49,012 nt of DNA from Alphaproteobacteria bacterium. GTDB lineage: Bacteria; Pseudomonadota; Alphaproteobacteria; UBA6615. The notes below the pieces were generated by a model that was given only the letters and a program-made list of their open reading frames with translations, ran no database searches and was not told the origin of the DNA. The stretch spans positions 1-49,012 of the forward strand of contig JAKUPN010000015.1 of NCBI GenBank assembly GCA_022449545.1. Direction: 5' to 3'. Positions 1 to 49,012 of the stretch are shown in pieces (the first letter of the stretch is position 1; each line of letters starts with the position of its first letter). The position numbers were made by a program, and so were the translations under genes.

Positions 1-72
1 CCCACTTTATTATTAATTATCATGCTACGACCGAGATCTACCCTCTTTCCCTTCTCTACGCTCTTCCGATCT
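1..72. other. Illumina adapter contamination at contig end
   Basis: Bases 31-72 match the 3' 42 bases of the standard Illumina P5/TruSeq read-1 adapter at 38 of 42 positions. I see substitutions only at 42, 53, 55 and 57. The stretch ends exactly in the diagnostic CTCTTCCGATCT at 61-72. Bases 1-30 are a further degraded continuation or other artefactual sequence. Genomic sequence therefore starts at about 73. Coding sense of the first gene resumes immediately after the adapter. This block should be masked, and nothing should be inferred from it biologically. Confidence 0.93.
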
Positions 73-73
73 C

Positions 74-1516
74 AATCGGGGTAATCCCCTGAGAGACCTC
101 AACCAACTGGATGAAGCACTAGAAAGTTATGACCGTGCTATTGCTCTCAAACCGGATATGGATTTTATATTTGGTGCTTCATTACATAACAGAATGAACC
201 TTTGTATCTGGGAAAATCTATCAAATAACCTTAATAAATTAATAGATAAAGTTAAAAATGGAGAAAAGGTTTCTAGACCCTTTCCGATGTTGTCTCTGAT
301 TGACGACCCTAGTATTCAAAGAAAAACTACGGAAATTTTCGTTAACGAGAAACACCCACAGACTAATATTTCTCCTAAAATATACCAATATCAAGAACAT
401 AAAAAAATTCGGATTGGGTACTTCTCTGCTGACTTTCATAATCATGCAACGATGCATTTAATGGCAGAGTTGTTTGAATGTCATGATAGAGATAAATTTG
501 AACTCATTGCGTTCTCGTTTGGGCCCGATAGTCAGGACAAATGGAGACAAAGAATTCTTTTATGTTTTGATAAATTTATTGAGGTTAGAACCCAGTCAGA
601 GCAAGATATAGCATTGTTATCCCGAAACATTGGCATTGATATTGCTGTTGATTTAAAAGGATTTACCGGGGATAATCTTTTCAATATATTTACAGAGGGT
701 AGTGCACCGGTACAGGTTAACTATCTTGGATACCCAGGTACAACAGCGGCAGAATATATGGATTATATTATTGCCGATCAGACACTAATTCCTGAAACAC
801 ATCAGAGATACTACTCAGAGAAAGTTGTCTACCTACCCAACAGTTATCAAGTCAATGTATCTAAAAAGAAAATCTCTAAGACACCATTAACACGACATGA
901 TGTAGGGTTACCAAATTCGGGTTTTGTATTCTCATGCTTTAATAACAACTATAAAATTACACCACACACATTTTTCTGTTGGATGAGGATAATTGAAGCA
1001 GTTGAGGATAGCGTACTTTGGTTATTTGAAAGTAATAGAAGTGCTGCAAGCAATCTAAAAAAAGAAGCATCAAAGTTAGGCATTAATGAAGATAGATTGT
1101 TCTTTGCTAAATATGTTTCTGTTGAAGAGCATTTAAACAGAATACAGTTAGCCGATCTTTTCCTTGATACTCTACCTTATAATGCTCACACAACGACCAG
1201 TGATGCACTTAAAATGGGATTACCCGTGATAACTTGTATGGGAAACTCTTTTGCCAGCAGAGTTGGTGCAAGTCTGCTGAATGCTGTTAATTTACCGGAA
1301 TTGATTACGACGACCCAAGAGCAATACGAGTCACTTGCTATCCAACTAGCATTACAACCAGAAAAGTTAAAAATCATCAAAGACAAGTTAATCAATAATG
1401 TACCCACAGCGCCGCTATATGACACCCCATTGTTTACACGACATCTCGAGTCTGCCTATTTGACTATGTATGACAGATACCAACATGGATTAGATCCAGA
1501 TCATATTTATGTGTAA
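74..1516 (+). CDS. TPR-containing O-linked GlcNAc transferase-like protein, 5'-truncated (GT41 family)
   Basis: The open frame runs back from the ATG at 158 to base 74, where it meets the adapter. The extra codons encode a typical tetratricopeptide repeat (QLDEALESYDRAIALKPD), so the true start is missing. The rest (about 450 residues) is the GT41/SPINDLY-type catalytic region. It shows the SADFHNHATMHL motif with the proposed catalytic-face His, FNNNYKITP with the UDP-binding Lys, and the HTTTSDALKMGLPVIT signature near the C-terminus. GT41 enzymes transfer a sugar from a UDP donor (classically GlcNAc) to Ser/Thr of cytoplasmic proteins. Bacterial homologues often modify flagellin or surface proteins, but the acceptor cannot be told here. 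The nearby glmU-glmS pair makes UDP-GlcNAc, although it lies on the other strand. Family call firm; substrate unknown. Confidence 0.88.
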   Translation, partial: NRGNPLRDLNQLDEALESYDRAIALKPDMDFIFGASLHNRMNLCIWENLSNNLNKLIDKVKNGEKVSRPFPMLSLIDDPSIQRKTTEIFVNEKHPQTNISPKIYQYQEHKKIRIGYFSADFHNHATMHLMAELFECHDRDKFELIAFSFGPDSQDKWRQRILLCFDKFIEVRTQSEQDIALLSRNIGIDIAVDLKGFTGDNLFNIFTEGSAPVQVNYLGYPGTTAAEYMDYIIADQTLIPETHQRYYSEKVVYLPNSYQVNVSKKKISKTPLTRHDVGLPNSGFVFSCFNNNYKITPHTFFCWMRIIEAVEDSVLWLFESNRSAASNLKKEASKLGINEDRLFFAKYVSVEEHLNRIQLADLFLDTLPYNAHTTTSDALKMGLPVITCMGNSFASRVGASLLNAVNLPELITTTQEQYESLAIQLALQPEKLKIIKDKLINNVPTAPLYDTPLFTRHLESAYLTMYDRYQHGLDPDHIYV

Positions 1517-1572
1517 AAACGTATTGGGTATAGGTGTTGGTGCTATATACAGACTAATCAACACACAAAAGT

Positions 1573-1863
1573 TTATACTTTTATAATAGACCAATCCCCA
1601 TATGTTAATTCATACGGTTTGTTAATTATTTCTTCTCTTAATCTTCTTTTCTTTAATATTGAATGTACATGAGCACTCTTAAACTTATGCCCTCTTGGTG
1701 TTTTATACCCATGCTCATTTAACCAATGTCCAATCCTTTTATAACCTAAACCATCGTTTTGAAGTTCAGTTATTTTCTCAAACAGAAAATCTTGGTATTC
1801 AGATAAGGGTGGAATGTTAAGATAACCACAACGTATGGTGACATTGACACACACATAGGACAC
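1573..1863 (-). CDS. small recombinase-like winged-helix protein
   Basis: This 96-residue ORF has a central segment (ITELQNDGLGYKRIGHWLNE, then GYKTPRGHKF and HVHSILKKRR). It resembles the DNA-binding 'Recombinase' domain found after the catalytic domain of large serine recombinases: a 'long repeat, short helix, new TPRG' pattern ending in a basic KKRR helix. No resolvase catalytic domain is present, and the first 20 residues do not resemble one. It may be a degenerate remnant of an integrase or a free-standing DNA-binding protein. It sits alone between the truncated glycosyltransferase and glmS, consistent with an accessory island at the contig end. The start codon is uncertain. Family assignment is from pattern memory only. 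Confidence 0.5.
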   Translation of the reverse strand: MSYVCVNVTIRCGYLNIPPLSEYQDFLFEKITELQNDGLGYKRIGHWLNEHGYKTPRGHKFKSAHVHSILKKRRLREEIINKPYELTYGDWSIIKV

Positions 1864-1889
1864 TATTTTACGAACACGTCCTTTCGGAC

Positions 1890-3713
1890 TTACTCCACGG
1901 TCACGCTTTTAGCCAAATTACGTGGTTGATCTACATCTGTACCCCTTATTACAGCAGTATGATAGGCTAATAGTTGTATTGGTATGGAATATAAAAGAGG
2001 GGCAACAAAGTCATCAATCTTGGGCATGGTGATGCTCGCCCAGCTTTTTTTCTCTAATCTCTTAACACCTTCATGATCAGAAATAAAAACTACCTTACCT
2101 CCCCGAGCTATAACTTCTTGAACATTTGAAAGTGTCTTTTCAAAAAGTTCTCCTGGTGGAGCTAACGCTATAACCGGAACGCCATCGTCGATTAGTGCAA
2201 TCGGTCCATGTTTCATTTCTCCAGCCGCGTATCCTTCTGCATGAATATAAGAGATTTCTTTCAACTTTAATGCACCTTCAAGGGCAATTGGATAAGCTGT
2301 TCCACGACCTAGATAAAGCACATCTCGTGATTTAGAAATATTGATAGCCAACTCCCTAATATCTTGGTCATGGTTTAAAACCTCTGCCATCCTTGAAGGC
2401 ACTTCAGTAAGTGATTTGGCTAGCGAAGCAGCCTTAACGTGTTCAAGGGTGCCATTCGCTTTGCCTACGGCTATAACGAAACATGCTAAAGACGTTAATT
2501 GTGTAGTGAATGCTTTTGTCGATGCAACTCCGATCTCAGGACCTGCTAGAGTAGGCAACACAACATCCGATTCACGTGCAATTGAGCTTTCGCCAACATT
2601 TACAACAGAGACTATGTGCTGATCATTTTCACGACAATGACGCAAAGCAGCAAGGGTGTCGGCTGTTTCACCAGATTGGCTAACAAAAAGAGCTATACCA
2701 CCTTTGGGCAGAGGTGCATCACGATAACGAAACTCAGAAGCAACATCTATCTCAGCTGGTATTCTTGCTATCCTTTCCAACCAATACTTTGCAACCCATC
2801 CAGCATAACAAGCCGTACCGCAAGCAACTAAATTTACTCTTGATACTTCTGACAAATCGAAAGGAAGGGACGGAAGAGTAATTTCTAATGTGTGAGCGTT
2901 TAAATAGCTCTGAAGAGTGTCACCAACAACCGCTGGTTGCTCGAAAATTTCTTTTTGCATGAAATGCTCAAAATTTCCCTTCCCTATAGTAGCACCTGAT
3001 AAAGCCGTTTCCATTTCATCACGTTGAACAGGAGTACCGTTCTTGTCATATATATCAGCTCTCTCTGAAGTGACTATGGTCCAATCACCTTCTTCCAAAT
3101 AACAAATGCGTTTAGTAAGAGGCGCAAGTGCATGAGCGTCTGATCCTAAATACATTTCACCGTCTCCGTAGCCTAAAGCCAAAGGACTACCGCGTCTTGC
3201 ACCTACTATAAGATTATGTTCACCAGCAAAAATAACCGCTAAAGCAAAAGCACCCTCAAGCCGGTCCAAGGACGTCTTTACCGCTACGTTTATTGAAGCC
3301 CCATTCTCTAACTCTCGAGTTATCAAGGCAGAAATGGCCTCAGTGTCAGTATCACTTTCAAAAATGTATCCTGAAGAATTTAATTCATCACGTAATTGTT
3401 GAAAGTTTTCAATTATTCCGTTGTGAACAACAGCAACTTTATGTGTAGCATGAGGATGTGCATTTCTTTCATTAGGTGCCCCATGAGTGGCCCAGCGAGT
3501 ATGTCCAATACCAACCTCACCAATTAAGGGGTTGTCTTTAAGTTCATTCTGTAAATTGACTAACTTGCCCTCTGCGCGTCGTCTTTCTATCCGACCGTTA
3601 ACCAAAGTCGCTATACCGGCAGAATCATAACCACGATATTCGAGCCGTCGTAACCCAAGAAGTAAACGTGGAGCAACATCTCCTTTACTTAGAATGCCTA
3701 TAATACCGCACAT
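1890..3713 (-). CDS. glmS: glutamine-fructose-6-phosphate aminotransferase (isomerizing)
   Basis: GlmS makes glucosamine-6-phosphate from fructose-6-phosphate and glutamine, the first committed step to UDP-GlcNAc for peptidoglycan and LPS. The 607-residue protein is full length for the family. It begins MCGIIGIL, leaving the N-terminal nucleophile Cys after Met removal. The glutaminase (Ntn) domain covers about residues 2-230 (GHTRWATHG, HNGIIEN). Two SIS sugar-isomerase domains follow (SQSGETADT near 350; LGRGTAYPIALEGALKLKEISY near 480). The C-terminus ends LAKSVTVE, the conserved tail that closes the active site. It lies 21 bases downstream of glmU on the same strand, so the two pathway enzymes are probably co-transcribed. 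No glmS ribozyme-like leader is expected or seen. Confidence 0.98.
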   Translation of the reverse strand: MCGIIGILSKGDVAPRLLLGLRRLEYRGYDSAGIATLVNGRIERRRAEGKLVNLQNELKDNPLIGEVGIGHTRWATHGAPNERNAHPHATHKVAVVHNGIIENFQQLRDELNSSGYIFESDTDTEAISALITRELENGASINVAVKTSLDRLEGAFALAVIFAGEHNLIVGARRGSPLALGYGDGEMYLGSDAHALAPLTKRICYLEEGDWTIVTSERADIYDKNGTPVQRDEMETALSGATIGKGNFEHFMQKEIFEQPAVVGDTLQSYLNAHTLEITLPSLPFDLSEVSRVNLVACGTACYAGWVAKYWLERIARIPAEIDVASEFRYRDAPLPKGGIALFVSQSGETADTLAALRHCRENDQHIVSVVNVGESSIARESDVVLPTLAGPEIGVASTKAFTTQLTSLACFVIAVGKANGTLEHVKAASLAKSLTEVPSRMAEVLNHDQDIRELAINISKSRDVLYLGRGTAYPIALEGALKLKEISYIHAEGYAAGEMKHGPIALIDDGVPVIALAPPGELFEKTLSNVQEVIARGGKVVFISDHEGVKRLEKKSWASITMPKIDDFVAPLLYSIPIQLLAYHTAVIRGTDVDQPRNLAKSVTVE

Positions 3714-3734
3714 ACTGATCAGAACTCTTTTTCG

Positions 3735-5072
3735 TCAGCTTTTCGAAGATAGATGTTTTTTTCTAAACGACTTTGCCCAGTCGGGTTTTTCATTTTGTGA
3801 AGTCCTCTCTATAGCTAGCGAATTAGAGGAAACATCTTTCGTGACGGTACTTCCTGCCGCAATTATGGCCCCATCACCTATCGTAATGGGAGCAACTAAT
3901 GCAGTGTTTGAGCCAATGAACACTTTATCGCCAATATATGAACGATGTTTTACAAAGCCATCATAGTTACAGGTAATTGTTCCTGCGCCAATATTTGTTT
4001 TATGTCCAATTTTGGTATCACCTATATAACTCAAATGATTAACTTTAGTATCATTTTCAATTTCTGAATTTTTTATCTCAACAAAATTTCCCACCTTAAC
4101 ATCAGTCCCTAATTTGGTTCCCGGCCGTATTCGAGCGAAAGGTCCAATCACAGCACCGTCATTAACAATTGCTCCTTCTATGTGACTGAATGGTTTAATT
4201 TCGACATTGTTTCCAATCTTAACTTCGGGGCCAAAAACTACGTTGGGATGAATAACTACATCCTGTCCCAATGAAGTGTCATGTGAAAACCACACAGTAG
4301 ATGGGTCTACCAAAGTTACACCATTCTCCATAGCTTTAGCTCTTAATTTATCTTGTAAAACTGATTCAGCTGTCGCTAATTCTTCGCGGTTATTAACTCC
4401 CATTAATTCTTCCTCTTCAGCTTCTATGAAACCAATCCTTAACCCTTTTCCTCTCCCTATTTTAACTATGTCGGTAAGATAATATTCTCCTTTAGCATTT
4501 CTATTGTTCAACTCTTTTAGCAAACCAAAAAGATGTTCACCTGAAACCACCATCAGTCCGGAATTACAAATTTCAATTTTCAATTGTTCTATACTAGCAT
4601 CCTTAGCCTCAACAATCTCAATTAGATCACCGCCATGACCTATTACTAATCGCCCATAATTTGCGGGGTTTTCTGGCCTAAACCCCACAACAACAATTTC
4701 AGATTCATTTTTACATGCATTTATTGCTGAGATTATTGTATCTCTACTTACCATAGGGGTATCACCAAAAAGTATGAGTAACGGATCTTTTTCACTTCTT
4801 AAAAGTGCAGCCGCTGAGTTAACAGCATCGCCTGTTCCCAAACGTTCTTTTTGTATGCAAACTTCATAAGGATGAACAAAATTATCAATACTCTCCATTC
4901 CTGGCCCTCTAACGACCGCCAATATTTTTGGATTTAAGGATTCAACAGTCTCAAGCAGATTTAAGAGCATTGGTCTTCCTGCAAGTTTATGCATTACCTT
5001 AGGAAGTTTCGAATTCATCCGAGTACCTAAACCGGCAGCCAGTATAAGAGCAGAAAAAGGAGTGTTAGGCAT
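3735..5072 (-). CDS. glmU: bifunctional UDP-GlcNAc pyrophosphorylase / glucosamine-1-phosphate acetyltransferase
   Basis: GlmU acetylates glucosamine-1-phosphate and then uridylates it to UDP-GlcNAc in the cytoplasm. The N-terminal pyrophosphorylase domain shows the nucleotide-binding signature LAAGLGTRMNSKLPKVMHKL (about residues 12-31) and GTGDAVNSA near 80. The C-terminal half (about 250-430) is a left-handed beta-helix of hexapeptide repeats (IGNNVEIKPFSHIEGAIV, HLSYIGDTKIG, NIGAGTITCNYDG). Length 445 is normal for alphaproteobacterial GlmU. The ATG at 5072 starts the conserved domain closely, with a weak ribosome-binding site. It is the first gene of the glmU-glmS unit. Its upstream 198 bases are very AT-rich and contain the end of the SRAP transcript. 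Confidence 0.97.
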   Translation of the reverse strand: MPNTPFSALILAAGLGTRMNSKLPKVMHKLAGRPMLLNLLETVESLNPKILAVVRGPGMESIDNFVHPYEVCIQKERLGTGDAVNSAAALLRSEKDPLLILFGDTPMVSRDTIISAINACKNESEIVVVGFRPENPANYGRLVIGHGGDLIEIVEAKDASIEQLKIEICNSGLMVVSGEHLFGLLKELNNRNAKGEYYLTDIVKIGRGKGLRIGFIEAEEEELMGVNNREELATAESVLQDKLRAKAMENGVTLVDPSTVWFSHDTSLGQDVVIHPNVVFGPEVKIGNNVEIKPFSHIEGAIVNDGAVIGPFARIRPGTKLGTDVKVGNFVEIKNSEIENDTKVNHLSYIGDTKIGHKTNIGAGTITCNYDGFVKHRSYIGDKVFIGSNTALVAPITIGDGAIIAAGSTVTKDVSSNSLAIERTSQNEKPDWAKSFRKKHLSSKS

Positions 5073-5239
5073 ATTTAAACTTTTTGATACATCTGGTTTT
5101 CAAAAAAATAACCTTTTCACCAATCTAAGATTTTCGAAGAATGCCATAATCGCAATGTAGGGTCCAAGTCACTTATTATTGAAATTTATTACAAAAAAAT
5201 AATTAATGTAAAAGCAATATATATAAAACATTGGAACAA

Positions 5240-5257
5240 AATTGATTCAAATCAATT
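5240..5257 (-). terminator. AT-rich hairpin, possible terminator after the SRAP gene
   Basis: An inverted repeat with 8-base arms (AATTGATT / AATCAATT) around a 2-base centre lies about 14 bases past the SRAP stop. Read on the minus strand it is followed by TTTTG. The stem has only two G:C pairs, so it would be a weak intrinsic terminator. It could also be a symmetric protein site for the glmU promoter region. Confidence 0.35.
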
Positions 5258-5270
5258 GAATAGCAAAATT

Positions 5271-6026
5271 TTAATTTTTGTCTACATTTGGGTATTTGAA
5301 TAGATTTCCTTGAGCCGAATCTTCTTTTTCTGCGGCTGCGGGATCTGAAATCTCAGAATTAATTGGCTTAATTAGAGTATCTTCATCATTACTGACTGAG
5401 TTTACTTTTTTTGAAATTTGCCATTTGGTAATAGCTTCGTCCGTTGGTACAGAAACAATGCCACTTAAAATAGATAAATTGGTTTTCCCATAAGTAAGCC
5501 AATTCTTAATATTAGAATCAGATAGAATTACAGGCATACGAGAATGGATTTCTGATAGATCTTTATTAGCCTTGGTCGTAAGTATTGCACACGTTTTTAT
5601 CTCTTCTCCATTTGACGAGATCCAACTCTCCCATAGTCCTGCAAGAGATAAAAAGCCTGAATTAGTAGAAGTGATCCAGAACGGCTGTTTAGATTCGTTC
5701 CATTCATAAAATCCACTTATAGGAATTAGGCACCGTCTTTTGCGATACGCATCTCGAAAACTAGGCTTTTCATGGGCTGTTTCTGCCCTTGCATTTATCA
5801 ACTTTGTTCCCATTGAAGCATCTTTAGCCCACCCAGGAATTAAACCCCACCTAAAATACCCAGCAGTATAATTTTTGTTTAAACCATCATTTGATGAGGT
5901 AATTGATAGAATTGGCTGCGAAGGAGCAATGTTATACCTGGGACGCAAGTTCATAGGTTGAATATTAATTTTATAGAACTGCCTAATCTCTTCCCATGAG
6001 TGAATTAGCGCGAATCGGCCACACAT
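5271..6026 (-). CDS. SRAP-domain abasic-site processing protein (YedK/HMCES family)
   Basis: SRAP proteins form a thiazolidine DNA-protein crosslink with abasic sites in single-stranded DNA and so shield them. All family hallmarks are visible: MCGRFA with catalytic Cys2, the INARAET segment (Asn78), SGFYEW with Glu108, and IHSRMPVIL with His161. These correspond to the known HMCES/YedK active-site residues. Length 251 is typical, and the C-terminal 30 residues are a low-complexity acidic tail. The gene is divergent from nrdA. The 345-base region between them carries a perfect alphaproteobacterial LexA box, which fits the name 'SOS-response-associated peptidase'. The LexA box is about 190 bases from this start and sits nearer the nrdA promoter, so control of SRAP itself is inference. 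Confidence 0.93.
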   Translation of the reverse strand: MCGRFALIHSWEEIRQFYKINIQPMNLRPRYNIAPSQPILSITSSNDGLNKNYTAGYFRWGLIPGWAKDASMGTKLINARAETAHEKPSFRDAYRKRRCLIPISGFYEWNESKQPFWITSTNSGFLSLAGLWESWISSNGEEIKTCAILTTKANKDLSEIHSRMPVILSDSNIKNWLTYGKTNLSILSGIVSVPTDEAITKWQISKKVNSVSNDEDTLIKPINSEISDPAAAEKEDSAQGNLFKYPNVDKN

Positions 6027-6191
6027 TTGTAAATTTTTCCTTAAATACTGATCGTTTCGAAAAAAAATAGATAATGTTTGCTTAGTTAAAACAAAAATGA
6101 AAGTTGATATTAGAAATTAATTGAAATTAACCACTCTTTTTAAAAATGTTTCGAATAATATTCATTAAAATGTAAAAAAAATAGCTAAGGA

Positions 6192-6219
6192 TTGACGAAA
6201 AAATTCAATAGAGTAAGAT
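6192..6219 (+). promoter_or_regulatory. putative sigma-70 promoter for nrdAB
   Basis: TTGACG at 6192-6197 matches the -35 consensus at 5 of 6 positions. TAAGAT at 6214-6219 follows after a 16-base spacer as a weaker -10 (4 of 6). A LexA box abuts the -10 and would cover the start site. The leader to the nrdA ATG would be about 145 bases and includes the two NrdR boxes. Confidence 0.55.
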
Positions 6220-6234
6220 GTTCACGTATTGTTC
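6220..6234 (+). promoter_or_regulatory. LexA (SOS) box, alphaproteobacterial type
   Basis: GTTC (6220-6223), seven bases, GTTC (6231-6234) is a perfect match to the direct-repeat GTTC-N7-GTTC operator known for alphaproteobacterial LexA. It lies immediately after the predicted -10 hexamer, the normal position for a repressor. It is between the divergent SRAP and nrdA genes, both plausible SOS targets. The two TGTTCACG copies (6219-6226 and 6230-6237) are one helical turn apart. Confidence 0.75.
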
Positions 6235-6246
6235 ACGGTGACAGGT

Positions 6247-6262
6247 GGTCAATATTTAGTGT
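6247..6262 (+). promoter_or_regulatory. NrdR box 1
   Basis: This 16-mer matches the published NrdR consensus (acaCwAtATaTwGtgt) at 12 of 16 positions by my count. All the strongly conserved core bases (C, A/T, A, A, T, T, A/T, G) are present, and the right half GTGT is perfect. NrdR is the ATP/dATP-sensing repressor of ribonucleotide reductase genes. This is the upstream member of a pair whose starts are 31 bases apart. Confidence 0.68.
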
Positions 6263-6277
6263 TACACTGGGTACTCG

Positions 6278-6293
6278 CGACAACATGTTGTAG
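6278..6293 (+). promoter_or_regulatory. NrdR box 2
   Basis: The core is a perfect 12-base palindrome, ACAACATGTTGT (6280-6291). It keeps every conserved NrdR core position, although the flanks are divergent (10 of 16 by my count). Its start is exactly 31 bases after box 1. This is the three-turn spacing characteristic of tandem NrdR boxes, so the pair supports both calls. Confidence 0.65.
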
Positions 6294-6371
6294 AAGTTTC
6301 CATATTATTACTCGGAAATCTACTCACAGCATGTGGATGACCTGGTTACCGATCTAAAGGGGGCATTACGT

Positions 6372-8408
6372 ATGGATGGATCTGTGGGCGTTTCGCCTGA
6401 CAAAAGTGTTGTGGATAAAGTGATGAAAACAGAAGAGATTGTGGAAAGTACAGAATCTGATGACCACTTTGTAGATCAGAAAAAAGAATCTGTGGAATCT
6501 AATCAGAATTATCAACCATCTTTGTTTGACGATACAATACTTTCGGGTGAAGCAAATCAAACTACGAAAAAGAAAGACGCCTTATCCGTTTATCAGACGG
6601 AAAGAGTAAAAATATTTATCGATCCATCACGAGATGAGAATCTGACTGCATTTGGCAGAGAAACATTAGAAGATCGTTATTTGCTCCCTGATGAAGCAGG
6701 AGAACCACAAAAACTTTTTGCCAGAGTGGCCTCTCATTACGCTGATAATTCTGAACATGCACAACGTATTTACGATTATATTTCTAATCTCTGGTTTATG
6801 CCTGCCACACCTGTTTTGTCTAATGGCGGTTCAAAACGTGGTCTTCCTATTTCCTGTTTTTTGAATGAAGCATCCGATTCGTTAGAAGGAATAGTTGATT
6901 TGTGGAATGAAAATGTTTGGTTGGCCGCTCGCGGAGGAGGTATAGGTAGCTATTGGGGAAATCTTCGATCTATTGGTGAACAGGTAGGAAGAAATGGTAA
7001 AACATCTGGAGTGGTGCCCTTCATACGCGTAATGGACTCCCTGACTTTAGCAATCAGTCAAGGGTCGTTGCGTCGAGGATCTGCGGCCGTTTATTTACCT
7101 ATTTCCCACCCTGAAATTGAAGAGTTTGTTGAAATGCGACGTCCGACTGGTGGCGATCCAAATCGCAAAACCCCTAATTTACATCACGGAGTTCTAATTT
7201 CTGACGACTTCATGCGTGCTGTAGAAGATGATGACGATTGGGCTTTGCTAAGCCCTAAAGATGGAGCACCCATTTCTCGTGTATCCGCTCGCTCACTTTG
7301 GATTCGTGTCTTGACCGCTAGGGTTGAAACCGGGGAGCCTTACATAATTTATTCTGACACTGTAAATAAGAGTATCCCTGAGCATCATAAATTAGCCGGG
7401 CTCAGCGTTAAAACCTCTAACCTTTGTTCTGAGATAACATTGCCAACTGGCATTGACCACCATGGTAAAGACCGAACAGCCGTATGCTGCCTGTCGTCAC
7501 TAAATTTAGAAAAATTTATTGAATGGAAAAAACATCCGACCTTTATTGAAGACGTAATGAGATTTTTGGATAATGTTCTACAAGATTTCATTGATAATGC
7601 TGCTGATTCATTTAATAGAGCGACTTACTCAGCTATGAGAGAACGTTCAGTCGGCTTAGGTGTGATGGGTTTTCATTCCTTTTTACAAAGTCAGATGGTG
7701 CCATTTGAATCAGCCGTTGCTAAAGGCTGGAACCACAATATGTTTAAACACATTAAAACAAACGTTGATAATGCCTCACAAACATTAGCCAAAGAACGGG
7801 GGGCGTGTCCTGATGCAGAAGATTACGGAATTATGGAGCGTTTCTCGAATAAAATAGCCATAGCCCCCACTGCCTCGATCTCTATAATTTGTGGTGGCTC
7901 TTCCCCTGGCATCGAACCTATTGCCGCAAATAGCTACACACACAAAACACTATCTGGATCATTTAACGTTCGTTCTAAAGCACTTAAGAAGCTTTTATCT
8001 GAAAAAGATAAAAATATAGATGAGGTCTGGTCTTCAATAACAACTAATGAAGGATCTGTTCAACATCTTGATTTCTTATCAGAAGAAGAAAAGGCAGTAT
8101 TCAAAACAGCTTTCGAAATTGACCAAAGGTGGGTGATTGATTTAGCTGCAGATAGAGCTGATCAAGTTTGTCAATCTCAATCGCTAAATGTCTTCCTTCC
8201 TGCTGATGTACATAAAAGAGATCTTCATCAAATACACTACCAAGCATGGAAAAAAGGAGTAAAAAGTCTTTATTACTGTCGCTCCAAATCTCTACAACGA
8301 TCGGAAAGTGTTGCAGCGATCCCTGTGGTAGAGTTAACTGCTGATGAAGAGGCCGATCGCGCTGCCGCGAGCCACAATGATTATGAAGAATGCCTCTCTT
8401 GCCAATAA
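6372..8408 (+). CDS. nrdA: ribonucleoside-diphosphate reductase class Ia, alpha subunit
   Basis: NrdA reduces ribonucleoside diphosphates to deoxy forms using a thiyl radical. I chose ATG 6372 because AAAGGGGG ends 8 bases upstream. The frame can be extended to a GTG at 6333, but that has no ribosome-binding site. The 678-residue product shows ISCFL (Cys162) and AVCC (Cys372/373) for the redox pair, and NLCSE (Asn350, Cys352, Glu354) for the catalytic triad. The C-terminal CLSC tail passes electrons from thioredoxin or glutaredoxin. The first 70 residues are acidic and low in complexity, and I do not see an ordinary ATP-cone there. If so, overall activity control may be weak or use another mechanism. 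nrdB follows 103 bases later. Upstream lie one LexA box and two NrdR boxes. Confidence 0.97.
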   Translation: MDGSVGVSPDKSVVDKVMKTEEIVESTESDDHFVDQKKESVESNQNYQPSLFDDTILSGEANQTTKKKDALSVYQTERVKIFIDPSRDENLTAFGRETLEDRYLLPDEAGEPQKLFARVASHYADNSEHAQRIYDYISNLWFMPATPVLSNGGSKRGLPISCFLNEASDSLEGIVDLWNENVWLAARGGGIGSYWGNLRSIGEQVGRNGKTSGVVPFIRVMDSLTLAISQGSLRRGSAAVYLPISHPEIEEFVEMRRPTGGDPNRKTPNLHHGVLISDDFMRAVEDDDDWALLSPKDGAPISRVSARSLWIRVLTARVETGEPYIIYSDTVNKSIPEHHKLAGLSVKTSNLCSEITLPTGIDHHGKDRTAVCCLSSLNLEKFIEWKKHPTFIEDVMRFLDNVLQDFIDNAADSFNRATYSAMRERSVGLGVMGFHSFLQSQMVPFESAVAKGWNHNMFKHIKTNVDNASQTLAKERGACPDAEDYGIMERFSNKIAIAPTASISIICGGSSPGIEPIAANSYTHKTLSGSFNVRSKALKKLLSEKDKNIDEVWSSITTNEGSVQHLDFLSEEEKAVFKTAFEIDQRWVIDLAADRADQVCQSQSLNVFLPADVHKRDLHQIHYQAWKKGVKSLYYCRSKSLQRSESVAAIPVVELTADEEADRAAASHNDYEECLSCQ

Positions 8409-8419
8409 ATTATTCAGTC

Positions 8420-8461
8420 TTTTAAATAAGAGATTGAAAGTTTTTAAATAAGAGATTGAAA
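8420..8461 (+). repeat. tandem direct repeat between nrdA and nrdB
   Basis: A 20-base unit beginning TTTTAAATAAGAGATTGAAA occurs at 8420-8439 and again, identical, at 8442-8461. That gives two copies with a 22-base period. It lies in the 103-base intergenic gap, 12 bases past the nrdA stop. It is probably a replication-slippage duplication. An effect on mRNA processing or on the NrdA:NrdB ratio cannot be excluded. Confidence 0.85.
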
Positions 8462-8511
8462 AAAGATTAATTAAAAAATGTTTTGATAATCTGATTTAGA
8501 GTGAGAATTTT

Positions 8512-9471
8512 ATGTCGTTATTGGAAGAAAGAATTCAATATAAACCTTTTAAATATCCATGGGCGTATGATGCCTGGCTACAACAGCAACGAGTTCATTG
8601 GCTCCCAGAAGAAGTTCCTCTGGCTGATGATGTCAAAGACTGGCATAGGGTATTAACCGCTGGTGAGAGAAATCTACTTACACATATTTTCCGATTCTTT
8701 ACTCAATCAGATGTCGAAGTAAATAATTGTTATATGAAGCACTATTCCCAAGTGTTTAAGCCTACCGAAGTTCAGATGATGTTATCTGCATTTTCTAATA
8801 TAGAGACAGTGCATATAGCTGCTTATTCTCACCTTTTAGATACTATTGGCATACCGGAAAGTGAATACTCAGCCTTTCTAAAATACCAGCAGATGAAAGA
8901 TAAGTATGACTACCTTCAGGAGTTTAATGTCGATTCAAAAGAGAATATAGCAAAAACTCTAGCTATGTTCGGAGCGTTTACCGAAGGTCTTCAATTATTT
9001 GCGAGTTTTGCAATATTGATGAACTTTCCCAGGTTTAATAAAATGAAAGGGATGGGACAAATCGTAACCTGGTCTGTTCGTGACGAGAGCCTTCATACAG
9101 CTTCAATTATAAAACTTTTTCGTACTTTTGTAGACGAAAACCCAGAAGTCAGAACCGAAGAATTGGAACGTGATCTATACATCAATTGCGAAACAGTAGT
9201 GACACACGAAGACGCATTTATTGACCTTGCTTTTGAGTTAGGTCCGATTGAAGGTTTAAATGCTCATGAAGTCAAACAATATATAAGATACATTGCTGAC
9301 CGAAGACTTATGCAGCTTGGATTACAGCCCGTACATCGTATAGAAAAAAATCCACTTCCCTGGATGGAGGAAATGCTCAACGGAGTGGAGCATGCTAATT
9401 TCTTCGAAAATCGTGCAACAGAATATTCTAAAGCCGCAACCCAAGGAAATTGGGAAGAAGCATTCGAATAG
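8512..9471 (+). CDS. nrdB: ribonucleoside-diphosphate reductase class Ia, beta subunit
   Basis: NrdB holds the dimetal-tyrosyl radical cofactor that starts catalysis in NrdA. The 319-residue protein carries all metal ligands: Asp67 (TQSDVEV), Glu98 and His101 (ETVH), Glu158 (FTEGLQ), and Glu192 and His195 (DESLH). Tyr105 four residues after the first His is at the radical-tyrosine position, so this is a standard Tyr-radical subunit rather than a Tyr-less class Ic type. The start ATG has only a weak purine-rich site (GTGAGAA). It is expressed with nrdA, and both presumably respond to the LexA/NrdR region. Confidence 0.97.
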   Translation: MSLLEERIQYKPFKYPWAYDAWLQQQRVHWLPEEVPLADDVKDWHRVLTAGERNLLTHIFRFFTQSDVEVNNCYMKHYSQVFKPTEVQMMLSAFSNIETVHIAAYSHLLDTIGIPESEYSAFLKYQQMKDKYDYLQEFNVDSKENIAKTLAMFGAFTEGLQLFASFAILMNFPRFNKMKGMGQIVTWSVRDESLHTASIIKLFRTFVDENPEVRTEELERDLYINCETVVTHEDAFIDLAFELGPIEGLNAHEVKQYIRYIADRRLMQLGLQPVHRIEKNPLPWMEEMLNGVEHANFFENRATEYSKAATQGNWEEAFE

Positions 9472-9559
9472 AGAAAGTCGAAAAATCAAAATATTTTATT
9501 TCAGATTACTCTGACCTTAACATTGGAAAAAATTTCAATACCTTCTATGGCCTTTGTAC

Positions 9560-11326
9560 ATGAATGCTGATCAAGCAATTATTTTTGTTATATTAGCTAC
9601 AGCCATGATTTTATTTTTATGGGGTCGTTGGCGTTATGATTTCGTTGCATTTAGTGCTCTTGTAATTGCTGTAATAATAGGCCTGATTCCCGCTGAAGAT
9701 GCTTTTCTAGGCTTTGGTCATCCGGCAGTTATTACTGTAGCAACAGTTTTAATCATTAGCCGATCTATTCAAATATCTGGTGTTTTGGACCATCTAGTTA
9801 ACATATTATTTAAAAAAACCATAAGCCAGTCATTACAAGTAGGCGCCCTATCAGGGATAGGAGCGGTTTTTTCGACTTTTATGAATAACGTTGGAGCATT
9901 AGCTTTGCTAATGCCCTTGGCTTTACGACTAAATAAAAAACCATCCATCCTACTAATGCCCTTATCATTTGGATCGATATTGGGTGGTCTTATTACTTTA
10001 ATAGGCACACCTCCAAATATAATTATCGCTACATATAGAGCAGATGCTTTAGGGAAGCCCTTTCAATTGTTCGATTTCGCTCCAGTAGGCTTACCTTTAG
10101 CAATTATAGGATTATTTTTTATAACAATTATTGGTTGGAGACTTATTCCTCAGAACCGAGACGGTGCAACTTCATCAGGTAATGCTTTTAAAATTCATGA
10201 TTATATTTCAGAGGCCTTAATACCCGAAGGGTCCAGTTTGATCGGGAAATCAATCGCAGAACTGGAACATCTTATTGAAGATCGTTCGATAGTAGTTGGT
10301 CTATTACGTAATAACTTGAAAATACTCCACCATCTCAGAAACCAAATTCTTCAAGCTAATGATAGACTACTTGTTAGGATAGATCCTACAGTACCAGAAA
10401 AGCTATTTATTAATAATGACTTAAGTTTACCCAGCGAAAGCAGATTAGACGAAGTAAATTTAGGCTCAGAGAATGCCACCTTAATCGAAACCGTAGTGCC
10501 GCCCGGATCAAAAATTGAAGGTCAATCAGCTCGAACTCTTCAATTTCGTCGTCGGCATAACTGTGCGTTAATCGCCCTCGCCAGACAAGGAAGACCTATT
10601 AGAGAGCAACTTTCTACTGTCCGTTTTAAAGCGGGCGATGTATTATTGTTCCAGGGTGAACCTGACGATTTAAGTGAAGCTATTTCGAACTTGGGATGTC
10701 TTCCTCTTGCTGAACGTGATGTTTCAATCAAAACCCCAAAAAGAAAATGGCTGCCTTTGACTATCTTCGCTGCTGCAGTAGTTGTTACAGCCTTAGGTAT
10801 AATTCCAATTCATATTTCTTTTTCTACTGCTGTAATTTCTTTAATCTTACTAAACTGGATAACTCCCCAGGAAGCCTATGAGGCTATTGATTGGCCTGTG
10901 ATAATACTTTTAGGTTCAATGATTCCCATAGGGAATGCCCTTCATACAACTGGTAGCACTGATCTAATAGCGACTGAATTCTTTAGAATTGCAGAAAACG
11001 TGCCTGTTTTTTTAATACTTGCCTTACTTTTAGTTATAACTATGACGCTATCAGACTTAATGAATAATGCCGCAACTGCAATAATAATGGGTCCCATCAG
11101 CTTTGCTATAGCACAACAATTAGAAATGAATCCTGATCCCTTTCTCATGGCTGTTGCAATCGGTGCTTCTTGTGCTTTTTTAACGCCTATAGGTCATCAA
11201 AATAATGTTTTGGTGATGGGGCCAGCGGGATATAAGTTTGGGGATTATTGGCGCATGGGCCTCCCACTAGAATTACTAATTGTTATTATTTCTATCCCGC
11301 TCTTGATGTTGTTTTGGCCTGTTTAA
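9560..11326 (+). CDS. SLC13-type anion permease with paired RCK-C (TrkA-C) domains
   Basis: An integral inner-membrane protein of 588 residues, taken from ATG 9560 (an upstream TTG adds two residues). It has two blocks of membrane segments, about 1-195 and 395-588. Each contains an SLC13/ArsB-like signature: MNNVGALALLMPLALRL with LIGTPPNI in the first, and MNNAATAIIMGPI with TPIGHQNNVLVMGP in the second. Between them are two soluble TrkA-C/RCK-C modules (about 205-285 and 300-375: EGSSLIGKSIAEL, FKAGDVLLFQGEPDDL). This layout is the 'SLC13 family permease' type seen in sulfate or dicarboxylate transport; the substrate cannot be read from sequence. It ends 6 bases from a convergent arsC-like gene. 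Confidence 0.88.
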   Translation: MNADQAIIFVILATAMILFLWGRWRYDFVAFSALVIAVIIGLIPAEDAFLGFGHPAVITVATVLIISRSIQISGVLDHLVNILFKKTISQSLQVGALSGIGAVFSTFMNNVGALALLMPLALRLNKKPSILLMPLSFGSILGGLITLIGTPPNIIIATYRADALGKPFQLFDFAPVGLPLAIIGLFFITIIGWRLIPQNRDGATSSGNAFKIHDYISEALIPEGSSLIGKSIAELEHLIEDRSIVVGLLRNNLKILHHLRNQILQANDRLLVRIDPTVPEKLFINNDLSLPSESRLDEVNLGSENATLIETVVPPGSKIEGQSARTLQFRRRHNCALIALARQGRPIREQLSTVRFKAGDVLLFQGEPDDLSEAISNLGCLPLAERDVSIKTPKRKWLPLTIFAAAVVVTALGIIPIHISFSTAVISLILLNWITPQEAYEAIDWPVIILLGSMIPIGNALHTTGSTDLIATEFFRIAENVPVFLILALLLVITMTLSDLMNNAATAIIMGPISFAIAQQLEMNPDPFLMAVAIGASCAFLTPIGHQNNVLVMGPAGYKFGDYWRMGLPLELLIVIISIPLLMLFWPV

Positions 11327-11332
11327 AAATTA

Positions 11333-11683
11333 CTAAATTGCCGCCTCTAAATCTCTTTGTTGCTGAGGCTTAAACCCAACTATCAACCCGTTTTCGACTT
11401 CAATTACGGGCCTTTTTATAAGAGTGGGGTTTTCCACCATCAGGGCTAAAGCAGTATCTTCGGTAACATTTTCTCTTATTACATCCGGCAAATTCCGCCA
11501 TGTAGTACTTCCCCGATTGATTAAGGTTTCCCAACCAACCTCCATTGCCCAAAGAGTTAATCTCTCAATATCAACACCATCTGCCCTGACATCGAGGTAA
11601 CGATGTGGAACATCTCTTCTTTCTAGCCACTTCAATGATTTTTTTGTGGTATCACACGTTTTAAGACCGTAAACAGTTAACAT
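11333..11683 (-). CDS. ArsC/Spx-family protein, YffB type
   Basis: A small thioredoxin-fold protein of 116 residues, full length for the family. The N-terminal MLTVYGLKTCDTTKKSLKWL contains the single conserved Cys (residue 10), followed by basic residues as in ArsC and YffB. RPVIEVENGLIVGFKP near the C-terminus is the conserved Arg/Gly segment. True arsenate reductases use glutaredoxin and usually sit with arsB/arsR, and none is adjacent here. I therefore prefer the YffB-like, function-unknown branch. The stop is 6 bases from that of the transporter on the other strand. It is divergent from the CoxL-like gene across a 170-base AT-rich gap that must hold both promoters. Confidence 0.85.
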   Translation of the reverse strand: MLTVYGLKTCDTTKKSLKWLERRDVPHRYLDVRADGVDIERLTLWAMEVGWETLINRGSTTWRNLPDVIRENVTEDTALALMVENPTLIKRPVIEVENGLIVGFKPQQQRDLEAAI

Positions 11684-11853
11684 CGAAGTAGACCCATTTT
11701 GTTATTTATCCTTAAATTGACACTTTATCCCAACAAAATACTAAAAATTAGTAAACAGATCTATCATCAAGACTAGAGGTAGAGCGTCACTTACCTTATC
11801 ATATTAACTGATTCTAATCATATTTTCAGAAAAACGAATTATGGAGTAACCTC

Positions 11854-14190
11854 ATGGGTCAATTCGGCATAGGGCAAGCCGTTAAAAGAACGGAAGATCA
11901 ACGTCTACTTACTGGTGACGGAAAATACAATGATGATTTTGATCTCGATAGGCAGACTTTTGCGTATATCATGCGTTCCCCTCACGCACATGCCGAAATT
12001 TTGCATATTGATACAGAGGAATCTAAAAATTCCCAAGGTGTCTTGCTGGTTTTAACCGGAGATGATGTGAGGAAGGATGAAATTAGTCCAATGCCCTGCG
12101 CGATACCTATAAAAAATATAGATGGGAGTGACCGGTCTGATACTTACCGGCCTATATTAGCGCAAGGTAGAGTCCGCCATGTTGGTGAACCAGTTGTGGC
12201 TGTTATAGCTGAAACATTAGCCCAAGCCCGAGACGCTGCGGAACTAATTGACATCAGCTATGAAGAACTGCCCTCAACAACCGATACTTATCATTCGGCA
12301 GACCCTAACTCTCCCAAAGTACACGAGAACCTTCCAAATAACATATGCTTTGACTGGGGAAAGGGAGATCACGATAAAACTGAAGAGGCTTTTAAAGCTG
12401 CTTCTAAAGTAACAACCCTAAAACTGATTAATAACAGAATCGTGGTAAATTCAATGGAACCACGAGGAGCAATTGGAGATTTTGATTCTCAAACGGGTCG
12501 CTCAACCCTCTACAGTTCTTCTCAAGGAACACACGGACTAAGAGATGCTATCAGTGAAGAAATTCTAAAAATAGGGAAAGAAAATCTGAGAGTAATAACG
12601 GGTGATGTAGGTGGAGGTTTTGGAATGAAAATTTTTCCTCATCCAGAACAGCCGATTGTTGTGTGGGCATCACGTAAACTTAATCGCCCGGTTCGATGGG
12701 TTTCTGAACGAAATGAAGGATTTTTATCCGATATTCAAGCGAGAGATCATGTCACCACTGCGGAGATGGCAATGGATGAAAATGGAAAATTTTTAGCTTT
12801 AAGAGTTACCACTCATGCGGCCCTAGGGGCCTATCTGTCTCAATATAGTACATACATTCCTACTGAAGCGGGAACAGGGATGTTAAACGGATTATATTCA
12901 ATTCCAACAATATGGGTAAACGTTAAAGGGGTGCTAACAAACACGGTTCCAACAGATGCCTATCGCGGAGCAGGTCGTCCAGAAGCGATTTATTGCATCG
13001 AAAGATTAGTCGATAAATGTGCTCGAGAATTAGGAATATCACCTAATCAAATACGTGAACGAAACTTCATCAAGCCCGAGCAGCTTCCTTATACAACCGC
13101 CTTAGGGGATGTCTATGATAGCGGTGAATTCGTGGAATTAATGAATTCTGGAATGGAAAAAGCAGATTGGAACGGTTTCGAAACAAGAAAAAAGAATAGT
13201 GCTGACAAAGGAAAACTTCGTGGCATTGGCATGGCTACATACGTGGAAAAATGTGGTGGAGGGAACGCGGAAACGGCAGATGTAAAATTTGAGGAAGACA
13301 AGGACCACATAACAATTTTCATTGGCACCGTTACTAATGGACAAGGCCACGATACAGCTTATAAGCAAATTATGTCTGACCGTCTTGGAGTTGACACCGA
13401 TAATATAACTGTTGTTCAAGGAGATAGCGATAAAGTACCTCCAGGAATGACAGGTGGCTCCCGTTCAGTAACAGTCGGAGGAGTAGCAATCTCTAAGGCT
13501 TCTGAAAATATTATTGAAAAGGGTAAACATATTGCTGCCCATATATTAGAAACAGCCGATGAAGATATCGACTATGAAGAAGCAAATTTTCGTGTCACGG
13601 GAACTGATCGAATGGTTTCTTTATTTGATGTTGCCCGTGCCTCAAAAGATCCTAGTAATTTACCAGATGGCACCGATGCCGGCTTGGACGAATCATACAG
13701 TCACTTACCTGATGCTGCCACTTATCCAAATGGATGTCATGTTTGCGAAATCGAGATAGACCCTGAGACAGGAGTGGTAGAAATACTGCGCTATACTGTG
13801 ATGGATGACTTTGGAGACATTATAAACCCTTTATTAATAGAGGGGCAAGTTCATGGAGGAATTGTGCAAGGATTAGGGCAAGCCTTACAAGAACACACAG
13901 TTTATGACGAGGAATCTGGTCAGCTTCTTACAGCGTCCTTTATGGATTATACACTACCTCGAGCAGGTGACCTACCATACTTCGATTTCAACATGAGAAA
14001 CGTAAGATGTAAGACCAATCCATTAGGTATCAAAGGATCGGGGGAAGCTGGCGCAATCGGCGCTCCCCCTTCTGTTATTAATGCAATAATTGATGCCCTC
14101 TCGCCTGATGGAGAAAATATAGATATAGATATGCCGGCTACACCCGATGTGATTTGGCGAGCTGCCAATCAATCTCTAGCGGCAGAGTAA
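11854..14190 (+). CDS. molybdenum hydroxylase large subunit (form II CoxL/xanthine dehydrogenase family)
   Basis: A 778-residue molybdopterin-cytosine-dinucleotide-binding subunit. It starts with the family signature GIGQAVKRTEDQRLLTGDGKY, followed by VGGGFGMK (about 253-260). AYRGAGR at 369-375 is the 'form II' loop, not the AYRCSFR loop with the Cu-ligating Cys of true CO dehydrogenase. The catalytic Glu is at 731 in GSGEAG. It likely hydroxylates an aldehyde or N-heterocycle rather than CO. The partner small (2Fe-2S) and medium (FAD) subunits are absent from both sides in this window, which is unusual. They may lie elsewhere, or it may work as an orphan. GGAG precedes the ATG by about 7 bases. 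Confidence 0.92.
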   Translation: MGQFGIGQAVKRTEDQRLLTGDGKYNDDFDLDRQTFAYIMRSPHAHAEILHIDTEESKNSQGVLLVLTGDDVRKDEISPMPCAIPIKNIDGSDRSDTYRPILAQGRVRHVGEPVVAVIAETLAQARDAAELIDISYEELPSTTDTYHSADPNSPKVHENLPNNICFDWGKGDHDKTEEAFKAASKVTTLKLINNRIVVNSMEPRGAIGDFDSQTGRSTLYSSSQGTHGLRDAISEEILKIGKENLRVITGDVGGGFGMKIFPHPEQPIVVWASRKLNRPVRWVSERNEGFLSDIQARDHVTTAEMAMDENGKFLALRVTTHAALGAYLSQYSTYIPTEAGTGMLNGLYSIPTIWVNVKGVLTNTVPTDAYRGAGRPEAIYCIERLVDKCARELGISPNQIRERNFIKPEQLPYTTALGDVYDSGEFVELMNSGMEKADWNGFETRKKNSADKGKLRGIGMATYVEKCGGGNAETADVKFEEDKDHITIFIGTVTNGQGHDTAYKQIMSDRLGVDTDNITVVQGDSDKVPPGMTGGSRSVTVGGVAISKASENIIEKGKHIAAHILETADEDIDYEEANFRVTGTDRMVSLFDVARASKDPSNLPDGTDAGLDESYSHLPDAATYPNGCHVCEIEIDPETGVVEILRYTVMDDFGDIINPLLIEGQVHGGIVQGLGQALQEHTVYDEESGQLLTASFMDYTLPRAGDLPYFDFNMRNVRCKTNPLGIKGSGEAGAIGAPPSVINAIIDALSPDGENIDIDMPATPDVIWRAANQSLAAE

Positions 14191-14218
14191 CACAATTAAG
14201 TGAAGCGGGAGTAGGCTG

Positions 14219-14998
14219 TTGCCAAACGAATATCAGTCCATGCTTAAAGCAGTAGGAAATATTGCTTATGAAGCAGGCATGGAAATTATGAAATTTTATT
14301 CAAAAAATTATGATTCTCATTTTAAAACTGATGGTACTCCTGTAACTGAGGCAGATGTTGCCGCAGAATCCATAATATTGCCTGCTCTCCAAAGTTTAAC
14401 CCCCGAAATTCCAATAGTATCTGAAGAAAGTGCAGCAGGAGGTCATATTCCTGATATATCTGGAAAAAACTTTTGGCTGGTCGATCCACTAGACGGCACC
14501 CGTGAATTCATTAAAGGTAGTGATGAGTTTACAGTTAATATTGGTCTAGTTATTAACCTAGAACCTGTTTTGGGTATTCTTTATTCCCCAGCTAAAAATG
14601 TGACATATTTTGGATCGGGGTTAGGCTCTGCAATGAAAAAAGAAAAAGGGAGTTCTCCAAAATCAATCAACTGTAGAGAAATACCGTCGAAAGGTCTTGA
14701 TGTATTGGTCAGTCGTTCATATAGCACAAGCAAGCGCTTAGATGACTACCTTTCCAGTAAAAAAGTGCATTCGCGAATACCTTGCGGTAGTGCGCTGAAG
14801 TTTGGTCTTTTGGCTGCCGGAGAGGCAGATTTATACCCGCGTTTTGGCCCCACCTACGAATGGGATACGGCCGCAGGTCATGCTATAATTTTAGCAGCTG
14901 GTGGAAACCTGAGCACCTTTAGTGGTAACCCTTTATCCTACGGAAAATCAGAAGACAAATTTTTGAATCCAGGGTTCATAGCATTCGGACAAAAATGA
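14219..14998 (+). CDS. cysQ: 3'(2'),5'-bisphosphate nucleotidase (CysQ-type inositol monophosphatase family)
   Basis: CysQ hydrolyses 3'-phosphoadenosine 5'-phosphate, the by-product of sulfate assimilation, to AMP. The metal- and substrate-binding motifs are present: DGTPVTEADVAAE, SEESAA, and VDPLDGTREFIKGSDEFTVNI. The DGTREF run followed by EFTVNIGL is specific to CysQ within the family. YEWDTAAGHAI is the second signature near residue 220. The start is probably TTG 14219, with GCGGGAG 7 bases upstream; ATG 14240 is the alternative. It overlaps the next gene by 4 bases (ATGA), so the two are translationally coupled. Length 259 is typical. Confidence 0.9.
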   Translation: MPNEYQSMLKAVGNIAYEAGMEIMKFYSKNYDSHFKTDGTPVTEADVAAESIILPALQSLTPEIPIVSEESAAGGHIPDISGKNFWLVDPLDGTREFIKGSDEFTVNIGLVINLEPVLGILYSPAKNVTYFGSGLGSAMKKEKGSSPKSINCREIPSKGLDVLVSRSYSTSKRLDDYLSSKKVHSRIPCGSALKFGLLAAGEADLYPRFGPTYEWDTAAGHAIILAAGGNLSTFSGNPLSYGKSEDKFLNPGFIAFGQK

Positions 14999-15954
14999 TT
15001 AATAAACTGAAAACATCAACTGCTGGGGCTAGTTATAAAGCTGCAAATATCCTAAACAAAGGCGGAATTGTAGCCTTCCCCACTGAGACTGTTTACGGTT
15101 TGGGCGCTGACGCTAGAAATGAAGAAGCAGTTTTAAAAGTTTTTAGAGTAAAAAAACGACCTTCTTTTAATCCCCTAATAATTCATCTTGCTGATATAGA
15201 ATTAGCAAAGCGTCAAGCAGAGTTTAACGCTTTAGCAATTTATGTGGCTGAAGTTTTTTGGCCTGGTCCTTTGACACTAGTGCTTCCAAGAGCAAGCGAC
15301 TGCAACGTATCGAGAATAGCCTGCGCAGGGCTAAAAACCCTTGCATTAAGGGTACCTGAAAACCCTGCAGCTCAGGATTTATTAACGACCTTTTCGGGCC
15401 CCATAGCTGCCCCGAGTGCTAATATATCAGGGTCTGTAAGTCCAACTAGAGCAGATCATATTTCTGATTCATTGCTAGATAAAACCGACCTTATTTTAGA
15501 TGGTGGCCCCTGTAAAATAGGTTTAGAGTCTACAGTATTAGATTTGACAGTAGATCAGCCACGCATACTTCGTCATGGAGCTATACCTCTTGAGAGCTTG
15601 ATAGAAAAACTAGGAGATATAAAAGAATATAATCATAGCAGTAACACGGAAATTAAGTCTCCTGGATTACTTCGTAGGCATTATGCAACTAATCAACCCT
15701 TAAGATTAAATGCAATAACAGCTCAGCCTAATGAGGCTTATTTGGCTTTTGGCGATTGTACTTCTAAAAACGCGGCAATTGTAAGAAATCTTAGTGAATC
15801 GGGGGATCTAAGTGAGGCCGCCAATAAACTTTTTCTGTTGTTGAGAGAGCTAGATATGCCCAAGTACGAATCTATAGCGGTTGCCCCAATACCTAATGAG
15901 GGTTTAGGAAGAGCTATCAACGATCGCTTGGAAAGAGCTGCAGTAAAATCTTAA
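14995..15954 (+). CDS. sua5: threonylcarbamoyl-AMP synthase (Sua5/YwlC type)
   Basis: This enzyme makes threonylcarbamoyl-AMP from Thr, bicarbonate and ATP for the t6A37 tRNA modification. The YrdC domain (about 15-200) shows AFPTETVYGLGADA, VKKRPSFNPLIIHL, SANISG, and the ESTVLDLT and LRHGAI segments. The linker SPGLLRRHYA (about residue 224) and a C-terminal Sua5 domain make this the two-domain Sua5 form (319 residues) rather than the short TsaC. It is translationally coupled to cysQ. Confidence in family and role is high. Confidence 0.95.
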   Translation: MINKLKTSTAGASYKAANILNKGGIVAFPTETVYGLGADARNEEAVLKVFRVKKRPSFNPLIIHLADIELAKRQAEFNALAIYVAEVFWPGPLTLVLPRASDCNVSRIACAGLKTLALRVPENPAAQDLLTTFSGPIAAPSANISGSVSPTRADHISDSLLDKTDLILDGGPCKIGLESTVLDLTVDQPRILRHGAIPLESLIEKLGDIKEYNHSSNTEIKSPGLLRRHYATNQPLRLNAITAQPNEAYLAFGDCTSKNAAIVRNLSESGDLSEAANKLFLLLRELDMPKYESIAVAPIPNEGLGRAINDRLERAAVKS

Positions 15955-16012
15955 TTACATTTATAATAGAACAGCAATTTATTTTAACAATCTAGAGAAT
16001 AGATCTAACTTA

Positions 16013-17446
16013 ATGAAAATCGTCAAGAAAAATATATCCTGTTCAATTCCCGAAGGGTTCGTACAGGAAATTCATAAAATTGTTGGAAAAAATGGTGTGA
16101 TCACAAACCCCTCTGACATGACACCTTACTTAGAAGAAACAAGAGGGATATATGTAGGAGCTAGCCCTGCAATTATAAGACCCAAGGACACTCTTCAAGT
16201 CTCTAAAATTGTTGCAATGTGTTCCAAAGAAAACATTGGAATAGTTCCCCAAGGAGGAAATACAGGATTATGTGGAGGGGGTGTTGCATCAGGAGAGTTA
16301 ATAATTAATTTAGAAAGAATGAACGAAATTCGTTCTATTGACACAATCAATTATACAATAACCGTAGACGCTGGATGTATTCTTTCTGACTTACAAAGAG
16401 TTTCGGAAGAAAACGATCGTTTTTTTCCCCTTAGTCTGGGAGCAGAGGGTTCTTGTCAAATTGGTGGCAATCTATCAACCAATGCTGGTGGAACTTCAGT
16501 TTTGCGTTACGGCAATGCTCGTGAACTGGCCTTAGGGTTGGAGGTGGTCCTTTCAGATGGACGTATTTGGAATGGTCTCTCTGGACTTCGAAAAGACAAT
16601 ACAGGCTACGACTTAAAACAATTATTCATAGGGGCAGAAGGAACATTAGGTATTATTACTGGAGCCGTTTTAAAATTGTTTCCACTGCCTCGTGAACGCC
16701 AAACGGTGTTCGTCGCAAACAAAGACCTGGAGTCAATTTTAAAACTCCTTTCTTTAGCACGAAATTGTAGCGGTGATACAGTCTCTGCTTTTGAATTTAT
16801 TCCAAGAATCGGTATTGATCTATCTCTAAAACATATGCCTGAAACGGTTGACCCTCTATCAGATAAACATGACTGGTATACTTTAATTGAATTTGAAAGT
16901 GGTACTTCAGGGAACGGGCTGGATAAGGTTATGGAAATGTTTTTGAATGAGGCTCTTGAAAATAATCTTATAATAGACGGCGTAATTGCCCAATCGGAAG
17001 AACAACGGCATAAACTGTGGTTTATAAGAGAGGCAATGGTTCTTGCTCAAAAACCTGAAGGGGCAAGTATTAAAAATGATATTTCTGTGCCAATTTCTAA
17101 GATACCAGATTTTATTTCAAAAGCAGACAAGGTTGTAAAAAAAATATGCCCTGGGATACGCCCTATTGCTTTTGGCCATATCGGTGACGGCAATGTCCAT
17201 TATAATTTGCAACAACCATTAGATATAGAAGAAGAATCATTTATGTCCCTTCGTGAAAATTTGAATGAATCAATTATGGATCTTGTCCAAAGTCTAGGAG
17301 GAAGCTTTAGTGCCGAACATGGAATCGGAATCTTAAAAGTCCCGGAAATGGTTATCTATAAAACCAAAATTGAACTTGAGTTAATGAAATTGTTGAAAGA
17401 CACTCTAGACCCAAATAATATTCTTAACCCAGGAAAAATATTATAA
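16013..17446 (+). CDS. FAD-linked D-2-hydroxyacid dehydrogenase (GlcD/D2HGDH-like)
   Basis: A 477-residue flavoprotein of the VAO/GlcD family. PQGGNTGLCGGG (about 79-90) and GGNLSTNAGG with GAEGTLGIITG (about 205-215) form the FAD-binding domain. GHIGDGNVHYN (about 385) and SAEHGIGILK (about 435) are the substrate and metal-binding motifs of the FAD-oxidase C-terminal domain. Members oxidise D-lactate, D-2-hydroxyglutarate or glycolate, passing electrons to a quinone or ETF. No glcE/glcF partner is adjacent, which argues for a self-contained D-2-hydroxyglutarate- or D-lactate-type enzyme. The next gene, an acyl-CoA dehydrogenase, starts 31 bases later and may share the transcript. Confidence 0.9.
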   Translation: MKIVKKNISCSIPEGFVQEIHKIVGKNGVITNPSDMTPYLEETRGIYVGASPAIIRPKDTLQVSKIVAMCSKENIGIVPQGGNTGLCGGGVASGELIINLERMNEIRSIDTINYTITVDAGCILSDLQRVSEENDRFFPLSLGAEGSCQIGGNLSTNAGGTSVLRYGNARELALGLEVVLSDGRIWNGLSGLRKDNTGYDLKQLFIGAEGTLGIITGAVLKLFPLPRERQTVFVANKDLESILKLLSLARNCSGDTVSAFEFIPRIGIDLSLKHMPETVDPLSDKHDWYTLIEFESGTSGNGLDKVMEMFLNEALENNLIIDGVIAQSEEQRHKLWFIREAMVLAQKPEGASIKNDISVPISKIPDFISKADKVVKKICPGIRPIAFGHIGDGNVHYNLQQPLDIEEESFMSLRENLNESIMDLVQSLGGSFSAEHGIGILKVPEMVIYKTKIELELMKLLKDTLDPNNILNPGKIL

Positions 17447-17477
17447 GTAGATTTAAATTCTACATTAGGAAAACTAA

Positions 17478-19265
17478 ATGACTGATTACAACGCACCAAT
17501 AAAGGATATGAAGTTTGTATTAGAAGAACTCTGTGACCTGGATAATCTTAATAGCTTTCCTGCTTTCTCTGAAGTGAATGAGGAACTAGTCGGACAAATT
17601 CTTAATGAATCTGCACGATTTACTAACGAAGTCATATCCCCTTTAAATCAATTGGGAGATAAGCAAGCGTCTAAATTAACTAATGGTAGCGTTAAAACAC
17701 CAGATGGTTTTAAGGAAGCATATAGTCAGTTTATTGAGGGAGGTTGGAATGGCACACCATTTAGCCCCGAATATGGCGGCATGGGCCTTCCCTGGACTAT
17801 AACAACTGCATTAATGGAAATGTGGCAGTCTGCAAATTTAGCTTGGTCACTTTGTCCTCTTCTAACTGTAGGAGCCATTGAAGCTGTCAAAGCCCACGGA
17901 ACCCCCGAACTACAATCTACTTACTTACCTAAACTAGTTAGCGGGGAATGGACTGGCACAATGAATCTTACCGAACCGCAAGCCGGAACTGACCTTGGCC
18001 TGCTAAAGTCAAGAGCAATTCGTGAAGGAGATCATTACTTAATTACTGGACAAAAAATATTTATTACGTATGGAGAACATGACTTTACGAAAAATATAAT
18101 ACATCTCGTACTTGCACGACTTCCTGATGCTCCAGCAGGAATAAAGGGCATTAGTTTATTTTTAGTGCCAAAATATATTGTTAATTCAGATGGAAGCCTA
18201 GGAGAACGAAACGACGCATATGCCGTTAATTTAGAAGAAAAATTAGGAATTCACGCAAGTCCAACCTGCGTTATGGCTTACGGTGACAATGGTGGTGCAC
18301 ACGGATATTTAATCGGCGAAGAAAATGATGGTCTTCGTTGTATGTTTACTATGATGAATAGTGCAAGATTAAACGTCGGTCTTCATGGCGTAGCCATCGG
18401 AGAACGCGCATATCAACGGGCAGTCGATTTTGCAAAGAATAGGGTACAATCTGCCCCTGTTAGTGGACGAGGAACTTCTGTAACAATTATAAATCACCCT
18501 GATGTTCGTCGTATGCTAATGATGATGCGTGCACAAATAGAAGCTATGCGTTCTATTTGTTACTACACCAACACAGCGCTTGATTTATCACGACACCACG
18601 ATGATGAAAAAATAAGACTTAAAAACCATGCTAGAATGGATCTTTTAACGCCAGTTGTAAAAGCCTGGTGTACTGACCTTGGTGTAGACATTGCTTCTCT
18701 AGGTCTCCAGGTCCATGGGGGAATGGGGTTTATAGAAGAAACTGGAGCTGCCCAACATTTGAGGGATGCACGAATAGCTCCAATTTATGAGGGAACCAAT
18801 GGAATACAAGCGATAGATTTGTTAGGCAGAAAATTACTTAAAGATGGTGGAAAAGAAGTTCTTAACTTACTCGAAGAAATAGAAGAGATTGACCAAGATT
18901 TGTTAGACACAGAAGATACTGACTGTATGGCCATACAAAAGTCTCTTGCTACGGGAAGAACATCCCTACAGAAAGCAACGAACTGGCTACTTGACCCTAC
19001 AAATAATGATATTGACACAAAGTTTGCAGGTGCCACTCCATTCCTACACCTCGTTGGGACAGTTGTTGGTGGATGGCTTATAGCTCGCGGAGCACTGGCG
19101 GCACACAGACAATTATCAAATGGTGGTGATCAAAAATTTCTTGAGGCCAAAGTTATAACTGCACGGTTCTATTCAGATCATATATTACCGCGCACAGAAG
19201 CACTACTACCTGAGATCACTAATGGCAGCTCGTCGGTATTGGCTTTGGCAGAAGAGCAATTCTAA
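17478..19265 (+). CDS. acyl-CoA dehydrogenase, ~600-residue DmdC-like class
   Basis: A 595-residue acyl-CoA dehydrogenase. It has the N-terminal extension of this class (YNAPIKDMKFVLEEL) and the FAD loop MNLTEPQAGTDLG (about 155-167). The catalytic base is Glu438 in YEGTNGIQ. A C-terminal extension (about 470-595) is characteristic of this class. Members with this build include DmdC, which oxidises 3-methylmercaptopropionyl-CoA in DMSP breakdown, and broad FadE-like enzymes. No dmdB or dmdD gene is adjacent, so DMSP catabolism is only a possibility. It is preceded by TAGGAAA and followed 42 bases later by the HCCA-isomerase-like gene. Confidence 0.92.
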   Translation: MTDYNAPIKDMKFVLEELCDLDNLNSFPAFSEVNEELVGQILNESARFTNEVISPLNQLGDKQASKLTNGSVKTPDGFKEAYSQFIEGGWNGTPFSPEYGGMGLPWTITTALMEMWQSANLAWSLCPLLTVGAIEAVKAHGTPELQSTYLPKLVSGEWTGTMNLTEPQAGTDLGLLKSRAIREGDHYLITGQKIFITYGEHDFTKNIIHLVLARLPDAPAGIKGISLFLVPKYIVNSDGSLGERNDAYAVNLEEKLGIHASPTCVMAYGDNGGAHGYLIGEENDGLRCMFTMMNSARLNVGLHGVAIGERAYQRAVDFAKNRVQSAPVSGRGTSVTIINHPDVRRMLMMMRAQIEAMRSICYYTNTALDLSRHHDDEKIRLKNHARMDLLTPVVKAWCTDLGVDIASLGLQVHGGMGFIEETGAAQHLRDARIAPIYEGTNGIQAIDLLGRKLLKDGGKEVLNLLEEIEEIDQDLLDTEDTDCMAIQKSLATGRTSLQKATNWLLDPTNNDIDTKFAGATPFLHLVGTVVGGWLIARGALAAHRQLSNGGDQKFLEAKVITARFYSDHILPRTEALLPEITNGSSSVLALAEEQF

Positions 19266-19307
19266 GTATTTATATATATAATTTTAAACAACATGTGAGA
19301 GATATCA

Positions 19308-19910
19308 ATGAATGAACCAATAGACTTTTATTTTGCTTGTGTTTCTCCATGGTCATATCTTGCCACGGACGAACTTAGGAGAATAGCTGATGAAAATGAC
19401 CGTGAGATAAACTATAAGCCGATAGATGTTGGACGGTCCTGGAAAGAAGCTGGTGCCGGACAGCCAATGGACAATAGGCCTGAGGTTCTGCTTAATTACC
19501 GCCTTGTAGAATTACCACGTTGGGCAGCTTGGCGAAGTACCGAAATAAACATCAAACCAAAATATTTCCCCGTATCTTATTTTCTTTCTTCTAACGTAAT
19601 AATTGCTGCTCACCAATCTGGAGCAGACGTTCATCAATTAACCCGAGCATTAATGAGAGGCTGCTGGGTCGAGGAACTAGATATATCTGATGAGAAAACT
19701 GTATCAAATATTGTTAGTGGTGTAGGATTAAATAGTTCGGAAATTCTTGAGTCTGCAAAAACTACCAAGGTAGAGGAAGAACTCTCTTCAAACACTGTCT
19801 CAGCTTTAGCCGCCGGTGCATGGAGTGTCCCTTCAATAGTATTAGATAAAGAGTTGTTTTTTGGTCAAGACCGTTTAGAGATGATTTCATGGCGTCTCAA
19901 AGGTAATTAG
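19308..19910 (+). CDS. 2-hydroxychromene-2-carboxylate isomerase-like protein (DsbA/kappa-GST fold)
   Basis: A 200-residue protein starting PIDFYFACVSPWSYLATDEL. The SPWSY motif contains the Ser at the glutathione-activating position of HCCA isomerases and kappa-class GSTs. The C-terminal SVPSIVLDKELFFGQDRL is the cis-Pro loop and the conserved FGQDRL tail. HCCA isomerase acts in naphthalene breakdown, but homologues are widespread without that pathway. Here it is more likely a general glutathione-dependent isomerase or oxidoreductase of the neighbouring acyl-CoA/aromatic catabolism. It ends 6 bases from the convergent HAD gene. Confidence 0.85.
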   Translation: MNEPIDFYFACVSPWSYLATDELRRIADENDREINYKPIDVGRSWKEAGAGQPMDNRPEVLLNYRLVELPRWAAWRSTEINIKPKYFPVSYFLSSNVIIAAHQSGADVHQLTRALMRGCWVEELDISDEKTVSNIVSGVGLNSSEILESAKTTKVEEELSSNTVSALAAGAWSVPSIVLDKELFFGQDRLEMISWRLKGN

Positions 19911-19916
19911 AAAACT

Positions 19917-20471
19917 CTACTCATATTTTTCTAACCAATCTACCGCTTCAACCAAAGAACTCACGGTGATATCCGCTTGGGTGTGAAGGTTTTTATTAGA
20001 GGAATCTATTAACAACTTTTTTCCTACACCCGCACTAATAGCTGCCTCAATATCACTCTCTCTATCACCAACCATCGCCGATTCAGCCAGGTTTATTCCT
20101 AAAGACTTTTGAGCCTTGATTATCATTCCTGGACCGGGTTTACGATCAATTGATTCTCGTTTATAAACTCCAATTCCCTCTTGGGGATGAGTAGGAGCGT
20201 GAAAAACTTCGGTTATTTCAATACCTTTTTGTGAAAACTGCTTACACATCCAATAAGTTAATTTTTGAAAATCATCTTCACTAAATATTCCGCGACCAAT
20301 TCCCGCTTGGTTAGTTATAATGACTAGACGATACCCCAAGTCAATTGCTCTTCGACAAGCTACGAATACACCTTCCTGAAAAATAAAATCCTCTGGACGC
20401 CATATATAACCAACATCAACATTTATAACCCCGTCCCTATCCAAAAAAAGCACTTTTGAATCTTTTTTCAT
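19917..20471 (-). CDS. GmhB-like HAD-IIIA phosphatase (histidinol/heptose bisphosphate phosphatase family)
   Basis: A 184-residue HAD phosphatase. Motif I is LDRDGVINVDVGYI (Asp11/Asp13), motif II is VIITNQAGIGRG, motif III is DRKPGPGMI and motif IV is VGDRESDIEAA. This is the GmhB/HisB-N family, which removes the 7-phosphate of heptose bisphosphates for LPS. The Cys-rich zinc loop of E. coli-type GmhB is absent: the segment HAPTHPQEGIGVYKRESIDR contains no Cys. It overlaps the upstream TPP-enzyme gene by one base and is the last gene of the dehalogenase operon. Heptose is therefore not the only possible substrate. Confidence 0.82.
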   Translation of the reverse strand: MKKDSKVLFLDRDGVINVDVGYIWRPEDFIFQEGVFVACRRAIDLGYRLVIITNQAGIGRGIFSEDDFQKLTYWMCKQFSQKGIEITEVFHAPTHPQEGIGVYKRESIDRKPGPGMIIKAQKSLGINLAESAMVGDRESDIEAAISAGVGKKLLIDSSNKNLHTQADITVSSLVEAVDWLEKYE

Positions 20472-22135
20472 TAGGACGACTTTATTGACTCACGAATTTC
20501 GGTCAATGTCATATTTGTTGATAGTAATTCCTGGCTTACCAAAATTTCAATTACTGTTGGACCTGTATTATTTAAGGCTCGTTTAAGTGCCGGTTCGAAT
20601 TGACTAGTATCCTCTACTCTTTCTCCTTTCACCCCAAAAGATTGTGCCCATTCAACAAAATCTGGATTACTTAAATCAGTAGCGAACTTACGACCAGGAT
20701 ACTCTCTTTCTTGATGCATGCGTATGGTTCCATACATTGAGTTATTGGCAATAATGACAATTATCTTGAGCCCATGATGAACTGCAGTAGCAAGTTCATT
20801 ACCTGTCATCAATATTCCTCCATCTCCGACATAGCAAATAACTGTGGCATCAGGGCATGCTACTTTGGCAGAGACTGCTGCCGGTAGCCCATAACCCATG
20901 GCACCATTAGTCGCCCCAAGAAATGATTTGTATGAATGAAATGGAAGATACCTACCCGCCCAACCAGCAAAATTACCGGCATCAGAAGTAAAAATCGTAT
21001 CATCTGGTATTAAATCACGCAGCCTGTTGAAAATTTCTCCTAAGTTTAAATTCCCGGGTACACTTTTGGGCTTTACCCAGGATTTAAAATCTTTTCGGGC
21101 CTCTCTCGTCCATTCATCCCATACAATTCTCTCCGACGTTTCTCCGTTAGAGACAACCTTAAAAAAAGATTCCACATCAGAATAAATTCCTAAATCAGGT
21201 TTATAAACTCTACCTAATTCCTGTTTGTCAGGATAAATATGAATTAGAGATTGCTTAGGCTTTGGGGGAGATAATAGTGTGTAACCCTGAGTAGTAATTT
21301 CCCCTAGCCTAGCACCTATCACTATTAATAAATCCGCCTCTCTAACACGTTGTGCCAGATTTGGGTTAGCCCCAATACCTATCTCACCCACGTAGTTTGG
21401 ATGGTTGTTATCAAAAATATCTACGGCTCGAAATGACGATGCAACGGGTAAATTATTCTTTTTTGCGAAAGCAACCAATTGTTTACTCGCATGATCTGAC
21501 CATCCTCCACCTCCGACTATTACTAAAGGTCTTTTGGATTTACTTAAAAGATTATAAAGTTTATTTATTTTAACGTTCTGAGGCGGAATTTTAATTTTAT
21601 TAAATTTTGGCAAGTCATTAACTTCAACCTCATCTGTCAGAATATCTTCAGGAAGAGAAACAATGACTGGCCCAGGTCTACCAGATGTTGAACGAGAAAA
21701 TGCTTCAGAAATTATTTGCGGTAGTAAAGCCGCGTCATTTACCTCTACAACCCACTTCGCTAGTGGAGCGAACATAGATTCATAATCCACTTCCTGAAAA
21801 GCTTCACGTTGACGAAATTTTCTTGGAACTTGACCAATAAACATAATCATTGGAGAAGAATCCTGCATAGCAGTATGAACACCTATGCTACCATTGCAAG
21901 CTCCGGGCCCCCTTGTAACAAACGTAATCCCTGGATTACCGGTCAACTTACCGTATGCCTCACCCATAAATGCTGCACCGTTCTCATGACGGCATGTAAC
22001 AACTGTGATTTCATCTTCAGAATCAGATAAAGAATCAATCACAGCTAAATAACTTTCACCAGGAACACAAAAAACAGTATCCACTTCGTGAATCTTTAGT
22101 GCTTGAACTAGTATCTGGCCACCAGTGCGTTTCAA
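20471..22135 (-). CDS. thiamine pyrophosphate-dependent enzyme, acetolactate synthase/benzoylformate decarboxylase superfamily
   Basis: A 554-residue three-domain ThDP enzyme. Glu27 in CVPGESYL is the cofactor-activating Glu. A central FAD/structural domain spans about 190-320, and the ThDP-binding motif GDGG...ANN runs from about 437 to 465. It resembles acetolactate synthase-like 'TPP-binding proteins' lacking a regulatory subunit. No ilvH partner is adjacent, so it is probably not the biosynthetic IlvB. Candidate reactions are 2-oxoacid decarboxylation or carboligation in catabolism. The gene starts 18 bases after the broken hydrolase and overlaps the HAD phosphatase, so it is inside a four-gene transcript. 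Confidence 0.88.
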   Translation of the reverse strand: MKRTGGQILVQALKIHEVDTVFCVPGESYLAVIDSLSDSEDEITVVTCRHENGAAFMGEAYGKLTGNPGITFVTRGPGACNGSIGVHTAMQDSSPMIMFIGQVPRKFRQREAFQEVDYESMFAPLAKWVVEVNDAALLPQIISEAFSRSTSGRPGPVIVSLPEDILTDEVEVNDLPKFNKIKIPPQNVKINKLYNLLSKSKRPLVIVGGGGWSDHASKQLVAFAKKNNLPVASSFRAVDIFDNNHPNYVGEIGIGANPNLAQRVREADLLIVIGARLGEITTQGYTLLSPPKPKQSLIHIYPDKQELGRVYKPDLGIYSDVESFFKVVSNGETSERIVWDEWTREARKDFKSWVKPKSVPGNLNLGEIFNRLRDLIPDDTIFTSDAGNFAGWAGRYLPFHSYKSFLGATNGAMGYGLPAAVSAKVACPDATVICYVGDGGILMTGNELATAVHHGLKIIVIIANNSMYGTIRMHQEREYPGRKFATDLSNPDFVEWAQSFGVKGERVEDTSQFEPALKRALNNTGPTVIEILVSQELLSTNMTLTEIRESIKSS

Positions 22136-22153
22136 CTTACTTCTCCAAAAAAT

Positions 22154-23065
22154 TTATAGATACTTACTATACCAATCTAAAACCTCTGATTTCTGTATTT
22201 CGTGTGATTCAGGATTAATAAAGTGATATGAATCGTAATGCTGAGCGTTTGGTATTTTTACGAGCCTCTTCGGTTCACCTAGTGCTTTATAGCATTCTAA
22301 TTGCTCAGCCACTGGAACAAGCATATCAAACTCAGAATAAACCATCAAAACTGGTCTTGGCGAAATCTGACTCGCCACCCATTCTGGCTTAAAGCGCCAG
22401 CAAGCTGCGGCACTCTCCAAATCATACTCGGGAACAAATCTGTGGTCTTTCGTATGAAAATCTTTAAAAACATCCATTGTGTGTGGATCTATAAGCATAA
22501 TGTCACCCAATGGAGCAGTGGTTTTTTCTCCTGTAAGTACTCTTTTTCGTTCAGCCTCTTCCACTTCTACTTTGAATTCTTGCCATTCATGGGGACGACG
22601 AACACTTTTCATCCAACGTTCACCATCTGAAACCATTACAGCAGAAGCTATAACCTTTACTCGCTCATCAAAAGCACCACACCATATTGCATTTGCTCCA
22701 CCCCAACTAGACCCATAATAAGCAATTCTCTCAGGGTTTACACCTTCGACCGTCTACAGGAAAGTAACTGAATCATAGGTGGCTTGGGCTTGTTCCAATG
22801 GCCTGTGTCGACCACGCTCCCCTTCACTAACTCCAAATCCAGGGTAGTCCCAAGAAAGGACAAAATAACCAGCTTCCCAAAGCCAATGAGGTACATCCAT
22901 ACCATAAACATCTTTCATGCCGCTGTATCCATGAAGTACAATTACACCGGGTCGTGGTTGATCTCCCGCCTTCCAGTCTTTGGGTTTATATAAAAATCCA
23001 GCAATTTTTTTTCCATCAGAATAGTAACTAACCTCATCCCATACTTTTTCATGTTGCATATTCAC
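22154..23065 (-). pseudogene. alpha/beta hydrolase interrupted by one in-frame amber codon
   Basis: From ATG 23065 the frame encodes a hydrolase N-terminus with VIVLHGYSGMKDVYG (oxyanion region) and SWDYPGFGVSEGERG. It then stops at TAG 22754-22756 (codon 104). The same frame stays open for the next 199 codons and restores the family core: YYGSSWGG with nucleophile Ser120, SEFDMLVP with the Asp, and NAQHYDSYHF with the His. One C-to-T change from CAG (Gln) would explain the stop. The N-terminal fragment lacks the whole triad. The downstream ATG at 22636 starts after the nucleophile, so neither piece could work. TAG is an ordinary stop for other genes here (nrdB, mntR), which makes recoding unlikely. 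The cause may be a real mutation or a read error. Confidence 0.85.
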
Positions 23066-23087
23066 ACTCCAATAAAATTTAAACTTT

Positions 23088-23972
23088 TCAACTTATCGAC
23101 TGATACCAATCACTTAGGGCTAAACCTATTTCATCAGGCGAGTCCTCTTGGGGATGATGAAGCCCTTTAACCTCTACTACGGTTTGGTTTGGCCAAGTGT
23201 TAATAATATCAAAATCATTGCCAAATAAAATCTGACCAGGAACGGCACGCAAAAATAATTTTGGAATATTATTCATAGCCATCCAGCTGGAAAGTTTCTC
23301 AACTTGTCTAACAACCGCTTTGGGTTCACCCTCAATAGGAATTTGACGAGGCCAGCTCAATGTAGGCCTCTTGTTTTCCATCGCGCCTTCATAAGGACGT
23401 CGGATTTCCTCCATCGTTTCGGCGTCTATTTTGCGTAAAACTCCTCCGGTAAATATATTCTCAATGAAGTAATTATCCTCAAGAACCAATTTTTCTCCAT
23501 TTGGCCCTCTTACTTTACGAAGCCTTTCACCATGTCCATCTGGGTAATCATCATAGCTTGAATGATTCCCAACTACTATCTCACAATGTGCCAGCCCTTT
23601 AACCTTAGAAGGATTAGCTTGTGCCCAAGTTAAGCCGAGAGGGCCTCCCCAGTCATGCATAACAAAAGTAACATCTTGTTCAACATTGAGAGCCTGCAAA
23701 GCGCCATTTATGTAAATTTGATGTTCAGCCAAAGTATAAGATTCGGGGCCTGAACCAGGTATTTTATCTGAATCTCCCTGCCCAATGTTATCTATTGCTA
23801 TTAAACGACCCATGCCCTCAAGGTATGGCAAAATATTACGCCACATATAAGCTGAATTAGCATTCCCGTGAAGAAAAACAATTGGTGAACCAGAACCAAT
23901 GTCAACACACGCCATTTTTAAACCATTAACAAGTAAATTTTTCTTGCGATAGCGAAATTTAGAATCTATCAA
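23088..23972 (-). CDS. dhaA: haloalkane dehalogenase, subfamily II (DhaA/LinB-like)
   Basis: Haloalkane dehalogenases cleave carbon-halogen bonds hydrolytically, giving an alcohol and a halide. The complete DhaA-type active site is visible. Nucleophile Asp107 and halide-binding Trp108 are in MHDWGGPLG. Asn37 is the second halide ligand in FLHGNANS. Glu131 is the catalytic acid after strand beta-6 in AHCEIVV, and His272 is the base in GLHHPQEDSP. The Asn+Trp halide pair and the Glu position place it in subfamily HLD-II. Length 294 is normal, with no signal peptide. It heads a minus-strand cluster; the broken hydrolase starts 22 bases downstream. Natural substrates could be marine organohalides, but that is inference. 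Confidence 0.9.
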   Translation of the reverse strand: MIDSKFRYRKKNLLVNGLKMACVDIGSGSPIVFLHGNANSAYMWRNILPYLEGMGRLIAIDNIGQGDSDKIPGSGPESYTLAEHQIYINGALQALNVEQDVTFVMHDWGGPLGLTWAQANPSKVKGLAHCEIVVGNHSSYDDYPDGHGERLRKVRGPNGEKLVLEDNYFIENIFTGGVLRKIDAETMEEIRRPYEGAMENKRPTLSWPRQIPIEGEPKAVVRQVEKLSSWMAMNNIPKLFLRAVPGQILFGNDFDIINTWPNQTVVEVKGLHHPQEDSPDEIGLALSDWYQSIS

Positions 23973-24130
23973 CTCCTGGACTTTCTATTACTATTACTAT
24001 TATTTGTGAATGTGATATGTGTACTAGGTGATATACAATCTAATAAAAATAGCGATTAGAACGTAATGCTTAACCATACAACAGTATTTGGCAAGTTGTT
24101 AATCATCCCAGAATACAGGTGGTAATTAAT

Positions 24131-24544
24131 ATGGCGGAACATCTGCACCACACACATTTATTCACAAATGATTTAGATGCGACCGTAACGTGGTGGCAAA
24201 AAATTCTGGGTGGTGAAGTAATCTATGATGGTGATTTTGGCGGAGCGCGAAATGTCTTTATGCGTATTGGAACAGGACGCATACACTTTTATGAACAAAA
24301 TCCACGTGATGACGGAAAAGGAGCCCTACACCATCTAGGCATTCGTACAGATAACCTTGAAAAATTATACAACCGACTGACTGCATCAGGTATAGAATTT
24401 AGAAGTGGTGTTCGAGACTTTGGTGCATGGAAGTATATTATGTGCCCCGCACCCGACAATGTTTTGCTTGAATTATTTGAGGTTGATTCATCCAAACTAC
24501 AAGGTGGGGCAGCAGAATACTTTAAAGATGTCACGGAGGATTAA
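24131..24544 (+). CDS. VOC (glyoxalase/bleomycin resistance) family protein
   Basis: ATG 24131 is preferred because CAGGTGG lies 8 bases upstream; a GTG at 24119 is in frame but overlaps that site. The 137-residue product is a single vicinal-oxygen-chelate module pair. HLHHTHLFTNDLDATVTWW (metal His near the N-terminus), GRIHFYEQNP, GALHHLGIRTDNL (second His) and NVLLELFEVD (Glu) are consistent with a divalent-metal site. Members are glyoxalases, dioxygenases or epimerases; no specific reaction can be assigned. It is divergent from the dehalogenase gene and 11 bases upstream of an MFS exporter. Confidence 0.85.
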   Translation: MAEHLHHTHLFTNDLDATVTWWQKILGGEVIYDGDFGGARNVFMRIGTGRIHFYEQNPRDDGKGALHHLGIRTDNLEKLYNRLTASGIEFRSGVRDFGAWKYIMCPAPDNVLLELFEVDSSKLQGGAAEYFKDVTED

Positions 24545-24555
24545 AGTATTAAATT

Positions 24556-25770
24556 TTGTTTAGTCCTGTGTTTATAAAGTCCAAAAAAAGATATGTTGGT
24601 AATCCTTCGACCTGGCTTCTTGGAGCATTGGCTGCTTCAGGCCCACTGGCTCTGAGTATACACGTACAGTCAGTTCCAGCTATTTCCGAAGAACTCGAAG
24701 TTAGCTACTCTGTAGCTCAATTAACTGTTTCATTATTTCTTATAACTTTTGCAACATCTCAGCTTATTATTGGACCTCTATCCGATAAAATAGGTCGTCG
24801 CCCAGTTATTTTTGGCGGTCTTATTTTGCTTGGAATATCTAGCCTGGCAGCAACATTCGCGCCATCTATCGAATTATTAATCCTAGCAAGAATTATTCAA
24901 GGATTTGGAGGTTGTGCCACATTGGTTGTACCAAGAGCCATTGTGCAAGACCTATACAAAGGTTTAAAAGCAGCAAAAATGACAGCGCTTGTTGCTATGG
25001 TTCAATCAATCGCACCTCTCAGTGCTCCCATAATCGGTGGAATCCTCGATAACATTTTTGGATGGCGAGCAGTATTTGCTTTTTTAACACTATTTACTTT
25101 TTTACTGTCCATTTGGGCATTAGGCTATTTGAAGGAAACAAGAGTTTTAGAAGGAAAAGGAAATAAAACAAGATGGAGTGAAATTTTTATCAGATATATT
25201 AGATTGCTTTCAAACCGAACATACGTTGGTTATACCCTCGCATTTGCTGCAGGAACTTCGGGGTTTTTTGGTTTTTTAGCAATCGGACCTGTACTTGTAA
25301 TCGAAAGGATGAGCTTCGAACCAATTATATTTAGTTTACTTTTAATGTTTATCACACTTCAATTTCCGTTCGGGAATTATGTAGCCAGTAGAATTAATAA
25401 TCGGTTAGGAATCGATAGAACTTTGTTGTTTGGAGCAATAATTGGAGTAGTTGCTTCAGTTATACTTTTTTTTCTTTCGTCAGAAATCACACTTCTGGCT
25501 ATTTTGTTTCCTATGTTAATTTATGCGCTTTCAAACGGAATACTTTTTCCAAATGCAATGGCTGGTGCAGTTGGTGTCGACCCTAAGATTGCAGGTACTG
25601 CCGCCTCATTCGCCGGATTCTGTCAACTCGGCGCAGGCGCCTTTATATCTTTTCTAATTAGCAATTTGTCTACTGAAACAATTGCACCTTATGCTTTATC
25701 ATTAATATTTCTTTCTATAGTTGCCCTTATTGGCGTTCTACTAATCTCTTCTATAAGTAAGGCAAGTTGA
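24556..25770 (+). CDS. MFS drug-resistance transporter, Bcr/CflA family
   Basis: A 12-helix inner-membrane exporter of about 404 residues. Helix 1 begins after NPSTWLLGALAASGPLALSIHV. The family motif A appears as GPLSDKIGRRPVIFGG (about 72-87). ARIIQGFGGCATLVVPRAIVQD is typical of the Bcr/CflA antiporter branch (helix 4/5). The start is uncertain: TTG 24556 (used here) and GTG 24568 are both in frame, with no clear ribosome-binding site. The small gap suggests coupling to the VOC gene. Substrate is unknown; the branch exports varied drugs, sulfonamides or dipeptides. Confidence 0.87.
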   Translation: MFSPVFIKSKKRYVGNPSTWLLGALAASGPLALSIHVQSVPAISEELEVSYSVAQLTVSLFLITFATSQLIIGPLSDKIGRRPVIFGGLILLGISSLAATFAPSIELLILARIIQGFGGCATLVVPRAIVQDLYKGLKAAKMTALVAMVQSIAPLSAPIIGGILDNIFGWRAVFAFLTLFTFLLSIWALGYLKETRVLEGKGNKTRWSEIFIRYIRLLSNRTYVGYTLAFAAGTSGFFGFLAIGPVLVIERMSFEPIIFSLLLMFITLQFPFGNYVASRINNRLGIDRTLLFGAIIGVVASVILFFLSSEITLLAILFPMLIYALSNGILFPNAMAGAVGVDPKIAGTAASFAGFCQLGAGAFISFLISNLSTETIAPYALSLIFLSIVALIGVLLISSISKAS

Positions 25771-25924
25771 AAAAACCTTTTAAACTCATTGACCAAACTG
25801 TACTTTTACAAAGTCTATAGTGCTGGCTAAAAATTTCCATTGATGGTTCTACAGATAAATTAGCAAAAAAGTAAAAAGGATTATTAAAACGAGAAAACAT
25901 TACAATTGAAAAGGATTTATTAAG

Positions 25925-26329
25925 ATGATTACTAAAGGAATTAAAGATCTCTGCTTTGAAGCAGAAAAACAGATCGAAACTCTATCTGTTGATCAGGTAA
26001 TGCAGGAAAACGCAGACCCAGAAGTGCTTTTGGTTGATATTCGTGATATCAGAGAATTATGGAGAGAAGGGACTATTCCCGGATCTATACATGCGCCCAG
26101 AGGCATGCTTGAGTTTTGGGTTGACCCAGAAAGCCCCTACCACAGAAAAGATTTTAGTTCGGGAAAAAAATTTATATTTTTCTGTGCTGGTGGCTTACGT
26201 TCAGCTTTGGCTGCTCAAACTGCTCAGAATATGGGATTAAAACCTGTTGCACACATGGCCGGTGGGTTCAGCGCATGGACAAACGCCAAGGGACCCGTCA
26301 TAGAAAAAGAGGTCAAACTACCTAAATGA
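25925..26329 (+). CDS. single-domain rhodanese-like protein
   Basis: A 134-residue cytoplasmic rhodanese. It shows LLVDIRDIRELWREGTIPGS (CH2A-like strand), the active-site loop CAGGLRS with Cys87 as the persulfide carrier, and the closing MAGGFSAWTNAKGPV. The six-residue loop suits sulfane-sulfur transfer rather than phosphatase activity. AAAGGA lies about 9 bases before the ATG. It is convergent with the flavin monooxygenase gene 57 bases away. No cysteine desulfurase or sulfur-oxidation gene is adjacent. Confidence 0.9.
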   Translation: MITKGIKDLCFEAEKQIETLSVDQVMQENADPEVLLVDIRDIRELWREGTIPGSIHAPRGMLEFWVDPESPYHRKDFSSGKKFIFFCAGGLRSALAAQTAQNMGLKPVAHMAGGFSAWTNAKGPVIEKEVKLPK

Positions 26330-26363
26330 GCCAATAATTTTAGGGCTAAAGCACTTCTACATT

Positions 26364-26379
26364 TTTAAATCGATTTAAA
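26364..26379. repeat. 16-base perfect palindrome in a convergent gap
   Basis: TTTAAATCGATTTAAA is self-complementary over 16 bases and lies between the convergent rhodanese and luciferase-like genes. It is preceded by a short T-run and may act as a weak bidirectional terminator or be chance in AT-rich DNA. The stem is almost all A:T. Confidence 0.4.
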
Positions 26380-26385
26380 CGAAGA

Positions 26386-27417
26386 CTATTCAGCGGCCTC
26401 AGCTTTCTCGTCGGTAGAAAATACCGGCATAACTTCTTTAGAAAACTGACGCAAACCTTCTATGCCCGACCCTCCGTCAGATAATAGAATATACTTAACA
26501 CCACCATCACTTAGTTTTGACACTTTTTCTACTATTTCTTCAACCGTTCCAAATAGAGAAGCCTCTAAAGCAGTTTCGGTAGTGTCATCGTATGACATTA
26601 TTGACGCTTTATTAGCCCCGTCTGGTCTTTGTGCTAAGTTATCAATTCTATTTCTGGCACTTATACGTCTTTGGATGGCCTCATCTCTATCAGCCGCGTC
26701 TCGGGCAACATAAAGACCCCTAGCTACTCCAACCTCATTAGCGTCAAACTTTCGACCACGGCTTTCTACAGATGTTCGAAATGTCTGCATACGCTCTAAA
26801 GTCACATTTATCGGAGCAAACTGATCTAACAGTAGGTTGTATCCTCTTTCTGCAACGCCCTCGATCGAGTTTGGACTCCCTGCTCCCATCCAAAAAGGAG
26901 GATGAGGTTTTTGAATAGTGGGCGGTTCAACTATTATATTATTAAAACTCCAATATTTCCCCTGATGAGACCAAGGTTCGTCCGTGGTCCAAGCTCTTGT
27001 CAAAACATCTAATGATTCTTCAAAGCGATCACCCGCTTCTTCCATGGGAATATTAAACCCATCAAACTCATTATAACGATAGCCCTTGCCTACTCCAAAA
27101 TCGAGGCGCCCCCCAGACAACAAATCAAGAGTTGCTGCCTGCTCTGCAAGTAGCACTGGATTATGCCATGGTAGAACCATTACAGCAGTCCCTAGACGTA
27201 AGGTTGAGGTCTCAGCTGCCAAAAAAGTTAGAAGATTTATGGTCGCAGAAACCTGACCAAAACCTGTAAAATGATGCTCAACAGCAAAAGCACTATGATA
27301 GCCCAATGCCTCTGCTTCAATATTGAACTCCAGCCAGTCTCTATAGCCTTTAGCACTATCAACGTCAGGGCTCCCACCACGTTTGGCTTGGGCACTTCCA
27401 AAGAGTCCGAACTTCAT
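26386..27417 (-). CDS. LLM-class flavin-dependent oxidoreductase (luciferase-like monooxygenase)
   Basis: A 343-residue TIM-barrel flavoprotein. The N-terminal MKFGLFGSAQ strand, the AEALGYHSAFAVEHHF segment (about 34-49), LRLGTAVMVLPWHNPVLLAEQAATLDLLSGGRLDFGVGKGY (about 77-117) and PPFWMGAGSPNS (about 175) are the standard luciferase-family landmarks. Such enzymes use FMNH2 and O2, or F420, to oxidise small organic molecules. The His-His pair at EHHF and the bacterial context favour FMN. The ATG at 27417 begins directly at the first beta strand, with GAGGTAA upstream. The C-terminal 10 residues are acidic. The substrate is unknown. Confidence 0.9.
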   Translation of the reverse strand: MKFGLFGSAQAKRGGSPDVDSAKGYRDWLEFNIEAEALGYHSAFAVEHHFTGFGQVSATINLLTFLAAETSTLRLGTAVMVLPWHNPVLLAEQAATLDLLSGGRLDFGVGKGYRYNEFDGFNIPMEEAGDRFEESLDVLTRAWTTDEPWSHQGKYWSFNNIIVEPPTIQKPHPPFWMGAGSPNSIEGVAERGYNLLLDQFAPINVTLERMQTFRTSVESRGRKFDANEVGVARGLYVARDAADRDEAIQRRISARNRIDNLAQRPDGANKASIMSYDDTTETALEASLFGTVEEIVEKVSKLSDGGVKYILLSDGGSGIEGLRQFSKEVMPVFSTDEKAEAAE

Positions 27418-27617
27418 AACATTACCTCGAGCAATTAATTTGAATAAACATTAAGAACCTAAAATAAATACATTACTAATTATACTAGAACCTGTTATGA
27501 AAATATAATTAATTTATTACTTAATTATTTATATATTTCTCGCTTATTGATAATACTTCATAACTCTTTTACTCGCACTAAAAGAAAAATTTATTTTTTT
27601 AAAACAAATGGGAAAAA

Positions 27618-28577
27618 ATGCTTAATACCGCAATAATTGGACTCGGATGGTGGGGACGCACACACATAGAAGCGATACAAGGCAAAAGCGAAAAAGTAAA
27701 AATTCGACAGCTCGTAGATATAAACATTGAATCTGCCCAAGACTACGCAAAAGAAAAAAATATAGATTTGAGCTCTGATTATCAAGATGCCCTTGATAAC
27801 CCTGAAATCGATGCAGTTGTCTTAGTCACTCCACATAGCTTGCATACTGAACAAATTATAGAAGCAGCTAAAGCTGGAAAACACGTCTTTACCGAAAAAC
27901 CATTTGCTTTGAACGTCAAAGACGCCATCAGATCTGTAGAGGCCGCTAGAGAGGCTAATATACATCTTGGGTTAGGACATAATCTTAGGTACTCATCGCC
28001 TCAAATTGAAATTAAAAGAATGATTGATACAGGTGAATTGGGAACCATTCTGCACTTAGAGGGTAATATAAGCCACAGTACCCTGTCCGGTTTTGTTAGC
28101 TGGCGTCATGACCCCAATGAAGCTCCAGGAGGCGGACTTTACCACATGGGAAGTCATTTTATAGATCTCTTTAGTCATTATTTGGGCCCCATATCAGAGA
28201 TTTATGCTCAAACACGAGATCTAATACAGCCCTTAGATACAGCATCGGCACTACTGAATTTTGAATCAGGAGCAAGTGCGTACATCGGCAATATAATGGT
28301 TACTCAAAGCAATAGAATGATGAATATTTTCGGATCAAAAGGGTGGGCAAAGGTAATAGGACTAGACGCGATTGAAATCGAAAAAATTGATGGAACTTCA
28401 GAAACACGACATGTTAATGCTGTAAATATTGTAAAGGCAAATATGGAAGGTTTTGCCGATGCTATATCAGGGATCAGAAAGTATAAATTTACTACTGAAG
28501 AAATGATTCATGACGTCGCCGTTCTCGAAGCATTAGAACGTTCCCTAAAAACGGGTAAAAGAGAAATAGTTATATAA
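27618..28577 (+). CDS. Gfo/Idh/MocA family NAD(P)-dependent oxidoreductase
   Basis: A 319-residue protein. The N-terminal Rossmann motif is IIGLGWWGRTHIEAI (GxGxxG, residues 7-12). Asp33 is near the cofactor ribose, and TEKPFALN (about 93-100) carries the conserved active-site Lys of the family. GGGLYHMGSHFIDLFSHYLG (about 175-195) contains the substrate-side Asp-x-x-x-His pattern. These enzymes oxidise or reduce sugars, inositols or related hydroxy compounds. No sugar transporter is next to it. It is divergent from the luciferase-like gene across 200 bases of very AT-rich DNA that must hold two promoters. Confidence 0.9.
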   Translation: MLNTAIIGLGWWGRTHIEAIQGKSEKVKIRQLVDINIESAQDYAKEKNIDLSSDYQDALDNPEIDAVVLVTPHSLHTEQIIEAAKAGKHVFTEKPFALNVKDAIRSVEAAREANIHLGLGHNLRYSSPQIEIKRMIDTGELGTILHLEGNISHSTLSGFVSWRHDPNEAPGGGLYHMGSHFIDLFSHYLGPISEIYAQTRDLIQPLDTASALLNFESGASAYIGNIMVTQSNRMMNIFGSKGWAKVIGLDAIEIEKIDGTSETRHVNAVNIVKANMEGFADAISGIRKYKFTTEEMIHDVAVLEALERSLKTGKREIVI

Positions 28578-28611
28578 ATCAGTACAACTATTTCATCGAT
28601 TTAAAATTAAC

Positions 28612-28659
28612 TTATTAATAATTGTAGCCATAGCTTCATATTGTAGCATTATTAATAAT
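28612..28659. promoter_or_regulatory. repeat-containing region upstream of the MCO-ZIP-mntR operon, candidate operator
   Basis: Two near-identical palindromes, TTATTAATAAT at 28612-28622 and ATTATTAATAAT at 28648-28659, flank two ATTGTAGC direct repeats (28621-28628 and 28640-28647). The arrangement lies 77 bases before the multicopper oxidase ATG. Such symmetric AT-rich elements are a plausible site for the MntR encoded in the same operon. It does not match the E. coli MntR box clearly, so the assignment is tentative. Confidence 0.35.
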
Positions 28660-28735
28660 ATTGACCCACGGCAGACTTATAGCTTTAATAACAAAAAAAC
28701 GTGCTATTTATTATGAATTTGAAGAGTTTTTTAAA

Positions 28736-29827
28736 ATGATTACGAAGTTACTTCGTGGCGCACCCAATCGACGAGCCCTGTTAGGAGCAAGTGCTTGGTT
28801 GCCGTTTATACCGTTAATTTTTTCCTCTGATGCAAAATCACAGGACCCCAAAGATAAAACCCCACATTCACACTCACGTGCTGATTCACATTCTACTGGC
28901 ATGACTACTGTTGGCAAAGTAGATCATAATAGAAACGGGTTTGATCCAATGGAACTCTTAACCAGATGGGAAACTGGAAAAGTCTCTATAGATACTAATG
29001 GAAAGCGTGTCCGTACTTTTGAGATTAATGCTTTAGATATTGAAATAGAGATTGCACCAGGAATTTTTTTTCCAGCCTGGACATATAATGGCCAAGTGCC
29101 TGGCCCGACATTAAGGGCAACTGAGGGTGATTTTCTTCGTATTCACTTCACCAATCAGGGTAGTCATCCACACTCATTGCACTTTCATGGAATACATAAC
29201 GCTAATATGGACGGTATCGCAGGAGCAGGGCTAGTTTCACCGGGAGAAGAATTTACCTATGAATTCTTCGCTCAACCTTATGGCTGTCATCTATATCATT
29301 GTCATGCCGTACCTCTTAAAAGACATATTCATAAGGGTCTATATGGAGCATTTATTGTTGACCCCGACCCAAAATTACATGTGAACCACCAAAAGATGGC
29401 ACTCTCTCGTCAACTGGGGACAGAACAGAACAAAGGCTGGCAAGAGCTACTTATGGTGATGAACGGATTTGATACTAATTTCGATGATGAAAATGAAATT
29501 TATGCCGTTAATACTGTGGCACACGAATTCATGAAACGACCCATCAAGATCAATAAAGATATTCCATTACGGATCTACCTCATAAACGTTACAGAATTTG
29601 ATCCTATTAATTCTTTTCACATTCATGGAAATTTCTTTGATTACTACGATCACGGAACCACCCTTCTTCCAACTAGTAAAAATATAGATACGGTTATGCA
29701 GTGCCAAGCACAACGAGGCATTATCGAAATGTCTTTTGAACATCACGAACCAGGTCATTATATGTTTCATGCTCACCAAAGTGAATTTGCTGAGCTGGGC
29801 TGGATGAGTACTTTTGAGGTGTCATGA
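28736..29827 (+). CDS. Tat-exported two-domain multicopper oxidase
   Basis: I start at ATG 28736, which begins a Tat-type signal (MITKLLRGAPNRRALLGAS, twin Arg at 12-13, hydrophobic stretch, cut near residue 35). A TTG at 28661 is in frame but would bury the signal. A His-rich linker (about 43-53) follows. Cupredoxin domain 1 has HFHG (149-151) and YHCHAVPLKRHIHKGLYG (Cys189, type-1 copper). Domain 2 has FHIHG (295-297) and MFHAH (345-347). The usual C-terminal HCH is HAH here, so the type-1 site is only in domain 1, as in NirK-type and some two-domain oxidases. The 363-residue protein probably oxidises a metal ion or phenol in the periplasm. It overlaps the ZIP gene by 4 bases, with mntR next. 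Confidence 0.9.
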   Translation: MITKLLRGAPNRRALLGASAWLPFIPLIFSSDAKSQDPKDKTPHSHSRADSHSTGMTTVGKVDHNRNGFDPMELLTRWETGKVSIDTNGKRVRTFEINALDIEIEIAPGIFFPAWTYNGQVPGPTLRATEGDFLRIHFTNQGSHPHSLHFHGIHNANMDGIAGAGLVSPGEEFTYEFFAQPYGCHLYHCHAVPLKRHIHKGLYGAFIVDPDPKLHVNHQKMALSRQLGTEQNKGWQELLMVMNGFDTNFDDENEIYAVNTVAHEFMKRPIKINKDIPLRIYLINVTEFDPINSFHIHGNFFDYYDHGTTLLPTSKNIDTVMQCQAQRGIIEMSFEHHEPGHYMFHAHQSEFAELGWMSTFEVS

Positions 29828-30981
29828 TGGGCTTAATACGCACCTCTTTTGCTTTGCCGATATTATTAATAATTGCTGTCATATTAGTTTTATTCACGAT
29901 TGATCCACTATCCAATTTTGGTCAAGGAATACCGCCAGAAGAAGCTCTTGTTATTGAAAGGGTTACCGCAGGAGATAAGGGCTTAACATCTATTGTAAGA
30001 GGAAACAGTCGTGATCCGGTAACTATAGCTCAGGTTCAAATTGATGGTGCTTATTGGAAATTTAAACAGATACCGCCTGAGCCACTCAAGCTTCTCTCTC
30101 AAGCAAAAATTGTTATCCCGTATCCTTGGGTGTCAGGAGAATCTCACCATATGAGATTTGTCTCTAGTAATGGCACTACTTTTGACTACGCATTAGAAGT
30201 AGCACGTAAAACTCCCAACGCTAACATCGATACATTATTTAATCTCTTAATAATCGGATTATTTGTAGGCTTAGTGCCAGTTTCAATAGGTATGATGACC
30301 CTGCCTATTCTACGCAATGTGGGCAATAAAGGCATAATTTTTGCTATGACTCTTACAATAGGGTTGCTTACATTTCTTCTAGTGGACACACTTTCCGAAG
30401 GGCTCCAACTTGCTCAGGAATCAGCCAGCTCGTTTAGGGGTGAAATAATAGTTTGGATGATAGCAGCTTTGACGTTTTTTGGAACAATGGCAATAAGTCG
30501 TAAGTCAGGACTAGCTATAGGTGGTGCTACACTATCGACATGGTTGGCACTAGGCATGGGCTTGCATAATTTTGGGGAGGGTCTTTCAGTAGGGTTTGCC
30601 TTATCGATGGGAAATGCCGCTCTCGGAAGCACATTAATCATTGGCTTTATGATCCATAATTTAACCGAAGGGGTGGCAATTGTTGCGCCAGTTGCACGTA
30701 ATAAAATATCTCTTATGTCGCTTTGTGCATTGGCTTTAATAGCGGGGCTCCCAGCAGTAGCTGGGACTTTCACTGGTGCATTTATCCTTTTACCACACTG
30801 GGGAGCATTATTTTTTGGCATCGCAGCAGGGGCAATAGCCCAAGTAATTGTTGAGGTTGGCCGCTCCGTCTTGATCATACAAAACAAAAGGGAAGACAAC
30901 ACCTATGCTGGACCAGCCTTTGCGGGCTTTGGTATCGGTGTTGTGGTTATGTATCTAACCGGATTCCTAGTTCAGGTTTAA
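29824..30981 (+). CDS. ZIP-family metal transporter with N-terminal extracytoplasmic domain
   Basis: A 385-residue inner-membrane protein. An N-terminal helix (about 7-27) is followed by an about 100-residue soluble beta-rich segment (about 35-130) that I do not recognise, probably extracytoplasmic. A ZIP core of about eight helices fills 135-385. The ZIP metal path is intact: HNFGEG (His248, Glu252) and HNLTEG (His278, Glu282) are the paired HNxxEG motifs of the GufA/ZIP branch. ZIP proteins move Zn, Mn, Fe or other divalent metals inward. The gene overlaps the multicopper oxidase stop (ATGATGG), and mntR begins 4 bases past its end. Mn is therefore the likeliest cargo, by context. Confidence 0.88.
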   Translation: MMGLIRTSFALPILLIIAVILVLFTIDPLSNFGQGIPPEEALVIERVTAGDKGLTSIVRGNSRDPVTIAQVQIDGAYWKFKQIPPEPLKLLSQAKIVIPYPWVSGESHHMRFVSSNGTTFDYALEVARKTPNANIDTLFNLLIIGLFVGLVPVSIGMMTLPILRNVGNKGIIFAMTLTIGLLTFLLVDTLSEGLQLAQESASSFRGEIIVWMIAALTFFGTMAISRKSGLAIGGATLSTWLALGMGLHNFGEGLSVGFALSMGNAALGSTLIIGFMIHNLTEGVAIVAPVARNKISLMSLCALALIAGLPAVAGTFTGAFILLPHWGALFFGIAAGAIAQVIVEVGRSVLIIQNKREDNTYAGPAFAGFGIGVVVMYLTGFLVQV

Positions 30982-30984
30982 TTT

Positions 30985-31443
30985 ATGAAAAATAAACATA
31001 AAAAAAGCTCTACCACTCAAAAAATGATGGATCCCAATCGCCAAGCTGCTCAGTTTGAACGTGTGCGAACAGCCCAACAAACTGAAAAAGCAGAAGACTA
31101 CGTTGAGATGATAGATGACTTGATTAAAGTGTATGGAGAAGCACGTGTGGTTGAGTTAGCTAGACGTTTTGGGGTCTCCCATGCGACAGTATATAAAGTG
31201 ATAAAGCGACTCCAACGTGACGGTTTAGTCCACACCCGTCCCTATCGTTCTATTTTTCTTACCCCTGAAGGCCATAAACTTGCCGACGCTTCACGTGCAC
31301 GACATCAAATTGTTTTGAACTTTCTTAGAGCAATTGGTATTAGCAAACAAACGGCGGAACAAGATGCAGAAGGCATAGAACATTACGCCAGTGATGAAAC
31401 ACTTACGGCATTCTCCCAATTTGTTGTTCAATCAAAAAAATAG
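30985..31443 (+). CDS. mntR: manganese-responsive transcriptional regulator MntR (DtxR family)
   Basis: A 152-residue DtxR-family repressor of the proteobacterial MntR type. An N-terminal basic tail leads into the family-specific ERVRTAQQTEKAEDYVEMIDDLI (about 27-49). The winged helix VVELARRFGVSHATVYKVIKRLQRDGLV follows (about 58-85), then the metal-sensing and dimerisation part with RARHQIVLNFL and DAEGIEHYASDETL. Metal ligands in MntR are an N-terminal Asp/Glu and the Glu/His residues in this last region, and candidates are present. Mn-bound MntR usually represses importers. Its position as last gene of the MCO-ZIP operon suggests autoregulation. Confidence 0.92.
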   Translation: MKNKHKKSSTTQKMMDPNRQAAQFERVRTAQQTEKAEDYVEMIDDLIKVYGEARVVELARRFGVSHATVYKVIKRLQRDGLVHTRPYRSIFLTPEGHKLADASRARHQIVLNFLRAIGISKQTAEQDAEGIEHYASDETLTAFSQFVVQSKK

Positions 31444-31447
31444 TTAC

Positions 31448-32428
31448 TTAACAAACTAGTAAAGTTGAACCAATTGTACGACGCGCTTCAACATCTATAT
31501 GGGCCTTATGTGCTTCTGACAAGGCATATTTTTGACCAATTACTGCCCTTACAGCCTTTCTTTCCATAACATCAAAAAGCCTGTTTGAGCTTTCTTCCAG
31601 TTGCTTACGATCTAATTGGTAAAACCTCATGGATGGTTTCGTAAAAAACAGAGATCCTTTTACGTTCAGTTCTACTGGATCTATTGGCTCCAATGGTCCT
31701 GACGAATTACCAAAATTCACCATATACCCTCTAGGGCGCAGGCTATCAATTGAATCAGAGTAGACGTCAGGCCCAACAGAATCATAAACAACACTCACCC
31801 CTCTGCCTTCAGTCACATCGAGCGACAATTCTTTAAAACTCTCTGATCTATAATTAACTGCAAAATTAGCTCCATTAGATAAAATTTCGTCCTTCTTCTC
31901 GTCTGAACCAACTGTACCAATTACAGTCACACCCAATTCTTTCAGCCACTGGCAGAGAAACAAACCAACTCCCCCTGCTGCCGCATGCACAAGGGCCACT
32001 TCACCTGATTTCACTGGGTAACAGCGATTAACTAAATATTCTGCAGTACAACCTTTTAAAAAACTAGCAGCTGCATCTTCATCAGAAATTGACTCTGGTA
32101 TAGATACTGCAACATCTGCATTTATTAACCTACTTTCTGAATAAGCTCCTGGATAAGTAGAGGCATAAACAACTCTTTGTCCAACAGAAAAATTATTAAC
32201 ACCTTCACCAATTGATTCAACAATTCCAGAAGCTTCTGCTCCAAGAATTGCGGGCAATTGTGGTAATACAGGATAGGATCCTTTTCTAACCTGAACATCA
32301 ATAAAGTTTAAACCTGAAAAAGTATGTCTAACTAGCAATTGGCCAGGTCCAGGGCTAGGGACGTCCACTTCAACCCACTGTAGTACTTCAGGACCACCAA
32401 ATTCATTTATTTGTATTGCTTTTACCAA
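31448..32428 (-). CDS. qor: NADPH:quinone oxidoreductase (zinc-free MDR family)
   Basis: The start is placed at TTG 32428 because TTGGAGG sits 5 bases upstream and the product then begins at the canonical VKAIQINEFGGPEVLQW. The open frame extends four codons further. The 326-residue protein has the GroES-like N-domain with FIDVQVRKGSYP (QOR-specific) and no catalytic-zinc Cys/His set. The Rossmann domain has VHAAAGGVGLFLCQW (about 145-160). It reduces quinones, or alkenals in one- or two-electron steps, with NADPH. It is convergent with mntR (4-base gap) and divergent from the first BKACE gene. Confidence 0.91.
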   Translation of the reverse strand: MVKAIQINEFGGPEVLQWVEVDVPSPGPGQLLVRHTFSGLNFIDVQVRKGSYPVLPQLPAILGAEASGIVESIGEGVNNFSVGQRVVYASTYPGAYSESRLINADVAVSIPESISDEDAAASFLKGCTAEYLVNRCYPVKSGEVALVHAAAGGVGLFLCQWLKELGVTVIGTVGSDEKKDEILSNGANFAVNYRSESFKELSLDVTEGRGVSVVYDSVGPDVYSDSIDSLRPRGYMVNFGNSSGPLEPIDPVELNVKGSLFFTKPSMRFYQLDRKQLEESSNRLFDVMERKAVRAVIGQKYALSEAHKAHIDVEARRTIGSTLLVC

Positions 32429-32650
32429 GGGTGCCTCCAATTTTTGAACGAGCGAATATATAAACTTAAGTTCTTTAATCTTTTAGAAGGGGGTCATATA
32501 ATCACATTAACATCCATTTAGAAAACCCGTTTTAGTTTTTAAAAACTTAATAATCGCCTGTGAATAGATTAATAAAGTTTTTGTGACAATTGGATATATG
32601 TATTATTTGGCTTAGTATAAATCAAAAAACCAAAGGGGAGATTTTTTAAA

Positions 32651-33559
32651 ATGTCTCGACCTGTAATTATAAGTTGCGCCGTAACAGGTGGCGCGGATAC
32701 TAAAGAAATGAATCCTGCAGTGCCTGTAACCCCAGAAGAAATTGCCGAAGAGGTATTGTCTGCCCACTCTGCAGGGGCCGCTGTAGCCCACATCCATGTG
32801 CGTAATCCCAGTACGGGTAAAGCAAGTATGAAAACCTCTTATTATAGTGAAGTAGTTAAACGAGTTCGAGATGCGAAATGCGACGTTGTTATAAACCTTA
32901 CAACTGGACCAGGCGCTAGGTTTGCGGTTGATACAATGTCACCTCTGGAACCCGGACCAGGCAGTGTTATGAAAACTGCAGAAGAAAGAGTCGCTCACGT
33001 AATTGAAAACAAGCCAGATATTTGTTCACTTGATGTAGCTACTATGAACTTTGGTGATAGACCCATGGTCAACTCTCCAGACATGCTTGCTGAAATGGCT
33101 CAACTCATCCAATCCGCCGGAGTAAAGCCTGAATTAGAAGTCTTTGATGTAGGACATGTTAGTCTGGCAAACCACCTTGTAAAAACGGGCATTATCTCTG
33201 ATTCAAAACCACTTTATCAGTTATGTTTGGGTATTCCCTGGGGAGCGCCGGCTTCCCCAGAATCAATGACATTGATGCGAAATATGTTACCAAAGGATGC
33301 AATATGGGCTTCATTTGGAATATCACGGTATGAGTTTCCTATGGTTGCCACTGCCACTGTGCTTGGTGGGCATGTCCGGGTAGGACTCGAAGATAATCTT
33401 TATATAAGTAGAGGAAAGTTAGCTTCAGGCAATGCTCAATTGGTTGAAAGAGCAGTCAAAATCATCAACGCGATAGGTGAAAATGTAGCAACCCCTTCAC
33501 AAGCTAGAGAAATATTTGGATTAAACGAGGGAAATGACACACGTAAGGCTGCGGAGTAG
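32651..33559 (+). CDS. beta-keto acid cleavage enzyme (BKACE/DUF849 family), copy 1
   Basis: BKACE enzymes split a beta-keto acid with acetyl-CoA to give acetoacetate and a new CoA ester; the founder is the lysine-fermentation Kce. The 302-residue protein has the zinc ligands His47 and His49 in AHIHVR, and the conserved Glu in VRVGLEDNLY (about 232-241). NLTTGPG and LCLGIPWG are further family landmarks. CAAAGGGGAGA precedes the ATG. A paralogue follows 43 bases later. Substrates vary widely in the family (carnitine-, amino- or aliphatic-derived keto acids), so the exact reaction is open. The neighbourhood, with a semialdehyde dehydrogenase, suits amino acid or amine catabolism. Confidence 0.92.
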   Translation: MSRPVIISCAVTGGADTKEMNPAVPVTPEEIAEEVLSAHSAGAAVAHIHVRNPSTGKASMKTSYYSEVVKRVRDAKCDVVINLTTGPGARFAVDTMSPLEPGPGSVMKTAEERVAHVIENKPDICSLDVATMNFGDRPMVNSPDMLAEMAQLIQSAGVKPELEVFDVGHVSLANHLVKTGIISDSKPLYQLCLGIPWGAPASPESMTLMRNMLPKDAIWASFGISRYEFPMVATATVLGGHVRVGLEDNLYISRGKLASGNAQLVERAVKIINAIGENVATPSQAREIFGLNEGNDTRKAAE

Positions 33560-33602
33560 ATAAAATTTAATTTATATTGTCTAAGTTAAGGAGGGTATAA
33601 GA

Positions 33603-34484
33603 ATGGCACGTGCAGTGATTATTTCTTGCGCTATAACAGGGGGATCTGATACCAAACACATGAACCCTGCAGTTCCTGTTACTCCTGAAGAAATAGCTAA
33701 TGAAGCAATTCAAGCGCATGCTGCTGGTGCGGCAATAGCTCATATACACGTACGAGATCCGCAAACTGCTAAAGCCAGTATGGATCCAGCCTTATACAAA
33801 GAAGTAGTAGATAGAATAAGGGATAGTGGATGTCCAATTTTGCTTAATTTGACGACAGGTCCTGGAGGGATCTTAGTTGTTGAAAACGACGCTCCACATA
33901 ATTTTCGTGATGGAAGCCATCTCAGCAGTGCTGAAGAAAGAATTCAGCATGTAATAGAAAATCGACCCGAAATGTGCACACTTGATGTGACCACAATGAA
34001 TTACTCAGATTTAGCAGTTACTAATACCAAAGCTATGCTTGACCGCATGGCAATGCTTATAGAGCCTCTAGGAGTAAAAATTGAGATGGAGGTTTTTGAC
34101 ACTGGTCAGTTGTGGCAAGCAGCGGACATGTGTGAAAGGGGTGTAATCAAAGACAATTTACCTCTATTTCAACTCTGCCTCGGAATTCCATGGGGAGGAC
34201 GAGCAACAATTGAATCTATGCAATTAATGCGCGATCAACTGCCACATAATGCTATATGGGCTTCATTCGGAATATCACGTTTCGAATTCCCTATGGTCGC
34301 CTCAGCAGTAGTTCTAGGAGGACATGTTCGCGTAGGAATGGAAGATAATTTATATTTATCTCGTGGAAAATTAACTCCTGGAAATAGACCATTGGTTGAG
34401 CGAGCAGTGCAAATAATTGAATCGATTGGTGACTATCCTGCTAACGTAGATGAAGCTCGTAATATACTAGGAATAAAAAACTAA
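33603..34484 (+). CDS. beta-keto acid cleavage enzyme (BKACE/DUF849 family), copy 2
   Basis: A 293-residue tandem paralogue of the preceding gene. It shares AHIHVRDPQT (zinc His pair), NLTTGPGG, LCLGIPWGGRA, the ASFGISRFEFPMVAS block and VGMEDNLY. The genes are clearly related at the DNA level too (for example around 33301-33330 versus 34254-34283). The substrate-facing segments differ, however: residues about 98-110 read NDAPHNFRDGSH here against SPLEPGPGSV in copy 1. The pair may form a heteromer or handle two related keto acids. AAGGAGGG lies 7 bases before the ATG. It ends convergently with the aldehyde dehydrogenase. Confidence 0.92.
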   Translation: MARAVIISCAITGGSDTKHMNPAVPVTPEEIANEAIQAHAAGAAIAHIHVRDPQTAKASMDPALYKEVVDRIRDSGCPILLNLTTGPGGILVVENDAPHNFRDGSHLSSAEERIQHVIENRPEMCTLDVTTMNYSDLAVTNTKAMLDRMAMLIEPLGVKIEMEVFDTGQLWQAADMCERGVIKDNLPLFQLCLGIPWGGRATIESMQLMRDQLPHNAIWASFGISRFEFPMVASAVVLGGHVRVGMEDNLYLSRGKLTPGNRPLVERAVQIIESIGDYPANVDEARNILGIKN

Positions 34485-34516
34485 TACTTGCTAGCGTCCA
34501 CTAATAGAATTTAACC

Positions 34517-35971
34517 TTAACTGATGCCTCCATAGCATAGGTACTTTATCTCTAAATAATCATCTAATCCATAATGCGAACCTTCGCGACCAATGCCAGA
34601 TTCTTTAAACCCACCAAAGGGAGCTACCTCTGTCGAAATTAAGCCAGTATTGATTCCAACGATACCGGACTCTAGTCCCTCAGAAACCTTCCAAATACGA
34701 TTAACGTCTCTGGCATAGAAATACGCTGCTAAACCAAACTCCGTATCATTAGCAAGGGAAATCCCCTCCTCGTCCGTTGTAAATCTGTAGAGTGGAGCCA
34801 AAGGGCCAAATGTTTCTTCGCGTGTAACTTCCATTGTCGGAGTTACATCTACAAGTAGAGTGGGCTGAAAAAAAGTTCCTCCCATCGAATGTCTTTCTCC
34901 TCCAACCACTACTTTAGCTCCGTTTTCTATGGCATTAGAAATATGCTGTTCCACTTTCTGTACTGCAGCCATATCAATGAGTGGTCCTTGATTTATACCC
35001 TCGTCAAGTCCGTTGCCAACTTTCAATTTTTTTACAGCTATAGCAAGCTTTTCAGTAAACTCATCATAAACTTTGTCTTGCACCAAAATTCGATTAGCAC
35101 AAACGCAAGTCTGACCAGTATTGCGATATTTGGATGCCATTACTCCTTCAACAGCTTCATCAAGATCAGCATCATCAAAAACTAAAAAGGGCGCATTACC
35201 ACCTAATTCCATTGAAACTTTTTTTACTGTATCAGCACATTGAGCAATTAATTTTCTACCAACTTCCGTAGAACCAGTAAAAGTAAGTTTACGGATGATA
35301 GGGTTAGAAGTAAGCTCATCTCCAATTTCTGAAGATGCTCCCGTTACTACACTAAGAATTCCTGGCGGAACGCCTGCTTGTTCAGCAAGCTCTGCCATGG
35401 CTAGTGCAGAATATGGTGTTGATGTGGCGGGCTTTACTATCATTGCACATCCTGCGGCCAGAGCAGGTCCTGCTTTTCTTGTAATCATTGCAGAAGGAAA
35501 ATTCCATGGAGTGATGGCTGCGCAAACTCCTATGGGTTCCTTTAAAACCACTATTCTCTTATCACGCTGATGACCGGGTATTGTATCGCCGTAGACTCTT
35601 TTTCCTTCTTCAGCAAACCATTCAATAAAAGAAGCCGCATAAGCAATTTCCCCTCGAGATTCTGCTAGAGGTTTGCCCTGCTCGGTAGTCATCAGGATTG
35701 CTAAATCTTCTTGGTTTTCAAACATTAAATCATGCCATTTACGTAAAATAACCGCTCTTTCTTTACCAGTAAGGCACCGCCAGTCTTTTTGAGCCTTTTC
35801 AGAAAACTCTACCGCTCGTCTTGTTTCCTCTGCTCCAAATTTAGGCACTGTGCCAATTACTGAACCGTCTAAGGGATTTGTAACATCAATAGTTTCTTTG
35901 TTATCAGCATCCACCCATTGACCATTTAAATAGCACTTTTGCCGAAACAAACTAGAATTTTTGAGTTTCAT
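34517..35971 (-). CDS. gabD: succinate-semialdehyde dehydrogenase-like NAD(P)-dependent aldehyde dehydrogenase (GabD type)
   Basis: ATG 35971 is chosen because AAGGAGGA ends 5 bases upstream; an upstream non-ATG start adds six residues. The 484-residue enzyme has ITPWNFP (about 153), FTGSTEVG (about 231) for the cofactor, general base Glu255 in MELGGNAP and nucleophile Cys289 in TGQTCVCANR. The second Cys two residues on is the redox-switch Cys seen in GabD. The N-terminal YLNGQWVDADN and the C-terminal GGFKESGIGREGSHYGLDDYLEIKY are typical of GabD. It oxidises succinate semialdehyde or a near analogue (glutarate semialdehyde), feeding the TCA cycle. Malate synthase G lies upstream on the same strand. 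Confidence 0.9.
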   Translation of the reverse strand: MKLKNSSLFRQKCYLNGQWVDADNKETIDVTNPLDGSVIGTVPKFGAEETRRAVEFSEKAQKDWRCLTGKERAVILRKWHDLMFENQEDLAILMTTEQGKPLAESRGEIAYAASFIEWFAEEGKRVYGDTIPGHQRDKRIVVLKEPIGVCAAITPWNFPSAMITRKAGPALAAGCAMIVKPATSTPYSALAMAELAEQAGVPPGILSVVTGASSEIGDELTSNPIIRKLTFTGSTEVGRKLIAQCADTVKKVSMELGGNAPFLVFDDADLDEAVEGVMASKYRNTGQTCVCANRILVQDKVYDEFTEKLAIAVKKLKVGNGLDEGINQGPLIDMAAVQKVEQHISNAIENGAKVVVGGERHSMGGTFFQPTLLVDVTPTMEVTREETFGPLAPLYRFTTDEEGISLANDTEFGLAAYFYARDVNRIWKVSEGLESGIVGINTGLISTEVAPFGGFKESGIGREGSHYGLDDYLEIKYLCYGGIS

Positions 35972-36075
35972 ACTTATCCTCCTTTTCAAAACCTGACGGT
36001 GACCAGTTTATAATTAAATCACTATAAAACCCTTTAGTTTCTATTAAAGGCTAATATAAGAATGGTTATGAAATA

Positions 36076-38244
36076 TTAACTACCGAGCTTCGCCTTAGCT
36101 TCCTGCCTACGGGCATGTAATATGGGCTCAGTGTAACCATTTGGCTGCTGTCGGCCTTTCAAAACCAAGTCGCAGGCTGCCTGAAAAGCTATACTATCTT
36201 CAAAATTGTTAGCCATAGGTCGGTACATTGGATCATCGTTATTTTGTTTATCAACTACCGATGCCATTTTCTTTAGTGTATTTATCACTTGGTCTTCATT
36301 ACAAACTCCATGTCTCAGCCAATTCGTAATGTGTTGACTGGATATTCTTAATGTTGCCCGGTCTTCCATTAGCCCAATGTCATTTATATCTGGTACTTTT
36401 GAGCAACCTACTCCCTGATCAATCCACCTAACAACATAGCCAAGAATTCCCTGCGCATTATTATCTAGTTCCTGTTGAATTTCCGACTCTTCCCAATTTG
36501 GCCGTTCAGAAAGTGGTATGCTTAGGATATCATCTAATCGGGCAGGCACTCTATCTTTCAGCTCCTTTTGTCGTTCTAGTACATCTACTGCATGATAATG
36601 AGTAGCATGAAGGGTAGCAGCGGTGGGCGAAGGAACCCATGCTGTATTTGCGCCAGCCTGAGGATGCCCAATTTTAGTTGTAAGCATGTCTGACATTAGA
36701 TCTGGCATAGCCCACATACCTTTTCCGATTTGAGCTCTACCCGGCAAACCACATTTCAGCCCTATATCTACGTTCCAATCCTCATAAGTCTGTATCCAAA
36801 CCGCAGCTTTCATGTCTGCCTTACGAATCATAGGGCCTGCTTCCATAGCTGTGTGCATCTCATCACCTGTACGATCAAGAAAACCAGTATTTATAAAAAA
36901 CACTCTATCTTTCGCGGCACGTATACATTCTTTTAAGTTGACTGTTGTCCGACGCTCTTCGTCCATTATACCCATTTTTATAGTGTTTCGAGGAATTCCA
37001 AGTGCATCTTCCACCCTAGAAAAAATTAAATCAGTAAAGGCAACCTCATCTGGACCATGCATTTTTGGCTTAACAATATAAATAGATCCCGTTCTACTAT
37101 TTTTTAATCTTTTCAAATCATGAATGGCAATCATCGAGGTAATCATCGCGTCCATAATGCCTTCTGGTACTTCCAACCCATTCTTATCCAAGATCGCAGG
37201 ATTAGTCATAAGATGACCGACATTACGGATTAGCATAAGACTTCGCCCATGCAACGTAATCTCTTTTTCATCTGCTGCAGTGTATTTGCGATCCTCATTT
37301 AAGGAACGATTAACTTGCTGAGCCCCTTTCTGAAAAGTTTCGGTTAAATCTCCTTTCATGAGTCCCAACCAATTTCGATATGCCAAGACTTTGTCTTCAG
37401 CATCTACTGTTGCAACAGAATCTTCACAATCCATTATTGTCGTAACAGCCGCCTCTACGACAACATCACAAACTCCTGCAGGGTCTTTCTTACCAATAGG
37501 GTGATCCCTGTCTATGATAACCTCAATATGTAAATTGTTATTCTTTAGAAGAATTTTTGTTGGTGCATCGGGCTCACCGGAATAACCTATAAACTTTTTC
37601 GGATCGTCCATTTCTAGTGTTTCTTCAGTTTCTAGGTGAACTTTCAATTGTCCATCAATAACTTTATACGATGTGGCATTATGATGGCTTCCTTCTGAGA
37701 GAGCAGCAGCCGAATCTAAAAAATCTCTTGCAAAACTAATTACTGCTTTCCCACGAATCTCATTATATTGAGCAGTTCTTTCTGCTCCATTTTCCTCAGA
37801 AATAGCATCGGTTCCATATAGGGCATCATATAAGCTTCCCCACCTAGCGTTCGCAGCATTAAGTGAATATCTGGCATTAGTAACTGGCACTACTAGTTGA
37901 GGTCCCGCAATCAAAGAAATTTCTTCATCAACGTTTTTTGTGCTTACAGAAAAATCATCTCCTTCTGGAACTATGTATCCAATGTCTTTTAGAAAGCTCT
38001 TATAAGCCTCTAAATCTAGGGGATTTTTTGCATTCCTCTTGTACCAATCATCAATCTTATTCTGTAGATCATCTCTTTGATCTAGTAGCCTTCTATTTGT
38101 TGGAGTGAGATCATCAATTATACTAGAAAAAGAATCCCAAAATGCCTCCGAGTTGATGCTAGTTTCTTGCAACGCTTCGTCATTAATAAAGTTATATAGC
38201 TCACGATCAACTTGGATTGTTCCAGCTTGCACACGATCAACCAT
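36076..38244 (-). CDS. glcB: malate synthase G
   Basis: Malate synthase G condenses glyoxylate and acetyl-CoA to malate. The 722-residue length and the G-isoform inserted domain (about 130-330, starting [16 protein letters not shown]) are diagnostic. [47 protein letters not shown] (catalytic Glu/Asp region and acetyl-CoA Arg) and the C-terminal [11 protein letters not shown] are the landmarks. No isocitrate lyase is in the window. Glyoxylate could come from glycolate (this organism has a GlcD-like gene at 16013) or from purines or ectoine-like compounds. It has its own upstream region of about 145 AT-rich bases. Confidence 0.97.
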
Positions 38245-38390
38245 AAAAATATCCCCTAATTTACGTTCATAATCGAAACAATTAATAAAAAAACTCGAAT
38301 AGTTTATTAAAAGTTTATGTCTGTTTCATCTTACTTTATACGATGTATGTCAATTCGATTTTAAGTCAATTTTTTTAAACTATACTGATC

Positions 38391-39986
38391 TTATGTTATT
38401 ACGCCTGGATTCATTATATTTTCCGGATCAAGATGGTTCTTGGCCTCATTTAAGATTTCACCAAACAACTTTGGACGTTGTCTATTGTACCATTTCCTAT
38501 GATCTCGACCTATTGCGTGATGATGAGTAATTGTTCCACCATTTTTAATAATAGCTTCCGAAGCAACATTTTTGATGATCTGCCATTGTTCTAGGATCCC
38601 ATCTTTAAAGGCCTCTCCATGAAAAGCAAAATAGGGAGCTGGACCATCAGGATAAGCATGACTAAACCTACATGATACTACTCCACTTTTTCCGGTAGCC
38701 TCTTTAACTGCAGAAGAAGTAGCCTCCTTTATTGCGTAATAAAACTCCTCAAACTTATCCCATGTTATAGCAGTTTCAAATGTGTCCGAGATGATTCCTC
38801 GTGGAGTCAGTTCTTCTCGATTGTAAGGCATACGAATAAATGCGTTTCTCCAAGCGCCAACAGCACCCTCCATATTTGCTTGATCATTACTTCGCCAGTC
38901 AACATCTAAAATACCTCCATTATCCAAACAGCATTCTTCGGCCCTGTGCATCCAGCTTTCCACTGGATGATCAGAGGATTCAAACGAGACTACCATCAAT
39001 GAAAATGTACCGTCACCTGCTCCATTAACGAGCAACTCTGTTTGGTCAACTATACGCAAATTAGATGGATAAAGACCGGCCTGGGAGACAGCCCTAACAG
39101 CGCGCGCAGCATCAAAAAAATTAGTAAATTTGAAACCTGCAGTTGATTTATATTTTGGACGACCCTGTAGCCTTACCCATGCCTCAGTGATAATACCTAA
39201 AGAGCCCTCTGAACCCATGATAAAGCTATCCGGACTTGGCCCCGCACCAGATCCTGGTAAACGGCGTGAAATTATCGAACCAGAGGGCGCAACCGTGGTA
39301 ATATTTTCCACTAAATCATCAATATGAGTGTATAGGGTCGCAAAATGTCCTCCAGAACGTGTAGCAATCCAGCCACCAAGGGTGGAATGCTCAAATGACT
39401 GAGGAAAGTGTCGAAGTGTCAATCCGTGGGGTTTTAATTGACGTTCAAGATCTGGCCCTCGAGTTCCACCTTGTATCAAAGCCGCACGAGATACTTCATC
39501 TACTTCTTTTACTCTGTTAAATTTAGATAGATCAATAACTATAGTGCCTGTGTAATAATCAGACACATCTGGAGTCACTCCGCCAACTACTGATGAGCCA
39601 CCCCCATACGGAATAACAGCTATTTTGGACTCACCCGCCCAATCAAAAATAGCACTTATGTCCTCCTCATTCTCAGGATAAGCTATTACATCTGGGGCGT
39701 GATCAAAATCTGCAGCAAAAATGCGGATTGAGTCTGGCTGTGATTGACCAAAACTATGAAGAACTCTCTCTAGGGGATCATCTTTACAGATGGATCTCAA
39801 ACTTTTAGGTAAATTAATTTGAGTCGTCGGTAATTTAATATCATCTAATTTAGGCACTTTAACCTTGTTTTTTGGCAATATTCCAAATTTTTTAGCGAAA
39901 GTACCAAGCAAAAGATCTGATTCTTTATTGGTTAGACCTTCATCTGTATTACCCCAACCCCAATATTTTAATTTTTTTATACTCAT
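38391..39986 (-). CDS. FAD-linked oxidase related to alkyldihydroxyacetonephosphate synthase
   Basis: ATG 39986 is used because GAGGGA lies 4 bases upstream; the frame extends nine codons more. The 531-residue protein begins with the AGPS-like LKYWGWGNTDEG. It has the FAD-binding PYGGGSSVVGGV (about 125-136) and SEGSLGIITEAWVRLQG (about 260). Near the C-terminus THHHAIGRDHRKW carries the triple His that in AGPS replaces the acyl chain with an alkyl chain. In bacteria most homologues are not in ether-lipid pathways, and no partner acyltransferase is here. A general FAD oxidase of hydroxy acids is the alternative. It is divergent from the PRISE operon across 103 bases. Confidence 0.87.
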   Translation of the reverse strand: MSIKKLKYWGWGNTDEGLTNKESDLLLGTFAKKFGILPKNKVKVPKLDDIKLPTTQINLPKSLRSICKDDPLERVLHSFGQSQPDSIRIFAADFDHAPDVIAYPENEEDISAIFDWAGESKIAVIPYGGGSSVVGGVTPDVSDYYTGTIVIDLSKFNRVKEVDEVSRAALIQGGTRGPDLERQLKPHGLTLRHFPQSFEHSTLGGWIATRSGGHFATLYTHIDDLVENITTVAPSGSIISRRLPGSGAGPSPDSFIMGSEGSLGIITEAWVRLQGRPKYKSTAGFKFTNFFDAARAVRAVSQAGLYPSNLRIVDQTELLVNGAGDGTFSLMVVSFESSDHPVESWMHRAEECCLDNGGILDVDWRSNDQANMEGAVGAWRNAFIRMPYNREELTPRGIISDTFETAITWDKFEEFYYAIKEATSSAVKEATGKSGVVSCRFSHAYPDGPAPYFAFHGEAFKDGILEQWQIIKNVASEAIIKNGGTITHHHAIGRDHRKWYNRQRPKLFGEILNEAKNHLDPENIMNPGVIT

Positions 39987-40089
39987 AGATCCCTCATTAA
40001 CAATCAGGTTCACAATATTCGCATACTGATGCTTTGCCTGATAGTATCAAATTGATTCATATTTAAATTACTTTAGGAGTAAACTAAAA

Positions 40090-41139
40090 ATGGCGACTGC
40101 GCTTATAGCTGGAGCACTAGGAGTTGTGGGTCGAGCCCTAGTTGAACATTTAGAGAACGACCCTGAATGGGATGTCATCGGCTTGTCCCGCAGGTCACCT
40201 GATTTTGAAACTTCAGCAAATTTTATCTCCGTAGACCTCCTCAATTTATCTGACTGTAAAGAAAAACTAACGTCATTGACTAATGTCTCTCATGTTTTTT
40301 TCACACCCTATTCTGCACGAGAAAGCTTTGCAGATGAAGTTCTTCCAAATTTAGAAATGCTTAAAAACCTGATGACTGTCATCGAAGAGACTGCCTCCAA
40401 GTTACAACATGTACAACTTATGCTTGGTGCCAAATGGTACGGAGTTCAGTTTGGTGCTCCATATAAAACCCCTGCCAAAGAAAGTGATCCTCGTCATATG
40501 CCTCCTAATTTTTATTATAATCAATTGGACTGGCTCACAGAGAAACAAAAAGGGTGTAAGTGGACTTGGTCAGCTCTTCTTCCCCATGGAATTTGGGGAT
40601 TTTCGGTAGGAAGTGAAATGAATATGCTGACTTCACTGGCTGTATACGCATCAATCAGCAAGCATTATGGAATTCCATTGAACTTTCCAGGCAATCCAGA
40701 CTTATATCACTCTGTATATCAAATTGTTGATGTTTCTCTTCTATCACGAGCAATGGTTTGGGCAGCTACAACTCCAACAGCAGCTAATGAAGCTTTCAAT
40801 ATTACCAATGGTGATTTCACAAGATGGTGTCATCTCTGGCCAAGGATCGCAGACTTTTTTGAAATGGAAGTGGGAGAGATTAGACAGGTAAATCTGCAAT
40901 CCTTAATGTCAGACAAAGAAAACGTCTGGAAAGAAATTTGCGATAAACACAACCTTAATTATTATAAGGTTAATGAATTAGCTACCTGGCGTTTCATGGA
41001 TTATGCCTTCAATAATGGCTTTGATCAGATGTCATGCCTTAATAAGATTCGAAAAGCAGGATGGAATGGTCTTTTGGATACTGAGGAAACTATTACATTG
41101 CAGTTAAAAAACATGAGAAACCAAAAAATTATCCCTTAA
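40090..41139 (+). CDS. PRISE-type SDR reductase (progesterone 5-beta-reductase/iridoid synthase-like), copy 1
   Basis: A 349-residue extended SDR. ALIAGALGVVGRALVEHL (about 4-21) is the Rossmann glycine motif, and LSRRSPDF supplies Arg residues for NADPH. In place of the SDR Tyr-x-x-x-Lys there are PRISE-like features: a Lys in LGAKWYGVQ (Lys115) and a Tyr in NFYYNQLDWL (Tyr142/143). PRISE enzymes reduce the C=C of enones or iridoid dialdehydes with NADPH. In bacteria the natural substrates are mostly unknown. GGAG lies 10 bases before the ATG. A close paralogue follows 15 bases later and then an M14 peptidase, so three genes share one transcript. Confidence 0.88.
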   Translation: MATALIAGALGVVGRALVEHLENDPEWDVIGLSRRSPDFETSANFISVDLLNLSDCKEKLTSLTNVSHVFFTPYSARESFADEVLPNLEMLKNLMTVIEETASKLQHVQLMLGAKWYGVQFGAPYKTPAKESDPRHMPPNFYYNQLDWLTEKQKGCKWTWSALLPHGIWGFSVGSEMNMLTSLAVYASISKHYGIPLNFPGNPDLYHSVYQIVDVSLLSRAMVWAATTPTAANEAFNITNGDFTRWCHLWPRIADFFEMEVGEIRQVNLQSLMSDKENVWKEICDKHNLNYYKVNELATWRFMDYAFNNGFDQMSCLNKIRKAGWNGLLDTEETITLQLKNMRNQKIIP

Positions 41140-41154
41140 AAAAGGAGACAAAAA

Positions 41155-42207
41155 TTGACGAAACGCACGGCCCTAGTACCAGGAGCAATCGGAATAACCG
41201 GAAGAGCCATTATCGAGTTTTTAGAGAAGGACGGTAACTGGGACATCATCGGATTATCACGTCGTTCTAATAATTTTGATAGTAAAGCTAAATTTATATC
41301 TGTGGACCTTCTTAACAAAGAAGACAGCGCAAAAAAAATTAAGGAATTATCATCTATTACTCATGTATTTTATTGCGCCTATTCTCCACAAAAATCAGTT
41401 CAGGATGAAATTGCACCAAATATATCTATGCTTAAAAATCTTATGGACGGGCTTGAGCCAGTTGCGAAAGACTTGGAACATATCCAACTAATGCATGGCG
41501 CGAAATGGTATGGAAGTTACTTAGGGCCATACAAAACCCCAGCCAAAGAAGATGATCCACGCCCAATAGCTAAAAACTTTTACCATGCCCAACAAGATTG
41601 GATCGTCGAGCGTCAGTCGGGCAAGAGCTGGACATGGTCAGCAGTACGTCCCCATGGAATCTGGGGTTTTTCTGTAGGTAGTAGGATGAACTTGATGACA
41701 GGAATCGTTCTTTATGCAGCTATATCAAAACACATGGGACTTCCTCTGAAATGGCCGGGCACTCCTGAATTTTATAATTGTTTGTACAACATAATAGATA
41801 CTGATTTATTAGCGGAAGCTATGTGCTGGGTTGCGACAACAGCTAAAACAAAAAATAATGCATATAATATAAGTAATGGTGACTTTTTTCGCTGGAAGGA
41901 TTTGTGGCCAAAGATAGCCGAATTTTTTAATCTAGATGTCGGCCCTATACAAACTGTTTCATTGCAAACAGTTATGGCTGATAAAGAACCCATTTGGTCT
42001 GAAATAGTGAAAAACCACAAGTTACAACCCTACACACTTTCAGATTTAACGAGATGGGACTATTTGGACATGGCCTTAAGCAATGGATACGATCAAATGT
42101 CTAGTATCACTAAAATCCGCCAAGCTGGCTGGCAGAAGACCTTTGACACTGAAAAAACTATCTCTAAACAAATGCAAAAACTTCGAGACAGTAAAATAAT
42201 TCCATAG
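41155..42207 (+). CDS. PRISE-type SDR reductase, copy 2
   Basis: A 350-residue paralogue of the gene 15 bases upstream. The TTG start at 41155 is supported by AAAAAGGAGA about 6 bases before it and by alignment of VPGAIGITGRAIIEFL with copy 1. The same Lys (HGAKWYGSY) and Tyr (NFYHAQQDWI) positions are present. The second Tyr of copy 1 is His here. Tail segments are strongly conserved between the copies (GYDQMSSITKIRQAGW against GFDQMSCLNKIRKAGW). This suggests duplication followed by divergence in substrate, or a two-subunit enzyme. The M14 gene follows 14 bases later. Confidence 0.87.
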   Translation: MTKRTALVPGAIGITGRAIIEFLEKDGNWDIIGLSRRSNNFDSKAKFISVDLLNKEDSAKKIKELSSITHVFYCAYSPQKSVQDEIAPNISMLKNLMDGLEPVAKDLEHIQLMHGAKWYGSYLGPYKTPAKEDDPRPIAKNFYHAQQDWIVERQSGKSWTWSAVRPHGIWGFSVGSRMNLMTGIVLYAAISKHMGLPLKWPGTPEFYNCLYNIIDTDLLAEAMCWVATTAKTKNNAYNISNGDFFRWKDLWPKIAEFFNLDVGPIQTVSLQTVMADKEPIWSEIVKNHKLQPYTLSDLTRWDYLDMALSNGYDQMSSITKIRQAGWQKTFDTEKTISKQMQKLRDSKIIP

Positions 42208-42221
42208 ATGAAAGTCACAAC

Positions 42222-43358
42222 ATGTCATCATTGACAATTAGCAGTGAATTTGACAGCGGCAACATCCGCTGCGTAGAAGCGGATAAAGCTCAGAACATAA
42301 AGCTTGAAATAGTCGCAGATAACAACTCTGATTTTTATCAATGGTTCTATTTTCGACTAACCGGAGCAAAAAATTCTGAGTGCGTAATTAATATAATGAA
42401 CGCTGGAAACTCTGCTTACCCTAAGGGATGGGAAGATTACCAAGCAGTGGCATCAGATGACAGAGAGAAATGGTCCAGAATACCCACAAAATATAATGAC
42501 GGAGTATTAACTTTTAAGTATTGCCCAAAACAAAACTCTGCTTGGTTTGCCTATTTTGCACCTTATACCTTAGAACGACATAACGATTACCTAGCTCGTA
42601 TTCAATCTTCTTCTAAAGTCCTAGTTTCTGTTCTTGGAAAAACTATAGATGGGCATGATATAGATTTTGTTCAAATCGGGGAGCTAACATCAGACAAACA
42701 CAAAATATGGGTAGTTGCTCGCCAGCATCCGGGAGAAAGCATGGCAGAATGGTGGACAGAGGGCTTTATTAACCGATTAATTGAAACTGATGACTTAATG
42801 GTCCAAAATTTATTGGAAAAATCAGTTTTTTTTATTGTGCCTAATATGAATCCAGACGGAACCAAGAGAGGCCACTTAAGGACTAACGCAGTAGGGGTTA
42901 ATTTAAATCGTGAGTGGTCTAATACGAGCCTCAAAAGTAGCCCCGAAATTTTCTTGGTGCGCAAGAAAATGCATGAAATTGGAGTAGATTTCTGTCTCGA
43001 TGTTCATGGGGATGAAGCTCTTCCCTACAATTTTTTATCTGGAATGATGGGGATTCCTTCTTTAAGCGAACACCAAAAGATCCTTAAAACAAAATATGAC
43101 AAAGCACTTCTTAATATTAGCACTGAGTTCCAAACTGAATTTGGTTACCCTCCTAGTGCTCCTGGAAAAGGAAATTTGAATATGTGTTCCAATTACGTTG
43201 CTGAGACTTTTAGCTGTCTGTCTCTCACTTTAGAAATGCCTTTTAAAGACAATATCAATAACCCCGACGCTGAATTCGGCTGGTCTCTTGAAAGATCTAG
43301 GGAGTTTGGAGCATCTAATTTAGAAGCAGTAGCCCAAATAGTTGATGAACTGAGATAG
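42222..43358 (+). CDS. M14 metallocarboxypeptidase of the cytosolic carboxypeptidase (CCP/M14D) type
   Basis: A 378-residue two-domain protein. The first about 130 residues are the beta-sandwich of CCP peptidases (ISSEFDSGNIRCVEA, FYQWFYFRLTGAK, YPKGWEDYQAVAS, WFAYFAPYTLERH). The peptidase domain has zinc ligands His169 and Glu172 (RQHPGES) and His262 (LDVHGDE), the substrate Arg in GVNLNREW, and catalytic Glu338 in LEMPFKD. All are present, so it should be active. Eukaryotic CCPs trim poly-Glu from tubulin; bacterial targets are unknown. No signal peptide is visible, so the product is cytoplasmic. It is the third gene of the PRISE operon, an unusual association. Confidence 0.9.
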   Translation: MSSLTISSEFDSGNIRCVEADKAQNIKLEIVADNNSDFYQWFYFRLTGAKNSECVINIMNAGNSAYPKGWEDYQAVASDDREKWSRIPTKYNDGVLTFKYCPKQNSAWFAYFAPYTLERHNDYLARIQSSSKVLVSVLGKTIDGHDIDFVQIGELTSDKHKIWVVARQHPGESMAEWWTEGFINRLIETDDLMVQNLLEKSVFFIVPNMNPDGTKRGHLRTNAVGVNLNREWSNTSLKSSPEIFLVRKKMHEIGVDFCLDVHGDEALPYNFLSGMMGIPSLSEHQKILKTKYDKALLNISTEFQTEFGYPPSAPGKGNLNMCSNYVAETFSCLSLTLEMPFKDNINNPDAEFGWSLERSREFGASNLEAVAQIVDELR

Positions 43359-43374
43359 ATATTAAAAAAGGCTT

Positions 43375-43400
43375 AAAATTGGAATAGCTTTTCCATTTTC
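43375..43400. terminator. weak hairpin in the convergent gap after the M14 peptidase
   Basis: AAAATT-GGAA (43375-43384) can pair with TTCC-ATTTT (43391-43399) around TAGCTT, with one bulged T. The stem is about eight pairs, then a T-rich stretch. It lies between the convergent peptidase and FAH-family genes and could terminate both. Low GC makes it weak. Confidence 0.3.
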
Positions 43401-43440
43401 TAATAACTGGCTAGACACCTTACCAAGGAAAAGTTCAATT

Positions 43441-44280
43441 TTACTCATCTATAACTGTATTACGTAACACTCCTATTTTTGAAATCTCCACCTCAATTAT
43501 ATCTCCTTGTTTCATAAATAATTTTGGAGTTCTTCCATTCCCAACTCCCGCTGGTGTGCCTGTTGCAATTATATCTCCCGCAACAAGAGGAGTGAAAGAA
43601 GAAACATACGAGATAATATAGGGTATTGAGTATATTAATAAATCTGTAGTGCTATTTTGAACTATCTCTCCATTTAATCTAGTGGTCAGTTCCAGCGATG
43701 CCGGATCAGGTATCTCATCTGAAGTTACCATCCAGGGACCTAAAGGCCCTGTTTTGTGAAAATTTTTTCCTGCAGTTACTGAATGTCTCTGATAATCTCT
43801 AACACTTGCATCAAGAAAGCACGTGTAACCTGCGATGTGAGATAAAGCTTCAGATTCTGCTATATGTCGACCGCTCTTACCTATAATTAAGGTTAGCTCT
43901 CCTTCAAAATCAAAATGTTCAGACACACGAGGTCTCACTATAGGTTCATCATGAGCAACCAATGTATTAGTTAGTCGAGAAAATAGAGTAATGTGTTCGG
44001 GCATATCTCGAACAAATTCTTCGACGTGATCCTTATAATTTAACCCCGCACAAATGATTTTGTCAGGATCGGGTATAACTGGAAGCAGCTTTACATCTTC
44101 TAATTGATAATCGGCTTCATTATTGTTAGCTATCGCAGCAATTTCATCCATTGCACCAGCAATTAAAGCTTCTCGTAAACTTTTATGAACACATTTTCGT
44201 CCAACATCTACTAAACCTCTATCAACATCAAAAACCCCGAACGATTCTCCATTAGCATCTCTAAAACTTAAAATTTTCAT
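43441..44280 (-). CDS. fumarylacetoacetate hydrolase family protein
   Basis: A 279-residue FAH-fold enzyme. Metal ligands are in FDFEGELTLIIG (two Glu, about 121-131) and FLDASVRDYQ (Asp, about 157). ICAGLNYKDHVEE (about 77-89) and GDIIATGTPAGVGNGRTPKLFMKQGD (about 238-263) are family signatures. Members hydrolyse or decarboxylate acylpyruvates, oxaloacetate, or 2-hydroxyhepta-2,4-dienedioate from aromatic rings. It is 20 bases downstream of an acyl-CoA dehydrogenase pair. This suggests a pathway that ends in C-C cleavage of a CoA- or acid intermediate, perhaps ring or side-chain degradation. Confidence 0.92.
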   Translation of the reverse strand: MKILSFRDANGESFGVFDVDRGLVDVGRKCVHKSLREALIAGAMDEIAAIANNNEADYQLEDVKLLPVIPDPDKIICAGLNYKDHVEEFVRDMPEHITLFSRLTNTLVAHDEPIVRPRVSEHFDFEGELTLIIGKSGRHIAESEALSHIAGYTCFLDASVRDYQRHSVTAGKNFHKTGPLGPWMVTSDEIPDPASLELTTRLNGEIVQNSTTDLLIYSIPYIISYVSSFTPLVAGDIIATGTPAGVGNGRTPKLFMKQGDIIEVEISKIGVLRNTVIDE

Positions 44281-44300
44281 CTAACTTTCTCCAAATTTAA

Positions 44301-45368
44301 TTAAATCCTAGAAGTTATATTAGGCCACAAGCAATCAACATCGTTCATCATAACCATTCTTCCTATGCGAGCAGACCAGTATGACTCAGAGCCAAACTCA
44401 GAACGCCAAGACCATAATCGTCTAGTTAAATGGTTTAGTTTGAACTCATAAGTAAAGCCTATAGCTCCGTGCACCTGATGAGCAATTGCAGCTGCCTTAC
44501 CTGCTGCTTCTCCAGATCGAGTTTTTGCAACAGCTATTTCAAGCTCTATATCATTAAGATTGTCCGTGTTATCAACTGCCTTACAAGCATTCACAGCAGC
44601 TGTCTGAGCTGCCGCAGCCTCACTGGCTAAAATAGCAAGCTGTTGTTGAATTGCTTGAAATTTGGATAGGGACCGCCCAAATTGAACGCGCGTTCCAACA
44701 TAGTCCACGCTTAGATCAAGAGCAGAAAAAATTGCACCTGATATCTTTGCAGAATAAGCAAGGTCAGGAAGTAGCTTGATCACCTGATCGCCAATATCTT
44801 CCGGGATATCAAAAATTGACTCCGGAACAATATTGTCTAACTCAATTGTATCACGGCTTTCACCAGCAATATTGACATCAGTCTTTTTAAGACTATTCGA
44901 AATATCTAGTAAGATAAATTTCTTTATATTCTTATATTCACCAATAGCTAATAGATATGTCGCGCATGACCCCCAAGGAACACTTTTAATGCTGCCAGAA
45001 ACCTTTTTATTATTTTCTGACCCATGAATTTTAAGAATTTCATCTCCATCCGGAAGAGTTATTAAACCTCGTGGAAGCACTTCATCAAGTTGGGATAACA
45101 CCCAGCTTGCGATAACATTCTCAACTAGAGGTATAGGCACACAATAATAACCTGCATGATAAAAAATAGTGAATACTTCCTGCCAGGTTAAGCTTGGCAT
45201 GCCGCTCTCTTCACCAACAAATGGTGATGTAAGGCCATTCTCTTTCAAGTTAACCCAGAGTTTTTGGGGCCATTTACCATTTTCTGCATCTTCCAGAACA
45301 GCAGGAGTTACAAAATCAGAAAATATTTGATTACATGTGTTCGATAAAATTTTACTTGTTTCGTTCAT
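44301..45368 (-). CDS. acyl-CoA dehydrogenase-like protein, probable non-catalytic partner subunit
   Basis: A 355-residue divergent member of the acyl-CoA dehydrogenase family. It keeps the C-terminal helical domain (DYVGTRVQFGRSLSKFQAIQQQLA, about 225-248, and VHGAIGFTYEFKLNHLTRR near 310). The YEGT catalytic Glu position is not recognisable. The alternative helix-G site (SGAIFSALDLSVDYV) has no Glu either. The middle beta domain is also poorly conserved. Its start overlaps the stop of the next acyl-CoA dehydrogenase by 4 bases, so the two are translationally coupled. In actinobacterial steroid catabolism such pairs form alpha2-beta2 enzymes; that is the likely arrangement here. Confidence 0.85.
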   Translation of the reverse strand: MNETSKILSNTCNQIFSDFVTPAVLEDAENGKWPQKLWVNLKENGLTSPFVGEESGMPSLTWQEVFTIFYHAGYYCVPIPLVENVIASWVLSQLDEVLPRGLITLPDGDEILKIHGSENNKKVSGSIKSVPWGSCATYLLAIGEYKNIKKFILLDISNSLKKTDVNIAGESRDTIELDNIVPESIFDIPEDIGDQVIKLLPDLAYSAKISGAIFSALDLSVDYVGTRVQFGRSLSKFQAIQQQLAILASEAAAAQTAAVNACKAVDNTDNLNDIELEIAVAKTRSGEAAGKAAAIAHQVHGAIGFTYEFKLNHLTRRLWSWRSEFGSESYWSARIGRMVMMNDVDCLWPNITSRI

Positions 45369-46510
45369 CTCAAACCTAGGCCTCGCGCAACCATACCCCG
45401 TAAAATTTCAGTAGTTCCTCCTCGTAACGAAAAAGAGACACACGCTTGTTGAACATACGCTAGTGACTTTTGATATTCTGTTCCATGTAATTTACGAGGC
45501 GAACAATCTACCAATTCATGTGCCAATTCTGGTATTGATTGTTCAAATGCAACGCCGAGATCTTTAACTAAAGAGGCTTCAATGTTTGGCTGCTTTCCAG
45601 AGTCTATCTTGGCCGCGACAGATAGGGACATATTCCTCAATGTAATTAATTGAGCAGTAAGACGACCTATTGTCTTTACTGCTGAATCACTCATATCTAT
45701 CTGTAAGATACGAATTATTTCTCTGAAGAGAATGTAACTACTTAAAAATCGGTCCGGCCCGCTCCTCTCAAAAGCAAGCTCCGCAACAACTTGTTGCCAA
45801 CCATTGCCTTCTTTCCCAATCAACATAGAGTCATCGACTAACAAATTATCAAAAGTAACTTCATTAAATTCTTCATCACCTATCATGTTTCGAATAGGTC
45901 TTATCGTAATGCCAGGTAATGACAAGTCTATGATAAACTGAGACAATCCCGCATGTCGATCTTCCGTAGTCTTAGATGTTCGGACTAAAGCAATCATAAA
46001 ATGAGATTTGTGAGCGTATGTTGTCCATACCTTGCGACCATTTAATAGCCAGCCATCCGCATGCTTAGCTGCATGAGTGATAATCGAGGCCAAATCCGAA
46101 CCCGATCCTGGTTCACTCATGCCTATACAAAAAAAAGATTCACCTTTAGAGATTCCAGGCAAATATAAGTTCTTTTGTTCCTCGGTCCCAAACCGGAGAA
46201 TTAGCGGACCGCTCTGACGTTCGGCTATCCAATGAGCCGCCACTGGGGCACCGAATGCTAATAATTCTTCAATAACGACATATCGTTCTAAAGAACTACG
46301 ACCCGACCCGAAAGGCTTAGGCCAGGTCATCCCCAACCACCCTTTTTTTCCTAACTCGGCACTAAAATTCGCATCAAATCCCACCCATGACTTTGCCTTT
46401 TCTGAGATAGTATAATGACCTAAAGACTGAGATAAAAAATCCCTTACCTCTTGTCTTAGGGTCTGTGCTTCCAATGGAAGTTGGCAGGCTTCAAACTCAA
46501 ACGCCCTCAT
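45365..46510 (-). CDS. acyl-CoA dehydrogenase, probable catalytic subunit
   Basis: A 381-residue acyl-CoA dehydrogenase. MSEPGSGSDLAS (about 131-142) binds FAD and substrate, and GWLLNGRKVWTTYA follows. The usual YEGT motif is replaced by RGGTTEI near the C-terminus. Glu248 in LAFERSGPDR lies at the helix-G position used as base by isovaleryl-CoA dehydrogenase and by FadE26-type subunits. The gene is first in a three-gene minus-strand set with its partner (4-base overlap) and the FAH-family enzyme. Substrates of such heteromeric enzymes are often bulky, such as sterol side-chain CoA esters. A specific substrate is not shown. It is divergent from the crotonase gene. Confidence 0.9.
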   Translation of the reverse strand: MRAFEFEACQLPLEAQTLRQEVRDFLSQSLGHYTISEKAKSWVGFDANFSAELGKKGWLGMTWPKPFGSGRSSLERYVVIEELLAFGAPVAAHWIAERQSGPLILRFGTEEQKNLYLPGISKGESFFCIGMSEPGSGSDLASIITHAAKHADGWLLNGRKVWTTYAHKSHFMIALVRTSKTTEDRHAGLSQFIIDLSLPGITIRPIRNMIGDEEFNEVTFDNLLVDDSMLIGKEGNGWQQVVAELAFERSGPDRFLSSYILFREIIRILQIDMSDSAVKTIGRLTAQLITLRNMSLSVAAKIDSGKQPNIEASLVKDLGVAFEQSIPELAHELVDCSPRKLHGTEYQKSLAYVQQACVSFSLRGGTTEILRGMVARGLGLR

Positions 46511-46616
46511 GTGTGTTACCTTATTGCAATTTAAATACTTATTTAACCTATTATCAGTTTAGCTCAATGGCACCTTTGTGCTAACTAGTACACATTGTTT
46601 TTATTTGGAGGAGATT

Positions 46617-47411
46617 ATGGGCAACTTTCTTAAGTATGAACAAGTAGATAATATCGTCACTTTGACTATGAACCAACCTAAAAACCGTAACCCTCTATCA
46701 GGTGAAGGTCAATTTGGTGATTTTGTAGCAGCCTGCGAACGCATAAATAACGATGATAGTGTCTCAGCTGTGATTTTAACGGGTGCAGGAACTGCTTTTA
46801 GCGCAGGCGGAAATGTAAAAGATATGCGGGACCGAAAGGGATTGTCTGAAGGAAATCCCTATAAAATAAGAAATAATTACAAAAGGGACATACAAAAAAT
46901 ACCAGCGATTCTATATGATCTTGAGGTTCCAACAATAGCTGCAGTCAACGGTCCTGCCATCGGAGCAGGTTGTGACTTGGCATGTATGTGCGATATTAGA
47001 ATAGGATCTGAAAAGGCAAAGTTCGCCGAGAGCTTCGTCAAGCTTGGAATTATTCCTGGTGATGGAGGCGCCTGGTTACTACCGAGGCTCGTGGGGCAGT
47101 CAAAAGCGGCAGAGTTAACATTTACTGGAGACCTTATAAACGCAGACGAGGCCCTGTCCTGTGGTTTGATATCTAAATTAGTGTCTAGTGAAAGCCTTAT
47201 GGACGAAGCTCAATCTCTCGCCGAACGTATAGCAAGTAACCCTGGCCATTCTTTGCGTATGGCAAAAAGACTCCTCCGTGAAGGACAACATGTTAGTCTA
47301 CAAACTCTCTTGGAAATGTCTGCAGCATTCCAGGCAATTTCTCATCATACGGAAGAACATGATCAAGCAATAGAAAAACTATTATCAAGATTAGAAAAAT
47401 CAAACCAGTAG
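46617..47411 (+). CDS. enoyl-CoA hydratase/isomerase (crotonase) family protein
   Basis: ATG 46617 is chosen because TTGGAGGAG lies 5 bases upstream; the frame extends 13 codons further. The 264-residue crotonase shows the oxyanion-hole segments FSAGGNVKDM (about 62) and VNGPAIGAGCDLACMCD (about 107-123). Neither classical hydratase Glu is at its place. The first position is Asp120 (CDLA), and the second falls on Phe140 in FAESFVKLGIIPGDGG. Loss of the Glu pair points to a different crotonase reaction, perhaps isomerisation as in PaaG-like proteins. It is divergent from the acyl-CoA dehydrogenase pair, which may share its pathway. Confidence 0.9.
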   Translation: MGNFLKYEQVDNIVTLTMNQPKNRNPLSGEGQFGDFVAACERINNDDSVSAVILTGAGTAFSAGGNVKDMRDRKGLSEGNPYKIRNNYKRDIQKIPAILYDLEVPTIAAVNGPAIGAGCDLACMCDIRIGSEKAKFAESFVKLGIIPGDGGAWLLPRLVGQSKAAELTFTGDLINADEALSCGLISKLVSSESLMDEAQSLAERIASNPGHSLRMAKRLLREGQHVSLQTLLEMSAAFQAISHHTEEHDQAIEKLLSRLEKSNQ

Positions 47412-47445
47412 TACCTAGACTAACAAAAAAATGCTTCTTTGTGAT

Positions 47446-47745
47446 CTACTCAAATATTTTTTCGCCTTCAAGATCTATTATTTGACAAGCTTTAGAAATT
47501 GAAAACTCATTAGCACTTTCTCGACTAGCGTGAAAATCACCCCTCACAAAGCGGTATTCTTTAATACTTCCATTTAGCTCTTTTGATATTATACCAGCTG
47601 TTATCCATTGATTACCTTGTAATTCAGGATCAGCTCGAACACTATATTCTTTATATGATATTGAAGAATGGCCAGATGGAGTGAAACTTGGTTTACTTTT
47701 TGAACTAAATAGACGATTTAGAAATTTAGAGAATTGATTTATCAT
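47446..47745 (-). CDS. hlyU: HlyU-family protein
   Basis: A 99-residue protein. After a short N-terminal helix with a basic SSKSKPSF stretch, it reads YKEYSVRADPELQGNQWITAGIISKE and YRFVRGDFHASRESANEFSISKACQIIDLEGEKIF. This is the compact beta-beta-beta-alpha pattern of the alphaproteobacterial 'HlyU family transcriptional regulator' (VRAD / ASRE / KAxQxID). Despite the name, these small proteins have no helix-turn-helix, and their function is not established. It stands between the crotonase and dienelactone hydrolase genes with short gaps. Confidence 0.8.
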   Translation of the reverse strand: MINQFSKFLNRLFSSKSKPSFTPSGHSSISYKEYSVRADPELQGNQWITAGIISKELNGSIKEYRFVRGDFHASRESANEFSISKACQIIDLEGEKIFE

Positions 47746-47849
47746 TAATTATCTCCAATATTTCTTTAACTTCCCTGTCTAGTAGCAGGTTATCTAAACA
47801 ATCAAACCGATAAAGCAGAACCTCACATGAGTCGCTTTAGAAGTTAAAA

Positions 47850-48548
47850 TTAATGCAAATGATCATCAAAAAATGACAAAGAAAGCCCCAGAGCCTGTTC
47901 CGCCTCAGGCGCAGAGTATGAATTAGCTCCCTGACGAGCAAATGCATGTTCTGCATCAGGATATTTATGAATAACAACGTTGGGTTTGTCAGCAATCTTT
48001 GTTTCTATGAAGTGGCAAATAGCTGGAGGCACCCATGTATCAGATAATGCTTGATGCAACATAAATGGCTGACTTAAATGTGGGGCTTCAGATATAGCAT
48101 GCTCAATGTAAGTACCATAATAGGCAACTGCACAATCTATGTCTGTCCGACAGGACATTAGATAACACATTTTGCCTCCTAAGCAGTAACCAACCGCTCC
48201 TACTTTTCCATTCCCACCTTTTATATTTCGCAGATATTGCATGGTTTCTTCCATGTCTTTTGCACCCAAATCATAATCAAAGTGATAATACCTATCTAAA
48301 GAGGTAATCCAATCATCAGGATTATCAGCATCCAAAATAACATCTGGCCCTAATCTCCAAAATAAATCTGGAACCAGACATATATATCCCGCATCTGCAA
48401 ATTCATGCGCATGTGCTTTCATGGTGTTATCAACCCCCCAGATTTCCATAATAGCTATTATTGCCCCTACTGGGCTTTTCTCTGGATACGCAACATAAGC
48501 ACTCATCTCACCATCAGATAAACTAAGTTTAATGCTCTCCGTTCGCAT
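47850..48548 (-). CDS. dienelactone hydrolase family protein
   Basis: A 232-residue alpha/beta hydrolase. Nucleophile Cys122 is in GYCLGG, where most hydrolases have Ser. Asp170 is in ALSDTWVP and His201 is in AEHAFAR. Glu35 in MEIWGVD is the residue that activates the Cys in true dienelactone hydrolase. The full DLH triad plus Glu supports carboxymethylenebutenolidase-type activity on lactones from (chloro)catechol cleavage, or a related ester. No catechol dioxygenase is in the window. It starts 60 bases from the mreB stop on the same strand, so it could be transcribed after mreB, though function does not suggest it. Confidence 0.92.
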   Translation of the reverse strand: MRTESIKLSLSDGEMSAYVAYPEKSPVGAIIAIMEIWGVDNTMKAHAHEFADAGYICLVPDLFWRLGPDVILDADNPDDWITSLDRYYHFDYDLGAKDMEETMQYLRNIKGGNGKVGAVGYCLGGKMCYLMSCRTDIDCAVAYYGTYIEHAISEAPHLSQPFMLHQALSDTWVPPAICHFIETKIADKPNVVIHKYPDAEHAFARQGANSYSAPEAEQALGLSLSFFDDHLH

Positions 48549-48608
48549 GATTCTATCCCTTTTGAGGTTTTAATATTCCTTTACCTAACAACCATGATTC
48601 AAAAAAAG

Positions 48609-49012
<404 letters not shown>

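What the first reader, a model, noticed from the sequence alone, without database searches (positions are those of the whole stretch)
6192..6234. Perfect alphaproteobacterial SOS box on the nrdAB promoter, beside an SRAP gene
GTTC-N7-GTTC lies directly after a -35/-10 pair and between nrdA and the divergent abasic-site protein. LexA would repress dNTP synthesis and possibly SRAP together. This links replication-fork protection and nucleotide supply in one divergent SOS locus.
Basis: partly seen in the sequence, partly recalled or inferred. Interest (0 to 1): 0.7.

Follow-up and report, generated by a model that had tools for sequence, protein, structure and literature searches.

The report
DNA-damage switch on nucleotide-making genes
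In a group of uncultured marine bacteria, the genes that make DNA building blocks carry a conserved landing site for the DNA-damage repressor LexA next to the sites of their usual controller NrdR, so damage probably raises nucleotide supply directly, which E. coli and cholera bacteria are reported not to do through LexA.

Summary
In detail: GTTCACGTATTGTTC at 6220-6234 follows TTGACG-N16-TAAGAT, between nrdAB and a divergent SRAP gene. One motif alone is weak evidence (55 genome hits against 48 for the reversed pattern), but conservation is decisive. The organism's lexA and recA promoters, and those of its family, carry the same GTTC-N7-GTTC. The nrdA box is present in 21 of 21 family leaders; its tetrads are invariant in 24 of 24 sequences while the seven bases between them vary. 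Outside the family, 15 exact boxes lie within 500 bp upstream of the nrdA match in 89 leaders (shuffled mean 1.0). A conserved RTGACA after the box looks like a second -35. Most likely LexA represses nrdAB together with NrdR, and damage lifts the LexA part. Joint control of SRAP is not supported: SRAP has no LexA box in 7 of 7 relatives where it is not divergent from nrdA. The papers read report damage induction of nrdAB as LexA-independent in E. coli, and no LexA binding to nrdA in V. cholerae. LexA binding here is inferred, not shown.

The parts
6192..6219 (+). candidate promoter P1: TTGACG, 16-bp spacer, TAAGAT
   Evidence: Only promoter-like match in 5990-6400 (shuffles give 1.8 on average, so weak alone); conserved as TTGAC..TAnnAT in most family leaders.
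6220..6234 (+). LexA operator (SOS box) GTTCACGTATTGTTC
   Evidence: Exact match; tetrads invariant in 24/24 family leaders while N7 varies; same motif on lexA and recA.
6238..6243 (+). candidate -35 of a second promoter P2 (GTGACA)
   Evidence: RTGACA conserved 3 bp after the box in nearly all family leaders and in Pelagibius, where ATGACA-N16-TATAGA is read. In the window itself the -10 is poor (TGTTAC at 16 bp, or TACACT at 19 bp).
6247..6262 (+). NrdR box 1 GGTCAATATTTAGTGT
   Evidence: Weight matrix trained on leaders outside the family: best pair in the leader, 24.7 bits, none of 300 simulated sequences reach it; conserved in the family.
6278..6293 (+). NrdR box 2 CGACAACATGTTGTAG, 31 bp after box 1
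   Evidence: The 15-bp gap lies in the optimal range reported for NrdR (PMC12051234).
6332..6340 (-). DnaA-box-like site (TGTGGATGA, reverse TCATCCACA)
   Evidence: TGTGGAT or ATCCACA at comparable places in many but not all leaders; binding not tested.
6372..8408 (+). nrdA, ribonucleotide reductase alpha subunit, start revised to ATG 6372
   Evidence: NF006577 E 7.8e-302; MDGS start shared with relatives, GGGGG upstream.
8512..9471 (+). nrdB, ribonucleotide reductase beta subunit
   Evidence: PF00268 E 6e-77; NF007186 E 5e-172.
5271..6026 (-). divergent SRAP (abasic-site protein) gene; neighbour, LexA control not supported
   Evidence: PF02586 E 5.4e-69; divergent from nrdA in 14 family genomes.

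Best explanation
GTTC-N7-GTTC at 6220-6234 is a LexA operator of the nrdAB operon. It lies between two candidate promoters, just after the -10 of P1 and 3 bp before the -35 of P2. Downstream come two NrdR boxes. Under normal growth NrdR limits nrdAB according to the dATP/ATP balance and LexA adds a second block at the promoter. When RecA is activated by single-stranded DNA, LexA cleaves itself and that block is lifted, so dNTP supply rises for repair and fork restart. Shown here: the motif, its conservation, the matching motif on lexA and recA, and the NrdR pair at fixed spacing. Inferred: LexA and NrdR binding, repression, the transcription starts and damage induction.
For: lexA (TIGR00498) and recA of this genome carry GTTC-N7-GTTC in their upstream intergenic regions. 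All family lexA and recA loci with at least 821 bp upstream do so too, except recA L114. The box is in 21/21 family nrdA leaders. In 24 distinct leaders all eight tetrad bases are invariant while N7 runs 54-96%. Outside the family: 15 exact boxes in the 500 bp upstream of the nrdA match in 89 leaders, shuffled mean 1.0, maximum 4; 17 against 3 for the reversed motif over the whole stretches. The 27-bp LexA-to-NrdR distance recurs in families f88, f155 and f87. NrdR is encoded in the genome (TIGR00244).
Against: No binding or expression data. The nrdA box has A or C after the first GTTC in most leaders where lexA and nearly all recA boxes have T, so affinity could differ. Conservation continues into ACGRTGACA, which may belong to another element. 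No lexA was found in G016 (98% complete), G018 or G004, yet they keep the box; these are draft genomes. Most nrdA leaders outside the family lack an exact box.
Confidence: 0.85

Rival explanations
1. The GTTC repeats are part of a longer operator, GTTC-N7-GTTCACGRTGACA, of another unidentified regulator, and the likeness to the LexA motif is accidental.
For: Conservation extends 9-10 bp past the second GTTC; the 25-bp pattern with this tail is found mostly upstream of nrdA in Alphaproteobacteria.
Against: L075 (G004) keeps both GTTC and loses the tail. Other-family leaders carry the tetrads without ACGRTGACA. The tail reads as a -35 at a constant place with a -10 16-18 bp on. The same tetrads sit on lexA and recA.
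Confidence: 0.1
2. One LexA box represses both nrdAB and the divergent SRAP gene.
For: SRAP is divergent from nrdA in 14 family genomes and in one outside (L086); SRAP genes are often next to SOS polymerase operons (PMC3765255). In G009 and G004 the box is only 94-119 bp from the SRAP start.
Against: Here the box is 194 bp from the SRAP start and directly on the nrdA promoters. 7/7 genomes with SRAP elsewhere have no LexA box within 400 bp. SRAP has its own NrdR pair in G008, G014 and G010.
Confidence: 0.2
3. Chance motif without function.
For: The bare 8-base motif is not enriched genome-wide (55 against 48).
Against: About 0.9% chance in this region, 21/21 conservation, invariant tetrads with variable spacer, enrichment in other families.
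Confidence: 0.02

Closest known systems
Alphaproteobacterial LexA regulon with GTTC-N7-GTTC operators (Caulobacter crescentus)
   Same: Same direct-repeat operator on lexA, recA and a target promoter; consensus stated in PMC4211646, PMC12700426 and PMC9578287.
   Different: The Caulobacter SOS papers that could be read do not name nrdAB (word search of main texts); the primary regulon paper (da Rocha 2008) is not held.
NrdR-controlled nrdAB promoter (E. coli, Listeria, Streptococcus)
   Same: Two NrdR boxes 31 bp centre to centre upstream of nrd genes (PMC12051234).
   Different: Here a LexA operator starts 27 bp before NrdR box 1, conserved across several families.
Damage induction of nrdAB in E. 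coli and V. cholerae
   Same: nrdAB rises after DNA damage or fork arrest.
   Different: There it is LexA-independent (E. coli, PMC2500167) and LexA did not bind the nrdA promoter in gel shift (V. cholerae, PMC5963079).

Membership tests
LexA operator of the alphaproteobacterial type | GTTC-N7-GTTC direct repeat | tested here: met
   Exact at 6220-6234.
LexA operator of the alphaproteobacterial type | Same motif on the organism's own lexA and recA promoters | tested here: met
LexA operator of the alphaproteobacterial type | Genome encodes a LexA repressor | tested here: met
   TIGR00498 156 bits, cut-off 111.
LexA operator of the alphaproteobacterial type | Conserved at the same promoter in relatives | tested here: met
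   21/21 family leaders; 24/24 invariant tetrads.
LexA operator of the alphaproteobacterial type | LexA binds and damage induces the gene | not testable with these tools
   Needs gel shift and expression data.
NrdR-regulated nrd promoter | Two NrdR boxes at an integer number of helical turns | tested here: met
   6247-6262 and 6278-6293, 31 bp apart.
NrdR-regulated nrd promoter | Genome encodes NrdR | tested here: met
   TIGR00244 172 bits, cut-off 125.
SRAP as a LexA-regulated gene in this lineage | SRAP keeps a LexA box when separated from nrdA | tested here: not met
   0 of 7 genomes.
DnaA-regulated nrdAB promoter (E. coli type) | DnaA boxes in the leader | tested here: inconclusive
   TGTGGATGA at 6332-6340, one mismatch to TTATNCACA; similar words in many but not all leaders; no background test made.

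The most novel reading that the evidence does not exclude
In several alphaproteobacterial families nrdAB is a directly LexA-repressed SOS gene through a conserved joint LexA-NrdR control region with fixed 27-bp geometry, so dNTP supply is wired into the SOS response there, in contrast to E. coli and Vibrio; and the abasic-site protein SRAP is tied to the same dNTP circuit through NrdR boxes in some members.
Probability: 0.6. Interest if true: 0.6.

Novelty: new variant of a known kind. Interest (0 to 1): 0.48.

Why it matters
dNTP levels set repair speed and mutation rate. In E. coli the rise of ribonucleotide reductase after fork arrest is LexA-independent and its mechanism was reported as unknown (PMC2500167). 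A conserved LexA operator at a fixed distance from NrdR boxes gives a lineage where the SOS response would set dNTP supply directly, testable in cultured Pelagibius.

Tried and rejected
A first scan seemed to show the box missing in several relatives, including the closest; those loci were on the minus strand, and after reorientation all 21 have it. A seven-codon upstream reading frame spanning the box (M-F-x-x-C-S-R-stop) was considered from the sequence and dropped: its ATG abuts the P1 -10, so P1 transcripts would not contain it, and its start codon is lost in L074 and L078. The ACGRTGACA tail was first suspected to be another operator; a -35 of P2 fits better. Other exact boxes in the genome mostly lie inside genes; the second window hit at 40144 is coding sequence. 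A motif match in L163 has no nrdA after it.

Full report
Observation. The exact direct repeat GTTCACGTATTGTTC is at 6220-6234, right after TTGACG-N16-TAAGAT (6192-6219), in the 345-bp region between nrdAB and a divergent SRAP gene. A chance match in such a region has probability about 0.009. Across the 2.25-Mb genome the bare motif occurs 55 times, 48 for the reversed control, so the motif by itself proves nothing.

Does this organism use this motif for LexA? Yes. Of the exact sites only five lie outside predicted genes: nrdA, lexA (box at C43:44023, gene at 44104), recA (C13:2648, gene at 2817), one before a 166-aa ORF without a Pfam match and one before an EamA transporter. In the family, lexA and recA loci with enough upstream sequence carry the box, recA L114 being the exception. 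LexA passes the TIGR00498 cut-off.

Is the nrdA box conserved? One search gave 21 family nrdA loci; all 21 carry the box in the leader. With three more leaders found by motif (hence biased) the 24 distinct sequences show all eight tetrad bases invariant, N7 positions at 54-96% and the P1 spacer region at 55% on average. This pattern fits selection on the two half-sites. One named close relative is MarineAlpha12_Bin1 (nrdA 97% identical, L143).

How far does it go? The box with its tail also lies upstream of nrdA in Pelagibius marinus and another Pelagibius, and in P. litoralis. In a sample of 89 nrdA leaders from other alphaproteobacterial families, 15 exact boxes lie within 500 bp upstream of the nrdA match; shuffling gives 1.0 on average and at most 4. 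The region counted can include some N-terminal coding sequence, and at least the G342 hit (-27) is probably coding. Eight hits are in the same orientation as here. Most leaders have no exact box, so this is a feature of some families, not of the class.

What was missed. Two NrdR boxes, 6247-6262 and 6278-6293, are 31 bp apart. A matrix built only from leaders outside the family scores this pair at 24.7 bits, and none of 300 simulated sequences reaches it. NrdR is encoded. Optimal NrdR spacing of 15-17 bp between boxes is reported in PMC12051234; here the gap is 15 bp. The LexA box starts 27 bp before NrdR box 1 in all 21 family leaders and in G110, G313, G355 and G109 (three other families); it is 25 bp in G395, 36 in G181 and about 48-50 in Pelagibius.

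Promoters. P1 ends where the LexA box starts. A conserved RTGACA lies 3 bp after the box. In Pelagibius it is followed at 16 bp by TATAGA, with the NrdR pair further on, which argues that RTGACA is a -35 (P2) and not part of the NrdR or LexA sites. In the window the P2 -10 is poor. Which promoter is used is not known.

SRAP. SRAP was found in 21 of 24 family genomes and is divergent from nrdA in 14 (coordinates). In G007 and G018 it lies on the same strand downstream of the nrd region, preceded by the end of the DASS transporter gene, so it could be read from the nrdA promoter. Where SRAP is not divergent, 0 of 7 have a LexA box within 400 bp. In G008, G014 and G010 SRAP has its own NrdR pair at 31-bp spacing; in this window it has none. 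A link of SRAP to the dNTP circuit is suggested, a LexA link is not.

Mechanism. LexA most likely blocks RNA polymerase at P1 and P2; RecA-stimulated cleavage relieves it; NrdR keeps adjusting expression to the nucleotide balance. Shown: motif, conservation, geometry, presence of both regulators. Inferred: binding, repression, induction.

Known work. The Caulobacter motif is GTTC-N7-GTTC (PMC4211646, PMC12700426, PMC9578287). E. coli nrdAB induction is LexA-independent with unknown mechanism (PMC2500167). V. cholerae LexA did not bind nrdA (PMC5963079). The SRAP genomic-association paper does not mention nrd (PMC3765255). The library is partial and the main Caulobacter regulon paper is not held, so novelty is provisional.

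Noticed in passing
6333-6372: The listed GTG start of nrdA (6333) is probably wrong; ATG 6372 after GGGGG gives the MDGS start shared with relatives.
   Followed up: yes
L261, L266, L267 (about 80 and 49 bp before the SRAP start): SRAP has its own NrdR box pair at 31-bp spacing in genomes G008, G014 and G010; single strong NrdR-like boxes precede SRAP in G005, G011, G017, G021 and G023.
   Followed up: partly
L018:1501-1515: Another exact intergenic GTTC-N7-GTTC box (GTTCTAATTTAGTTC) lies before a 166-aa ORF with no Pfam match; possible further SOS gene.
   Followed up: no
L268, L272: In G007 and G018 SRAP follows the end of the DASS transporter gene that lies downstream of nrdB in the window, on the same strand as nrdA.
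   Followed up: partly
L128:1501-2292: recA of G018 is broken by stops and shifted stretches and no lexA was found there; looks like draft-assembly errors.
   Followed up: partly
1573-1863: Short ORF on the minus strand matching only part of a serine recombinase domain (PF07508), probably a remnant.
   Followed up: no

Follow-up and report, generated by a model that had tools for sequence, protein, structure and literature searches.

Gene content and organization of the locus

The window analysed here, a stretch of 49,012 nucleotides from contig JAKUPN010000015.1, comes from a marine alphaproteobacterium. Between positions 28612 and 31443 the open reading frame (ORF) and gene calls place three genes on the plus strand (Table 1): a multicopper oxidase (MCO), a transporter with a ZIP fold, and mntR. 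A preliminary description of this DNA had given the three genes as overlapping or nearly touching, which is confirmed by a 4-bp overlap of MCO and ZIP (ATGA, 29824-29827) and a three-base gap between the ZIP stop and the start of mntR (30981 to 30985). The triad is flanked on its 5' side by a Gfo/Idh/MocA oxidoreductase gene and on its 3' side by a gene of the zinc-binding-dehydrogenase type on the opposite strand. The MCO likely starts at the ATG at 28736; the TTG at 28661, proposed in the ORF list, is probably not its start because it forms part of a conserved promoter-like hexamer, TTGACC.

Table 1. Genes and candidate regulatory elements of the MCO-ZIP-mntR locus (window coordinates)
Feature	Position	Strand	Basis
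MntR-type operator (predicted), TGTAGCCATAGCTTCA	28623-28638	+	One mismatch to TGTAGCNNNNGCTACA; clade alignment
Promoter-like motif, TTGACC-N17-TTTAAT	28661-28689	+	Clade alignment, authors' reading
Two-domain multicopper oxidase (MCO), Tat-type signal	28736-29827	+	Pfam, NCBIfam, structure match, 90-row alignment
ZIP-fold transporter: N-terminal helix and beta-sandwich (about residues 38-127), then membrane core	29824-30981	+	Pfam, model, Foldseek, alignment
mntR, Mn-type DtxR-family regulator	30985-31443	+	Pfam, NCBIfam cut-off, ligand residues

The three proteins

The Pfam domains Cu-oxidase_3 and Cu-oxidase_2 both score above their cut-offs in the MCO. Three more specific identities were rejected on the respective NCBIfam equivalog models, namely CopA (86.4 against a cut-off of 478.95 bits), CueO (43.8 against 525 bits) and copper nitrite reductase (97.9 against 296.3 bits). 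Conservation was assessed in an alignment of 90 rows, composed of the window, 80 genome loci (the best 80 of 440 relatives) and nine plasmids. In these rows the T1 residues H146, C189 and H197 and the four His pairs of the trinuclear centre (149/151, 188/190, 295/297 and 345/347), all of which we take by motif to be copper ligands, are kept without exception (90/90). In the same 90 rows, with the best 80 of 440 relatives included, position 346 inside the last His pair is Ala in 78 and Pro in 12 and never Cys, and position 202, by motif comparison the probable site of the T1 axial residue, holds Leu in 56 rows and Met in the other 34. The twin Arg is present in 88 of the 90 rows (window, best 80 of 440 and nine plasmids), which together with the two domains above cut-off agrees with the earlier claim of a Tat-exported two-domain oxidase. 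Two-domain MCOs of type C carry the T1 copper in domain 1 only; the present protein has the T1 His-Cys-His set in domain 1, none in domain 2, and the full set of His residues. Two-domain oxidases are trimers with the trinuclear centre between subunits. Our model is a monomer with a mean pLDDT of 70.4, too low for acidic residues around the T1 copper to be located. Its best structural matches are to 7rab, at 71% identity, and to 3gdc, at about 50%.

The second protein (385 residues) is divergent. Its match to PF02535 (E 3.8e-5) reaches 23.5 bits and stays under the gathering score of 35.1 bits, and no PDB sequence matches it at E <= 1. Because the sequence score is under the cut-off, membership rests on fold and motifs, and by its predicted fold and its binuclear-site motifs the protein clearly belongs to the ZIP transporters: the model has a mean pLDDT of 88.9, all seven of its Foldseek matches at E <= 0.001 are ZIP entries, and it aligns with ZIP structures at Z up to 19.4. 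The two HNxxE motifs (H248, N249, E252 and H278, N279, E282) are conserved in every one of the 90 rows (window, best 80 of 440 and nine plasmids), and for these six residues the 'intact metal path' of the preliminary description holds. The best folds for the N-terminal part are the archaellum proteins FlaF/FlaG, with Z up to 12.1, and matches to CopC are weak; we read this modelled domain as a beta-sandwich only. A search of viral contigs for relatives of the ZIP found none.

MntR was named correctly from the start. The model NF008273 matches it with E 2.6e-61 and 205.9 bits against a cut-off of 153 bits, its best PDB match (2h09) is annotated as MntR, and D38, E41, H107, E129, E132 and H133 are kept and align with what we take to be the metal ligands of Bacillus subtilis MntR.

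Distribution of the MCO-ZIP pair

Named genomes were scanned with the MCO alignment, and the best 80 of 440 relatives were kept, two of the 80 lying in one MAG. At all 80 of these loci (tblastn; best 80 of 440) the next gene after the MCO, in the same orientation, is a ZIP gene; their record titles include Alpha- and Gammaproteobacteria, Cyanobacteria, Deinococcota and Balneolota. A plasmid search with the ZIP returned 147 records, and in nine out of nine plasmids examined, picked for spread and including that of the haloarchaeon Halomontanus, the MCO is again followed by the ZIP. The MCO-ZIP pair is thus conserved across a wide range of prokaryotes, with cyanobacteria and a haloarchaeon among its carriers. 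A start within a 4-bp overlap is possible in 74 of 89 pairs (best 80 of 440 plus the nine plasmids).

This constancy of order bears on the possibility that the two proteins are companions only, the ZIP importing alone and the MCO, laccase-like or copper-handling, being co-expressed for another purpose. Two-domain MCOs are often called laccases, and an interaction of MCO and ZIP is hypothetical; against mere companionship stand the adjacency of the genes in every one of the 80 loci (best 80 of 440) and nine plasmids, and the frequency with which the overlap is possible. We regard mere companionship as improbable.

Closer to the window, 398 genomes of the phylum were searched with a ZIP profile, and five gave a match, the window's own counted. 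The MCO is present at four of these five ZIP loci; the remaining one (L105) appears to be a remnant. Within the family, 11 of 24 genomes contain this MCO at high score, and in 11 of 11 the ZIP and MntR adjoin it. The triad is thus not confined to the window, and the outcome that would have refuted the preliminary description, a triad found nowhere else, did not arise.

Regulators linked to the pair

MntR was counted as linked at an identity of at least 40% within 3 kb, with some flanks shorter than 3 kb. By tblastn it is linked in 29 of 80 loci (best 80 of 440), downstream on the same strand in eight and divergent in 21. Among the 51 of these best 80 of 440 without a linked MntR, the queried regulator types were represented by MerR in ten, ArsR in one and a DtxR-type protein in one, and 39 had none of them; several pairs lie near MerR-, ArsR- or DtxR-type regulators and heavy-metal genes. 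These tblastn counts replace an MntR cluster of 46 loci from a clustering survey, which was dropped on account of false reverse-strand frames. In a quick MCO tree a branch with support 99 separates the window's set, with MntR downstream, from the rest. Seven changes are needed on this tree to account for the three states of linkage, and the starred branches force at least five for the unlinked state; the MntR linkage has therefore changed repeatedly. A reading in terms of Mn is diluted by this, as MCO and ZIP occur together at more loci than those with a linked MntR. The Mn-sensor circuit of the preliminary description accordingly stands only in part: the triad recurs and its regulatory box is conserved (see below), but MntR is linked in 29 of 80 loci (best 80 of 440), and the proposed metal oxidation, uptake and Mn-dependent repression are putative.

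A broader reading of this pattern is that MCO-ZIP might be a prokaryote-wide redox-gated metal importer, equivalent in function to Fet3-Ftr1 but with a ZIP as permease. The MCO, docked via the beta-sandwich, would select the metal that enters by oxidising competitors (or the cargo), and under MntR the unit would have become this lineage's Mn importer. Such a unit would move between phyla and on plasmids and would come under whichever metal sensor the host offers. We entertain this as a tentative possibility, one that we rather doubt.

Predicted operator and promoter-like motif

In the preliminary description MntR was expected to bind within 28612-28659, and a predicted MntR-type operator does lie there (Table 1). 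The consensus in the window's clade is a dyad close to TGTAGC-N4-GCTACA, aligned in 10 of 10 sequences. The motif is weak when taken alone, with five places of at most two mismatches in the window against 1.2 expected by chance, and therefore the clade alignment carries the case. A comparison across loci points in the same direction. The upstream regions of MCOs adjacent to MntR number 31 (29 loci of the best 80 of 440 and two plasmids); the exact 8-base core is present in 24 of them, and the remaining seven have one mismatch. The same core occurs in 9 of 58 MCO upstream regions without an adjacent MntR (from the best 80 of 440 and plasmids) and in 6 of 1720 control windows from the same MCO loci. 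A relaxed core is found 5' of sitA-like genes in 14 of 22 MntR-linked ABC loci, against a background of 44 in 1500 windows of such loci with the targets left in. A scan of the window's genome gave two places with zero mismatches and many with one; five of these places besides the window's box were examined as further MntR boxes and rejected, each lying inside a coding frame.

The occurrence of this box at ABC loci matters for a reading modelled on iron acquisition. In the fungal Fet3-Ftr1 system a multicopper oxidase outside the membrane is paired with a metal permease, and the substrate is iron. By analogy with this oxidase-permease pair, the MCO could act as ferroxidase, the ZIP could take up iron and MntR could be a broader Fe/Mn sensor; the FB24 plasmid, with its nearby VIT1/CCC1 transporter gene and its DtxR-type regulator, might be cited in favour. 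However, the regulator has the Mn-type ligand set and its box is common to Mn-type ABC loci, and prior formation of Fe(III) would be no help to a ZIP, whose expected substrates are divalent ions. We give this reading little credence.

Downstream of the predicted operator, a promoter-like motif (TTGACC or TTGATC, a spacer of 17 bp, then TTTAAT, TTAAAT or TTAACT) is present in nine of ten aligned clade sequences. The promoter scan did not report the motif at 28661-28689, which fails the rules of that scan. In our reading this motif lies 22 bp downstream of the box in the window's clade, and the box is centred near -65, a spacing that suggests an activator as well as a repressor could be accommodated. 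In three Roseobacter-group loci (L066, L092 and L094, the last from Roseovarius nubinhibens ISM) and in L036 the box sits immediately behind a good -35/-10 pair, a position typical of a repressor site.

The spacing in the window's clade is one of several observations that would suit a metal-tolerance module, induced by metal excess, in which periplasmic oxidation by the MCO would render Cu(I), Fe(II) or Mn(II) harmless and metal transport by the ZIP would belong to the same response; MntR would switch it on here, and MerR, ArsR or DtxR-type regulators elsewhere. Plasmid-borne pairs near P-type ATPases and MerR or ArsR regulators fit this idea, as does a MerR-type regulator within 3 kb in 10 of 80 loci (best 80 of 440). 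The triad also occurs on plasmid pSinB, to which PMC6115938 ascribes resistance to iron, copper and other metals as well as permeases and copper oxidases. On the other hand, an importing ZIP does not fit metal excess, the box position in the three Roseobacter-group loci and L036 is repressor-like, and none of the six genes neighbouring the window's MCO-ZIP is a metal-efflux gene. We judge a tolerance module to be unlikely, and the sister genomes described next likewise speak against it.

Metal importers in related genomes

MntR was searched for in 15 of the 24 family genomes. Two of them (G004 and G007) have mntR without MCO-ZIP, and in both a metal ABC operon lies next to mntR and has an operator of the type seen at MCO-ZIP. 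The operon of G007 is of Mn type by its best models (EfaA, and a manganese/iron ATPase at 382.8 against 393 bits). In G004, whose assembly is 61% complete, the best model is the zinc model AztC for the binding protein and MntA for the ATPase, all under cut-off. The suggestion that the triad serves metal uptake gains from this context, as a metal ABC importer takes the place of MCO-ZIP in two sister genomes. In a sample of the class, MntR was found in 60 of 385 genomes; within flanks of about 4 kb, less at contig ends, it stands beside MCO-ZIP in five, a Sit-like ABC transporter in 22, ArsP_2 in nine, while the other 24 have none of these neighbours. A search of 56 loci for an Nramp beside MntR gave no match above 100 bits; with its single query it is a weak test.

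The window's genome, about 96% complete as assembled, was searched for other importers, and no Nramp, no ArsP_2-like protein and no second ZIP was found. Its sole PF01297 protein has a His-rich stretch, scores 266.9 against 268 bits for ZnuA, and is encoded in a cluster whose other genes match the ZnuC, ZnuB and Zur models best, each of these scores falling a little short of its cut-off; this single ABC metal-binding protein is thus, by its predicted features, of the zinc (ZnuA) kind. Of the importer families tested in this genome, MCO-ZIP is therefore the one candidate for Mn import. The exporter MntP (PF02659) occurs in 0 of 24 genomes, the window's included. A role of MCO-ZIP as a general replacement of MntH was rejected: with 50 of the best 80 of 440 loci considered, L066 left out and two loci lying in one genome, 14 of 48 genomes with the pair have an Nramp above cut-off, 4 of 21 with MntR linkage against 10 of 27 others (P 0.21).

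A possible route of manganese uptake

We consider it rather probable that the triad is an MntR-controlled operon for uptake of Mn(II), in which the ZIP would be the permease and the MCO would assist it as an oxidase. The cargo (Mn) and the direction (import) are inferred from the regulation and from the substitution by ABC importers, and repression by Mn is likewise a deduction. The ZIP would be an inner-membrane Mn(II) permease; the MCO, exported in folded form by Tat, would act with it on the periplasmic side, where the added beta-sandwich of the ZIP perhaps holds the MCO nearby. MntR would bind the box 5' of the MCO, and cytoplasmic Mn would set expression. In this lineage the triad would do the job of Sit-type ABC importers or MntH elsewhere.

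The task of the oxidase is the most speculative step. We favour an oxidation of Fe(II) (and Cu(I)) near the permease, whereby a promiscuous ZIP would pass Mn(II) and not Fe(II), because the ions that pass through a ZIP should be divalent and an oxidised cargo would be no help. Alternatively, and this is the main alternative within Mn uptake, the MCO might oxidise Mn(II) itself. In Pseudomonas putida GB-1, according to PMC3798386, Mn oxidation goes with higher intracellular Mn, so that the two can apparently be coupled. Several points weaken a simple Mn story: MntR is not linked to many of the pairs, some pairs lie amid metal-resistance genes, and the spacing of operator and promoter in the window's clade suits an activator too. 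The Nramp in 14 of 48 genomes with the pair, and the zinc-model score of the binding protein in the incomplete G004 assembly, also count against Mn uptake.

If the uptake reading is true, the triad would represent a new class of bacterial Mn importer beside MntH, SitABCD and MntX, with a copper oxidase as part of the unit, and the reason why some bacteria tie copper oxidases to manganese would become testable.

Comparison with known systems

A search of titles and the beginnings of abstracts found no description of an MCO-ZIP-MntR unit; the paper on pSinB lay outside this search. On pSinB (Sinorhizobium M14), described as a plasmid giving heavy-metal resistance, the same three genes occur with mntR divergent. 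Its MCO-ZIP module is presumably the one named mco-gufA. The pair was probably already noted there, in Romaniuk 2017.

Of the components, the ZIP resembles BbZIP of Bordetella bronchiseptica, a zinc/cadmium transporter of solved structure, in its membrane fold (Z up to 19.4) and in having two HNxxE-type motifs. The identity is 13-16% over the aligned part, and the match excludes the added beta-sandwich. The MCO is related to 7rab (M. hydrothermalis, a dodecamer) and 3gdc (Arthrobacter FB24), for whose function no paper was found in the literature searched. The sequence of 3gdc is that of the FB24 plasmid MCO letter for letter over 288 residues, and this MCO precedes a ZIP gene; the MCO-ZIP loci thus give a genomic context to a solved structure and to its relative 7rab.

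Among whole systems, Fet3-Ftr1 differs from the triad in that its permease is Ftr1 and not a ZIP, the triad's permease having a predicted ZIP fold and thus falling outside the Ftr1 family, and in that MntR is absent. SitABCD-type importers resemble the triad in that, within the same family and class, they stand next to an orthologue of mntR and to an operator of this type; unlike the triad, they are ABC transporters with a binding protein and without an oxidase. The position of MCO-ZIP under MntR, where relatives keep an ordinary metal importer, suggests an unusual route of Mn uptake.

Variation among the MCO-ZIP loci

The arrangement at L105, a locus with a ZIP-profile match, looks like what an internal deletion would leave of a divergent mntR-MCO-ZIP locus. 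In one MAG the locus occurs on two contigs (L024 and L025) with identical MCO rows, a double occurrence that reflects either duplication or assembly redundancy. Further genes accompany the MCO-ZIP pairs of Arthrobacter and Cytobacillus. In the latter (L110), the P-type ATPase gene contains a single in-frame TGA, located early in the frame and adjacent to a Cys, which is possibly the mark of a selenoprotein or a sequence error, and the tatA/E gene fits export of the MCO by Tat. Within the window itself, two neighbouring frames resemble putative tandem DUF849/BKACE-type enzymes.

Features at the MCO-ZIP loci and in the window
Locus	Coordinates	Feature
L105	1370-2034	C-terminal half of ZIP directly abutted by C-terminal part of MntR, no MCO in between
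L107 (Arthrobacter FB24 plasmid)	7563-11118	MCO-ZIP pair, then second multicopper oxidase gene and VIT1/CCC1 transporter gene
L110 (Cytobacillus)	1182-3317	P-type ATPase gene adjoining MCO-ZIP pair
L110 (Cytobacillus)	6075-6251	tatA/E gene immediately 3' of MCO-ZIP pair
Window	32651-33559	Reading frame, similar to the next
Window	33603-34484	Reading frame, similar to the preceding

An ArsP_2 protein beside MntR

An ArsP_2 (PF11449) membrane protein adjoins MntR in 9 of 60 MntR-bearing genomes of the class (loci L198, L202, L212, L228, L229, L230, L231, L233 and L237). Libraries name such proteins arsenic efflux or heavy-metal exporter, but the linkage to MntR suggests that the family name is misleading and that the protein is a manganese transporter, presumably corresponding to the one called MntX.
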